Positions 1-31,516 of a stretch of 31,516 nucleotides of DNA are shown here, one piece after another. The DNA is from a virus. The stretch covers positions 1 through 31,516 of IMG/VR virus record IMGVR_UViG_3300031576_001302; one strand, given 5' to 3'. A model generated the notes under the pieces. The model had not been told where the DNA came from and did not search any database. It saw nothing but the letters and a program-made list of their open reading frames with translations. Both the position numbers and the translations under genes were made by a program. The first letter of the stretch is position 1. Each line of letters begins with the position of its first letter.

Positions 1-288
1 TTATTTCAGGGTCTTCTTCCTTTCTTCTATCAAATACAAAATCAAATCAATCTGTCCCTGTGTTTTTATAAATATAATTTCGGTTTCCTTCAATTGTTTC
101 TGTAAGTCAACAAGAATTTTTTCATAATACACAATCATCGTATCGCTAACATTTATTGTGTCCGTCATTGCAGTTGTTCCTGCATATATCGGTTCGCACG
201 CTTCGCACGCTTTAAATAAAAACAGAACTGCAATCAGCAGCCCGAAAATTTGACATTTGATATTTGACATTTGACATTGTTTCTTCAC
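1..288 (-). CDS. Small membrane-anchored coiled-coil protein, unknown
   Basis: A 95-residue protein. The GTG start overlaps the stop of the upstream fibre-like gene (GTGA). An in-frame ATG at 270 would give a cleaner signal peptide or membrane anchor (FGLLIAVLFLF), followed by ACEAC. The Cys residues could make it a lipoprotein, but Lys at -2 is not a good lipobox. Residues 50-95 look like a charged helix or coiled coil (LQKQLKE...LIEERKKTLK). Small size, an N-terminal anchor and a periplasmic helix fit a spanin-like lysis protein, but that is only an inference from shape. The first codons are made of a short repeat shared with other spots in the window, so the N-terminus may be recently altered. 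No family recognised. Confidence 0.5.
   Translation of the reverse strand: MKKQCQMSNIKCQIFGLLIAVLFLFKACEACEPIYAGTTAMTDTINVSDTMIVYYEKILVDLQKQLKETEIIFIKTQGQIDLILYLIEERKKTLK
249..279. repeat. Short tandem TTTGACATTTGA-type repeat
   Basis: Three to four near-copies of TTTGACA/TTTGATA lie end to end and form the first codons of the gene at 1-288. One more copy (TTTGACATTTG) lies at 5136-5147, where it forms the last codons of a 45-residue ORF. Seen directly. The role is unknown. Confidence 0.7.
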
Positions 289-1139
289 GGGTCTGCTATC
301 AAAATTTTATAAGTCACTCCGTTAATTGTTACATTTGCATAGTTCAATTCAGTCGTAACCGGTCCGCCGGAAGAGCTTGCAACAAACAATCCGCTTGCAG
401 TTTTCGTTCCGTAAGCACTCGACAAATATCCTGTCGTTCCGCTCGTCTTGTAAGTTCCTGCATCAATTGTCCAATAAGCTCCTGCCGGTGACTTGAACTT
501 CAAGCTCGCAACTCCGGTCGGGCTGAAAATGTAAGCTGCATTGTCCGATTCATCAACTTGCAGATTCAATTGTGCATCACCTTCGTATAAAATTACTGTG
601 CCGGTGAAATTTCCGTTCGATACTGAAACATCACCCGTGCCTACAATATCGCTCGCAGACATGTTCAGCCCGTCGGTCAGCACCATTGATTCTGCTGAAA
701 TATCATGAGCAAAAATATCGAACGCATATAAATTTCCGGCTCCGCCCGTGTCAAGCGAGCCGATTGTCAAATCACCATCTTCATCAAATATCGTTGTTAC
801 CTTACCTCCGACTTTGATGTGCAGCGGATAACCGTTTGCGATTTCAAACACTGTCGGGGCTGGTGTAGATGGTGAAAATACCAACGGATTCCTGAAGCTC
901 CCACTTATCTCGTGCTTGTTCAAAATTGCCGTTCTCAAACTATCAATCCCCTGCTGCCGCAAATATAATTTCGCATCGATGTCCTTCCAGTTCTGGTTAA
1001 GCGAATCCGCACTCGGATTATCTCCGTCATCCCACATCCTGAATTTGTAATTAGTCGTATAACCAATCGGCGGGTCAACTTGTGCTTTCACTTCACCCGT
1101 CATTACGAGCAGCACTATCATCAAAATTAATTTCTTCAT
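285..1139 (-). CDS. Exported fibre-like protein with signal peptide
   Basis: 284 residues. The N-terminus is a textbook Sec signal peptide (MKK, hydrophobic run, VKA|QVDPP) with Gln expected at +1. The mature part is rich in Gly, Ser, Thr and Asn, low in charge and repetitive (GNFTGTVILYEGD, ASSSGGP). It ends in NVTINGVTYKILIADP, similar in style to the last residues of the fibre-like gene at 7386-8099. Such composition and ending are typical of phage receptor-binding or fibre tips. It lies directly downstream of the tape measure gene, where tail-tip genes are expected. A signal peptide on a virion protein of a tailed phage is odd, because tails assemble in the cytoplasm. It could instead be a secreted surface protein. 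The 5' region contains a GGAG ribosome site. Confidence 0.6.
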   Translation of the reverse strand: MKKLILMIVLLVMTGEVKAQVDPPIGYTTNYKFRMWDDGDNPSADSLNQNWKDIDAKLYLRQQGIDSLRTAILNKHEISGSFRNPLVFSPSTPAPTVFEIANGYPLHIKVGGKVTTIFDEDGDLTIGSLDTGGAGNLYAFDIFAHDISAESMVLTDGLNMSASDIVGTGDVSVSNGNFTGTVILYEGDAQLNLQVDESDNAAYIFSPTGVASLKFKSPAGAYWTIDAGTYKTSGTTGYLSSAYGTKTASGLFVASSSGGPVTTELNYANVTINGVTYKILIADP

Positions 1140-1190
1140 GTTTTTTTTCTCCTCTTTGTTTTTCTAACTTTTAACTTTCAGCTTTTAACT

Positions 1191-4100
1191 TTAAACTTTT
1201 ATAGTGTTGTCCAAAGCTTCCTTCCCCGTCCTTCGCAAATGTGCCGAAAGCTGCGGTGCAATATCATTATCAACAATCGTATTCCAATCCGACTGAGTCA
1301 GTCCCTTCAAGCTCTTGTGATGTATTGACGTTTTCAGACCGTCGATGTTTATGTTAATCGTAGTTCCACCCGCCAATCCTGTCTCAGGCAGATTCGCAAA
1401 GCTCGGAACTTTGAAATTACCTGGTGCAAATCTATTCGACATGTCTAAACCCGCATTCATCTTTTCAAGCAATTCTCTGTTACCAGGGATTGATGTTCCA
1501 ACTTCATTCACAACAAACTCGCCTTTGTGCACAGCACCTGCAACTTCGTTAGGGTCACCATCACCGGTATAACCGCCTGAACCGAATAACATACCGAGTA
1601 TTCCACCAGCCGCTCCGCCGCTCATTACATCAATTATACTTGTAAACAATTTGCTCGCTGCAATCTCCATCAGCTTGGTTATTACCGTCTGAACAAACTG
1701 CTCGAACAAGCTGTTCGCCTGACCGAATACACTTTCCCATAAGCTCGCCATTCCTGAGTTCAATGCACCCATCACGTTCTGCCACCCGCCCTGAATCACG
1801 CTGAACAATGTCTGCTGTGCCGTGGTCTGAACTGCTAACGATTGTAACTCGAATTCTAATTTTTTTTGTTTTAGCAATTCATCTCTCGTCAATCCGGCTG
1901 CATAAGTGTCCTTGATTCGTTGAACTTCTTTATCATAAACATCTTTAATATTTTTTATCTTTATAGCATATTCATCTTTCGAATTTTTCAGCTTTAAATT
2001 TTGCAATTCCTTCTGTGCTTTTTCCTCAAAGTTTGCTTTCGATTTTGTTAACTCCGCCGTTTCCAAAATTTGTAACCGTTCTTTTGCACCGCTCTTTTCT
2101 ATCGAATCAAGCTTCGAGTCATCAATTGCTTTGTACATTTTCTTGTATGCATCTTCGATGTCAGCCGTTTCTTTTTCTGCACCGGACTTATTTTTAGCAA
2201 CCCGTTTTTCTATAAACTCGAAAATCGAACCGATTAATTTTTCATTCGCTTCATAAATTTTCTTCGCCTCTTTTACTTGCTCCTCTAATTCCTTCGTCTG
2301 TTTCTCAAGCTCTTTGGTCTTTTCTTTTTCAGCATCGATTCCTTTGTCCTCTTTTTCTTCCTTGTCAGAATCCTTGCCTTTATCGCTTCCGGGTGGCTTT
2401 GGGTCATCTTTTGGTTTCTCGTCCGGGAGTTTTTTTATTTTCCCAAACTTTTCCGGTGTCATCTGCTCTTGCTCAACCATTTCTCTCTGCTGCTGATTGG
2501 TCAGCAACTCACCGCCTGTCATGCTCTTTGTGAAAGCATCGCCGATGCTTTTCAATCCATTTTCAATATCATTCAGTTTATTTTTAATACCACCAGGGCT
2601 TAACAAGTCGCCAAGATTCAGAAGCGATAAACTCGAAAACACTTTTATTAACCCACCTACTGCCTGTGCAACTCTGTCAACAGTTTGTATTACAGTGTCA
2701 AGATGTTTAACTACGAGACCAATCGGACCGAACAAAGCACCAAATCCGTGTTCAGCAAGAAATACTAATACTTTTGTTAGTGTTTTATTATCCTCAGCAA
2801 AATCTGTTACTGATTTAGAAATGGTTTTATAAAGCACAACTAGGTCATGAATGACTTGCTTTACTTTTTCAAAACCGTTTACAATTAATTCCTTTATTTT
2901 CTCCAGAAGTTTAGCTTTACTGTCCGATGTCAACCCCACCGAACCAGCCAGAGTCTCAAAGTTTTGTCCTACCTCAGCTATTACCTGCTTAAAAGCATCC
3001 ATCAAATAAGAGCCAAGCTCGAACAGTTTGTCTTTCAGCTCAACAATAAATTCTTTAAGCGATTTAACATTCGCTTCACCGCCGGCAAGTCCTTCAGCCC
3101 AGTCTTTTATTGTGTCCCAGTTTGAAATTATGATGGCACTCAGTGCAGCAACCGCCACTGCTATTGCACCAATGGCAATAGTTAATCCGCCTGTGGATAT
3201 GCCAAGAGTTGTACCGAACATTCCTATAATGGGTATCAACGCCGTAAATGCAGCACCAACTCCGCCGATTGCAATAATTATAAGCTGAACCGTATCGGGT
3301 AATTGACTGAAAACTTCCATCAGTTTTTTCAATGCCTCGGAAATAAAAAGAATTACCGGAGCTAATTTTTCGCCAATCGATTCACGTAAATTCTTAAACT
3401 GATTTTCCGCTATCTGTAATTGTCCGAGCGTTGTTTTACCGAGCGTTTCACCGAGTCCTTTAAAATTGTTATCCAAAATCTTCGACAGGATATTCATCTT
3501 CTCCATGCCCGTCGCAGTTTTTAAAGTTGCCTTTTCCGTCTCCGTCATAACAACGCCGACACGCTGCAAATTAGTAACCATCTCTGTGCCTGCGGACTTA
3601 CCAATCATCACAGCAACCTGCTGCAGGTTCATTCCTGCCTGACCGTTCTGCTGATAAGCGGCGGTGAGGTCGAGAAGCCGTGGTGTCAGCTTCTCGATTT
3701 CCGGTCCTGCGAGCTTAAACGTTCCAAGCATTGCCTGAGCATTGATGATGTCATCATCGTCAAAGGGAGTAATCTTTGAAAGCTCTGATGCCTGCTGCGT
3801 AAGTTTGGTGAAGTAATCGCCCTGTCCCAGGTTGTTGAGGTTATTCTGAAGCTTCGCTGATGATTGCTCGGCAATCCCAAAATCTTTTACGAAGCCCATC
3901 ACGTATGAGCTTACGTTGCTGAATGCATTTCCAACACCGTCGATGATTCCTTTAATCACTTCGAACTTAGCCATCTTCTCAATCATCGAAGTACCGTGCT
4001 CGCCTAATTGCTTGACTTTCTCACTCGTATCACTGACAGCATCACCGGCTTCTCTTATTTTTGAAGTGTCGAAGTTACCGAAGCTGATACCCTCGGAACC

Positions 4101-4208
4101 TGCACTCTGTAACTGAGTGCGGACCATATCCATCGCCTGCCTCAGCTCGCCGGCAAACGATGCAAGGTCAACCGATAATTTTAATTGTGCTTCGCCTAAG
4201 TTTCCCAT
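1191..4208 (-). CDS. Tail tape measure protein
   Basis: At 1005 residues this is the longest gene here. It sets tail length and is threaded through the tail tube. The N-terminal third is helical and matches the style of TP901-type tape measures (DFGIAEQSSAKLQNNL, KITPFDDDDIINAQAMLGTFKLAG). Hydrophobic helices follow at about residues 300-360 (QLIIIAIGGVGAAFTALIP, TIAIGAIAVAVAALSAIII). A long Lys/Glu-rich coiled coil runs from about 610 to 790. The C-terminus carries the Gly-rich motif GGYTGDGDPNEVAG and VHKGEFVV, common at the end of tape measures. It lies directly after the G/GT chaperone pair, the standard order. No sheath gene is seen upstream, so a non-contractile tail is likely. Confidence 0.93.
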   Translation of the reverse strand: MGNLGEAQLKLSVDLASFAGELRQAMDMVRTQLQSAGSEGISFGNFDTSKIREAGDAVSDTSEKVKQLGEHGTSMIEKMAKFEVIKGIIDGVGNAFSNVSSYVMGFVKDFGIAEQSSAKLQNNLNNLGQGDYFTKLTQQASELSKITPFDDDDIINAQAMLGTFKLAGPEIEKLTPRLLDLTAAYQQNGQAGMNLQQVAVMIGKSAGTEMVTNLQRVGVVMTETEKATLKTATGMEKMNILSKILDNNFKGLGETLGKTTLGQLQIAENQFKNLRESIGEKLAPVILFISEALKKLMEVFSQLPDTVQLIIIAIGGVGAAFTALIPIIGMFGTTLGISTGGLTIAIGAIAVAVAALSAIIISNWDTIKDWAEGLAGGEANVKSLKEFIVELKDKLFELGSYLMDAFKQVIAEVGQNFETLAGSVGLTSDSKAKLLEKIKELIVNGFEKVKQVIHDLVVLYKTISKSVTDFAEDNKTLTKVLVFLAEHGFGALFGPIGLVVKHLDTVIQTVDRVAQAVGGLIKVFSSLSLLNLGDLLSPGGIKNKLNDIENGLKSIGDAFTKSMTGGELLTNQQQREMVEQEQMTPEKFGKIKKLPDEKPKDDPKPPGSDKGKDSDKEEKEDKGIDAEKEKTKELEKQTKELEEQVKEAKKIYEANEKLIGSIFEFIEKRVAKNKSGAEKETADIEDAYKKMYKAIDDSKLDSIEKSGAKERLQILETAELTKSKANFEEKAQKELQNLKLKNSKDEYAIKIKNIKDVYDKEVQRIKDTYAAGLTRDELLKQKKLEFELQSLAVQTTAQQTLFSVIQGGWQNVMGALNSGMASLWESVFGQANSLFEQFVQTVITKLMEIAASKLFTSIIDVMSGGAAGGILGMLFGSGGYTGDGDPNEVAGAVHKGEFVVNEVGTSIPGNRELLEKMNAGLDMSNRFAPGNFKVPSFANLPETGLAGGTTININIDGLKTSIHHKSLKGLTQSDWNTIVDNDIAPQLSAHLRRTGKEALDNTIKV

Positions 4209-4215
4209 TTTTTAA

Positions 4216-4251
4216 ATTGCGAGTCACGCTTCAGCGTGACGTGGCAATCTC
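4216..4251. repeat. Intergenic ATTGCGAG...GTGGCAATCTC stem-loop repeat
   Basis: The outer words ATTGC and GCAAT are complementary and enclose an inner hairpin (GTCACGCT TCAGCGTGAC). It lies between the chaperone frame and the tape measure, so it would be in the late mRNA just before the tape measure start. A T12 homopolymer (4254-4265) follows it. Same family as 4381-4406, 12928-12954 and 15078-15113. Confidence 0.8.
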
Positions 4252-4310
4252 TATTTTTTTTTTTTCAATCTTACAAATCTTTATGAATCTGATAAATCTT
4301 ACAAATCGAT

Positions 4311-4757
4311 TCACACTTCTTTTATCGGAATCCCCATCGCTCTCAATTTCTGCTCCATAATTTCCTGTTTGTTTTTTTTGTTGCGAGCCGAAGGCGTGGC
4401 AATCTCATCATCATCAACACCAAACATCTCATCAACTGCTTTCGATAAGCTCGCTTCGTAATCCTTCCCGAAAATCATTCCCCCTACCGAATCCGCATGG
4501 AGCATCGCAACTTTCAATTGCCAGTGTTTCCAATTATTTTCTTTTTCTTGGCTCCTGAAATACAGGAACATCACAAATCCGAATCCCTCTTCCCAGAACA
4601 ATCTTTGAAACTCAGTGGAATTGTTTCCGCAAACTTCCGCACACATCTCAACCGGGTCTAACGGATGGAACCTTGTTGCGGGTCTGCCAGCTACTTGTTG
4701 TTTTCGGTTTTGCTTTCGGGTTTTAAGCCATCGGAGTTCTTGTCCGATGGCACGGTA
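4311..4757 (-). CDS. Tail assembly chaperone, frameshift (GT-type) part
   Basis: 148 codons in the -1 frame relative to the gene at 4691-5053. The frame is open from a TGA at about 4797. It has no ATG, GTG or TTG until the ATG at 4646, yet the part before that ATG reads as ordered protein (FYRAIGQELRWLK, GRPATRFHPLDPVE) and runs smoothly into MCAEVCGNNSTEFQRLFWEEGFGF. This is the classic layout of tail-assembly chaperones, where a -1 ribosomal slip fuses the upstream gene to the second frame. I place the slip at UUU (4757-4759) after AUU, giving a fusion of about 247 residues. A separate short protein from ATG 4646 is the alternative. Near its C-terminus, residues IATPSARN are encoded by an intergenic repeat (4381-4406) read in frame. 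Confidence 0.7.
   Translation of the reverse strand, partial: YRAIGQELRWLKTRKQNRKQQVAGRPATRFHPLDPVEMCAEVCGNNSTEFQRLFWEEGFGFVMFLYFRSQEKENNWKHWQLKVAMLHADSVGGMIFGKDYEASLSKAVDEMFGVDDDEIATPSARNKKNKQEIMEQKLRAMGIPIKEV
4381..4406. repeat. In-frame copy of the TTGCGAG...GTGGCAATCTC repeat
   Basis: A short copy of the repeat seen at 4216, 12928 and 15078. Here it lies inside coding sequence and adds about eight residues (EIATPSAR) to the chaperone C-terminal region without breaking the frame. Confidence 0.75.
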
Positions 4758-5053
4758 AAAATCGTGACCATCTCCAGCAGCTGTGCAGGGTCAAGCTCAT
4801 ACAAAAAGAGTTCTTTGATTTCATCAATCTTCTTGTCCTTCAGCTTCACGCCTTCTTCCTGAACTATGATTGCTATGAACAAACACATCTTTGCGATGTT
4901 GCCTTCGAACTCTTTAAAAAAATCCGCACTCAGGATTTTCGTGCCGGCATCTGCCGGAACGTCAAAATGTTCCTGTAACTGTGCGAGCTGTGCGTTCTTT
5001 ATGTCACCGACATAAAATTTCCTGCCGGCTAATTCGTAAATTTTTGTTTTCAT
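4691..5053 (-). CDS. Tail assembly chaperone, upstream (G-type) part
   Basis: 120 residues, acidic and mostly helical (IYELAGRKFYVGDIKNAQLAQLQEHF ... LDPAQLLEMVTIF). Its place directly before the tape measure, its size, and the second open frame overlapping its 3' end identify it as the G member of a G/GT chaperone pair, which coats the tape measure during tail assembly. Termination in the zero frame gives a Lys/Asn-rich tail after residue 99. A -1 slip at residue 99 gives the longer fusion. A TCTCCT ribosome site (minus-strand AGGAGA) lies about 10 bases upstream. Paired stem-loop repeats sit in its leader (5080-5120). Confidence 0.75.
   Translation of the reverse strand: MKTKIYELAGRKFYVGDIKNAQLAQLQEHFDVPADAGTKILSADFFKEFEGNIAKMCLFIAIIVQEEGVKLKDKKIDEIKELFLYELDPAQLLEMVTIFTVPSDKNSDGLKPESKTENNK
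4754..4762 (-). other. Probable -1 ribosomal frameshift site (AUU UUU ACC)
   Basis: In mRNA sense the zero frame reads AUU UUU ACC. After slipping back one base, the Phe tRNA still pairs with UUU, and translation continues as UAC CGU GCC (YRAIG), joining the conserved-looking second frame. It is not a textbook X-XXY-YYZ heptamer, since only the P-site pairing is fully kept. The exact slip position is therefore an inference, and a GAT TTT reading one codon earlier is nearly equivalent. Confidence 0.5.
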
Positions 5054-5079
5054 AATTTGTTTTCTCCTTAATTAATTGT

Positions 5080-5120
5080 CTCCCCTTTATGAAAGGGGAG
5101 TGTCCCGCTTTTATCGGGAC
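5080..5120. repeat. Double stem-loop repeat
   Basis: Two perfect hairpins back to back: CTCCCCTTT/AAAGGGGAG (5080-5088 with 5092-5100) and GTCCCG/CGGGAC (5102-5107 with 5115-5120). They lie between a 45-residue ORF and the chaperone gene and would form in the late mRNA. They lack a proper U-run, so they are not clear terminators. They look like a dispersed intergenic repeat of the host type. Confidence 0.8.
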
Positions 5121-5126
5121 GAGGGG

Positions 5127-5264
5127 TTAAGAAATTTGACATTTGCATTTCCAAAGCAACTCAATATCGAATCCTGCCAAGTAAAGATTGTTAAAAGCGA
5201 TTTCTTTTGTAGCCGCAACTGTAATTATAATCACACCGGATAAAGTGAAAACAAACCGCTTCAT
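5127..5264 (-). CDS. Tiny membrane or exported protein (45 aa), unknown
   Basis: ATG at 5264, five bases after the stop of the 41-residue ORF. The product starts MKRFVF and has one hydrophobic helix (TLSGVIIITVAA, about residues 7-18), then a short tail that ends in codons made of the CAAATGTCAAAT repeat. With the 41-residue ORF it forms a pair of tiny membrane proteins directly after the endolysin-like gene, the place where holin partners or spanins are often found. No sequence family recognised. It is real only if the lysis context is right. Confidence 0.4.
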   Translation of the reverse strand: MKRFVFTLSGVIIITVAATKEIAFNNLYLAGFDIELLWKCKCQIS

Positions 5265-5268
5265 CTTT

Positions 5269-5394
5269 TCAACCAAACATCCAATCATAAACTGTCTTGC
5301 CTAAGAAAATCCAAATCAGCACGCATGTCGAAAAAATTATAAACCATGCTGTAACTTTCTTCCAGTCAATCTTCTGGTCGGCAAGCTCAATCAT
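5269..5394 (-). CDS. Tiny single-TM protein (41 aa), probable lysis accessory
   Basis: The ATG at 5394 overlaps the 3' end of the endolysin-like gene, whose final codons include the same ATGATTGA. The product has a charged N-terminus (MIELADQKIDWKK) followed by one strong membrane helix (VTAWFIIFSTCVLIWIFLG, about 14-32) and a short tail. Single-TM proteins of this size next to endolysins are often holins, antiholins or spanin parts. Which one cannot be told from sequence. Confidence 0.45.
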   Translation of the reverse strand: MIELADQKIDWKKVTAWFIIFSTCVLIWIFLGKTVYDWMFG

Positions 5395-6178
5395 TTTTCA
5401 TCAGTCCTATCCCTGCGTACGGCTCGCTTGTAGTTTGCTCTGTAACGCCGCTCTCTGCCGATGCACGCTCTTCACGTCCAATTACCTGCTCAAGATATAT
5501 CTCAAGCTGTGAATGATTCATCAGGCAATAAGTAAGATTGTCATGATTCGTGCAGGCAAATTTTTTATTGGCAATGTCATACAAATACGGAACGAACCTT
5601 TCATACCAGCTCTTCAAAGTCGAAATCACTGTACACGCAATCGAAGAATCTTCATATTTGTTCGTGTCATGAATATTTATGAACGCCATGCACCATTCAC
5701 GCTCTATAACTTTTCCGCCGCCGTTGGTCCGTGTAACGTAAACTTTATTCCTGTCCTGGCGTAACGCCCATCGTGTAACATTGCCGACGCCTTTCACAAA
5801 GCTTGTCGTATTCCCCGAGCTGAGTCCGTGCACTCCGACTTTGTAGGCATCATATACGCCCTGTGCCAAGTGACCTCTGCCGTAAGCATCATGGTTCGGG
5901 TCAACCGTTACTTCAAGAAGCTGAACGTCATACAAATCATTTTCTTTGTTGAACACAAGCAGGAGAAAATCATTGTACTTCCCGAAATTGAAATCAACTT
6001 CCGTGTTGCATCTTATTCCGATTACGTTAAGCGTTCCGGGTTCGTCAAACCATTTCGGCTGACCGGAAACTCGTCCGTTTTGAACCGCCCATCCGCGATG
6101 TGCTCCCCACAGCTCCTTGAGCTGAGCGTAAGTTGCATTGATTAAGATGTCACGGATTTTATTTATAGGACGAAGCAA
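5387..6178 (-). CDS. Endolysin-like protein with L,D-transpeptidase-type His/Cys motif
   Basis: 263 residues. A domain at about residues 45-190 follows a pattern I know from phage cell-wall enzymes of Bacteroidota: LNVIGIR early, a K.NDFLLLVF strand, a TVDPN turn, a GVYDAYKVGVHG segment, VYVTR, then INIHD with His170 and SSIACTVI with Cys182. The His and Cys spacing and the INIH...S..C order resemble the catalytic pair of YkuD-type L,D-transpeptidases, so a peptidoglycan-acting enzyme is the best call. The canonical Gly before the Cys is Ala here. No signal peptide is seen, which fits holin-dependent release. It lies directly downstream of the holin gene. A different amidase-like role is possible. 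Confidence 0.6.
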   Translation of the reverse strand: MLRPINKIRDILINATYAQLKELWGAHRGWAVQNGRVSGQPKWFDEPGTLNVIGIRCNTEVDFNFGKYNDFLLLVFNKENDLYDVQLLEVTVDPNHDAYGRGHLAQGVYDAYKVGVHGLSSGNTTSFVKGVGNVTRWALRQDRNKVYVTRTNGGGKVIEREWCMAFINIHDTNKYEDSSIACTVISTLKSWYERFVPYLYDIANKKFACTNHDNLTYCLMNHSQLEIYLEQVIGREERASAESGVTEQTTSEPYAGIGLMKND

Positions 6179-6200
6179 TCTCTGTTTTTTGGTTTTATCA

Positions 6201-6236
6201 ATTCGTGTAATTCGTGTAATTCGTGTAATTCGTGGC
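6201..6236. repeat. 9-bp tandem repeat (ATTCGTGTA)n
   Basis: Three perfect ATTCGTGTA units and one degenerate unit lie between the holin and endolysin-like genes. A single related unit with the following GTGGCTGA word lies at 6508-6527, before the exported protein stop. Simple slippage array, role unknown. Confidence 0.85.
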
Positions 6237-6451
6237 TAAGTTTTCTCTTTCTCTTTCCCTTTCAGCCAGCTTCTGCCGATGATGTAAGCAACTAACGGCA
6301 CGATTGCGAACACAGCATTGATTATCTGCGTAGATGAATCAACAAGCTGCTGCTGTGATTCCGGTGTAACCACACCGAACATTACAAGCATCCCGATGAA
6401 CGATGCGATTAATGTAATCCAGAACTCCGTTGTTTTATATCCTGTTTTCAT
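6236..6451 (-). CDS. Holin-like membrane protein
   Basis: About 71 residues from the ATG at 6451. I chose this over the ATG at 6466 because GGGAG lies 9 bases before it, and the upstream ATG falls inside a stem-loop repeat. There are two membrane helices, WITLIASFIGMLVMFGVV and IINAVFAIVPLVAYIIG, joined by a short polar loop (TPESQQQLVDSST), and a charged Lys-rich tail (KGKEKEKT). This is the shape of two-helix (class II) holins and of small phage holins of Gram-negative hosts. It lies just upstream of the endolysin-like gene. Confidence 0.7.
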   Translation of the reverse strand: MKTGYKTTEFWITLIASFIGMLVMFGVVTPESQQQLVDSSTQIINAVFAIVPLVAYIIGRSWLKGKEKEKT

Positions 6452-6463
6452 TTTTTTTTCTCC

Positions 6464-6488
6464 CATACCCGTCGAATGCGGGTATCCA
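6464..6488. repeat. ATACCCG...CGGGTAT stem-loop repeat
   Basis: Hairpin ATACCCG/GCGGGTAT followed by CCA. Same family as 8676-8700, 10220-10245 and 13062-13087. It sits in the leader of the holin gene. Confidence 0.8.
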
Positions 6489-6530
6489 GTTTTGTTTTAA
6501 AAAAAAATTCGTGTAATTTGTGGCTGAATC

Positions 6531-7031
6531 TTAATGAAATAATTTCAAAATCTTCTCTGCAATCTCAATTCCCACCGAAAGTATTTTAATTAAATACTTC
6601 AATTGTTCTCGCGGATAAAGGTCATACAATTTTCTTAACCCGTACCTGACATTTTTAGCTATATCTAAAAACTTGCGGGCACTCTTAAACGAGACACTCC
6701 TCTTCACCTGCTTCTCAAGGAAACGATACTGGCTTTCTAACTGAGCTTCATATTTTTTAATCTGCTCATCACAGAGTATATCCATGTCGAACGCTGTCTC
6801 ATGTTTATTCGCAAGGACAGTAGGCGGCTCAATGTATTTTTTGGAAATCGTTTTCTCGTTCAGCCAATACGCCAGTCCGTTATTTGCATCCTGAATCCCG
6901 TTTGTAAACACCGTGCCGCCATCTTCAAGCGGCTGCGTGATTTCCTGCGAGCTTGTCATTCCGCACGTCATTGCGAGGAGCAATGCGACGAAGCAAACTC
7001 TAAATAAAATTGAGGGGTTAAAAGTTTTCAT
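6531..7031 (-). CDS. Exported helical protein with signal peptide, unknown
   Basis: 166 residues. The signal peptide at about 1-29 ends TSS|QEITQ, with Gln expected at +1 as in three other genes of this operon. The mature part has a helical stretch (DILCDEQIKKYEAQLESQYRFLEKQVKRS) and a basic helical C-terminus (YLIKILSVGIEIAEKILKLFH). It lies between the coiled-coil/TM protein and the holin, so a role in lysis (for example a periplasmic spanin-like partner) is a fair guess but not shown. The SD sequence GGAGAAAACC precedes the ATG. Confidence 0.5.
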   Translation of the reverse strand: MKTFNPSILFRVCFVALLLAMTCGMTSSQEITQPLEDGGTVFTNGIQDANNGLAYWLNEKTISKKYIEPPTVLANKHETAFDMDILCDEQIKKYEAQLESQYRFLEKQVKRSVSFKSARKFLDIAKNVRYGLRKLYDLYPREQLKYLIKILSVGIEIAEKILKLFH

Positions 7032-7047
7032 TTGGTTTTCTCCTTCT

Positions 7048-7386
7048 TTATTTAATTACCTGAGTTAAATCCGCTTTCAATAAAAATGCAAGCAACGCAA
7101 GCACGATTGCAACTGCTGTAACAATCGAGACAATATCTCTTGCTGTGTTGGCTGCTTTACGCAGTCCTGTTTTCTCTATTTCTTTATTCTGACCCCGAAT
7201 AAGACTGATAATCCCCTGGTGTGTTTCTTCAACTTTGTTAGACAAGTCAAGTTTTTCACTAAGCTTGTCAATCTTATCACACATCGAATCCTGCTTCTCA
7301 TCAATGGCTGTTAGTGATTGCTTAATTAAAGCCAGTTTCACTTCATGGTCATTAACTTTTTTCTCTAACTCTGCAATCTTTGCCAT
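7048..7386 (-). CDS. Coiled-coil protein with C-terminal membrane anchor (XhlA-like shape)
   Basis: 112 residues from the ATG at 7386, whose A is the last base of the preceding stop codon (TAATG). This tight coupling decides the start over an upstream in-frame one. Residues 1-75 form a heptad-rich coiled coil (MAKIAELEKKVNDHEVKLALIK, DKIDKLSEKLDLSNK). A single hydrophobic helix (IVSIVTAVAIVLALLAFLL) lies near the C-terminus. Size and layout resemble haemolysin XhlA-type proteins found in lysis modules of PBSX-like phages. The location at the head of the lysis block agrees. Confidence 0.55.
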   Translation of the reverse strand: MAKIAELEKKVNDHEVKLALIKQSLTAIDEKQDSMCDKIDKLSEKLDLSNKVEETHQGIISLIRGQNKEIEKTGLRKAANTARDIVSIVTAVAIVLALLAFLLKADLTQVIK

Positions 7387-8099
7387 TAATAAACAGGAAT
7401 TAAATATGTGCTGCCGGAAGAAGATTTTATCAACAGCCACTTTATTGGCTCACTTAAATAAACTTCGCCGGAAGTTCCATAGTAATTTTGCAAAGTTACT
7501 GCTGGCGTTATGCTGGGTGCACTCCCGTCAGAAAGAACCGGCGGAACGCTGAAAGTCCATTCTCCGACTATTGTCTCATCTTGTACTAAATTAGCATAGC
7601 CCGTTAATGAATCGAGTGTTGCATAATCAGCCAGCACTGTTGTCAAAACATAATCAGCCAGCTCCGTACTCAACTGTGAAGCGGTTATGTAATCCGATAA
7701 ATCGGTTGTCTTGCTTCCCAGAAGTTCCATGTCGTCACCATACATCACCTGCGACCATGCCGAATCGGATGACGTGCACCGGAAAATTTTCTTACCGTAA
7801 AATCCGAACTTCAAGCTCCTGCCCGGCTTAATCACGAAATAAGTTTTTGCATCTCGCACCGAAGAATCTTTTTTTGCAAACCAAACTTTCAAATCAATCA
7901 AAGCTGATTCGTTTGTAATCACACCTTTGGTTTTACTGCCGGTTACATACGGCACACTCACTGTATCAAACCGTGTAGTCTTAACATACTTCGCTGTCGC
8001 CGAATCCTGGTACGGTTGTAATTGTGCAAATGCACCCTGTGAAATAAAAAAGAGCATCAGTAACAATACCGATGCTCCGAAATTTTTGTGAAGTTTCAA
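7386..8099 (-). CDS. Exported fibre-like protein with signal peptide
   Basis: 237 residues. The signal peptide ends AFA|QLQPY. The C-terminal half has fibre-type sequence: LADYVLTTVLADYATLDSL, a heptad-like repeat often seen in trimeric fibres, then QDETIVGEWTFS, which recalls the NETITGxWTFS words of tail fibres, and a final WLLIKSSSGSTYLIPVY. This makes it a fibre or receptor-binding candidate. The signal peptide is not expected for a protein added to tails in the cytoplasm. It overlaps the next gene by one base. It lies downstream of the tail tube gene. Confidence 0.6.
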   Translation of the reverse strand: MKLHKNFGASVLLLMLFFISQGAFAQLQPYQDSATAKYVKTTRFDTVSVPYVTGSKTKGVITNESALIDLKVWFAKKDSSVRDAKTYFVIKPGRSLKFGFYGKKIFRCTSSDSAWSQVMYGDDMELLGSKTTDLSDYITASQLSTELADYVLTTVLADYATLDSLTGYANLVQDETIVGEWTFSVPPVLSDGSAPSITPAVTLQNYYGTSGEVYLSEPIKWLLIKSSSGSTYLIPVY

Positions 8100-8126
8100 A
8101 TTAAATTCCTTTCAGTTTATATCGGC

Positions 8127-8657
8127 TTATTTATCTTTTTCAATTGCTAAAGTTAAATCTACGGGGTCACTTTCTCCGTCCGGGTAGAATTTCATTTTCA
8201 ATTTTAAAACTCTTTCCTTGTCTTTATTGAAAACTAAACTCGGAGTATCAATTACCTTTGCCCGCATTGCAATGAATCGGTAAAATTTAGTTTTATCCGC
8301 AAGCTGGGGAACGAGATATTTGAACTTAATAAACTCAACGCTAAGAATTGCATTGCCATAAATTCTAAAGACATCTTTATTCGGGTCGGTTGTATCAATG
8401 TCAGCAGGGTCAATTCCTAAAGATATTGCGAGGTTTCTAAATAAACCGGATTCAACAAGAGTAATGTCGAATGTCAACTCTCTGCCGATAATGTACGAAG
8501 TCCACGGGTCAATTATTTGGTCAACCTCGATGTCAAGAATTTTAGTTTTCGAATTGAGTGCACCATCTCTGCATCCGCCTACATCAACATAATCGTTATC
8601 CTCTGGAGTCTGCAGCCAAAGACTTCCGGCTCCTATTTCAACATTATTGGGGTTCAT
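8127..8657 (-). CDS. Major tail (tube) protein
   Basis: 176 residues, no signal peptide, mixed beta-rich character. The N-terminus (VEIGAGSLWLQ, YVDVGGCRDGAL) resembles the start of tube proteins of non-contractile tails, where a GxLW strand is followed by DVG and a loop. The C-terminal part ends KLKMKFYPDGESDPVDLTLAIE, another tube-like strand. Located after the neck genes and before chaperones and tape measure, as expected. Family assignment is from layout and style, not from a decisive motif. Confidence 0.65.
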   Translation of the reverse strand: MNPNNVEIGAGSLWLQTPEDNDYVDVGGCRDGALNSKTKILDIEVDQIIDPWTSYIIGRELTFDITLVESGLFRNLAISLGIDPADIDTTDPNKDVFRIYGNAILSVEFIKFKYLVPQLADKTKFYRFIAMRAKVIDTPSLVFNKDKERVLKLKMKFYPDGESDPVDLTLAIEKDK

Positions 8658-8675
8658 TGTTAAATCTCCTTTTTT

Positions 8676-8700
8676 GTCATACCCGTGAAAACGGGTATCT
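8676..8700. repeat. ATACCCGT...ACGGGTAT stem-loop repeat
   Basis: Perfect hairpin arms ATACCCG/CGGGTAT around TGAAAA, in the leader of the tube gene. Member of the family with copies at 6464, 10220 and 13062. Confidence 0.85.
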
Positions 8701-8717
8701 TAGTTTTTATTACTTCT

Positions 8718-9224
8718 TTATGGCTTTCGATACAAAACAACGCTTCCTTTTACCACAGTGTTCTCCGAATTATCCGCCACGCCTTTGCAAGTGAATGCTA
8801 AATATCGCATCGGCAAGCCGTTCCATTTATTTAAGATTGTATCGTTAATCGGTTTTCCTGTGTAAGTTCCGGTTGTATCCCAAGTCTGGCTCAGCGTCCA
8901 AAGTGTAGTGTCGCTTGAGTTGAAATTTGAGAGATACGAATTGATTGTAAAATTCTTCACCGTTCCCGCAGTCGCCTTGAACGTAATTGTCACAAGGTAA
9001 TCTGCATACGGCAGAATATTTATAAGATTCGTTTTCGCTCTAAGCAGCGAATCGCTTGAGAAGATTACCGTAAAGTCGTAAACCATACATCCGTTCACCT
9101 GCGGTGCCGAAGATGTTACGGTTACGCTTGTCTGCGAAATTGTTTCCTGCTCTGTAACAACGAATGTTGCTAAGAACATCACAATCAGCATGAAGCTTTT
9201 AAAAATTCCTGTTAGTGTTTTCAT
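8718..9224 (-). CDS. Exported beta-rich protein, unknown
   Basis: 168 residues. A hydrophobic N-terminus (SFMLIVMFLATFVV) is followed by TIS|QTSVTV, a likely signal peptide with Gln at +1. The mature part is Thr/Ser-rich with alternating strands (VTVTSSAP, VYDFTVIF, YLVTITFKATAG) and no charged helix, like an immunoglobulin-type or fibre-like module. It lies between the tail terminator candidate and the tube gene. A decoration or adhesin-like surface protein is possible. No family recognised. An AGGAGA ribosome site precedes the start. Confidence 0.5.
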   Translation of the reverse strand: MKTLTGIFKSFMLIVMFLATFVVTEQETISQTSVTVTSSAPQVNGCMVYDFTVIFSSDSLLRAKTNLINILPYADYLVTITFKATAGTVKNFTINSYLSNFNSSDTTLWTLSQTWDTTGTYTGKPINDTILNKWNGLPMRYLAFTCKGVADNSENTVVKGSVVLYRKP

Positions 9225-9255
9225 TTTTTCTCTCCTTATGGTTTAAAGTTTTTTT

Positions 9256-9693
9256 TTATTTCGCTGATGTTACTTTCACTGAAATCTGGTTCATCAGAAC
9301 CGGCACACTTTCAATCATCACAAAATCTATCTCGCCCTTCTCGAAGCTCACACTCGCAATTTTATTCGCATCTCTGGCTCTTGTTGCAAGCTCGCCAATC
9401 ACATCGTTGCATTTATTCATCAGGTCATCCTGAAAATCTTTATACTGCTCTTCCGTCATCTCGTTCGTGTTCTTCGCTTCTGTGAACACGCCGACTTCGT
9501 AAGCTTCGCTCTGTGATGACTGCGGTGCATTTGAAGCTGCATGGCTGTAATCGAACGGCTGCGATTCGCAAACAACAGCCGGAAACTTTTTGATTGGCAG
9601 TATCGAGGTCCGGCTCAAATGCTCTATCCATCCTAACGCACCTTCATCTTTCGCATCCTGCAGAGCTTTGATTATGTATTCTTGTCCGTTCAT
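9256..9693 (-). CDS. Putative tail terminator / minor tail protein
   Basis: 145 residues, no membrane segment. Start ATG overlaps the stop of the gp10-like gene by four bases (ATGA). In siphophage gene order the protein after the gp10-like one and before the tube is usually the tail terminator, and the size fits. The sequence (FPAVVCESQPFDYSHAASN, ASVSFEKGEIDFVMIESVPVLMNQISVKVT) ends in strands as terminators do. No decisive motif, so the role is from position. Confidence 0.5.
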   Translation of the reverse strand: MNGQEYIIKALQDAKDEGALGWIEHLSRTSILPIKKFPAVVCESQPFDYSHAASNAPQSSQSEAYEVGVFTEAKNTNEMTEEQYKDFQDDLMNKCNDVIGELATRARDANKIASVSFEKGEIDFVMIESVPVLMNQISVKVTSAK

Positions 9694-10214
9694 GCAATCT
9701 TAATCTGTGAAAAAGTGCTCGCAATAAAATCTATATTCTGGTTCAGTGCCATCCGCAAAAACGGTAATCCTTGAGTTCCTTTCCTGGCAATCTTTCTGGC
9801 AATCAAAAATGCGATTGCTCTTGTCTGCTGCTCAAGTGCGTTTGCATTCTTGCTTTTCCGCATCGCTCTCAAACTTGCCGGCTTATTTTTTATTTTCAAT
9901 AAGCCCTTTTGAACAACCCACTTTTGTACCGCTTCAATCGGCGGAAAATGCGGCTTCGTTCCTTCGTGCCTGAAAATCGAGTATGGCACATTCGCTCCGG
10001 CTCCCACAATTCCCAAAATCTTTCCCGCTTCTCTCGTAACTTCGTATCCTATGTTCCTCATCAGCTCACCGCGTGCCACCGCTTTATTATCCCTGATTAT
10101 CGTCTTTGCATCTCCGCTCAGTTTTTCACAGACCAACCGCATCGCTCGTTCAAGCTCGTTGCTCACCGAATCAAAAATCTTGTCAATGTTATCGGTTATT
10201 GTCCAGCTGCTCAT
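9690..10214 (-). CDS. HK97 gp10-like neck / virion morphogenesis protein
   Basis: 174 residues. Contains the signature of this family: VPYSIFRHEGTKPHFPPIEA, where the FRHEGTK.H.PP words are typical, then QKWVVQKGL, a basic middle, AFLIARKIARKGTQGLPFLR and a helical end. It forms the joint between head and tail. The position after the connector and before the terminator candidate agrees. A GGGAAT repeat hairpin lies in the spacer just upstream (10220-10245). Confidence 0.85.
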   Translation of the reverse strand: MSSWTITDNIDKIFDSVSNELERAMRLVCEKLSGDAKTIIRDNKAVARGELMRNIGYEVTREAGKILGIVGAGANVPYSIFRHEGTKPHFPPIEAVQKWVVQKGLLKIKNKPASLRAMRKSKNANALEQQTRAIAFLIARKIARKGTQGLPFLRMALNQNIDFIASTFSQIKIA

Positions 10215-10219
10215 CTTAT

Positions 10220-10245
10220 GTCATTCCCGCGAAAGCGGGAATCCA
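10220..10245. repeat. ATTCCCGC gaaa GCGGGAAT stem-loop repeat
   Basis: Perfect 8-bp stem with a GAAA tetraloop, in the short spacer between the connector and gp10-like genes. Member of the family at 6464, 8676 and 13062. Next to it at 10258-10283 lies a GTTTCAC/GTTTTAC simple repeat. Confidence 0.85.
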
Positions 10246-10288
10246 TTTTATAAATCTTTCGTTTCACGTTTCACGTTTTACTTTTCAC

Positions 10289-10729
10289 TTAAATTGCAAT
10301 CATCTTCACATCCGGGGTGCTCACTCTGTCATTCGCATCATCTTCGTTCACGTCTATTACAGGGCTGAATTCCGCAAGAATCTTTTCTCCCGTATCTCTG
10401 TATCGCTCTACAATCCGGTCAACATCGTTCTCGCTCAGCATCTCGGCTCTGCCGTCACCCGTTCCCGTGGCTTTCACAATTCCGTTGCCGGTGGAGCTTG
10501 TGTTTATTACCGGGATTAAATATGAAAGAACAAAATAACTTTCTGCTGTCTGAATTTTTTTATAATCATCGGTATCAACCAGTCCAAGAATCTCCTCATA
10601 CCTTTCTTCGGTGATAAATTTTACAACGTCAATCTGTGCAGTGAAAAAATGCGGGTCAATCTTATCTTCACCAACCTTTGCAAGATTTCCGAGCGTCCTT
10701 ACCGAATCTATTGTTGCGAAATTATCCAT
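10289..10729 (-). CDS. Putative head-tail connector / head completion protein
   Basis: 146 residues from the ATG at 10729 (MDNFATIDSV). An in-frame upstream start at 10768 would add residues encoded by the tRNA gene, so I reject it. The sequence is helical and acidic (FITEERYEEILGLVDTDDYKKIQTAESYFVLSYLIPVIN), matching the head-completion adaptor style: a helical bundle with an extended loop (NTSSTGNGIVKATGTG). The position directly after the capsid gene supports this. The start codon lies 7 bases after the tRNA 3' end, so tRNA processing would leave this message nearly leaderless. Confidence 0.6.
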   Translation of the reverse strand: MDNFATIDSVRTLGNLAKVGEDKIDPHFFTAQIDVVKFITEERYEEILGLVDTDDYKKIQTAESYFVLSYLIPVINTSSTGNGIVKATGTGDGRAEMLSENDVDRIVERYRDTGEKILAEFSPVIDVNEDDANDRVSTPDVKMIAI

Positions 10730-10735
10730 CTCTTG

Positions 10736-10808
10736 TAGCGGATACAGGATTCGAACCTGTGACCTCATGGTTATGAGCCATGCGAGCTGCCAACTGCTCT
10801 AATCCGCA
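10736..10808 (-). tRNA. tRNA-Met (CAU), initiator-like
   Basis: A 73-nt cloverleaf: acceptor TGCGGAT/ATCCGCT with bases 1 and 72 both T (unpaired), D-stem GAGC/GCTC, anticodon stem CATGG/CCATG with loop CTCATAA, variable AGGTC, T-arm ACAGG-TTCGAAT-CCTGT, discriminator A. CCA is not encoded (CAA follows). Two initiator hallmarks are present: no 1-72 pair and a purine-pyrimidine 11-24 pair. The three G-C pairs of initiator anticodon stems are reduced to two, with T29-A41. It sits 8 bases after the capsid stop, inside the late operon. Confidence 0.93.
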
Positions 10809-10816
10809 AATCTCTC

Positions 10817-11731
10817 CTAATTTTTCTTCGCCATTACAATCGCTTTGCTGATAGCGTAGTTCGAATCGACTTCTGCAGTAACTACATAATCGGTTGCTCT
10901 CATCTTTGCCTGACGCTGTGATTCGGCAGTCATCGACAATCCGAACCCCACTGCAAAATTCTTCGTCAGGGTATGGATGATTCTTGTATCCGGCATCTTT
11001 GAAACTTTTACAAGCTTGATGCCTTCAAAGAATAAAGCTATCTTGCCGGTTGCCGACTGGTCACCGAGCAAGGTGTTCTTCTCAGCAAGCTCTCTCTGGT
11101 ATTTGCGGTAATTCTTCGGTGAAAGATAAATACGAAGCAAATCTTCATCCTGTGCAAAGTCGCTCGGCATTACCTCAACTAAACTTGCAAAAACATCTTT
11201 CATTTTGTCATCTTCAACGAAAGCAATATCGTCGTTTGCGTTTGCATCAGCAACAATTTTCACAAGAATACCGTCATGGATGTTTAAGAAATCTTTGTCG
11301 GCTCCAACATCGGCAATATCGCCGTTGATTGCCAGGTCAACTACGTCAAGCATGAAACGCTTTGAAAACATTTGATTGATGAGCGTCGATGCCTGCTCTC
11401 TTGTAATGTTTCTGCGTAAAAACTTGTCAGTTATTTGGTAATATAGAACAGCTTCTTTCGGAGTAAGCTGGCGTCTCGGAATTGTCACTCCGGTTTTTGT
11501 CGTGAACTCTTCGCCTTCAACTCCTTTGCGAAGCAATCGGCTGGCAACTTCGATGACATCGATGTTCATCGTGCTTGCAGTTACTTCCTCAACCTGGAAC
11601 TCTTCCTGCAGAAGATTGGTCTGCTCAATTCCCGATTCAATAAACGCCTCTCGCTCTTCCGGTGAAAGCTGTCCGCCTGTGCCGGTTGTGATTGCGTCTT
11701 TCTGTATTTGGATGATTTCTTCGTTTGTCAT
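10817..11731 (-). CDS. Major capsid protein
   Basis: 304 residues. Follows the protease-scaffold gene and precedes the connector, the usual place. The N-terminus (GGQLSPEEREAFIESGIEQTNLLQEEF) is a helical arm of the kind removed or ordered during head maturation in P2/Mu-like capsids. The central part has HK97-fold features: DKFLRRNITREQASTLINQMFSKRFMLDVVDLAINGD as the spine helix, NIHDGILVKI, and a C-terminal GIKLVKVSKMPDTRIIHTLTKNFAVGFG strand pair. A GGAGAAAAAAAA ribosome site precedes the ATG. Confidence 0.85.
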   Translation of the reverse strand: MTNEEIIQIQKDAITTGTGGQLSPEEREAFIESGIEQTNLLQEEFQVEEVTASTMNIDVIEVASRLLRKGVEGEEFTTKTGVTIPRRQLTPKEAVLYYQITDKFLRRNITREQASTLINQMFSKRFMLDVVDLAINGDIADVGADKDFLNIHDGILVKIVADANANDDIAFVEDDKMKDVFASLVEVMPSDFAQDEDLLRIYLSPKNYRKYQRELAEKNTLLGDQSATGKIALFFEGIKLVKVSKMPDTRIIHTLTKNFAVGFGLSMTAESQRQAKMRATDYVVTAEVDSNYAISKAIVMAKKN

Positions 11732-11756
11732 TTTTTTTTCTCCTTTGAGAATAATT

Positions 11757-11963
11757 TTAGTTTACTACCGCAGGTGCTGATGAAATCCACGGAAAAGATT
11801 TCTTTACTTTATCATCTTTGCCTTCACCATCATCTTTGTTCTGCTGGCTTCCCTTGGAAGCAGTTTCCAAAGCTGCCTTCTCGGCTTTCAGCTTTTCGAT
11901 TTCTTCGTCTTTCGCTTTGATAGCTGCATCATGCTCGGCTTTTTTTACGTCTGTGTTTTCCAT
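11757..11963 (-). CDS. Nested scaffold protein from an internal start
   Basis: Inside the protease gene, AAGGAG lies 8 bases before an in-frame ATG at 11963. The resulting 68-residue product is the C-terminal coiled coil of the protease gene (VKKAEHDAAIKAKDEEIEK then LKAEKAALETASKG). Many phages make a free scaffold this way from the protease frame. The ribosome site is good, which is rare by chance in an internal position, but expression is not shown. Confidence 0.5.
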   Translation of the reverse strand: MENTDVKKAEHDAAIKAKDEEIEKLKAEKAALETASKGSQQNKDDGEGKDDKVKKSFPWISSAPAVVN

Positions 11964-12854
11964 ATTCATAACTCCTTTAATTGACTTTTGTAATTTCTCT
12001 TTTGATGCGGCTGATTTTTCCGCAAGCTCAAGCAAGCTGTTCAATGCATCGACTGCTGCCTGTACTTTTTTCGCACTCGCGGATGATAAAACTTTTCCCG
12101 CTTTGGCAACTTTTTCAATTTCCGCTTTTGCAACATCAATCGTTTCTACTTTGGCTTTAAAATCATCGGCAACTTTGAGCATTTCAGTTTTGCGTTCATC
12201 CAAACTTAACAAGTCACTATAAACTACATTCCACATCTCGCCGTTCAAAGCATCAACGCAGGTGGTCAGTTGCATTTTATTGTATCGCTCTTCGAAACTC
12301 TTAATTAATTCAGCGTGCTCATCTTCACCTGTGAAAAATTTCTTAACATGCGACATAAAACTTTTTTCTGACTTGGATTCATCTTCAACTCTTTCGGCAG
12401 TTCCGTATAAAGAAAATCCGGTGAACGTTCCGTCTTTTACACTCTTCTTGATTCCCTCGTTCTCCACTTTCACTGCAATCACCCACGCATCTTTATCTTT
12501 TGCATCTTTAAAATATTCATGTCCTTTATTTATGAACGATTCTACAATCGTGCAGCCGTCAACCACGTTAAGGTTATGCTGCGTGTCCATCGCTTTAATC
12601 GTGTTCGACTGTGAGAGAAAACCATGAGCAGCTTTTTCCACAGTCTCGGTTGACATAAAGTCGCCGTGTGCATCTTCATCGTTGGGTGAGTAAACAACAC
12701 CGTAAACAATTCCTTTTTCTGCATCGTATTTTCTGATGGGCACAAACGAACTGAATTCATTTCCACCGGCTTTCATAATAAAAGTTCGCATGTTCGCACC
12801 TTTATCTACAAAAGAAATCAGTGATACTTTTACATTTTTCAATTCATTCATCAC
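11757..12854 (-). CDS. XkdF-like prohead protease with C-terminal scaffold
   Basis: 365 residues. The N-terminal domain (about 35-155) fits XkdF-type serine proteases: GVVYSPNDEDAHGDFMS, VEKAAHGFL, DTQHN with the likely catalytic His93, a VVDG...IVESFI strand, WVIAVKV, and GTFTGFSLYG with the likely nucleophile Ser148. The C-terminal half is a Lys/Glu/Ala-rich coiled coil (about 225-345) serving as scaffold. The protease would cut scaffold and capsid arms in the prohead. First gene of the leftward late operon, with a 130-base structured leader. An internal ribosome site may give the scaffold alone. Confidence 0.85.
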   Translation of the reverse strand: MMNELKNVKVSLISFVDKGANMRTFIMKAGGNEFSSFVPIRKYDAEKGIVYGVVYSPNDEDAHGDFMSTETVEKAAHGFLSQSNTIKAMDTQHNLNVVDGCTIVESFINKGHEYFKDAKDKDAWVIAVKVENEGIKKSVKDGTFTGFSLYGTAERVEDESKSEKSFMSHVKKFFTGEDEHAELIKSFEERYNKMQLTTCVDALNGEMWNVVYSDLLSLDERKTEMLKVADDFKAKVETIDVAKAEIEKVAKAGKVLSSASAKKVQAAVDALNSLLELAEKSAASKEKLQKSIKGVMNMENTDVKKAEHDAAIKAKDEEIEKLKAEKAALETASKGSQQNKDDGEGKDDKVKKSFPWISSAPAVVN

Positions 12855-12927
12855 ACAAAATTAAAGCTACTATAATAGAGCCGTTAGAGTTTTTTTATCC
12901 TATAATATAAAAATGCCAGTAAATTTT

Positions 12928-12954
12928 ATTGCGAGCGAAGTGAAGCAACCTCAG
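12928..12954. repeat. ATTGCGAGCGAAG... repeat in late operon leader
   Basis: ATTGCGAGCGAAGTGAAGCA followed by ACCTCAG. Related to the repeats at 4216, 4381 and 15078. It lies between the late control dyad and the protease start. Confidence 0.65.
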
Positions 12955-12960
12955 AGAGGT

Positions 12961-12991
12961 CATGTCAAAAAGTTCTCATACTTTCGACATG
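12961..12991. promoter_or_regulatory. Long dyad, candidate late-activator site
   Basis: CATGTCAAAAAGT (12961-12973) and ACTTTCGACATG (12980-12991) are inverted copies around TCTCAT, one mismatch or gap apart. A third half-site CGACATAAAAAAAG lies at 13015-13028. The dyad is about 107 bases upstream of the first late gene and just after the terminator of the accessory operon. In Mu, Mor and C bind imperfect dyads at the middle and late promoters. A similar role for the Mor-like protein at 26870 is an inference. No strong -35 box is visible nearby, as expected for an activated promoter. Confidence 0.45.
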
Positions 12992-13020
12992 AAAAAAAGA
13001 TGTGTTTATTTAATCGACAT

Positions 13021-13048
13021 AAAAAAAGCCCCGTGTGTTCGGAGCTTT
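13021..13048 (-). terminator. Rho-independent terminator
   Basis: On the minus strand the RNA is AAAGCUCCG-aacaca-CGGGGCUUU followed by more U (seven in total). It ends the accessory operon (lipoprotein and zinc ribbon, 13089-13763) and insulates it from the late operon. The A-run on the other side could make it work in both directions. Confidence 0.85.
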
Positions 13049-13061
13049 GAGAAAAATATTT

Positions 13062-13087
13062 GTCATTCCTGCGAAAGCAGGAATCCA
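13062..13087. repeat. ATTCCTGC gaaa GCAGGAAT stem-loop repeat
   Basis: Perfect 8-bp stem with a GAAA loop, just after the zinc ribbon gene and before the terminator. Same family as 10220, 8676 and 6464. Confidence 0.85.
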
Positions 13088-13088
13088 G

Positions 13089-13280
13089 TTATTGCAGTTT
13101 CATTTTGCAATTCGGACAGAACTTTTCTTCCTGTTTTTTCGCAATGAAAATAAAGTAGGCAAGAGGGAAGCAGGTTATTGTTAAAAATATAGTGAGAATT
13201 ATTTGACCTGTTGAATATTTTTTCTTGATGATTGGCACAACTTCCTGATGACAATACGGACATGTGATTGAGGGATTCAA
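13089..13280 (-). CDS. LITAF-like membrane zinc-ribbon protein
   Basis: 63 residues. The TTG start follows the lipoprotein stop codon with no gap (TAATTG). CPYC near the N-terminus and CPNC near the C-terminus are split by a hydrophobic segment (IILTIFLTITCFPLAYFIFI). That layout, a zinc ribbon halved by a membrane-dipping helix, is the layout of LITAF-type domains, although the usual HxCPxC His is not present. It would sit at the inner face of the membrane. As a gene next to the repressor, likely expressed in the lysogen, it may alter the host envelope or block other phages. That role is a guess. Confidence 0.55.
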   Translation of the reverse strand: MNPSITCPYCHQEVVPIIKKKYSTGQIILTIFLTITCFPLAYFIFIAKKQEEKFCPNCKMKLQ

Positions 13281-13763
13281 TTACCAGTCACTTTTAGTTG
13301 ACATAGCTTTCGTAATATCATTCACCAATTTATCAAATTCTTTTTTAGCAGCTATGTGTACTCGTTCGGTTTGCGAGATGCCTGTTACTTCTTGCCCGTC
13401 TGAAGGATTGATTGGCATTACATTTGTAAAAGAAAATTTTGCTCTGTTGTCTTTCATGTCTATCGTCAAAGTAAATCCAAGATTACCATTCAGAATATTC
13501 CCAAAGTTCACATCAAGAATTATGCCTTTTGCAATTATTGTTCCTGCGGTTTTGTCCTGATAATCAATCACCTGTTTCCCTGAACGGAAATTTTGAGTAA
13601 TCCACTTCATACTTCTATCAAATAAATCTTCTTTCTTAATGTCAGAAAAATCTTTTATGTATTCATGCTTCGTTTGTTCACTCGTTGCTTCCTTGCTGCT
13701 CGCACATCCTGAAAAATATATGATTGAAAATAATGCCAGCAAGAGTAACGTAATTTTTTTCAT
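13281..13763 (-). CDS. Prophage lipoprotein (DUF4468-like)
   Basis: 160 residues. A lipoprotein signal peptide is clear: MKK, hydrophobic run, FSGC with the lipid-bearing Cys20, then Ala-Ser-Ser. The mature part (DLFDRSMKWITQNFRSGKQVIDYQDKTAGTIIAKG then LTIDMKDNRAKFSFTNV) matches the style of DUF4468-type lipoproteins with a TBP-like fold, common in Bacteroidota. It is translated with the zinc ribbon gene, next to the repressor and on the same strand. Such genes are often expressed from the prophage and act on the host surface. Confidence 0.65.
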   Translation of the reverse strand: MKKITLLLLALFSIIYFSGCASSKEATSEQTKHEYIKDFSDIKKEDLFDRSMKWITQNFRSGKQVIDYQDKTAGTIIAKGIILDVNFGNILNGNLGFTLTIDMKDNRAKFSFTNVMPINPSDGQEVTGISQTERVHIAAKKEFDKLVNDITKAMSTKSDW

Positions 13764-13813
13764 TTTAACCTCCTTTAGGTTTTTAGATTATAATTTAATT
13801 TGAAAAAACTTTC

Positions 13814-14500
13814 TCACCTAACATCTCTTATGATTTTCACGACTTTATAAATCTGATAAATTTCATTCTGCGAATAAATCATCGGCGGGAATTTAGTGTT
13901 AATAGAGTAGAGTAAAATCTTCTCGTCTTTCAAAAAACGAATCAGCTTTGCATTCGCTTCATAAGTATCGGGCATGGATTTAAAGCTTACAACAACCGCC
14001 GAACCGTCTTTGATTTTGGATGAAGGAATTGTGCAGACAAGCTTGTCATGAGGATTGATATACGGACTCATCGAATCGCCCTTGGTAAGAAGAATGAACG
14101 GAGTTGCCAGATGCGAAACATCACCGACTTCTAAAAATTTATTCCCCGATTCATAATAAGTGATTGCCGGCTCACCGCAGGCAACTTGACCAACAATAGG
14201 CAGAAACTTCACCTTGCTTTTAACTCCATATTTAAAAGAACCTGAATCAGTTGTCCGCTCTGCAATTCTTTCACTTTCGAACATTGGCTCACTGTCTTTT
14301 ATAAACCAATTTGCATTAACGCCATATCGCTTACATATATTCTCTATTATATCCACGCTTGGCATAACCTTATTATTCTCATAACGGCTGACGTTGGTGC
14401 TATCTTCGTTAATTGGCTTGCCAAACTCTGACTGAGATAACTTCAAAATCTTTCGCAGGGCGTAAAGCTTTCCGCCGAATGTCGATTTCGAATTTTGCAT
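13814..14500 (-). CDS. Phage repressor, LexA/S24 type
   Basis: 228 residues. N-terminal HTH at about 10-60 (LYALRKILKLSQSEFGKPI...STNVSRYENNKVMPSVD). The C-terminal peptidase S24 domain has VGQVACGEP as the likely self-cleavage site (Cys-Gly, as in UmuD, rather than Ala-Gly), GDSMSP with nucleophile Ser143, and Lys185 in NAKLIRF as general base. The spacing of 42 is like lambda CI. Expected to hold lysogeny and to be cleaved when RecA is active. The start codon overlaps an operator (14495-14508), so it likely controls itself. The -10 box lies 6 bases before the ATG, so the message should be leaderless. Confidence 0.92.
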   Translation of the reverse strand: MQNSKSTFGGKLYALRKILKLSQSEFGKPINEDSTNVSRYENNKVMPSVDIIENICKRYGVNANWFIKDSEPMFESERIAERTTDSGSFKYGVKSKVKFLPIVGQVACGEPAITYYESGNKFLEVGDVSHLATPFILLTKGDSMSPYINPHDKLVCTIPSSKIKDGSAVVVSFKSMPDTYEANAKLIRFLKDEKILLYSINTKFPPMIYSQNEIYQIYKVVKIIRDVR

Positions 14501-14508
14501 TTGTGCAA
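14495..14508. promoter_or_regulatory. Operator, repressor-proximal (2 mismatches)
   Basis: TTGCATTTGTGCAA differs from the perfect palindrome at 14637 by two central bases. It covers the repressor ATG and touches the -10 box of the leftward promoter, so binding here would shut the repressor gene (autoregulation). Confidence 0.7.
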
Positions 14509-14535
14509 TATAGCACCGAGTCTTTTTAATTTCAA
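14507..14535 (-). promoter_or_regulatory. Leftward repressor promoter
   Basis: -35 TTGAAA (14535-14530), 17-base spacer, -10 TATATT (14512-14507). A start about 7 bases downstream falls on the A of the repressor ATG at 14500, giving a leaderless message, as for lambda cI from PRM. No ribosome site is present. Confidence 0.65.
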
Positions 14536-14568
14536 TTCTAACGTGTCCGAAAGCTGTCCGATTTTGTG

Positions 14569-14578
14569 CCCCCCCCCC
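14569..14578. repeat. Poly-C tract (C10)
   Basis: Ten C in a row between the divergent promoters, about 35 bases upstream of the repressor -35 box, in otherwise AT-rich DNA. Such runs change length by slippage. Length errors in sequencing are also possible here. Confidence 0.8.
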
Positions 14579-14636
14579 GAAGCGACAATTACGCTCTCAA
14601 AAATTAAAGTGTTAAAAAGAGGAAGAAACAATCAAT

Positions 14637-14650
14637 TTGCATATATGCAA
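14637..14650. promoter_or_regulatory. Operator 1, perfect palindrome
   Basis: TTGCATATATGCAA, 14 bp perfect dyad, just upstream of the early promoter -35 box. Its centre is 33 bp (about three helical turns) from operator 2, so repressors on both sites would lie on the same face of the DNA. Confidence 0.8.
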
Positions 14651-14660
14651 AATTTTATCC

Positions 14661-14689
14661 TTGACAGTGTTGCATATATGCACTATTCT
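14661..14689 (+). promoter_or_regulatory. Early promoter (sigma70-like)
   Basis: TTGACA (14661-14666), 17-base spacer, TATTCT (14684-14689). The spacer is filled by operator 2, so repressor binding would block it. It drives the rightward early operon that begins at 14722. Confidence 0.82.
14670..14683. promoter_or_regulatory. Operator 2, inside the early promoter
   Basis: TTGCATATATGCAC, 13 of 14 bases of the palindrome, placed exactly between the -35 and -10 boxes. Confidence 0.78.
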
Positions 14690-14721
14690 TGTGTTGTTTA
14701 ATTGTAGTTAAACAGTGGTAA

Positions 14722-15123
14722 ATGCCAATAGAGAACGAAAAATCAGTAATTGGAAGATTAAACGAAAAAGGATATTCGATACGCAAGTTCTCTCAATTTT
14801 TAGAAAATAACGGAATCAAAATAGGAAAGTCTGTAATCAGTGATATTATTAATAACAAATACAAAGGAAAAGAATCAACCATCAACACAGTTTGGCTGCA
14901 CATCAACCTTCTCCTCGCTGACAAACAAGACCTCAACCTCATCATTTACCCGGACATCGATTTGCATATAAAAGTAATTATGAAATGCATTAAAGACAAA
15001 GCGTTCAATGATTCGGAGACAACACGCTTAATAGAGCTGAACGCAATATTAAAAAAGTTCAAAGAAAATCAATCTTCATTGCGAGTCCCCGATTCATCGG
15101 GGCGTGGCAATCCCAACAATTAA
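14722..15123 (+). CDS. Early regulator in the Ner position
   Basis: 133 residues. First gene of the rightward operon, 33 bases after the early promoter. The N-terminal part (IGRLNEKGYSIRKFSQFLENN, then IGKSVISDIINNKYKGKE) looks like a helix-turn-helix, in the place where Mu encodes Ner. The C-terminal half is helical and unrecognised (LHINLLLADKQDLNLIIYPDIDLHIKVIMKCI). The last 15 or so residues (LRVPDSSGRGNPNN) are encoded by an intergenic repeat at 15078-15113 read in frame, so the original C-terminus was probably shorter. No good ribosome site. It may act as a Cro-like repressor of the switch. Confidence 0.6.
   Translation: MPIENEKSVIGRLNEKGYSIRKFSQFLENNGIKIGKSVISDIINNKYKGKESTINTVWLHINLLLADKQDLNLIIYPDIDLHIKVIMKCIKDKAFNDSETTRLIELNAILKKFKENQSSLRVPDSSGRGNPNN
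15078..15113. repeat. ATTGCGAG...CGTGGCAATCCC repeat, read in frame
   Basis: Hairpin CCCCGAT/ATCGGGG inside outer words ATTGC/GCAAT. It forms the end of the coding region of the early regulator and its stop follows 8 bases later. Same family as 4216, 4381 and 12928. Confidence 0.85.
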
Positions 15124-15142
15124 TAAATAACAAAAATCAAAC

Positions 15143-15610
15143 ATGAAAACTTCTTACTTTTTCTTTTGGTACACAGCAGTCGTTTATCTTGTGCTTTCAC
15201 TCTTCGGCTGCAGTGATAACCTTATAACATCACCGCCGGCACAAATCACGCCGCTCTATCATCTCGATTCGCTTGTCATCCGCACATCGCAAACCGGGAC
15301 TCTCAATGTTTCTAATATCGCAATTTGCGATTCGCAGTTTGCCTGTCCGGTAAACGTTTCATTCTCCGCTTCGGTAAACGGTACTGCAAACGGTGACAAT
15401 AAATATGTGCAGGTGTCTTATTCAAAAGACAACCAAATCAATTTTGCATTCGCAAAATACAACGATGCAATAAACGGCTCGCATTCATTTACAATAAACC
15501 CTGAACTTGTTTCAGGGTCATTCGACAACATAAATTTCTACATCAAGATTCTTGAGAACTATTCACCGAACGCTTTTATAAAGCTGACGAATATTAATGT
15601 CACGAAGTAA
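15143..15610 (+). CDS. Lipoprotein in the early operon
   Basis: 155 residues. Signal peptide with lipobox LFGC (Cys23), then SDNLITSPP. The mature part is Ser/Thr/Asn-rich with alternating strands (TLNVSNIAICDSQFACPVNVSFSASVNG), like a small beta-sandwich. No family recognised. A surface lipoprotein as the second gene after the early promoter would appear at once after infection or induction, which fits exclusion of other phages, but nothing proves that. Residues NPELVSGSF are encoded by the inverted repeat at 15498-15518. Confidence 0.6.
   Translation: MKTSYFFFWYTAVVYLVLSLFGCSDNLITSPPAQITPLYHLDSLVIRTSQTGTLNVSNIAICDSQFACPVNVSFSASVNGTANGDNKYVQVSYSKDNQINFAFAKYNDAINGSHSFTINPELVSGSFDNINFYIKILENYSPNAFIKLTNINVTK
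15498..15518. repeat. ACCCTGAA cttgt TTCAGGGT repeat, read in frame
   Basis: Perfect 8-bp inverted repeat with a 5-base loop, a common dispersed genomic repeat. Here it encodes part of the lipoprotein (PELVSGS). Confidence 0.8.
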
Positions 15611-15611
15611 T

Positions 15612-15806
15612 ATGCGTACAGCAAAAGAGCCAAGAGCCAGAATAAAACAAATCAATTACATCATCCGGTATTGGAGAAGCTTTTATCCTGACCCGGCAGA
15701 CCCATCAGATTTTAATGGTGAAATGAATAATCGGAGGCAAAGAATGATTGACCTTAAAGACGAAAGAAACGAATTACGCAACCAATTACTAACTACTAAT
15801 TATTAA
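15612..15806 (+). CDS. Small charged helical protein, unknown
   Basis: About 64 residues from the ATG at 15612 (MRTAKEPRARIKQINY). An in-frame ATG at 15597 inside the lipoprotein end would add five residues. Rich in Arg, Glu and Asn, all helical (INYIIRYWRSFYPD, NRRQRMIDLKDERNELRNQL), no membrane segment. Resembles nothing I can name. Part of the early operon. Confidence 0.5.
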   Translation: MRTAKEPRARIKQINYIIRYWRSFYPDPADPSDFNGEMNNRRQRMIDLKDERNELRNQLLTTNY

Positions 15807-15813
15807 TTACTAA

Positions 15814-16026
15814 TTGTCTGAAATAATAACATTGCCCGGCTTCCCGCAAACGAAGTCCGACTATCCGCCCGATTGTTTTCTTTGCGGTCATCGCGGAAAC
15901 CTGAAACCAATTCACAGATGGAAAACCGGAAGCAGAAAAGTTTTGCTCGTCATGGATTTCATCTGTGAGCGATGCGAAGAAAAAATTGAACGTGAAAAGA
16001 AATTCAAATTTAAGAGTGCAGTATGA
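15814..16026 (+). CDS. Small zinc-finger protein
   Basis: 70 residues from a TTG start. No in-frame ATG fits before the conserved-looking part. Two pairs of Cys, DCFLCGHRG and FICERCEEK, about 30 residues apart, make a treble-clef or ribbon likely. A basic middle (HRWKTGSRK) suggests nucleic-acid binding. The stop overlaps the next ATG by four bases. Unknown role in the early region. Confidence 0.55.
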   Translation: MSEIITLPGFPQTKSDYPPDCFLCGHRGNLKPIHRWKTGSRKVLLVMDFICERCEEKIEREKKFKFKSAV

Positions 16027-16307
16027 AAATTGATTTAACTAAAATTGATTACATTCTTGCACAAGCCGATGCACTCAAAGAATATAGAATCATCAAAGAC
16101 GAAGGTGTCCGTCATTTGAAAATCTTCAAAAGATTTTGTGAAATGAAAAACGAAAGAGAAGAATTAAAATATGCCGACGTAATTACACTGGTGTCTGATG
16201 AATATGAAGTCAGTGAGCCGACTGTTAGAAGGTCCCTCGGATTTTTATCTTCCAGATTCCCGGAAATTATTGGTGACTTGCGATTAAATAATTTTAAGAA
16301 AAGATGA
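16023..16307 (+). CDS. HTH protein related to the Mor-like activator
   Basis: 94 residues. The C-terminal half (YADVITLVSDEYEVSEPTVRRSLGFLSSRF) is a helix-turn-helix. Aligned by eye to the Mor-like protein at 26870, it shares HL.I..R, Y.DVI, the E before the turn, S after it and a later R, so the two may be paralogues. Located between the zinc protein and two small unknowns before the transposase. Likely an early regulator. Starts and ends overlap its neighbours by four bases. Confidence 0.55.
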   Translation: MKIDLTKIDYILAQADALKEYRIIKDEGVRHLKIFKRFCEMKNEREELKYADVITLVSDEYEVSEPTVRRSLGFLSSRFPEIIGDLRLNNFKKR

Positions 16308-16525
16308 ACAACATTCTAAACATATCATACGACACCGAGCTTCAGCATTTAATTGAACTCTCAGGTTTGCACGACAGCTTTATCGCCGATGCAAATAAAA
16401 TCTCTACGGTTTACTTATCTCAAATAAAATCTTACGAACGCAAAGCAACCGCAACACGGCTTGCTCTCAAGCTGTGGCTCATTAATTACATAAAACATTT
16501 TCTTGAATTTAATTTCGCTGCATGA
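16304..16525 (+). CDS. Small early protein, unknown
   Basis: 73 residues, helical, slightly basic (SQIKSYERKATATRLALKLWLINYIKHFLEF). Overlaps both neighbours by four bases (ATGA), so it is translated with them. No motif recognised. Confidence 0.55.
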   Translation: MNNILNISYDTELQHLIELSGLHDSFIADANKISTVYLSQIKSYERKATATRLALKLWLINYIKHFLEFNFAA

Positions 16526-16743
16526 AACTAACTGATACCGATTTACAAACTCCTAAGCCGGTTTTAAATCACATCCTCATCGAGGAAATTGACGGCTACA
16601 AAATTTCGGAAGTGTTCAACGCTGAAACCAATGAGTGGCTCTGGGTTGAAGTAACTTCTGAAGTTGAGCCAATCAAAAGACCGTTCAGCACAATCCAGGA
16701 TGCAAAAGATTTCATAACCGGTGAAAGTACAAAAGAAAAATGA
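16522..16743 (+). CDS. Small early protein before the transposase, unknown
   Basis: 73 residues, acidic, mixed strands (NHILIEEIDGYKISEVFNAETNEWLWVEVTSEVEP) then a helix. Overlaps the transposase start by four bases, so it is coupled to it. The layout of a short protein translated just before the transposase is common in Mu-like phages. No motif recognised. Confidence 0.55.
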   Translation: MKLTDTDLQTPKPVLNHILIEEIDGYKISEVFNAETNEWLWVEVTSEVEPIKRPFSTIQDAKDFITGESTKEK

Positions 16744-18686
16744 ATAACATGCAAGAACATCCTCACCACTCCAGCCCGGACTCTGTAATTCAAACCGAAG
16801 AATCTTACAGCGAAGAAATTATTACGCTGTCCGCTTTTTTCAAAAAGTGCATCGATGAAAAAATATACGGCAAAGAAATGCTCAAGCTCGCTGCCGAAAA
16901 AAAGATTAACAAAAAATATTCAACGCTGTGCATGATGCTGAATAAATTCAAGCGTCAGGGCATTTCGGGATTGCAGCGGAAAGTAAATAAGAACAAAGGT
17001 GAGCGTTCGTCATTCTCCGAAGAAGTAATCAGGATTTTACAAAGCAAGTTTATCAATCCTACGGGCGGGCACGGTGCAAACGCTTACGAAGAAACTCATC
17101 GTGAGTTGCGGCAGACGGCAAAAACATTTATCGTTCGTTCAACCGGCGAAGAACTGCAATGTCAAAGAGGAATGCTTTACAATGTTGCCGACAACAAAAT
17201 CACAGACATCCGAACTACAGCTTACGAATCGGGAATTTATGAAATGAATGACGGCACGCAGTTATTCATCGGCTCGCTTGCTTCATCAAACCGTTTCATC
17301 CGTGACCTCAAAGCTTCAAACTCAGACACCCTTTTTTTTAACCGCTTCGGTGTTCATGATTTCCGAAATAAAAGACAGCACACTTTAAGATTAAATTATT
17401 CTCACCTGGAGCCGAATGATTTAATTACGCTTGACGGAAAAGTTCTCGACATCCTAATTATCTCGGATGACTGGCGGACAATTTTCAGACCGATGCTTCT
17501 CGGATGTCAGAGAGCATCAACACGTGAATACTGCTATCACCTGGCAAAGACTGAAACTTCCGAAGCAATCGCAAGCTCGCTGTCAGTTGCAATTCAGAAC
17601 TGGGGAATCCCGAAAGTCTGCAAGCATGATAACGGTGCTTCCTACAAGTCGGGAAGATTCTCGCAGATGAAAGAATTTTTCGGAATCGAAACTTCGCTTG
17701 CAACCGTGAAGCTCGCACGTGCGAAGATGATTGAGTCCATGCATAACATCATCGACAATAAACTGAAAACTCAAATCGGATATACGGGAAACAAATATCA
17801 GGAGATGCCGCAGGATACAAAAGACAGGTTGAAAATTGTGGGCGGACATCAGCGTGATATAAAGAAGCTCGAAAAAGCTTTTAAGGATGACCCCGAATAT
17901 GCGATTGCAATGAACTCCGAACCCGATGCAAGATTGAAGAAATCGAAAAAAAGATTTATGAACATCACCGAATTGCAGGAAGTTCTTGACAGGGTTTTCG
18001 CCGAGTACCACGAAAGCATTCACGGCGGACTGCAGAAAGATAAGCTCGGAAGAAAAGCTTATAAAGTTAATTGCGAAGATGAATTGTTAAATCAACTCGG
18101 TGAAAAAATCAACACGCCGAACGGAAGATTGGAATATCACATTGCAAAAGGTTTCAAAGCTGTTAAGCCGGATTCTGGTCTGATTGCAATTTACGCTTTG
18201 TGCTTCGACCTGCGTAAGGTACAGTTAACGACCGGAATCCAGTTCAACAGCAACGATGACGGTGAACACTATTACCATTCCAAGCTTGTTAAATATGCCG
18301 GCGAAAAAGTTTTGATTCGCTTCACAAATGCAAAGCCCGATTTGCTTTATGTTTTTCACAGCGAAGGATTGCAGCAGGCATCTCACAAAAATCAGCTTAC
18401 AAAAGAAATCATGGACGCACTGAAATTCATCTGCATCGCAGAGAAGCAGCGGCTTCTTGACTATGGAGACCAATCGTTTAAAAAAGAACTCGCATTGCAG
18501 AGGCACGAAGAAAAGAACATGCGTGAAATTCTCGGTAAAAAGAAATATGTGCCCGAAACAAATATCATCCAGATTACAGGCAAGGAAACCGAGATGAATG
18601 AAATCCAAAATGCCGAGCAAAGAATTGCCGATGACAGAAAAAAAGATTCTGATACAGCTTATAAAAATTTTAAACTATACGAATGA
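16740..18686 (+). CDS. Mu-type DDE transposase (MuA-like)
   Basis: 648 residues, close to MuA length (663). An N-terminal DNA-binding region (about 25-100) with HTH-like helices precedes an RNase H-like core: Asp232 in LITLDGKV, Asp297 in CKHDNGASY and Glu332 in AKMIESMHNI. It joins phage ends to target DNA for integration and replication. The Asp-Glu spacing (34 residues between) is of the DD35E kind and shorter than that of MuA. A C-terminal beta-barrel-like region follows (about 460-540), then a charged tail with NEIQNAEQRI, which may contact the ATPase. The stop overlaps the ATPase ATG by four bases. Confidence 0.92.
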   Translation: MNNMQEHPHHSSPDSVIQTEESYSEEIITLSAFFKKCIDEKIYGKEMLKLAAEKKINKKYSTLCMMLNKFKRQGISGLQRKVNKNKGERSSFSEEVIRILQSKFINPTGGHGANAYEETHRELRQTAKTFIVRSTGEELQCQRGMLYNVADNKITDIRTTAYESGIYEMNDGTQLFIGSLASSNRFIRDLKASNSDTLFFNRFGVHDFRNKRQHTLRLNYSHLEPNDLITLDGKVLDILIISDDWRTIFRPMLLGCQRASTREYCYHLAKTETSEAIASSLSVAIQNWGIPKVCKHDNGASYKSGRFSQMKEFFGIETSLATVKLARAKMIESMHNIIDNKLKTQIGYTGNKYQEMPQDTKDRLKIVGGHQRDIKKLEKAFKDDPEYAIAMNSEPDARLKKSKKRFMNITELQEVLDRVFAEYHESIHGGLQKDKLGRKAYKVNCEDELLNQLGEKINTPNGRLEYHIAKGFKAVKPDSGLIAIYALCFDLRKVQLTTGIQFNSNDDGEHYYHSKLVKYAGEKVLIRFTNAKPDLLYVFHSEGLQQASHKNQLTKEIMDALKFICIAEKQRLLDYGDQSFKKELALQRHEEKNMREILGKKKYVPETNIIQITGKETEMNEIQNAEQRIADDRKKDSDTAYKNFKLYE

Positions 18687-19570
18687 CTTTATCTGAACAG
18701 CTTGACGAAATCCAGCAACGGTATGAATTCCGCGATGAAACACTGATTTCCAAAATCGGAATCTCGCTGCCGGAGCTTGAATCGTTCCGGCGTAATTCCA
18801 AAGATGAAAATATAATTCATCTCGTTCAGCAATTCGTTGACCGGCTCTCGATGAAAGTTTATCCAACAGTACTGCTGAATGAAATGGAAAAACTTTTGAA
18901 GTCAACTCACAAAGAGAATGCAATCACTGTGATTGGTGCGGTTTCCGGTGCAGGCAAAACTTTCGCAGCAGACATGTTCTGCTCCAAAGTTCCCGAAGCA
19001 ATTTATATTTATGTTCCTGAATTAATTACAGTCAGGTTTCTTGTCAATATAATTTCGCAGCGTCTCGGGCTTCCGTATGAAGGATTAAATCTCTGGCAGC
19101 AGTTCGAGCAAATTAAAATGTCAGTCAAGCGTAACCGTGCCCTATTCGTATTTGATGAAGCGGACCGGCTGACACGGAAAATGTATGAAGTTCTCCGCGA
19201 CTTATGGCTCGACGGAAAAGGGAACTGCGGAATTGCATTTGTCGGCGATGAGAATTTAATGAATAAAATTAAACGCGGTCAGTCACTCAGAGAAAATTTA
19301 ATCCGACTGCTCCGCCGTGTGAAATACAACGAAATCTTTCAGCCGATTTATGAGGATGATGTGCGAATGATTTTCAAAGATGCATTCGTGAAGCATGTGA
19401 TTTCCAATCCTGCAATAAAAAGAGTATTCGAGTTATTCAAAGAACTCGGCGGACTCGGCTCAATTCTCCAGGTTGTCGATTATCTCGAAAAGTTTTCTGC
19501 ACGCTCTGGCGATAAGCCGAATGACGATATGGTCCGCGAAGCTCTTAAAAGAATGAAACTGAAATTTTAA
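18683..19570 (+). CDS. MuB-like AAA+ ATPase, target selection
   Basis: 295 residues. HTH-like N-terminus (ISKIGISLPELESFRRN, about 22-38), Walker A GAVSGAGKT (85-93), Walker B LFVFDEAD (154-161), and arginine-rich sensor region (ENLIRLLRRVKY). This is the layout of MuB, which binds target DNA, stimulates the transposase and gives target immunity. It directly follows the transposase as in Mu, with a four-base overlap. Confidence 0.92.
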   Translation: MTLSEQLDEIQQRYEFRDETLISKIGISLPELESFRRNSKDENIIHLVQQFVDRLSMKVYPTVLLNEMEKLLKSTHKENAITVIGAVSGAGKTFAADMFCSKVPEAIYIYVPELITVRFLVNIISQRLGLPYEGLNLWQQFEQIKMSVKRNRALFVFDEADRLTRKMYEVLRDLWLDGKGNCGIAFVGDENLMNKIKRGQSLRENLIRLLRRVKYNEIFQPIYEDDVRMIFKDAFVKHVISNPAIKRVFELFKELGGLGSILQVVDYLEKFSARSGDKPNDDMVREALKRMKLKF

Positions 19571-19579
19571 TAAGTGAAA

Positions 19580-19765
19580 ATGCCAAGACAAGATTTTCTC
19601 ATTTACGGCAAAGAATATCATTTATGGCGAGATGGTAAATACTTAGGAACAGCTACTTATACAGATGATGAAAATGTTGGCGAAGCATTTTTGAAAAGTA
19701 TGATAAATGATACTGGCGAGTTATGTCATGGGGTGTATATAGCTGATGAATGGGAGTTTGCTTAA
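19580..19765 (+). CDS. Small protein after the ATPase, unknown
   Basis: About 61 residues from the ATG at 19580; a GTG two codons earlier is also possible. Tyr- and Asp-rich with two short strand pairs (DFLIYGKEYHLWRDGKYLGTATYTDDEN). No motif recognised. Part of the early operon, short spacers either side. Confidence 0.45.
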   Translation: MPRQDFLIYGKEYHLWRDGKYLGTATYTDDENVGEAFLKSMINDTGELCHGVYIADEWEFA

Positions 19766-19773
19766 TAATAAAA

Positions 19774-20127
19774 ATGAACATCAAAAATAAATATCACAGT
19801 GTCTATCTCGATTACGCTTCATGCCTCATGTTAAAGAAGCTCGGATTCCCGCAGGAGAATGCAACGGCTTACTGGTTCAAGAATGACAAGCATGTTTACA
19901 CAGCCGATAAAGCTGCTAAGTTCAAAGGATGGGACAAAGTTTATATTCGTGCAATAACCGGCTCGGAACTGCTTGCTTTCATGCCTGCAGGAATTAAATG
20001 CGAAAAGGTATTGAAGTATTTATGGACTGCGAAATTTCAACAGCTTCAATTCTCGGCAATAACGCTTGATGAAGCTGTCTGCTGTTTATTCCAGAAATTG
20101 GTTTTAGAAAAAATAATCTCAATTTAA
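19774..20127 (+). CDS. Early protein, unknown
   Basis: 117 residues from the ATG at 19774 (MNIKNKYHSVYLD). The longer frame from 19750 overlaps the upstream gene and lacks a ribosome site. Mixed alpha/beta (DYASCLMLKKLGFPQENATAYWF, KVYIRAITGSELLAFMP). No motif recognised. The stop shares its last base with the next ATG (TAATG). Confidence 0.55.
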   Translation: MNIKNKYHSVYLDYASCLMLKKLGFPQENATAYWFKNDKHVYTADKAAKFKGWDKVYIRAITGSELLAFMPAGIKCEKVLKYLWTAKFQQLQFSAITLDEAVCCLFQKLVLEKIISI

Positions 20128-20384
20128 TGATGAAACGAATAAAAAAACTGTGGTTCAGAGTCGAGGCAGCGTTCCTGCTGTTCGTCTCGGATGATTTCTT
20201 CCTGACCTGTTACAAATTTAAGAATAAGAAGAGAGTCGAATGGAAGAATTACACAACGCTTCCCGTAAAAGACGGCGAGCTTCTTGCATCTAACCGTGTG
20301 GTGATGGGTGCTATTGAGCTGAAACAGGATGCATATCAGGCAAAGGCGAATATCGAATTAGCGGAAGAGCTTCTAAAACAATGA
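20127..20384 (+). CDS. Small protein with hydrophobic segment, unknown
   Basis: 85 residues. A basic start (MMKRIKKLWFRVEA) leads into a hydrophobic stretch (AFLLFVSDDFFLTCYKF) that could touch the membrane but is too broken for a clear helix. The C-terminus is helical (AYQAKANIELAEELLKQ). Overlaps both neighbours. Unknown. Confidence 0.5.
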   Translation: MMKRIKKLWFRVEAAFLLFVSDDFFLTCYKFKNKKRVEWKNYTTLPVKDGELLASNRVVMGAIELKQDAYQAKANIELAEELLKQ

Positions 20385-20638
20385 ATGCAACCAAGTATAT
20401 TTCCGATTATCAGATTAAATGTGACCTGCGGAATTTCACTCCGGTTCATATACGAAGAAAATCGATTATGGCTCAGCTCTTCGGGGAAACGCTGAAACGA
20501 ACAACCGGTATGAAGAAACGTTACGCAAAATGGGGCAGGAAGAAATATTATAAACGTGTTCCCGATAAATTCAGAAGCTCGCTGAGCATACACAATGATT
20601 TGCTTAGAGCTCGGCTTGAAGAATCTCGCAATCAATAA
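20381..20638 (+). CDS. Small basic protein, unknown
   Basis: 85 residues, strongly basic (HIRRKSIMAQLFGETLKRTTGMKKRYAKWGRKKYYKR), so it may bind nucleic acid. Overlaps the preceding gene by four bases. No known motif. Confidence 0.5.
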   Translation: MNATKYISDYQIKCDLRNFTPVHIRRKSIMAQLFGETLKRTTGMKKRYAKWGRKKYYKRVPDKFRSSLSIHNDLLRARLEESRNQ

Positions 20639-20645
20639 ATTAACC

Positions 20646-20666
20646 TTTGGACTGAATTAGTCCAAA
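20646..20666. promoter_or_regulatory. Palindrome TTTGGACT-gaatt-AGTCCAAA
   Basis: Perfect 8-bp arms around five bases, in the 46-base gap before the gene at 20685, the only sizeable gap in this part of the early operon. Could be a protein-binding site or an mRNA hairpin. It has no U-run, so it is not a terminator. Confidence 0.5.
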
Positions 20667-20684
20667 ATTAGAAAAGGAAAATAT

Positions 20685-20975
20685 ATGTTCAAAATTATTT
20701 ACCCAAGCGGAATGGAAATAATTTACAACAAAGCCAATCTGGTTGAAGCTGAAACAGAGTACTGCTCGCTTTATCACACTTATCTTGATAACGGAGTGAA
20801 GAAAAAAGTCTGGCAGGCATCCATTCAAAATTCAGCAGGAGCAATTATTGAAGTTGTAAATAATTGCGGTAAAAAAATGCCAATTGATAACACTGAAATT
20901 GCCAACAAAATATTGGCTCTCCCAATCAAAAGAAGAACAGCCCATGAAATCAAAAGAATTCTAAACATAAAATAA
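20685..20975 (+). CDS. Early protein, unknown
   Basis: 96 residues with a good ribosome site (AAAAGGAAAATAT before the ATG). The N-terminal half is beta-like (FKIIYPSGMEIIYNKANLVEAETEY, KKVWQASIQNSAGAIIEVV) and the end is helical and basic (IKRRTAHEIKRILNIK). No family recognised. Confidence 0.55.
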   Translation: MFKIIYPSGMEIIYNKANLVEAETEYCSLYHTYLDNGVKKKVWQASIQNSAGAIIEVVNNCGKKMPIDNTEIANKILALPIKRRTAHEIKRILNIK

Positions 20976-20981
20976 AACATT

Positions 20982-21359
20982 ATGAAAAAACTTTTACACA
21001 AATCCCCCGACCTGTTCGGCAATAACAGTGACCCTGCTTATCTGGCTTTGCTCGGCAAGACAACATGCAAAAATATTAAAGATGTAAAAAAGCAGGTTAC
21101 AGAATTGCAGTTCTGCAAAGAGAAGAAATCAGCAATTCTTAAAATGGCTCAGTCAGCTTATGACAGGATTCTTGAAAATGAAAAAGTTTCGCTCGGCACA
21201 CTTCAGTCAACGATTATTAAAATCAATGAAGACCTCTCAGCATATTTCCTGCTCCATCCCGACCAGTTCAAAGACAACAGGATGCAGCTCGAAGATTTTG
21301 AGATTCTGCTGACACATAATTTTAAAGTTAAATCAATCAAGAAAGGAAAAGAAAAATGA
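20982..21359 (+). CDS. Helical early protein upstream of Gam, unknown
   Basis: 125 residues, helical and Lys-rich (KDVKKQVTELQFCKEKKSAILKM, YDRILENEKVSLGTLQSTIIKI). It overlaps the Gam start by four bases. No family recognised. Confidence 0.5.
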   Translation: MKKLLHKSPDLFGNNSDPAYLALLGKTTCKNIKDVKKQVTELQFCKEKKSAILKMAQSAYDRILENEKVSLGTLQSTIIKINEDLSAYFLLHPDQFKDNRMQLEDFEILLTHNFKVKSIKKGKEK

Positions 21360-21910
21360 CTGGTTCTCAAACAAACATTCACCAGCTTCCCGATGCTCCG
21401 ACAATCACGGACATCGAAATTCTCACGAAGAATTACGCCGATGCAAGACGCTCGGTTGTTGACAGAGTCCAAACAATGAACGATGAAATCGAAACCGTAA
21501 AACGCCGGCACATGCGTTATTTAAAAGACGGAGTTTCAAAAACGAAAGAGCAGGAAGATAAGCTTGAGCAGGCAATAACCCGTGTTCCCGAGCTGTTCGA
21601 AAAGCCGAAGTCAACAATTTTTCACGGCATCAAAGTCGGCTTCCGTAAAAAAATCGGCAAGCTCGACTGGTCAGATGATGCAAAAACCGTTACGCTGATT
21701 CGCAAGCACTTCCCGGAGAAATCCGACACGCTGATTAAAGTTGTTGAAAAGCCAATTGACAAAGCGTTGAAACAGCTTGTAGGCAGTGAGCTTTTGAAAA
21801 TCGGAGTTACACTCGGACAGGATGTTGACGTGGTGTACATCGAAGCGGTTGATTCCGATGTCGACAAATTAGTTACTGCATTGCTGAAAGACAGCGATAA
21901 ATACGATTAA
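21356..21910 (+). CDS. gam: Gam-like DNA end-protection protein
   Basis: 184 residues, near Mu Gam (174). A long N-terminal coiled coil (about 20-80) is followed by KPKSTIFHGIKVGFRKKIGKLDW, the KVGFRK..G.L.W words being typical of the Gam/host-nuclease-inhibitor family, then TVTLIRKHFPEKSDTLIKV and a helical end. Binds double-strand DNA ends and blocks RecBCD/AddAB-type nucleases. Position after MuB and before GemA fits transposable phages. Confidence 0.88.
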   Translation: MTGSQTNIHQLPDAPTITDIEILTKNYADARRSVVDRVQTMNDEIETVKRRHMRYLKDGVSKTKEQEDKLEQAITRVPELFEKPKSTIFHGIKVGFRKKIGKLDWSDDAKTVTLIRKHFPEKSDTLIKVVEKPIDKALKQLVGSELLKIGVTLGQDVDVVYIEAVDSDVDKLVTALLKDSDKYD

Positions 21911-21913
21911 GCT

Positions 21914-22192
21914 ATGCGGTATTTCTTAATCTCGTTTTACTATAAAGACAATTACGGGAACGATGGATTCTCTGAAGGTATTACTGTCAGTGAACAATTC
22001 CCTTCAAAAGAATCTATTGTAAGCATTGTTAAACTTAATGCTCCCAAAGTTATTTCTGTTAAAGTTATGAATATTTTCGAGTTCAAAAATCATCGAGATT
22101 ATGCCAATTACATTTATTCTGATGAGGAGAATAAACAGGACGACCTGATAGAAAAGCTGAGTTCAATCGGGATACCAATTATAGAAGATTGA
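21914..22192 (+). CDS. Small acidic protein after Gam, unknown
   Basis: 92 residues: RYFLISFYYKDNYGNDGFSEG, a beta hairpin, then VSEQFPSKESIVSIVKLNAPKVISVKVMNIFEFKNHRDYANYI. The pattern of two strands, helix and strand suggests a small alpha/beta fold. The stop overlaps the next start (TTGA). Unknown role. Confidence 0.5.
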   Translation: MRYFLISFYYKDNYGNDGFSEGITVSEQFPSKESIVSIVKLNAPKVISVKVMNIFEFKNHRDYANYIYSDEENKQDDLIEKLSSIGIPIIED

Positions 22193-22404
22193 AAGTCCGG
22201 GGTGAAATAAAGCGGCTCGTCGATGACATCGAAGCTTGCAGGAAAGAACAGGGCAAAGATGTGCTGTGCGAAATCATAATCAACTCAGCAGCCGAAGGAA
22301 ACGGCAAGCGAATCGTTGTTAAAATGAACACATCCGCATTGCTGAAAATTTTTGCATCAGCTTATAAACATGCTGACCGAAGAGAAACAAAAGAGAAAAG
22401 TTAG
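22189..22404 (+). CDS. Small early protein, unknown
   Basis: 71 residues from a TTG start that overlaps the previous stop. Helix (IKRLVDDIEACRKEQGKD), strand (VLCEIIINSAAEGNGKRIVVKMN), helix (SALLKIFASAYKHADR). No motif recognised. Its end overlaps the winged-helix gene by about 35 bases. Confidence 0.5.
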   Translation: MKVRGEIKRLVDDIEACRKEQGKDVLCEIIINSAAEGNGKRIVVKMNTSALLKIFASAYKHADRRETKEKS

Positions 22405-22693
22405 GACTGGCTACAACTCCGAGCAGAGCAGGAACGAATCTTTCGGGCTGTCGCTCGAATTCGCAAAGTCGCAGGATGAAAAAATTTATGCGTGCCTGCG
22501 TGAACACGGTGAGCTGACAGTCCCTGAAATCGAAGATAGAACAGGAATAAGATATACGTCGGTTCACCGCTCACTCAATACATTGATGAAAGAAAACTTG
22601 GTGCTCGACACAAACAGAACTCGCACAAATCCTTTAACCGGAATGCCGAATACACTCTGGAAGCATGTTGAAATTGATTTAAAATTATTTTGA
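22370..22693 (+). CDS. Winged-helix DNA-binding protein
   Basis: About 107 residues from the ATG at 22370 (MLTEEKQKRKVRTGYNSEQ). A start at 22352 is possible. Residues 45-90 form a winged helix: KIYACLREHGELTVPEIEDRTGIRYTSVHRSLNTLMKENLVL, followed by a wing (TNRTRTNPLTGMPNTLWK). This resembles replication- or MarR-type phage HTH proteins. Last gene before the accessory block. Confidence 0.65.
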   Translation: MLTEEKQKRKVRTGYNSEQSRNESFGLSLEFAKSQDEKIYACLREHGELTVPEIEDRTGIRYTSVHRSLNTLMKENLVLDTNRTRTNPLTGMPNTLWKHVEIDLKLF

Positions 22694-22887
22694 CCAAAGA
22701 AGAAACGGAAACTCAGACATTTTAAAAATTGCGTCAAAGCCGGTGTTATATGAACGATAGGAATTTGAGAAGTAAAAAAATACCAAAATCAATAGACAAC
22801 AATTTTTTTATTTCTTCAAATTTATTGTTAAATGAAGTGCGGTCAAATAGCAGAAAACTTAATTAGTAATACTAAAAAATCATAAAT

Positions 22888-23055
22888 ATGAAATACTTAA
22901 TCGGAATTGTTTGTGCAGTGTTAATATCATTGCTAATTCACCTACTAAATACCTATGTGCTAAAATTTCATATTTTTGATTTTTTGTGCGGATGGTTTTC
23001 GTGTATGGCGTATTACATATCACAACAGATTTATGAATGGAATAAAGATAATTAG
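22888..23055 (+). CDS. Small membrane protein (55 aa), unknown
   Basis: Two hydrophobic helices: MKYLIGIVCAVLISLLIHLL at the start and FHIFDFLCGWFSCMAYYI, with a short charged end (YEWNKDN). First gene of the accessory block. The spacer upstream (22694-22887) is AT-rich and starts with GTTATATGAA, shared with the methyltransferase unit. Possibly an envelope or exclusion protein. No family recognised. Confidence 0.45.
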   Translation: MKYLIGIVCAVLISLLIHLLNTYVLKFHIFDFLCGWFSCMAYYISQQIYEWNKDN

Positions 23056-23140
23056 ATGCGGGAATGTAGCATTGCATTTAACGTTTTGCCGCTTTATGCA
23101 GTGCGATTATTAAGCAGGAACTTACCTATGAAAAACGAAA

Positions 23141-23639
23141 GAAAAAATTAAAATAAAATTTAGAGCGATGGCAAATATTTTACCAGTAATAACATTATAC
23201 CAGCCGTGGGCAACATGGATAATGAGAGAATGGAAAACCATAGAAACAAGAACGCACAACCGTTTTGCATCTTTAATACATAGAACCGTTTTGATACACG
23301 CAGGGCAAAGAACAGATGATAGCGACCTGACTGTAAAAAATCCATACCTGACTAAAGAGCAAATATGTTTCAATCCAGATGAAGTAATTAACGGAGCAAT
23401 ATTAGGGAGCGTTTATATTGATGCTTGTGGTTGGCTTTGCGGAGATAATTACGAAAACAAAAGTGCGCTGATTGAAACAACAAACAGGTATGGATTATTT
23501 CTAAAAGATGCAAAACGGTTTGACGAACCATTATATGTGAAAGGTGAAATGGGGATATGGTATTACGATTTAGATGCAAAACAGAAAGTTAAAAAACCAA
23601 TTACAAATGCGGGGCAGGAAATTTTATTTTAATTTTTTC
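23141..23639. repeat. Inverted repeat bracketing the ASCH gene
   Basis: A 21-base word (starts GAAAAAATTAA, ends AAATTT) at 23141-23161 recurs perfectly inverted at 23619-23639. The left arm ends 6 bases before the ATG. The right arm overlaps the last codons and stop. AT-rich but without mismatch, so chance is unlikely. Confidence 0.8.
23168..23632 (+). CDS. ASCH-domain protein
   Basis: 154 residues. Follows the ASCH pattern well: ITLYQPWATWIMREWKTIETRTHN at the start, VLIHAGQR, GAILGSVYIDACGW, then RYGLFLKDAKRFDEPLYVKGEMGIWYY. ASCH domains are beta-barrels related to PUA and often act on RNA or modified nucleosides. Small stand-alone versions are frequent in phages. Here it lies alone between inverted repeats in the accessory block. 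The substrate is unknown. Confidence 0.82.
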   Translation: MANILPVITLYQPWATWIMREWKTIETRTHNRFASLIHRTVLIHAGQRTDDSDLTVKNPYLTKEQICFNPDEVINGAILGSVYIDACGWLCGDNYENKSALIETTNRYGLFLKDAKRFDEPLYVKGEMGIWYYDLDAKQKVKKPITNAGQEILF

Positions 23640-23678
23640 TCTTCAATATCAGCACTGAACTTGCTACGAAGCACGGCT

Positions 23679-23694
23679 ATTGCTGGTAACGGTT
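23679..23694. repeat. 16-bp direct repeat (copy 1 of 2)
   Basis: ATTGCTGGTAACGGTT, identical to 26144-26159. Both copies follow a cassette gene end and lead into a stem. A weaker third copy lies near 23070-23087 (GCATTGCATTTAACGTTT). Confidence 0.85.
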
Positions 23695-23779
23695 CGGGGG
23701 TAAACGCCCCGAAGGGTAGTTTTCATTTTATCAAATGAGACTATGACTTCGGAAAATGAAAATGGCGATTTACCGCCTG

Positions 23780-23959
23780 TTAGCGGTCTGGCTCAAATGG
23801 GCGGCTGTTTTTGAAACTTGAAACATAAACTAAAATATAAAACAATGAACACACGCATTTGATATTTTGATTAAACAATTATTGGTAATTAAAGATGCGA
23901 AGGATGAAGATTTTGAACAGTAACGGCTGTGGCTGTTGCCCATTTGAGCTTGCCGCTAA
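23780..23959. repeat. Empty cassette-like unit with inverted ends
   Basis: TTAGCGG and GCTCAAATGGGC (23780-23802) recur inverted at 23938-23959. Inside is the same leader as in the unit at 25262 (GGCTGT..., AAACTAAAA.A.AAACA, ATG), but the reading frame stops after five sense codons. It reads as a decayed copy that has lost its gene. Confidence 0.7.
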
Positions 23960-23960
23960 A

Positions 23961-24040
23961 TAGGGGGTTAATGAAGTTGCCCTTTTACAAAACTTCAAAT
24001 TAACGATAAACTCAAAAGGGCAATTTCATTTAACCCCTTG
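23961..24040. repeat. Long hairpin upstream of the methyltransferase
   Basis: Arms of about 25 bases (GGGGTTAATGAAGTTGCCC and its near complement GGGCAATTTCATTTAACCCC) around a 26-base loop. One-base gap and one mismatch. It ends at GTTATATG, which begins the methyltransferase unit. Confidence 0.85.
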
Positions 24041-24797
24041 TTATATGAAGTGTTTTTTTGGGGAGGAAAAAAAGAAATTAAATTTTTCATTTTAAAATGC
24101 TTATGAAGGTATTAAATCTATACGCAGGAATTGGAGGCAACCGCAAACTTTGGGAAGATGTGGAAGTAACAGCCGTTGAGTTTAATGCTGACATAGCGAA
24201 AGTTTATCAGGACTTCTTTCCGAATGACAAAGTAATTGTTGGCGATGCACACCAATACTTACTTGACCATTATGAAGAATTTGATTTCATCTGGGCATCA
24301 CCGCCTTGCCCTACGCATAGCAAAATCAATTACTCAAATGGTGGAAGATGGAAAGTAAAATATCCTGATATGAAATTGTATCAGGAAATAATTTTGCTGC
24401 AAGAATGGTTTAAGGGAAAATATGTAGTGGAGAATGTGATTAGTTATTATGAACCATTGGTAAAGCCACAAGAAAGCGGAAGGCATTATTTCTGGTCAAA
24501 CTTTAATATCCCGAAAAAAGATTACGGAGTGCAGATAGGAACGCTGATGCACGGCACACGAAAGAGAATTATTCGTGAAGCTCAAATACCTGAGCACGGA
24601 TTTGATTTGAGCAAAATAAATATCCCGAATAAAAGACAGGTATTGAGGAACTGCGTATTCCCTGAACTTGGATTGCTGATATTAGATTGTGCAAGAGGAA
24701 TTATGAGAGCTGAAAAAACACCGCAAACCTCTTTATTTTAAAATGAAAAATTTAATTTCTTTTTTTAGAGCGTGGGCAAAAACATTTCATATAACGT
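24040..24797. mobile_element. Inverted-repeat-bounded methyltransferase unit
   Basis: Ends GTTATATGAA(G/A)TGTTTTT at 24040-24057 and inverted at 24780-24797 (one mismatch). A second, inner repeat of 32 bases (24067-24098 and 24735-24766) is perfect and touches the start and stop codons of the gene. About 758 bp with one gene and no transposase. It could be a non-autonomous mobile cassette. Target duplication was not found. Confidence 0.6.
24097..24741 (+). CDS. DNA (cytosine-5) methyltransferase, short
   Basis: 214 residues (start 24097, or ATG 24103). Motif I NLYAGIGGN (7-15), an acidic residue after it (VEFNADI), D50 in GDAHQY, motif IV ASPPCPTHS with catalytic Cys71, and motif VI VVENV (Glu112). 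These define a C5 methylase fold. It is much shorter than typical enzymes (over 300), with little room for a target-recognition domain, so it may have a very short specificity or a changed role. No restriction partner nearby. It could shield phage DNA from host restriction. Sits in an inverted-repeat unit. Confidence 0.85.
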   Translation: MLMKVLNLYAGIGGNRKLWEDVEVTAVEFNADIAKVYQDFFPNDKVIVGDAHQYLLDHYEEFDFIWASPPCPTHSKINYSNGGRWKVKYPDMKLYQEIILLQEWFKGKYVVENVISYYEPLVKPQESGRHYFWSNFNIPKKDYGVQIGTLMHGTRKRIIREAQIPEHGFDLSKINIPNKRQVLRNCVFPELGLLILDCARGIMRAEKTPQTSLF

Positions 24798-24831
24798 GCC
24801 GAGCATTTGAGAAGTTTTATTAACCGAAAAT

Positions 24832-25176
24832 ATGGAACAAATGTATAGGATAGGCAAAAAACAAAAGAGGGCGATACTTACAGCAGACGGAAACGAAGTT
24901 GTAGTATTTCCAAAAGGAAAAGAAGCCCTCGCAGAAAAGGTGTGCAACTTATTGAACGCAGAATTGAAGGTTAATAAAATTTCTTCAAGTGCTGTGTTAA
25001 CGGATAGTTTACCGCTTGACAATGACAAAACGTGGAACACACATGATGTAATTGCAAAGCTGTGTGAAGCGACAGACATTTTGTTGCACAAGAAAGATTA
25101 TGATGGACACGGACACGAAGAAATATTAATATGTTTAGAAAGAGGACGGGAACTACTGCAACAAATCAAGCGGTAA
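24832..25176 (+). CDS. Small accessory protein, unknown
   Basis: 114 residues. The N-terminal part (IGKKQKRAILTADGNEVVVFPKGKEALAEKVCNLLN) is a beta hairpin plus helix. The C-terminal part (HDVIAKLCEATDILLHKKDYDGHGHEEILICLERGREL) is helical with a YDGHGHEE loop that I have seen in uncharacterised phage proteins. No function known. A weak inverted word (TTAAC, GAAAAT) brackets the gene. Confidence 0.6.
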   Translation: MEQMYRIGKKQKRAILTADGNEVVVFPKGKEALAEKVCNLLNAELKVNKISSSAVLTDSLPLDNDKTWNTHDVIAKLCEATDILLHKKDYDGHGHEEILICLERGRELLQQIKR

Positions 25177-25183
25177 ATTTTCG

Positions 25184-25266
25184 TTAACGGGAAAGCTTGC
25201 CGATAGTAAGGCAAACAATCCGGCAGACAATAAAAGGTTTGCCTTATTTTGGCAAGCGAATGTTAA
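25184..25266. repeat. Nested stem resembling an attC recombination site
   Basis: Three nested perfect arms: TTAAC (25184-25188) with GTTAA (25262-25266), GCTTGCC (25195-25201) with GGCAAGC (25251-25257), and TAAGGCAAAC (25207-25216) with GTTTGCCTTA (25237-25246), separated by 6/4 and 5/4 unpaired bases and a 20-base loop. This order of outer AAC/GTT boxes, spacer, inner boxes and stem is that of folded integron attC sites, but the outer boxes match the attC consensus only in part. Confidence 0.6.
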
Positions 25267-25779
25267 AAAATCGTTGCTCAAATGGGCGGCTGTAAAAAAA
25301 GTAAACTAAAAAACAAAATGGCAATACTGAACTACACTACACAAATTGATTTCGAGAAAACAATTTCCGAGATAACAAAGATTTTGGTTAGGCATGGAGC
25401 GACTAAAATCGTAACTGATTATGCAAATAATGTTCCAATAGGAGTAACATTCTGCTTAATACTAAACGGAAATCTTGTGGGATTTTCTTTGCCAGCAAAA
25501 TATGATGGAGTGTTGAGAGCAATGAAGAAAGATGGTAAAGTGCCTTATAGATTACAGACCGAAGAACAAGCGTTGCGAGTATCATGGCGAATAATAAAAG
25601 ATTGGGTAGAAGCACAGATGGCACTTGTGGAAGCACAATTAGCGGAAGTGGCAGAAGTATTTTTGCCATACGCAGTTACAAAACACGGACACACTTTGTA
25701 TAAAGAAATTCAAAACAATGGAACATTATTACTCGGAGCGGGCTGATGGCTGTTGCCCATTTGAGCAATGTTTTTTAAC
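25262..25779. repeat. Inverted repeats bracketing the unit at 25318-25746
   Basis: GTTAAAAAA then TTGCTCAAATGGGC (25262-25287) recur inverted at 25755-25779 with only a 2-3-base difference between the two words. One gene lies inside. The same inner word bounds the empty unit at 23780-23959. Confidence 0.82.
25318..25746 (+). CDS. Accessory protein, unknown
   Basis: 142 residues from the ATG at 25318 (MAILNYTTQIDFEKT). The longer frame from 25282 runs through the repeat arm and is unlikely. Strand-rich core (IVTDYANNVPIGVTFCLILNGNLVGFSLPAKY) and helical middle (EQALRVSWRIIKDWVEAQMALVEAQLAEVAEVFLPYAV). I associate this pattern with uncharacterised phage and ICE proteins. No function known. Confidence 0.6.
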   Translation: MAILNYTTQIDFEKTISEITKILVRHGATKIVTDYANNVPIGVTFCLILNGNLVGFSLPAKYDGVLRAMKKDGKVPYRLQTEEQALRVSWRIIKDWVEAQMALVEAQLAEVAEVFLPYAVTKHGHTLYKEIQNNGTLLLGAG

Positions 25780-25836
25780 GTCCCGCCATTTATGTCAGGC
25801 GGGATTAAGAATACGAAACTTCAATTAACAACTGAA

Positions 25837-26142
25837 ATGAATAAAGAAAACGAAACACCAAAAGAACCGGAAACCCCGCTTGCATTAAATGGCGTTGTTA
25901 CCAGCAGTGCGGACACCGATTGGAACGATAAAGATAATGATTGGGATGATGACGATGACGTTTGCGACATCGATGATGAAGAAGATGAATTTGAACGGGC
26001 AATGGATGAGTGCGGACAAATGCACGGTGGGGGGTGTATGCTTGCAGGGACAGAGTTCTGTGATTGGGAATGCCCGTTTAGCAGACAAATGTATATTAAC
26101 GCAAGTCGCAAACGTGATGCAAAAGGTAGATTTAGCAAGTAG
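25837..26142 (+). CDS. Acidic, Cys-rich small protein, unknown
   Basis: 101 residues from ATG 25837 (MNKENETPKEPE). Residues about 25-55 are almost all Asp/Glu/Asn/Trp (DWNDKDNDWDDDDDVCDIDDEED), then five Cys lie close together (DECGQMHGGGCMLAGTEFCDWECPF), and a basic tail ends it. The Cys group may bind metal. The acid tract could mimic DNA, as in some anti-defence proteins. Both are guesses. The leader has a strong hairpin (CCCGCC/GGCGGG, 25782-25803). Confidence 0.55.
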   Translation: MNKENETPKEPETPLALNGVVTSSADTDWNDKDNDWDDDDDVCDIDDEEDEFERAMDECGQMHGGGCMLAGTEFCDWECPFSRQMYINASRKRDAKGRFSK

Positions 26143-26143
26143 C

Positions 26144-26159
26144 ATTGCTGGTAACGGTT
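26144..26159. repeat. 16-bp direct repeat (copy 2 of 2)
   Basis: ATTGCTGGTAACGGTT, identical to 23679-23694. Followed by GCGGATTAAGAAACGAAA (26176-26193), which nearly repeats the sequence at 25799-25821, in the leader of the previous gene. Confidence 0.85.
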
Positions 26160-26223
26160 ACGCATATAAGCAGTAGCGGATTAAGAAACGAAAATTTAAT
26201 ATTAACCAATAAATAAAATAAAA

Positions 26224-26373
26224 ATGAAAAATTTAAAATTTACCAAAAAGCCCGATATTGCTTTATATGCGATGTTATGCTTAGTGTTTTTGTGCGTTGG
26301 ATGCACACCAGAAGGAAGCGAAAACGACACAACTTTATACACATATCTCGACACAATTAATTTCAAAAGTTAG
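26224..26373 (+). CDS. Small lipoprotein (49 aa)
   Basis: MKNLKFTKKPDIALYAMLCLVFLCVGC then TPEGSENDTT: a hydrophobic run ending in VGC makes Cys27 a likely lipidation site (the -3 Cys is unusual). Mature part about 22 residues, so it is little more than a lipid anchor with a tail. Very small lipoproteins occur as outer-membrane spanins and as superinfection-exclusion proteins. Last gene of the accessory block, 20 bases before gemA. Confidence 0.5.
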   Translation: MKNLKFTKKPDIALYAMLCLVFLCVGCTPEGSENDTTLYTYLDTINFKS

Positions 26374-26393
26374 AACTCCGATGAGTTTTATAA

Positions 26394-26810
26394 ATGCAAC
26401 TCCTTAAAACATACATCACCCACGAACAGCGGAAGAAGATTTTCGCTCTTGCCCGGCAAGTCGGAATAAATAATGAGCAGCTGCATCAGCATGTTAAAGA
26501 ATGGACTGGAGAATCATCGCTCGGCTCATCGATGCCGGCTAAAGCTGCCCGCACAGTAATTGAATGTCTGCATAAGATTCTTGGAATCAAGCCGGTAAAA
26601 CAGGATAAGTTTGCAGCGATGTCCGAAGCTCAGCGTAAGCACATCGATTTTTTATGCTCCAGACTTCACTGGAACGACAAGCGGCTCAACGGATTCATCC
26701 GGCATACGCTTCGGAGCAATGTCGAATTCAAAGATTTGAAAATCCGTGATGCATCGGTTGTCATCATCGGTTTAAAGAACTACTGCAGGCAGCAGAACCT
26801 TGTTGCCTGA
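26394..26810 (+). CDS. gemA: GemA-like regulator (DUF1018)
   Basis: 138 residues. Two similar halves: ITHEQRKKIFALARQVGINNEQLHQHVKEWTG and MSEAQRKHIDFLCSRLHWNDKRLNGFIRHTL. The pattern of QR..I..L....G.....L...V matches GemA proteins of Mu-like phages, where GemA (with Mor) sits at the end of the early or middle region. Thought to affect host gene expression and DNA topology. Here it directly precedes the Mor-like gene. Confidence 0.85.
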   Translation: MQLLKTYITHEQRKKIFALARQVGINNEQLHQHVKEWTGESSLGSSMPAKAARTVIECLHKILGIKPVKQDKFAAMSEAQRKHIDFLCSRLHWNDKRLNGFIRHTLRSNVEFKDLKIRDASVVIIGLKNYCRQQNLVA

Positions 26811-26869
26811 TTTACCTGACACAAAAAAACTATAACATTTAACCTCTAACCTCAATTATATTTGTCCTG

Positions 26870-27097
26870 ATGGCAAACAAAGACAGAATCATTGCAGCAG
26901 CACGGAAACTCGGAATCGCAGACGAAACTGCAATAAAACATCTCGCTATTTATAACCGTTACATCGAGCTGCGGAAAATAAAAAAATATGAAGATGTTAT
27001 TTATCAGCTCGGGGAAGAATTTTTTCTCTCGCCTCAGAGTATCCCGAGGATAATTCGAACACGTCAGGAAGCAAAGAAAAAACTGGAAGCAGCATGA
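26870..27097 (+). CDS. Mor-like transcription activator
   Basis: 75 residues, helical. HTH at about 38-65: YEDVIYQLGEEFFLSPQSIPRIIRT. Shorter than Mu Mor (129). The place (after gemA, before the small terminase) is that of middle or late activators. TATATTTG (a TAnnTTTG-type -7 box of Bacteroidota) lies about 7 bases before the start, so it may have its own promoter. Likely the activator of the two late arms. Overlaps the terminase small gene by four bases. Confidence 0.6.
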   Translation: MANKDRIIAAARKLGIADETAIKHLAIYNRYIELRKIKKYEDVIYQLGEEFFLSPQSIPRIIRTRQEAKKKLEAA

Positions 27098-27570
27098 ATA
27101 AAGATTATTCGGACATGAAGCCCTACGTTAAACAGATGTATCTGAATAACATGACTGCTGCAAAGCTTTGTGAGCTGTTCGCAATTCCGTCCTCGACAAT
27201 TTATTCATGGATTACACGTGACAAATGGGACGACGAAAAAAATGCTTTGCAATCGAAATCAGCACGCTCTCCGGAAATTCTGAGAGGAATGCTCGATGAT
27301 ATTCTTGTGAGTTTTCACGAAAGAAGAAATGAAATATCTGTAAAAGAAATCGTTGCAGGAGCTGATGCAATTGCTAAAATAACAAAATCATTGAAGTCGC
27401 TTTATAAAGACCAGGACTATCTGGAAATGTTTTTGAAATTGTTTTCTGAGTTTCTTGCCTACCTGAATCAGCAAAATTTGTCCGAAGATTTCAGGAATAA
27501 ATTATCGGAGCTTTCAAAAGGATTCAGCTCGCATTTAGTTACAAAATATTCAGCTAAGAATTTTAAATGA
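27094..27570 (+). CDS. Terminase small subunit (DUF1804-like)
   Basis: 158 residues. N-terminal HTH (NNMTAAKLCELFAIPSSTIYSWITRDKWDDEKNA) is typical for small terminases that bind the packaging start site. A helical middle (EIVAGADAIAKITKSLKSLY) and tail complete the size expected. Located just before the large subunit. Overlaps the next small ORF by four bases. Confidence 0.8.
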   Translation: MNKDYSDMKPYVKQMYLNNMTAAKLCELFAIPSSTIYSWITRDKWDDEKNALQSKSARSPEILRGMLDDILVSFHERRNEISVKEIVAGADAIAKITKSLKSLYKDQDYLEMFLKLFSEFLAYLNQQNLSEDFRNKLSELSKGFSSHLVTKYSAKNFK

Positions 27571-27737
27571 GATTATATATTTATTCCTGGGGCAATAACG
27601 AAAAACGCTCTACTATGAAAGGTAGATTTTGCAAAGTATTAGCAAGAGGGAAAATGAACTCTTGCCTGATTGAGTTTGTTGACAACGGACAACGAGAAAT
27701 AGTTTCAAGAAATTCACTGAGAAGATGCCTTCAATAA
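27567..27737 (+). CDS. Small conserved-looking protein between terminases (56 aa)
   Basis: Starts inside the stop of the small terminase (ATGA) and runs 13 bases into the large terminase gene. Sequence MKGRFCKVLARGKMNSCLIEFVDNGQREIVSRNSLRR: a small beta-barrel-like or KOW-like piece with basic patches. I have seen short proteins of this type between terminase genes in Mu-like phages of related hosts, but I know no function. Confidence 0.6.
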   Translation: MRLYIYSWGNNEKRSTMKGRFCKVLARGKMNSCLIEFVDNGQREIVSRNSLRRCLQ

Positions 27738-29224
27738 CAGATAAAATATTTATTGAAAAATATGTCGAGCTGTGTGAAAGGATTCGTGCAAACGTCGATG
27801 TATTTTCCGACAACTCCGATGAAGCAAAGCTCGCAAGAACGTCGAGAGCGTTAACTGATAAGCTTTATTTCTTTGAAACATATTTCCCGCATTACTGTGA
27901 AGATGCTTTCGCTGAAATTCACAGAGAGATGTCAGAGACATGCGACATCACTATGGTTCCGTCTGTATTAGCCGGATTTCGGGAATCAGGGAAATCCTCA
28001 ATCATGTCATTGATGGACCCGTGTCATAAGATTCTGTTCCGGCTCAGATGGTTTATCGAAATCATTTCTTCGAGCGAAGATAACGCAACTGAATACACGA
28101 TGAACATCATGGCAGAGCTTGAATCGAATCCGAGACTACTGAATGACTTCGGTGATGTAAGAGGTCAGCGGTGGATGCTCAATGATTTCTACACAAAACA
28201 AGGACAGCGTGTTCTTGCTCTCGGACCACGGCAAAAGGTCAAAGGCAAGCGTGTAAAACAACGCAGACCTGACCATATCATCGTTGAAGATTTGGAAGAT
28301 AGAAACTCATCCAAGAAGCCGAGAATCGTCCGCAGGATTCTCAAATGGCTTACGACCGATGTGCTTCGCTCCGTCAATTCAAAACAATGGTCGTTCGTTT
28401 TCATCGGCAATTATTTCTCAAAAAAATCAATCATCCACAAGCTGCTCACCGATGACCAGTATAAACACTGGAACCGGACTGTTATCTCGGCATTGTATAT
28501 TGATAAAGGCGGTAAGATCCGTTCATCATGGGAAGCACGTCATCCTCTTGAAAAGCTGCTGAAAGATAAAGATACCGAGCCGGCGGAGTTCCGTGTCGAG
28601 ATGGAAGAGAAGCCGGAAGATGAAGAGGGAACTTATTCGGAAACTGATTTTCATTATTATCAGGAAGAAGATATTATCGGCAGGGAATTAACGCTTGTAA
28701 CTTATCTTGACCCTTCGATAGAAAAAGGTGAAGAGCATTGCTTCAAAGCAGTGATTGCAATTGCCGTTGACAAGAAACGTTTTGAACAGGACGGAACAAT
28801 CGATGCGTATGTTCGTGAAGCGTGGATAAAAAGAACAAGTGCAAGCAAGATGATAAATGCACATTTAGATATTTCTAAACGGCACAACTCAATTATTGAC
28901 AGTTATGAATCTAATGGTGGACAAGCATTTCTGTCTCAAATTTACACTAATGTTCAAAGAGGTTTTGGAAAAATTTTTAACTTAAAACCGCTGCGAAATT
29001 TTATCAACAAAGATGACCGTATAATTAGAAGACAAACTGTAATTCAAAACAGCAGCATAAAATTTCTGCGGAATCATTCTGACCAGAACCTGCTCATTGA
29101 ACAGTTTCTCGATTTTCCCGATGGTGACAAAGACGGTCCCGATGCATTCGACGGAGCTTTACAAATCCTCGAAAAATATATTTTGAAAATAAAACGGAAG
29201 GTTAAGGCAAAAGTGTATGGGTAG
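27725..29224 (+). CDS. Terminase large subunit
   Basis: 499 residues. ATPase part: Walker A-like AGFRESGKSS (83-92) and Walker B HIIVEDLED (184-192). Nuclease part: TYLDPSIEKGEE, with the Asp of the RNase H-like fold, and GPDAFDGALQIL near the end, both usual in this family. It packages DNA into proheads. The close order with small subunit, portal and F-like protein is as in Mu-like phages. Start is at the end of the 56-residue gene. Confidence 0.92.
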   Translation: MPSITDKIFIEKYVELCERIRANVDVFSDNSDEAKLARTSRALTDKLYFFETYFPHYCEDAFAEIHREMSETCDITMVPSVLAGFRESGKSSIMSLMDPCHKILFRLRWFIEIISSSEDNATEYTMNIMAELESNPRLLNDFGDVRGQRWMLNDFYTKQGQRVLALGPRQKVKGKRVKQRRPDHIIVEDLEDRNSSKKPRIVRRILKWLTTDVLRSVNSKQWSFVFIGNYFSKKSIIHKLLTDDQYKHWNRTVISALYIDKGGKIRSSWEARHPLEKLLKDKDTEPAEFRVEMEEKPEDEEGTYSETDFHYYQEEDIIGRELTLVTYLDPSIEKGEEHCFKAVIAIAVDKKRFEQDGTIDAYVREAWIKRTSASKMINAHLDISKRHNSIIDSYESNGGQAFLSQIYTNVQRGFGKIFNLKPLRNFINKDDRIIRRQTVIQNSSIKFLRNHSDQNLLIEQFLDFPDGDKDGPDAFDGALQILEKYILKIKRKVKAKVYG

Positions 29225-30587
29225 AAATAAGCCAGTCATTTCTGTAAAGAAAACTAATAAGCTGTTCGCAAAAACTATTGCTATTGATTTTACGAAATCC
29301 GAAAAGAAGTTTACGACCACGCTGCCCGGCAACATCGTTCGTAAAGATTCGATGCAGATTCGGGATGACACTCGCGGACTGATAGTTGTCACACCGTATG
29401 TGAGCCGTGACGTTATGAGAGGATTCTATGAACAAAATCCCTATCATTTCAGGGCTGTAAAAATTCTGTCGAGATGTGTGACCGGAATCGGCTTCGATAT
29501 TCTTCCTGATGATACAGAAAATGAAAAATATCAGGATGACGCTGAATATAAATTGCTGAAAGAGTTTTGCGATAATCCCACGCAAAAGCTCGATGAGTTC
29601 GGCGAGAGACAGACGTTTGAAGAAATAATAAATTGCTGGTCTGAAGACCACTACAACTTCGGGGAAGGTTATCTCGAAATTGCCCGGACTTTGAAAGGTG
29701 TTCTCGCTGAAATTTTTCACATGCGGACTTATAATGTTTATGTCCGTAAAACAAATAACAGGATTTCATTCGTTCAAAAAAAGGGAATTAAGCTTTCTGA
29801 GTTCAGACCGTTCGGTGCAAAATATATGACGGATAGAAATGAAGTGCTACGCATCATCAATTATAATCCGTTCAATGATTATTACGGCTATCCTTCCGGC
29901 TACTCTGCAACTGGTGACATGACTCTGGACAGGTTGGCGATTGAATCTAACATCAAAAGATTCAAAAACAATCTGATGATTCAGTTTATGATTATCTGTG
30001 AAGGAGCTGAGCTTGATGACACTGCTATGAAGCAGGTACAGGATTTTCTCATATCGAATTATAAAGGAGTTGAGAACGCGGGCAAAGTAATGTATCTCAG
30101 CACTGATGACCCGAACATTAAAATCAGAATTGAGAACCTCGATACTGCTGTCCGTGACGTCAGCTTTGCTAAGCTGTTTGAAATATGCAGAGACAGAACG
30201 ATTGTCGTTCATGGACTCTTTGGAAGATTGATGAACGTTGTTGCTGCCGGCTCACTTGGTGGTGGGGGTGAAGCCGATGCACAATTCAGGATGTTGAATG
30301 AAACTATCATCATGCCGGAGAAAAAGAAGTTCCAGAATAAGCTGAACTTCCTTTTCCGCGAAGCTCTCGGAATTACAAAGTTTCATCTCGAATTCAAAGA
30401 GCTGAATCTCGAATTATTCAAATCGCTCGTCGAAGCTTTTGCGGCTGCAAAGAACGCAGACATTCTTAATCGGAATGAAGCACGAATCGGACTCGGTTAT
30501 GAAGCAGAAGAGGAAACCGATATTGTAAATGAATTGTCTATTGTAAAATCAAAGCTCCGAGAAATTAGTAAAAGAATATCAACATGA
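29217..30587 (+). CDS. Portal protein (PBSX/XkdE family style)
   Basis: 456 residues. Words typical of portal proteins: NPYHFRAVKILSRCVTGIGFDI in the N-terminal clip, INCWSEDHYNFGEGYLEIAR, EVLRIINYNPFNDYYGYPSG, and AIESNIKRFKNNLMIQFMIICEG in the wing. It forms the twelve-part ring through which DNA enters the head. Overlaps the terminase by eight bases and the next gene by four. Confidence 0.88.
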   Translation: MGRNKPVISVKKTNKLFAKTIAIDFTKSEKKFTTTLPGNIVRKDSMQIRDDTRGLIVVTPYVSRDVMRGFYEQNPYHFRAVKILSRCVTGIGFDILPDDTENEKYQDDAEYKLLKEFCDNPTQKLDEFGERQTFEEIINCWSEDHYNFGEGYLEIARTLKGVLAEIFHMRTYNVYVRKTNNRISFVQKKGIKLSEFRPFGAKYMTDRNEVLRIINYNPFNDYYGYPSGYSATGDMTLDRLAIESNIKRFKNNLMIQFMIICEGAELDDTAMKQVQDFLISNYKGVENAGKVMYLSTDDPNIKIRIENLDTAVRDVSFAKLFEICRDRTIVVHGLFGRLMNVVAAGSLGGGGEADAQFRMLNETIIMPEKKKFQNKLNFLFREALGITKFHLEFKELNLELFKSLVEAFAAAKNADILNRNEARIGLGYEAEEETDIVNELSIVKSKLREISKRIST

Positions 30588-31516
30588 GTTTAGCACATCA
30601 CTTCAATATTCCTGTCGGCAGGTATGAGTTTCACAAAGTCAAGAAGGAACTTCGTGAATGTGAATTAATTCTCGATGACATTCTGATTGAAAAAGATAAA
30701 CGTGCTTATGAGAAGCTGAGGAACCAGCTTCGGAATCTCGTTGCTTCAACCTTCAATGACAAGAGGCGTGATGCATTAAACGAAGCGATTGAATATCTTG
30801 TAAACCTCGACGCTGATACTTTCACAAAGAAACATATTGCAAAAGTTGAAAGCATAATTGAATCTCATCTCGGTGAAGATTTGGCAAAAGTAACTGAGGA
30901 AACTTCTAAAGAGCTTACCGAAAAAATCGTCAAGCTCTCCATCAAAGAAGTTGGACAGATGGTTGATTTGAAGCTTGTGTTTGACGTGAAAGATAAGGAA
31001 GCAGCGGGCATTCTTAATCAGCAGCTTATTTTTTCTGTCGGTGATTATCACACAACCACACTCCAGCCGGAAGTGAATAAAACCCTGACTGAATATTTCA
31101 CATCAAATAAAACAATTGATGAAGTTGCAAAAGATTTCGAGAAGCAATTCCAAAACATAACCGATAAAGATGAATCATACTTTGAAGGATTGGCTGAACA
31201 CCATGCGAACCGCACTCGTGAACTCGGACACGTAAACGGTTATGAACAGGCAGGGATTGAAGCTCTTGAAATTGTGGCAGTCCTCGATGACAGAACCTCT
31301 GAAATTTGTGAGTACATGAACGGTCAAATAATTCCGATTGCAAATGCAATTGAGCTTCGTGATAAGATTCTGGCTGCTGAAACTCCTGATGAAATTAAAG
31401 ATGCTGCACCCTGGCTTTCAGTCGATGATATAAAAGATTCTGACCTTCCTGTTGGAATGTCGCTTCCGCCGTATCATTTCAGATGCAGAACCACAACTAA
31501 AGCATACTTCAAATGA
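30584..31516 (+). CDS. Head morphogenesis protein, Mu F / SPP1 gp7-like
   Basis: 310 residues. Helical N-terminal two thirds, then the family signature in the C-terminus: LAEHHANRTRELGHVNGYEQAGIE, VLDDRTSEICEYMNGQII, and LPPYHFRCRTTT at the end, where the paired Cys and His-Cys residues resemble a metal or disulfide site. It is a minor head protein acting early in head assembly. In Mu-like order protease and capsid would come next, but here those lie on the left arm. Confidence 0.9.
   Translation: MSLAHHFNIPVGRYEFHKVKKELRECELILDDILIEKDKRAYEKLRNQLRNLVASTFNDKRRDALNEAIEYLVNLDADTFTKKHIAKVESIIESHLGEDLAKVTEETSKELTEKIVKLSIKEVGQMVDLKLVFDVKDKEAAGILNQQLIFSVGDYHTTTLQPEVNKTLTEYFTSNKTIDEVAKDFEKQFQNITDKDESYFEGLAEHHANRTRELGHVNGYEQAGIEALEIVAVLDDRTSEICEYMNGQIIPIANAIELRDKILAAETPDEIKDAAPWLSVDDIKDSDLPVGMSLPPYHFRCRTTTKAYFK

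Follow-up and report, generated by a model that had tools for sequence, protein, structure and literature searches.

A probable integrase-less cassette array of an integron-like system in a Mu-like phage

A block of small genes in a Mu-like phage is very probably an integrase-less gene-cassette array belonging to a widespread, phage-borne integron-like system, in which the activity of a recombinase is inferred and not demonstrated. The window, the whole stretch of viral DNA that we analyzed, is 31,516 nucleotides long, and all features located below are on its plus strand. It encodes a MuA-like transposase (16740-18686; Pfam Mu-transpos_C; phrog_310, transposase, E 6e-43) and a phage AAA ATPase (18683-19570; Pfam AAA_22). 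The block follows an early regulator gene and precedes a GemA-like gene; it consists of seven to eight units of the form TAAC-hairpin-GTTA-gene-TAAC, with alternating hairpins (eight) and gene-bracketing inverted repeats (seven). The original prediction described genes bracketed by long inverted repeats, an empty unit and recurrent spacer words (GTTATATGAA, GCTCAAATGGGC(GGCTGT), ATTGCTGGTAACGGTT and TAACG), and all of these sequence facts hold. Its gene labels fared unevenly. The methyltransferase was confirmed (PF00145, E 2e-9), but Pfam gave no confirmation of 'ASCH' or 'gemA' at E<=0.01; PHROGs places these two genes in phrog_3193 and phrog_286, both of unknown function.

The array begins with a remnant and ends with an incomplete unit. 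The left-edge remnant (22723-22752; GCGTCAAAGCCGGT-GTTATATGAA) is probably the L' arm and R' of a hairpin that has lost its other half and its gene, and the remnant's GTTATATGAA is complementary to TTCATATAAC at 24795. Unit 1 (22753-23082) has a hairpin at 22753-22827 (score 18), R' GTTAAATG at 22827, a 55-aa ORF at 22888-23055 and a closing CATTTAAC at 23082; its bracket (22827-22840/23069-23082) scores 11. Unit 2 (23080-23690), paired manually on the sequence, has a hairpin at 23080-23177 with L'' TTTTGCCGC, L' GCGATGGCAAA containing the ATG, and a mutated R' TTTTACCAGTAAT. Its ORF (23168-23632; the phrog_3193 match, E 9e-22) is flanked by an additional perfect 22-nt inverted pair (23140-23161/23619-23640), and the unit closes with ATTGCTGGTAAC. 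Unit 3 (23688-23957) is the 'empty' unit: it has no ORF, a hairpin at 23688-23779, the words GTTAGCGGTCTGGCTCAAATGGGC ... GCCCATTTGAGCTTGCCGCTAAATA, with R'' at the closing end mutated from TAAC to TAAA, three supporting repeats, and a bracket at 23779-23802/23938-23957.

Unit 4 (23956-24795) contains a C5-cytosine methyltransferase gene (24097-24741) within nested inverted repeats. Its hairpin is at 23956-24040, and its bracket (24040-24057/24778-24795; score 17.5) closes with the TTCATATAAC at 24795. A perfect 32-nt inner repeat (24067-24098/24735-24766) has arms that end at the methyltransferase start and stop codons. Unit 5 (24793-25188) has a hairpin at 24793-24996 with a 24-bp stem (score 20.7) and an ORF at 24832-25176, of which about the first 50 codons lie in the hairpin loop; R' GTTAACGG...CTTGA at 24996-25019 pairs with 25166-25188 (bracket score 20.5). 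Unit 6 (25186-25779) has a hairpin at 25186-25262 and a bracket GTTAAAAAATCGTTGCTCAAATGGGC / GCCCATTTGAGCAATGTTTTTTAAC (25262-25290/25752-25779; score 24.5) around an ORF that starts at 25282 or 25318 and ends at 25746. The protein belongs to phrog_17260 and has 62 viral relatives. In Unit 7 (25777-26155), with a hairpin at 25777-25897 (score 14.7), an acidic ORF (25834-26142) begins in the loop, and the bracket GTTACCAGCAGTGC / GCATTGCTGGTAAC (25897-25910/26142-26155) scores 13.5. Unit 8 (26153-26373) is incomplete, with a hairpin at 26153-26274 (score 14.0) and a lipoprotein-like ORF (26224-26373) and without a closing TAAC or an attI-like site. The array may be decayed or immobile, because unit 8 is open and units 2 and 3 each have a mutated R box; the R boxes of units 4 and 6 are intact.

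The hairpins have the anatomy of attC sites. They meet the attC criterion (R''-L''-loop-L'-R', AAC...GTT and an extrahelical base); their spacers measure about 5 and 1-3 nt, and one arm carries an additional base that is unpaired. Because of this anatomy, we consider the system to be of the integron type. The original prediction had left a choice between a new type and a distant attC-like family; the attC-like option stands, and an unrelated new type does not. The unit can be written C-[attC hairpin]-GTTRRRY-gene-RYYYAA, and, as read from the sequence, insertion has split each attC, whose two R-box halves make up the inverted repeats on either side of a gene. This is why, in the linear array, the genes look bracketed. 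The signal was specific to the GTTA/TAAC anchors: brackets scoring >=10 in the block numbered 13, versus 0-5 for eleven other 4-mers matched in composition, and brackets with a hairpin on both sides numbered 11 in 162 loci, versus 0-1 for six control 4-mers.

The mobile unit is, on the evidence of sequence comparisons alone, a hairpin together with the gene downstream of it. Homology blocks among viral arrays started at TAAC in 137 cases versus 15 at GTTA, and ended at TAAC in 94 cases versus 7 at GTTA. We rejected the canonical cassette reading (gene, then attC), as it would split four ORFs and conflicts with these boundaries. The methyltransferase unit of the window is also present in two other loci (L001 and L002). 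Identity between Unit 4 and L001 was 93.9% in the hairpin and 5' flank, 72.9% in the coding sequence, 98.4% in the 3' flank and about 64% outside, and the 32-nt inner repeat is conserved. Among the loci fetched, Unit 4 was the only window unit found elsewhere with the same ends, and units 1, 2, 5, 7 and 8 had no homologues.

Single units have been gained and lost in related phages. Three near-identical phages, with upstream flanks 99.4-99.8% identical, hold zero, one or two cassettes at one shared attI-like site. One of them (L345) has the empty site, TGCCACTAAC joined to TACTCGACTTGC, and at exactly this site the second (L342) has a 190-nt cassette and the third (L379) has 1,645 nt comprising two cassettes, at least one of them encoding a methyltransferase. 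A further pair (L357 and L387) likewise differs by a whole insertion, of 1,069 nt. These differences, and the finding of units with the same ends in unrelated contexts in related phages, support the mobile cassette system that had been predicted. Both outcomes named in advance as refuting the prediction were ruled out in related phages.

The same comparison bears on two other readings. If the units were non-autonomous, MITE-like transposons with terminal inverted repeats around each gene, then long inverted repeats bracketing the genes and a transposase in the phage would be accounted for. However, the repeats vary between units and have only GTTA/TAAC in common, the mobile block begins at the hairpin and not at the bracket, and the site found empty or occupied in the three near-identical phages shows no target-site duplication. 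Conserved terminal inverted repeats with target-site duplication, which would define such a transposon, are thus lacking, and we consider this reading very improbable. We give just as little credence to immobile intergenic hairpins, acting as terminators or RNA stability elements among accessory genes. The hairpins are indeed located between genes, and some repeats end at start or stop codons, like a messenger panhandle. However, start codons lie within the hairpin in at least four window units, so that L' and R' are coding sequence there, and the complementarity joins the two ends of one unit. We rejected this reading because near-identical related phages differ in whole units with boundaries exactly at TAAC.

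In related phages, an attI-like site (TAAC-TAYTATATGTA) marks the end of the array, and a gene for a XerA/IntI-like tyrosine recombinase follows about 56 nt downstream. IMG/VR contains 377 relatives. Hairpin arrays of the same polarity were upstream of the gene in 51 of 54 testable relatives, arrays of opposite polarity in none, and there were no hairpins in 70 downstream regions. A TAAC was within 110 nt upstream in 74 of 75 related loci, and cassettes, attI-like site and recombinase are on one strand. Hairpins were called with a custom detector, not IntegronFinder. We dropped a count of covariation in the hairpins as circular, since the sites had been chosen by pairing; the better control is that the recombinase loci had no hairpins of opposite polarity and none downstream.

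The phage recombinase is not a typical IntI. The active-site residues R, K, H, R, H and Y were invariant in 22 recombinases, and the best matches in a fold search were XerA (5hxy) and IntI (2a3v). Scores against the IntI profile were 138-157 bits (cut-off 265), and the IntI patch (I2) insert is missing, with IntI-specific columns 0% occupied. In a tree, the phage enzymes group with chromosomal Bacteroidota recombinases as the sister group of IntI and separate from E. coli XerC/XerD; this placement is uncertain because of the midpoint root and long Xer branches. The original prediction had offered host enzymes as one option. A generic host enzyme is probably not responsible, since a gene for a dedicated non-IntI recombinase lies at the attI-like end in related phages.

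The window has no such recombinase beside an attI-like site and does not qualify on this count. As predicted, it has no IntI (the TIGR02249 profile had no match in the 31.5-kb record), and a scan for the attI-like motif found nothing at the right edge of the block. With neither a recombinase nor an intact attI-like site, the array could be mobilized only in trans. We found no relatives of the window MuA transposase in IMG/VR, GTDB contigs or INPHARED, no confirmed relative of the GemA-like protein in IMG/VR, and no match to the exact 18-nt cassette-end word among viral sequences. Since close relatives of this phage were not found, gain and loss of single units are established in other phages and not in its own lineage.

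We also considered an ordinary CALIN, that is, cassettes taken from a bacterial IntI integron with the integrase missing, as known for some phages. With eight hairpins and no integrase in the record, the window meets the CALIN criterion (>=2 attC sites, no nearby integron integrase). The attC anatomy of its hairpins fits this origin, IntI occurs widely in Bacteroidota, where 105 of 395 genomes exceed the curated cut-off, and 17 phage CALINs have been described in a study that also showed IntI1 to act on the attC of a Polaribacter phage (Qi et al. 2023, PMC9892861). However, genes have the inverted orientation with respect to attC in 130 of 134 cassettes from viruses versus 5 of 74 in Bacteroidota chromosomes (130:4 versus 5:69), so simple capture from hosts does not explain the viral cassettes. 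The inverted polarity is seen even in the published Polaribacter phage P12002L, and related phages have their dedicated non-IntI recombinase at the array end. The cargo differs as well: DNA methyltransferases dominate viral cassettes (26 of 78 proteins match N6_N4_Mtase, in addition to other methylases), whereas none was seen among 64 host cassettes. We regard an ordinary CALIN as unlikely. The contents suggest that phages keep their own exchangeable, methyltransferase-rich cassette pool, apart from the defense- or toxin-type genes of host integrons.

We infer that an integron-like array of this kind would work as follows. When a unit circularizes, its RYYYAA end and the C of the hairpin would rejoin as one complete attC, RYYYAAC-hairpin-GTTRRRY. 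Like IntI, the recombinase would act on the hairpin in the form of folded single-stranded DNA and insert it at the attI-like site or another attC. The array of the Mu-like phage may have been built in trans by such an enzyme, from a co-infecting phage, a prophage or a host integrase, and may now provide accessory genes from the rightward early operon, including a DNA methyltransferase with a possible anti-restriction role.

More broadly, we think it likely that a second, self-sufficient class of integron exists in phages whose hosts are probably of the Bacteroidota type, with an I2-less recombinase that is a sister of IntI, an attI of its own, and phage-private, inverted, methyltransferase-rich cassettes. 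Published work ties single-strand attC recombination to the I2 insert, and integron integrases are thought to have gained the use of folded single-stranded attC via the I2 helix (PMC7790495). If our reading is true, attC cassette recombination does not need I2, and these phages may retain a stage of integron evolution that preceded IntI. In dozens of phage contigs, the position of an I2-less family links it to attC-like arrays, and a second, related family is linked with arrays in Bacteroidota chromosomes; the need for I2 and the origin of integrons become directly testable. Tools that demand IntI with the patch domain are expected to miss such systems or to file them as integrase-less.

Among known systems, the integron (IntI, attI, attC) shares attC-type hairpins, AAC/GTT R boxes, the extra unpaired base and single-gene cassettes with the arrays described here, and an attI-like head site with single-unit insertion is also common to the related phages. 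The hairpin geometry is that of attC sites in canonical integrons of Bacteroidota when these are read the same way round. The differences are that the recombinase of related phages lacks the I2 insert, that cassettes and recombinase run one way, that the window is without IntI, and that attC is at the 3' end of the gene in IntI-type integrons, whereas the hairpin is at the 5' end in viral cassettes, including all seven of seven window genes, which do not meet the canonical criterion. XerA/XerC/XerD tyrosine recombinases (NF040815, PDB 5hxy, 4a8e) match the phage enzyme best in both sequence and fold. The published phage CALINs (Polaribacter phage P12002L, TJE1 and PH101) are, like the window, attC arrays without an integrase and with methyltransferase cargo, and P12002L has the same inverted units as the viral arrays analyzed here.

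The window, one complete IMG/VR record, derives from a Mu-like phage and contains an array of attC-like hairpins; Pfam and PHROGs identified a MuA-like transposase, an AAA ATPase, a terminase, and a portal. Between a helix-turn-helix gene to the left of the array (22352-22693) and a GemA-like gene to its right (26394-26810), genes cease to be tightly packed, and eight hairpins alternate with seven gene segments; this is the change in packing before gemA that the original prediction described. Apart from a few mutated boxes, hairpins have the layout TAAC - ~5 nt - L'' ... L' - 1-4 nt - GTTA, and gene segments run from GTTA to TAAC with complementary ends, confirming the inverted repeats proposed to surround the genes. 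In units 2, 5, 7, and 8, the start codon is inside the hairpin. The bracket pattern exceeds chance: 13 brackets anchored on GTTA/TAAC scored at least 10 in the block (22744-26373) versus 0-5 for eleven permuted 4-mers, and brackets lying between two hairpins (162 loci) numbered 11 versus 0-1 for six control words. Additional to this R-box complementarity, perfect A/T-rich inverted repeats (24067-24098/24735-24766 and 23140-23161/23619-23640, and also in comparison locus L005) terminate at the start and stop codons or close to them; these are possibly a stem extension in a circular cassette or a messenger panhandle.

Sequence comparisons indicate that the putative mobile unit is a hairpin with the gene downstream of it, based on the limits of one shared unit, the edges of homology blocks, and clean junctions. 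The methyltransferase unit of the window (23956-24795) is also present in two comparison loci, L001 and L002, with 93.9% identity in the hairpin and 5' flank, 72.9% in the coding sequence, and 98.4% in the 3' flank; outside this unit, similarity was at background level only. Among the fetched loci, the search for units with the same ends succeeded for the methyltransferase unit and failed for the other window units. In viral arrays, TAAC marked the start of a homology block in 137 cases and GTTA in 15; for block ends the counts were 94 at TAAC and 7 at GTTA, and many ends fell at neither word. At the junctions inspected, homology switched cleanly at TAAC. Compared to L001, the methyltransferase unit shows 94-98% identity in its non-coding shell and 73% in the gene, which suggests, from sequence alone, strong constraint on the shell or a gene swapped inside it.

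A unit of the form C-hairpin-GTTRRRY-gene-RYYYAA would, on closing into a circle, rebuild a single attC (RYYYAAC-hairpin-GTTRRRY), and linear insertion would place the R halves left and right of the gene. Genes would thus look bracketed by inverted repeats because the R halves of attC are split by insertion. The median bracket score was 12.0 in chromosomal arrays and 14.5 in viral arrays, so canonical cassettes also show bracketing, but less.

Gain or loss of single units was found in phages of the same system, though not in the window's own lineage. Viral loci L345, L342, and L379 are near-identical across their shared array. Exactly at one point in L345, between TGCCACTAAC and TACTCGACTTGC, L342 has one inserted 190-nt cassette and L379 an insertion of 1,645 nt comprising two further cassettes. 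A similar difference, of 1,069 nt, distinguishes L357 and L387. The presence/absence comparison of single units that the original prediction called for is thus satisfied in these phages.

Viral arrays share an attI-like site (from a derived matrix) after the last TAAC at their right-hand ends, and a gene for a tyrosine recombinase begins just past it in several records. A profile aligned from six of these phage recombinases detected 377 relatives in IMG/VR. TAAC was present within 110 nt upstream of 74 of the 75 recombinases analysed, often as TAAC-TAYTATATGTA some 56 nt ahead of the start codon. For 54 of the recombinases, 2 kb or more of upstream sequence was available; 51 of these had upstream hairpins of the expected polarity (mean 3.5) and none had hairpins of opposite polarity; no hairpins were found downstream (0/70 regions). 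Many of these records are genuine phages, since one Pfam family alone detected terminase in 12 of 30. One viral-classed contig (L287/L316/L461; IMGVR 3300043411_001575, 169 kb) has at least 15 inverted cassettes directly upstream of its recombinase. Arrays without a recombinase repeatedly encode, immediately past the attI-like site, small proteins belonging to a single family.

The phage recombinases resemble XerA and IntI and lack the IntI insert. They score 138-157 bits on the NCBIfam integron-integrase model (cut-off 265), matching in two stretches that skip the insert, and their best model is XerA. In a 90-sequence alignment, these phage enzymes occupy 0% of the IntI-specific columns; the I2 helix has been described as the innovation enabling IntI to use single-stranded attC (PMC7790495). 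A structure model (pLDDT 87) matches XerA and IntI structures. The sampled phage enzymes form one supported clade that also holds one chromosomal enzyme, possibly from a prophage. They group with Bacteroidota chromosomal enzymes in a sister lineage to IntI, separate from XerC/XerD, a placement left uncertain by long Xer and L461 branches.

The window array is best described as an integrase-less, possibly partly decayed, member of this phage system: no recombinase was found in the 31,516-nt record (the original prediction had noted the lack of IntI), no attI-like site was found at the array's right edge, two R boxes are mutated, the last unit is open, and only one unit has the same ends elsewhere among the fetched loci.

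The N6_N4_Mtase family is matched by 26 of 78 viral cassette proteins, and further proteins of this set hit the C5, Dam, MT-A70, D12, and Mom families. Among the families shown, 0 of 64 chromosomal cassette proteins match a DNA methylase; they include SMODS, KAP, Schlafen, PIN, and Barstar.

Phages with integrons and integrase-less attC clusters have been reported, among them Polaribacter phage P12002L, which carries methyltransferases and has one attC site on which IntI1 was shown to act (Qi et al. 2023, PMC9892861). We found that P12002L units are also inverted. In the open-access papers searched, we found neither the recombinase nor the attI-like site described, nor cassettes of inverted polarity (subscription papers and preprints were outside scope).

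Complete integrons are few in Bacteroidetes according to IntegronFinder 2.0, with a single one in RefSeq complete genomes (PMC9024848). Of the 395 Bacteroidota species genomes sampled, 105 had IntI above the curated cut-off (L191-L210, L214-L273), far exceeding that number. Recombinases related to the phage enzymes were present in 87 of 296 Bacteroidota genomes (E<=1e-65); in 20 of these loci, the hairpins were almost only downstream and in antiparallel reading (20/22). Bacteroidota chromosomal arrays L575-L594 have canonical cassettes downstream of a recombinase that likewise lacks the insert of IntI; they may represent a second class of chromosomal integron that does not rely on IntI.

In canonical Bacteroidota integrons, genes are antiparallel to the hairpin reading, whereas in viral contigs they are parallel. 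The viral set was mostly fetched by hairpin motif, blind to genes; the chromosomal set comprised 20-kb regions around IntI and regions sharing the hairpin motif, and type IX secretion tails served to check the phylum. Non-redundant units were 130 parallel and 4 antiparallel in viruses (66 loci), and 5 parallel and 69 antiparallel in chromosomes (27 loci; Fisher p ~1e-43, although units in one locus are not independent). The identical hairpin motif in chromosomes accompanies canonical gene orientation. Chromosomal cousins have the recombinase and then the array, in one direction throughout and with canonical genes; relative to them, the coding strand in phages is reversed with respect to the att sites.
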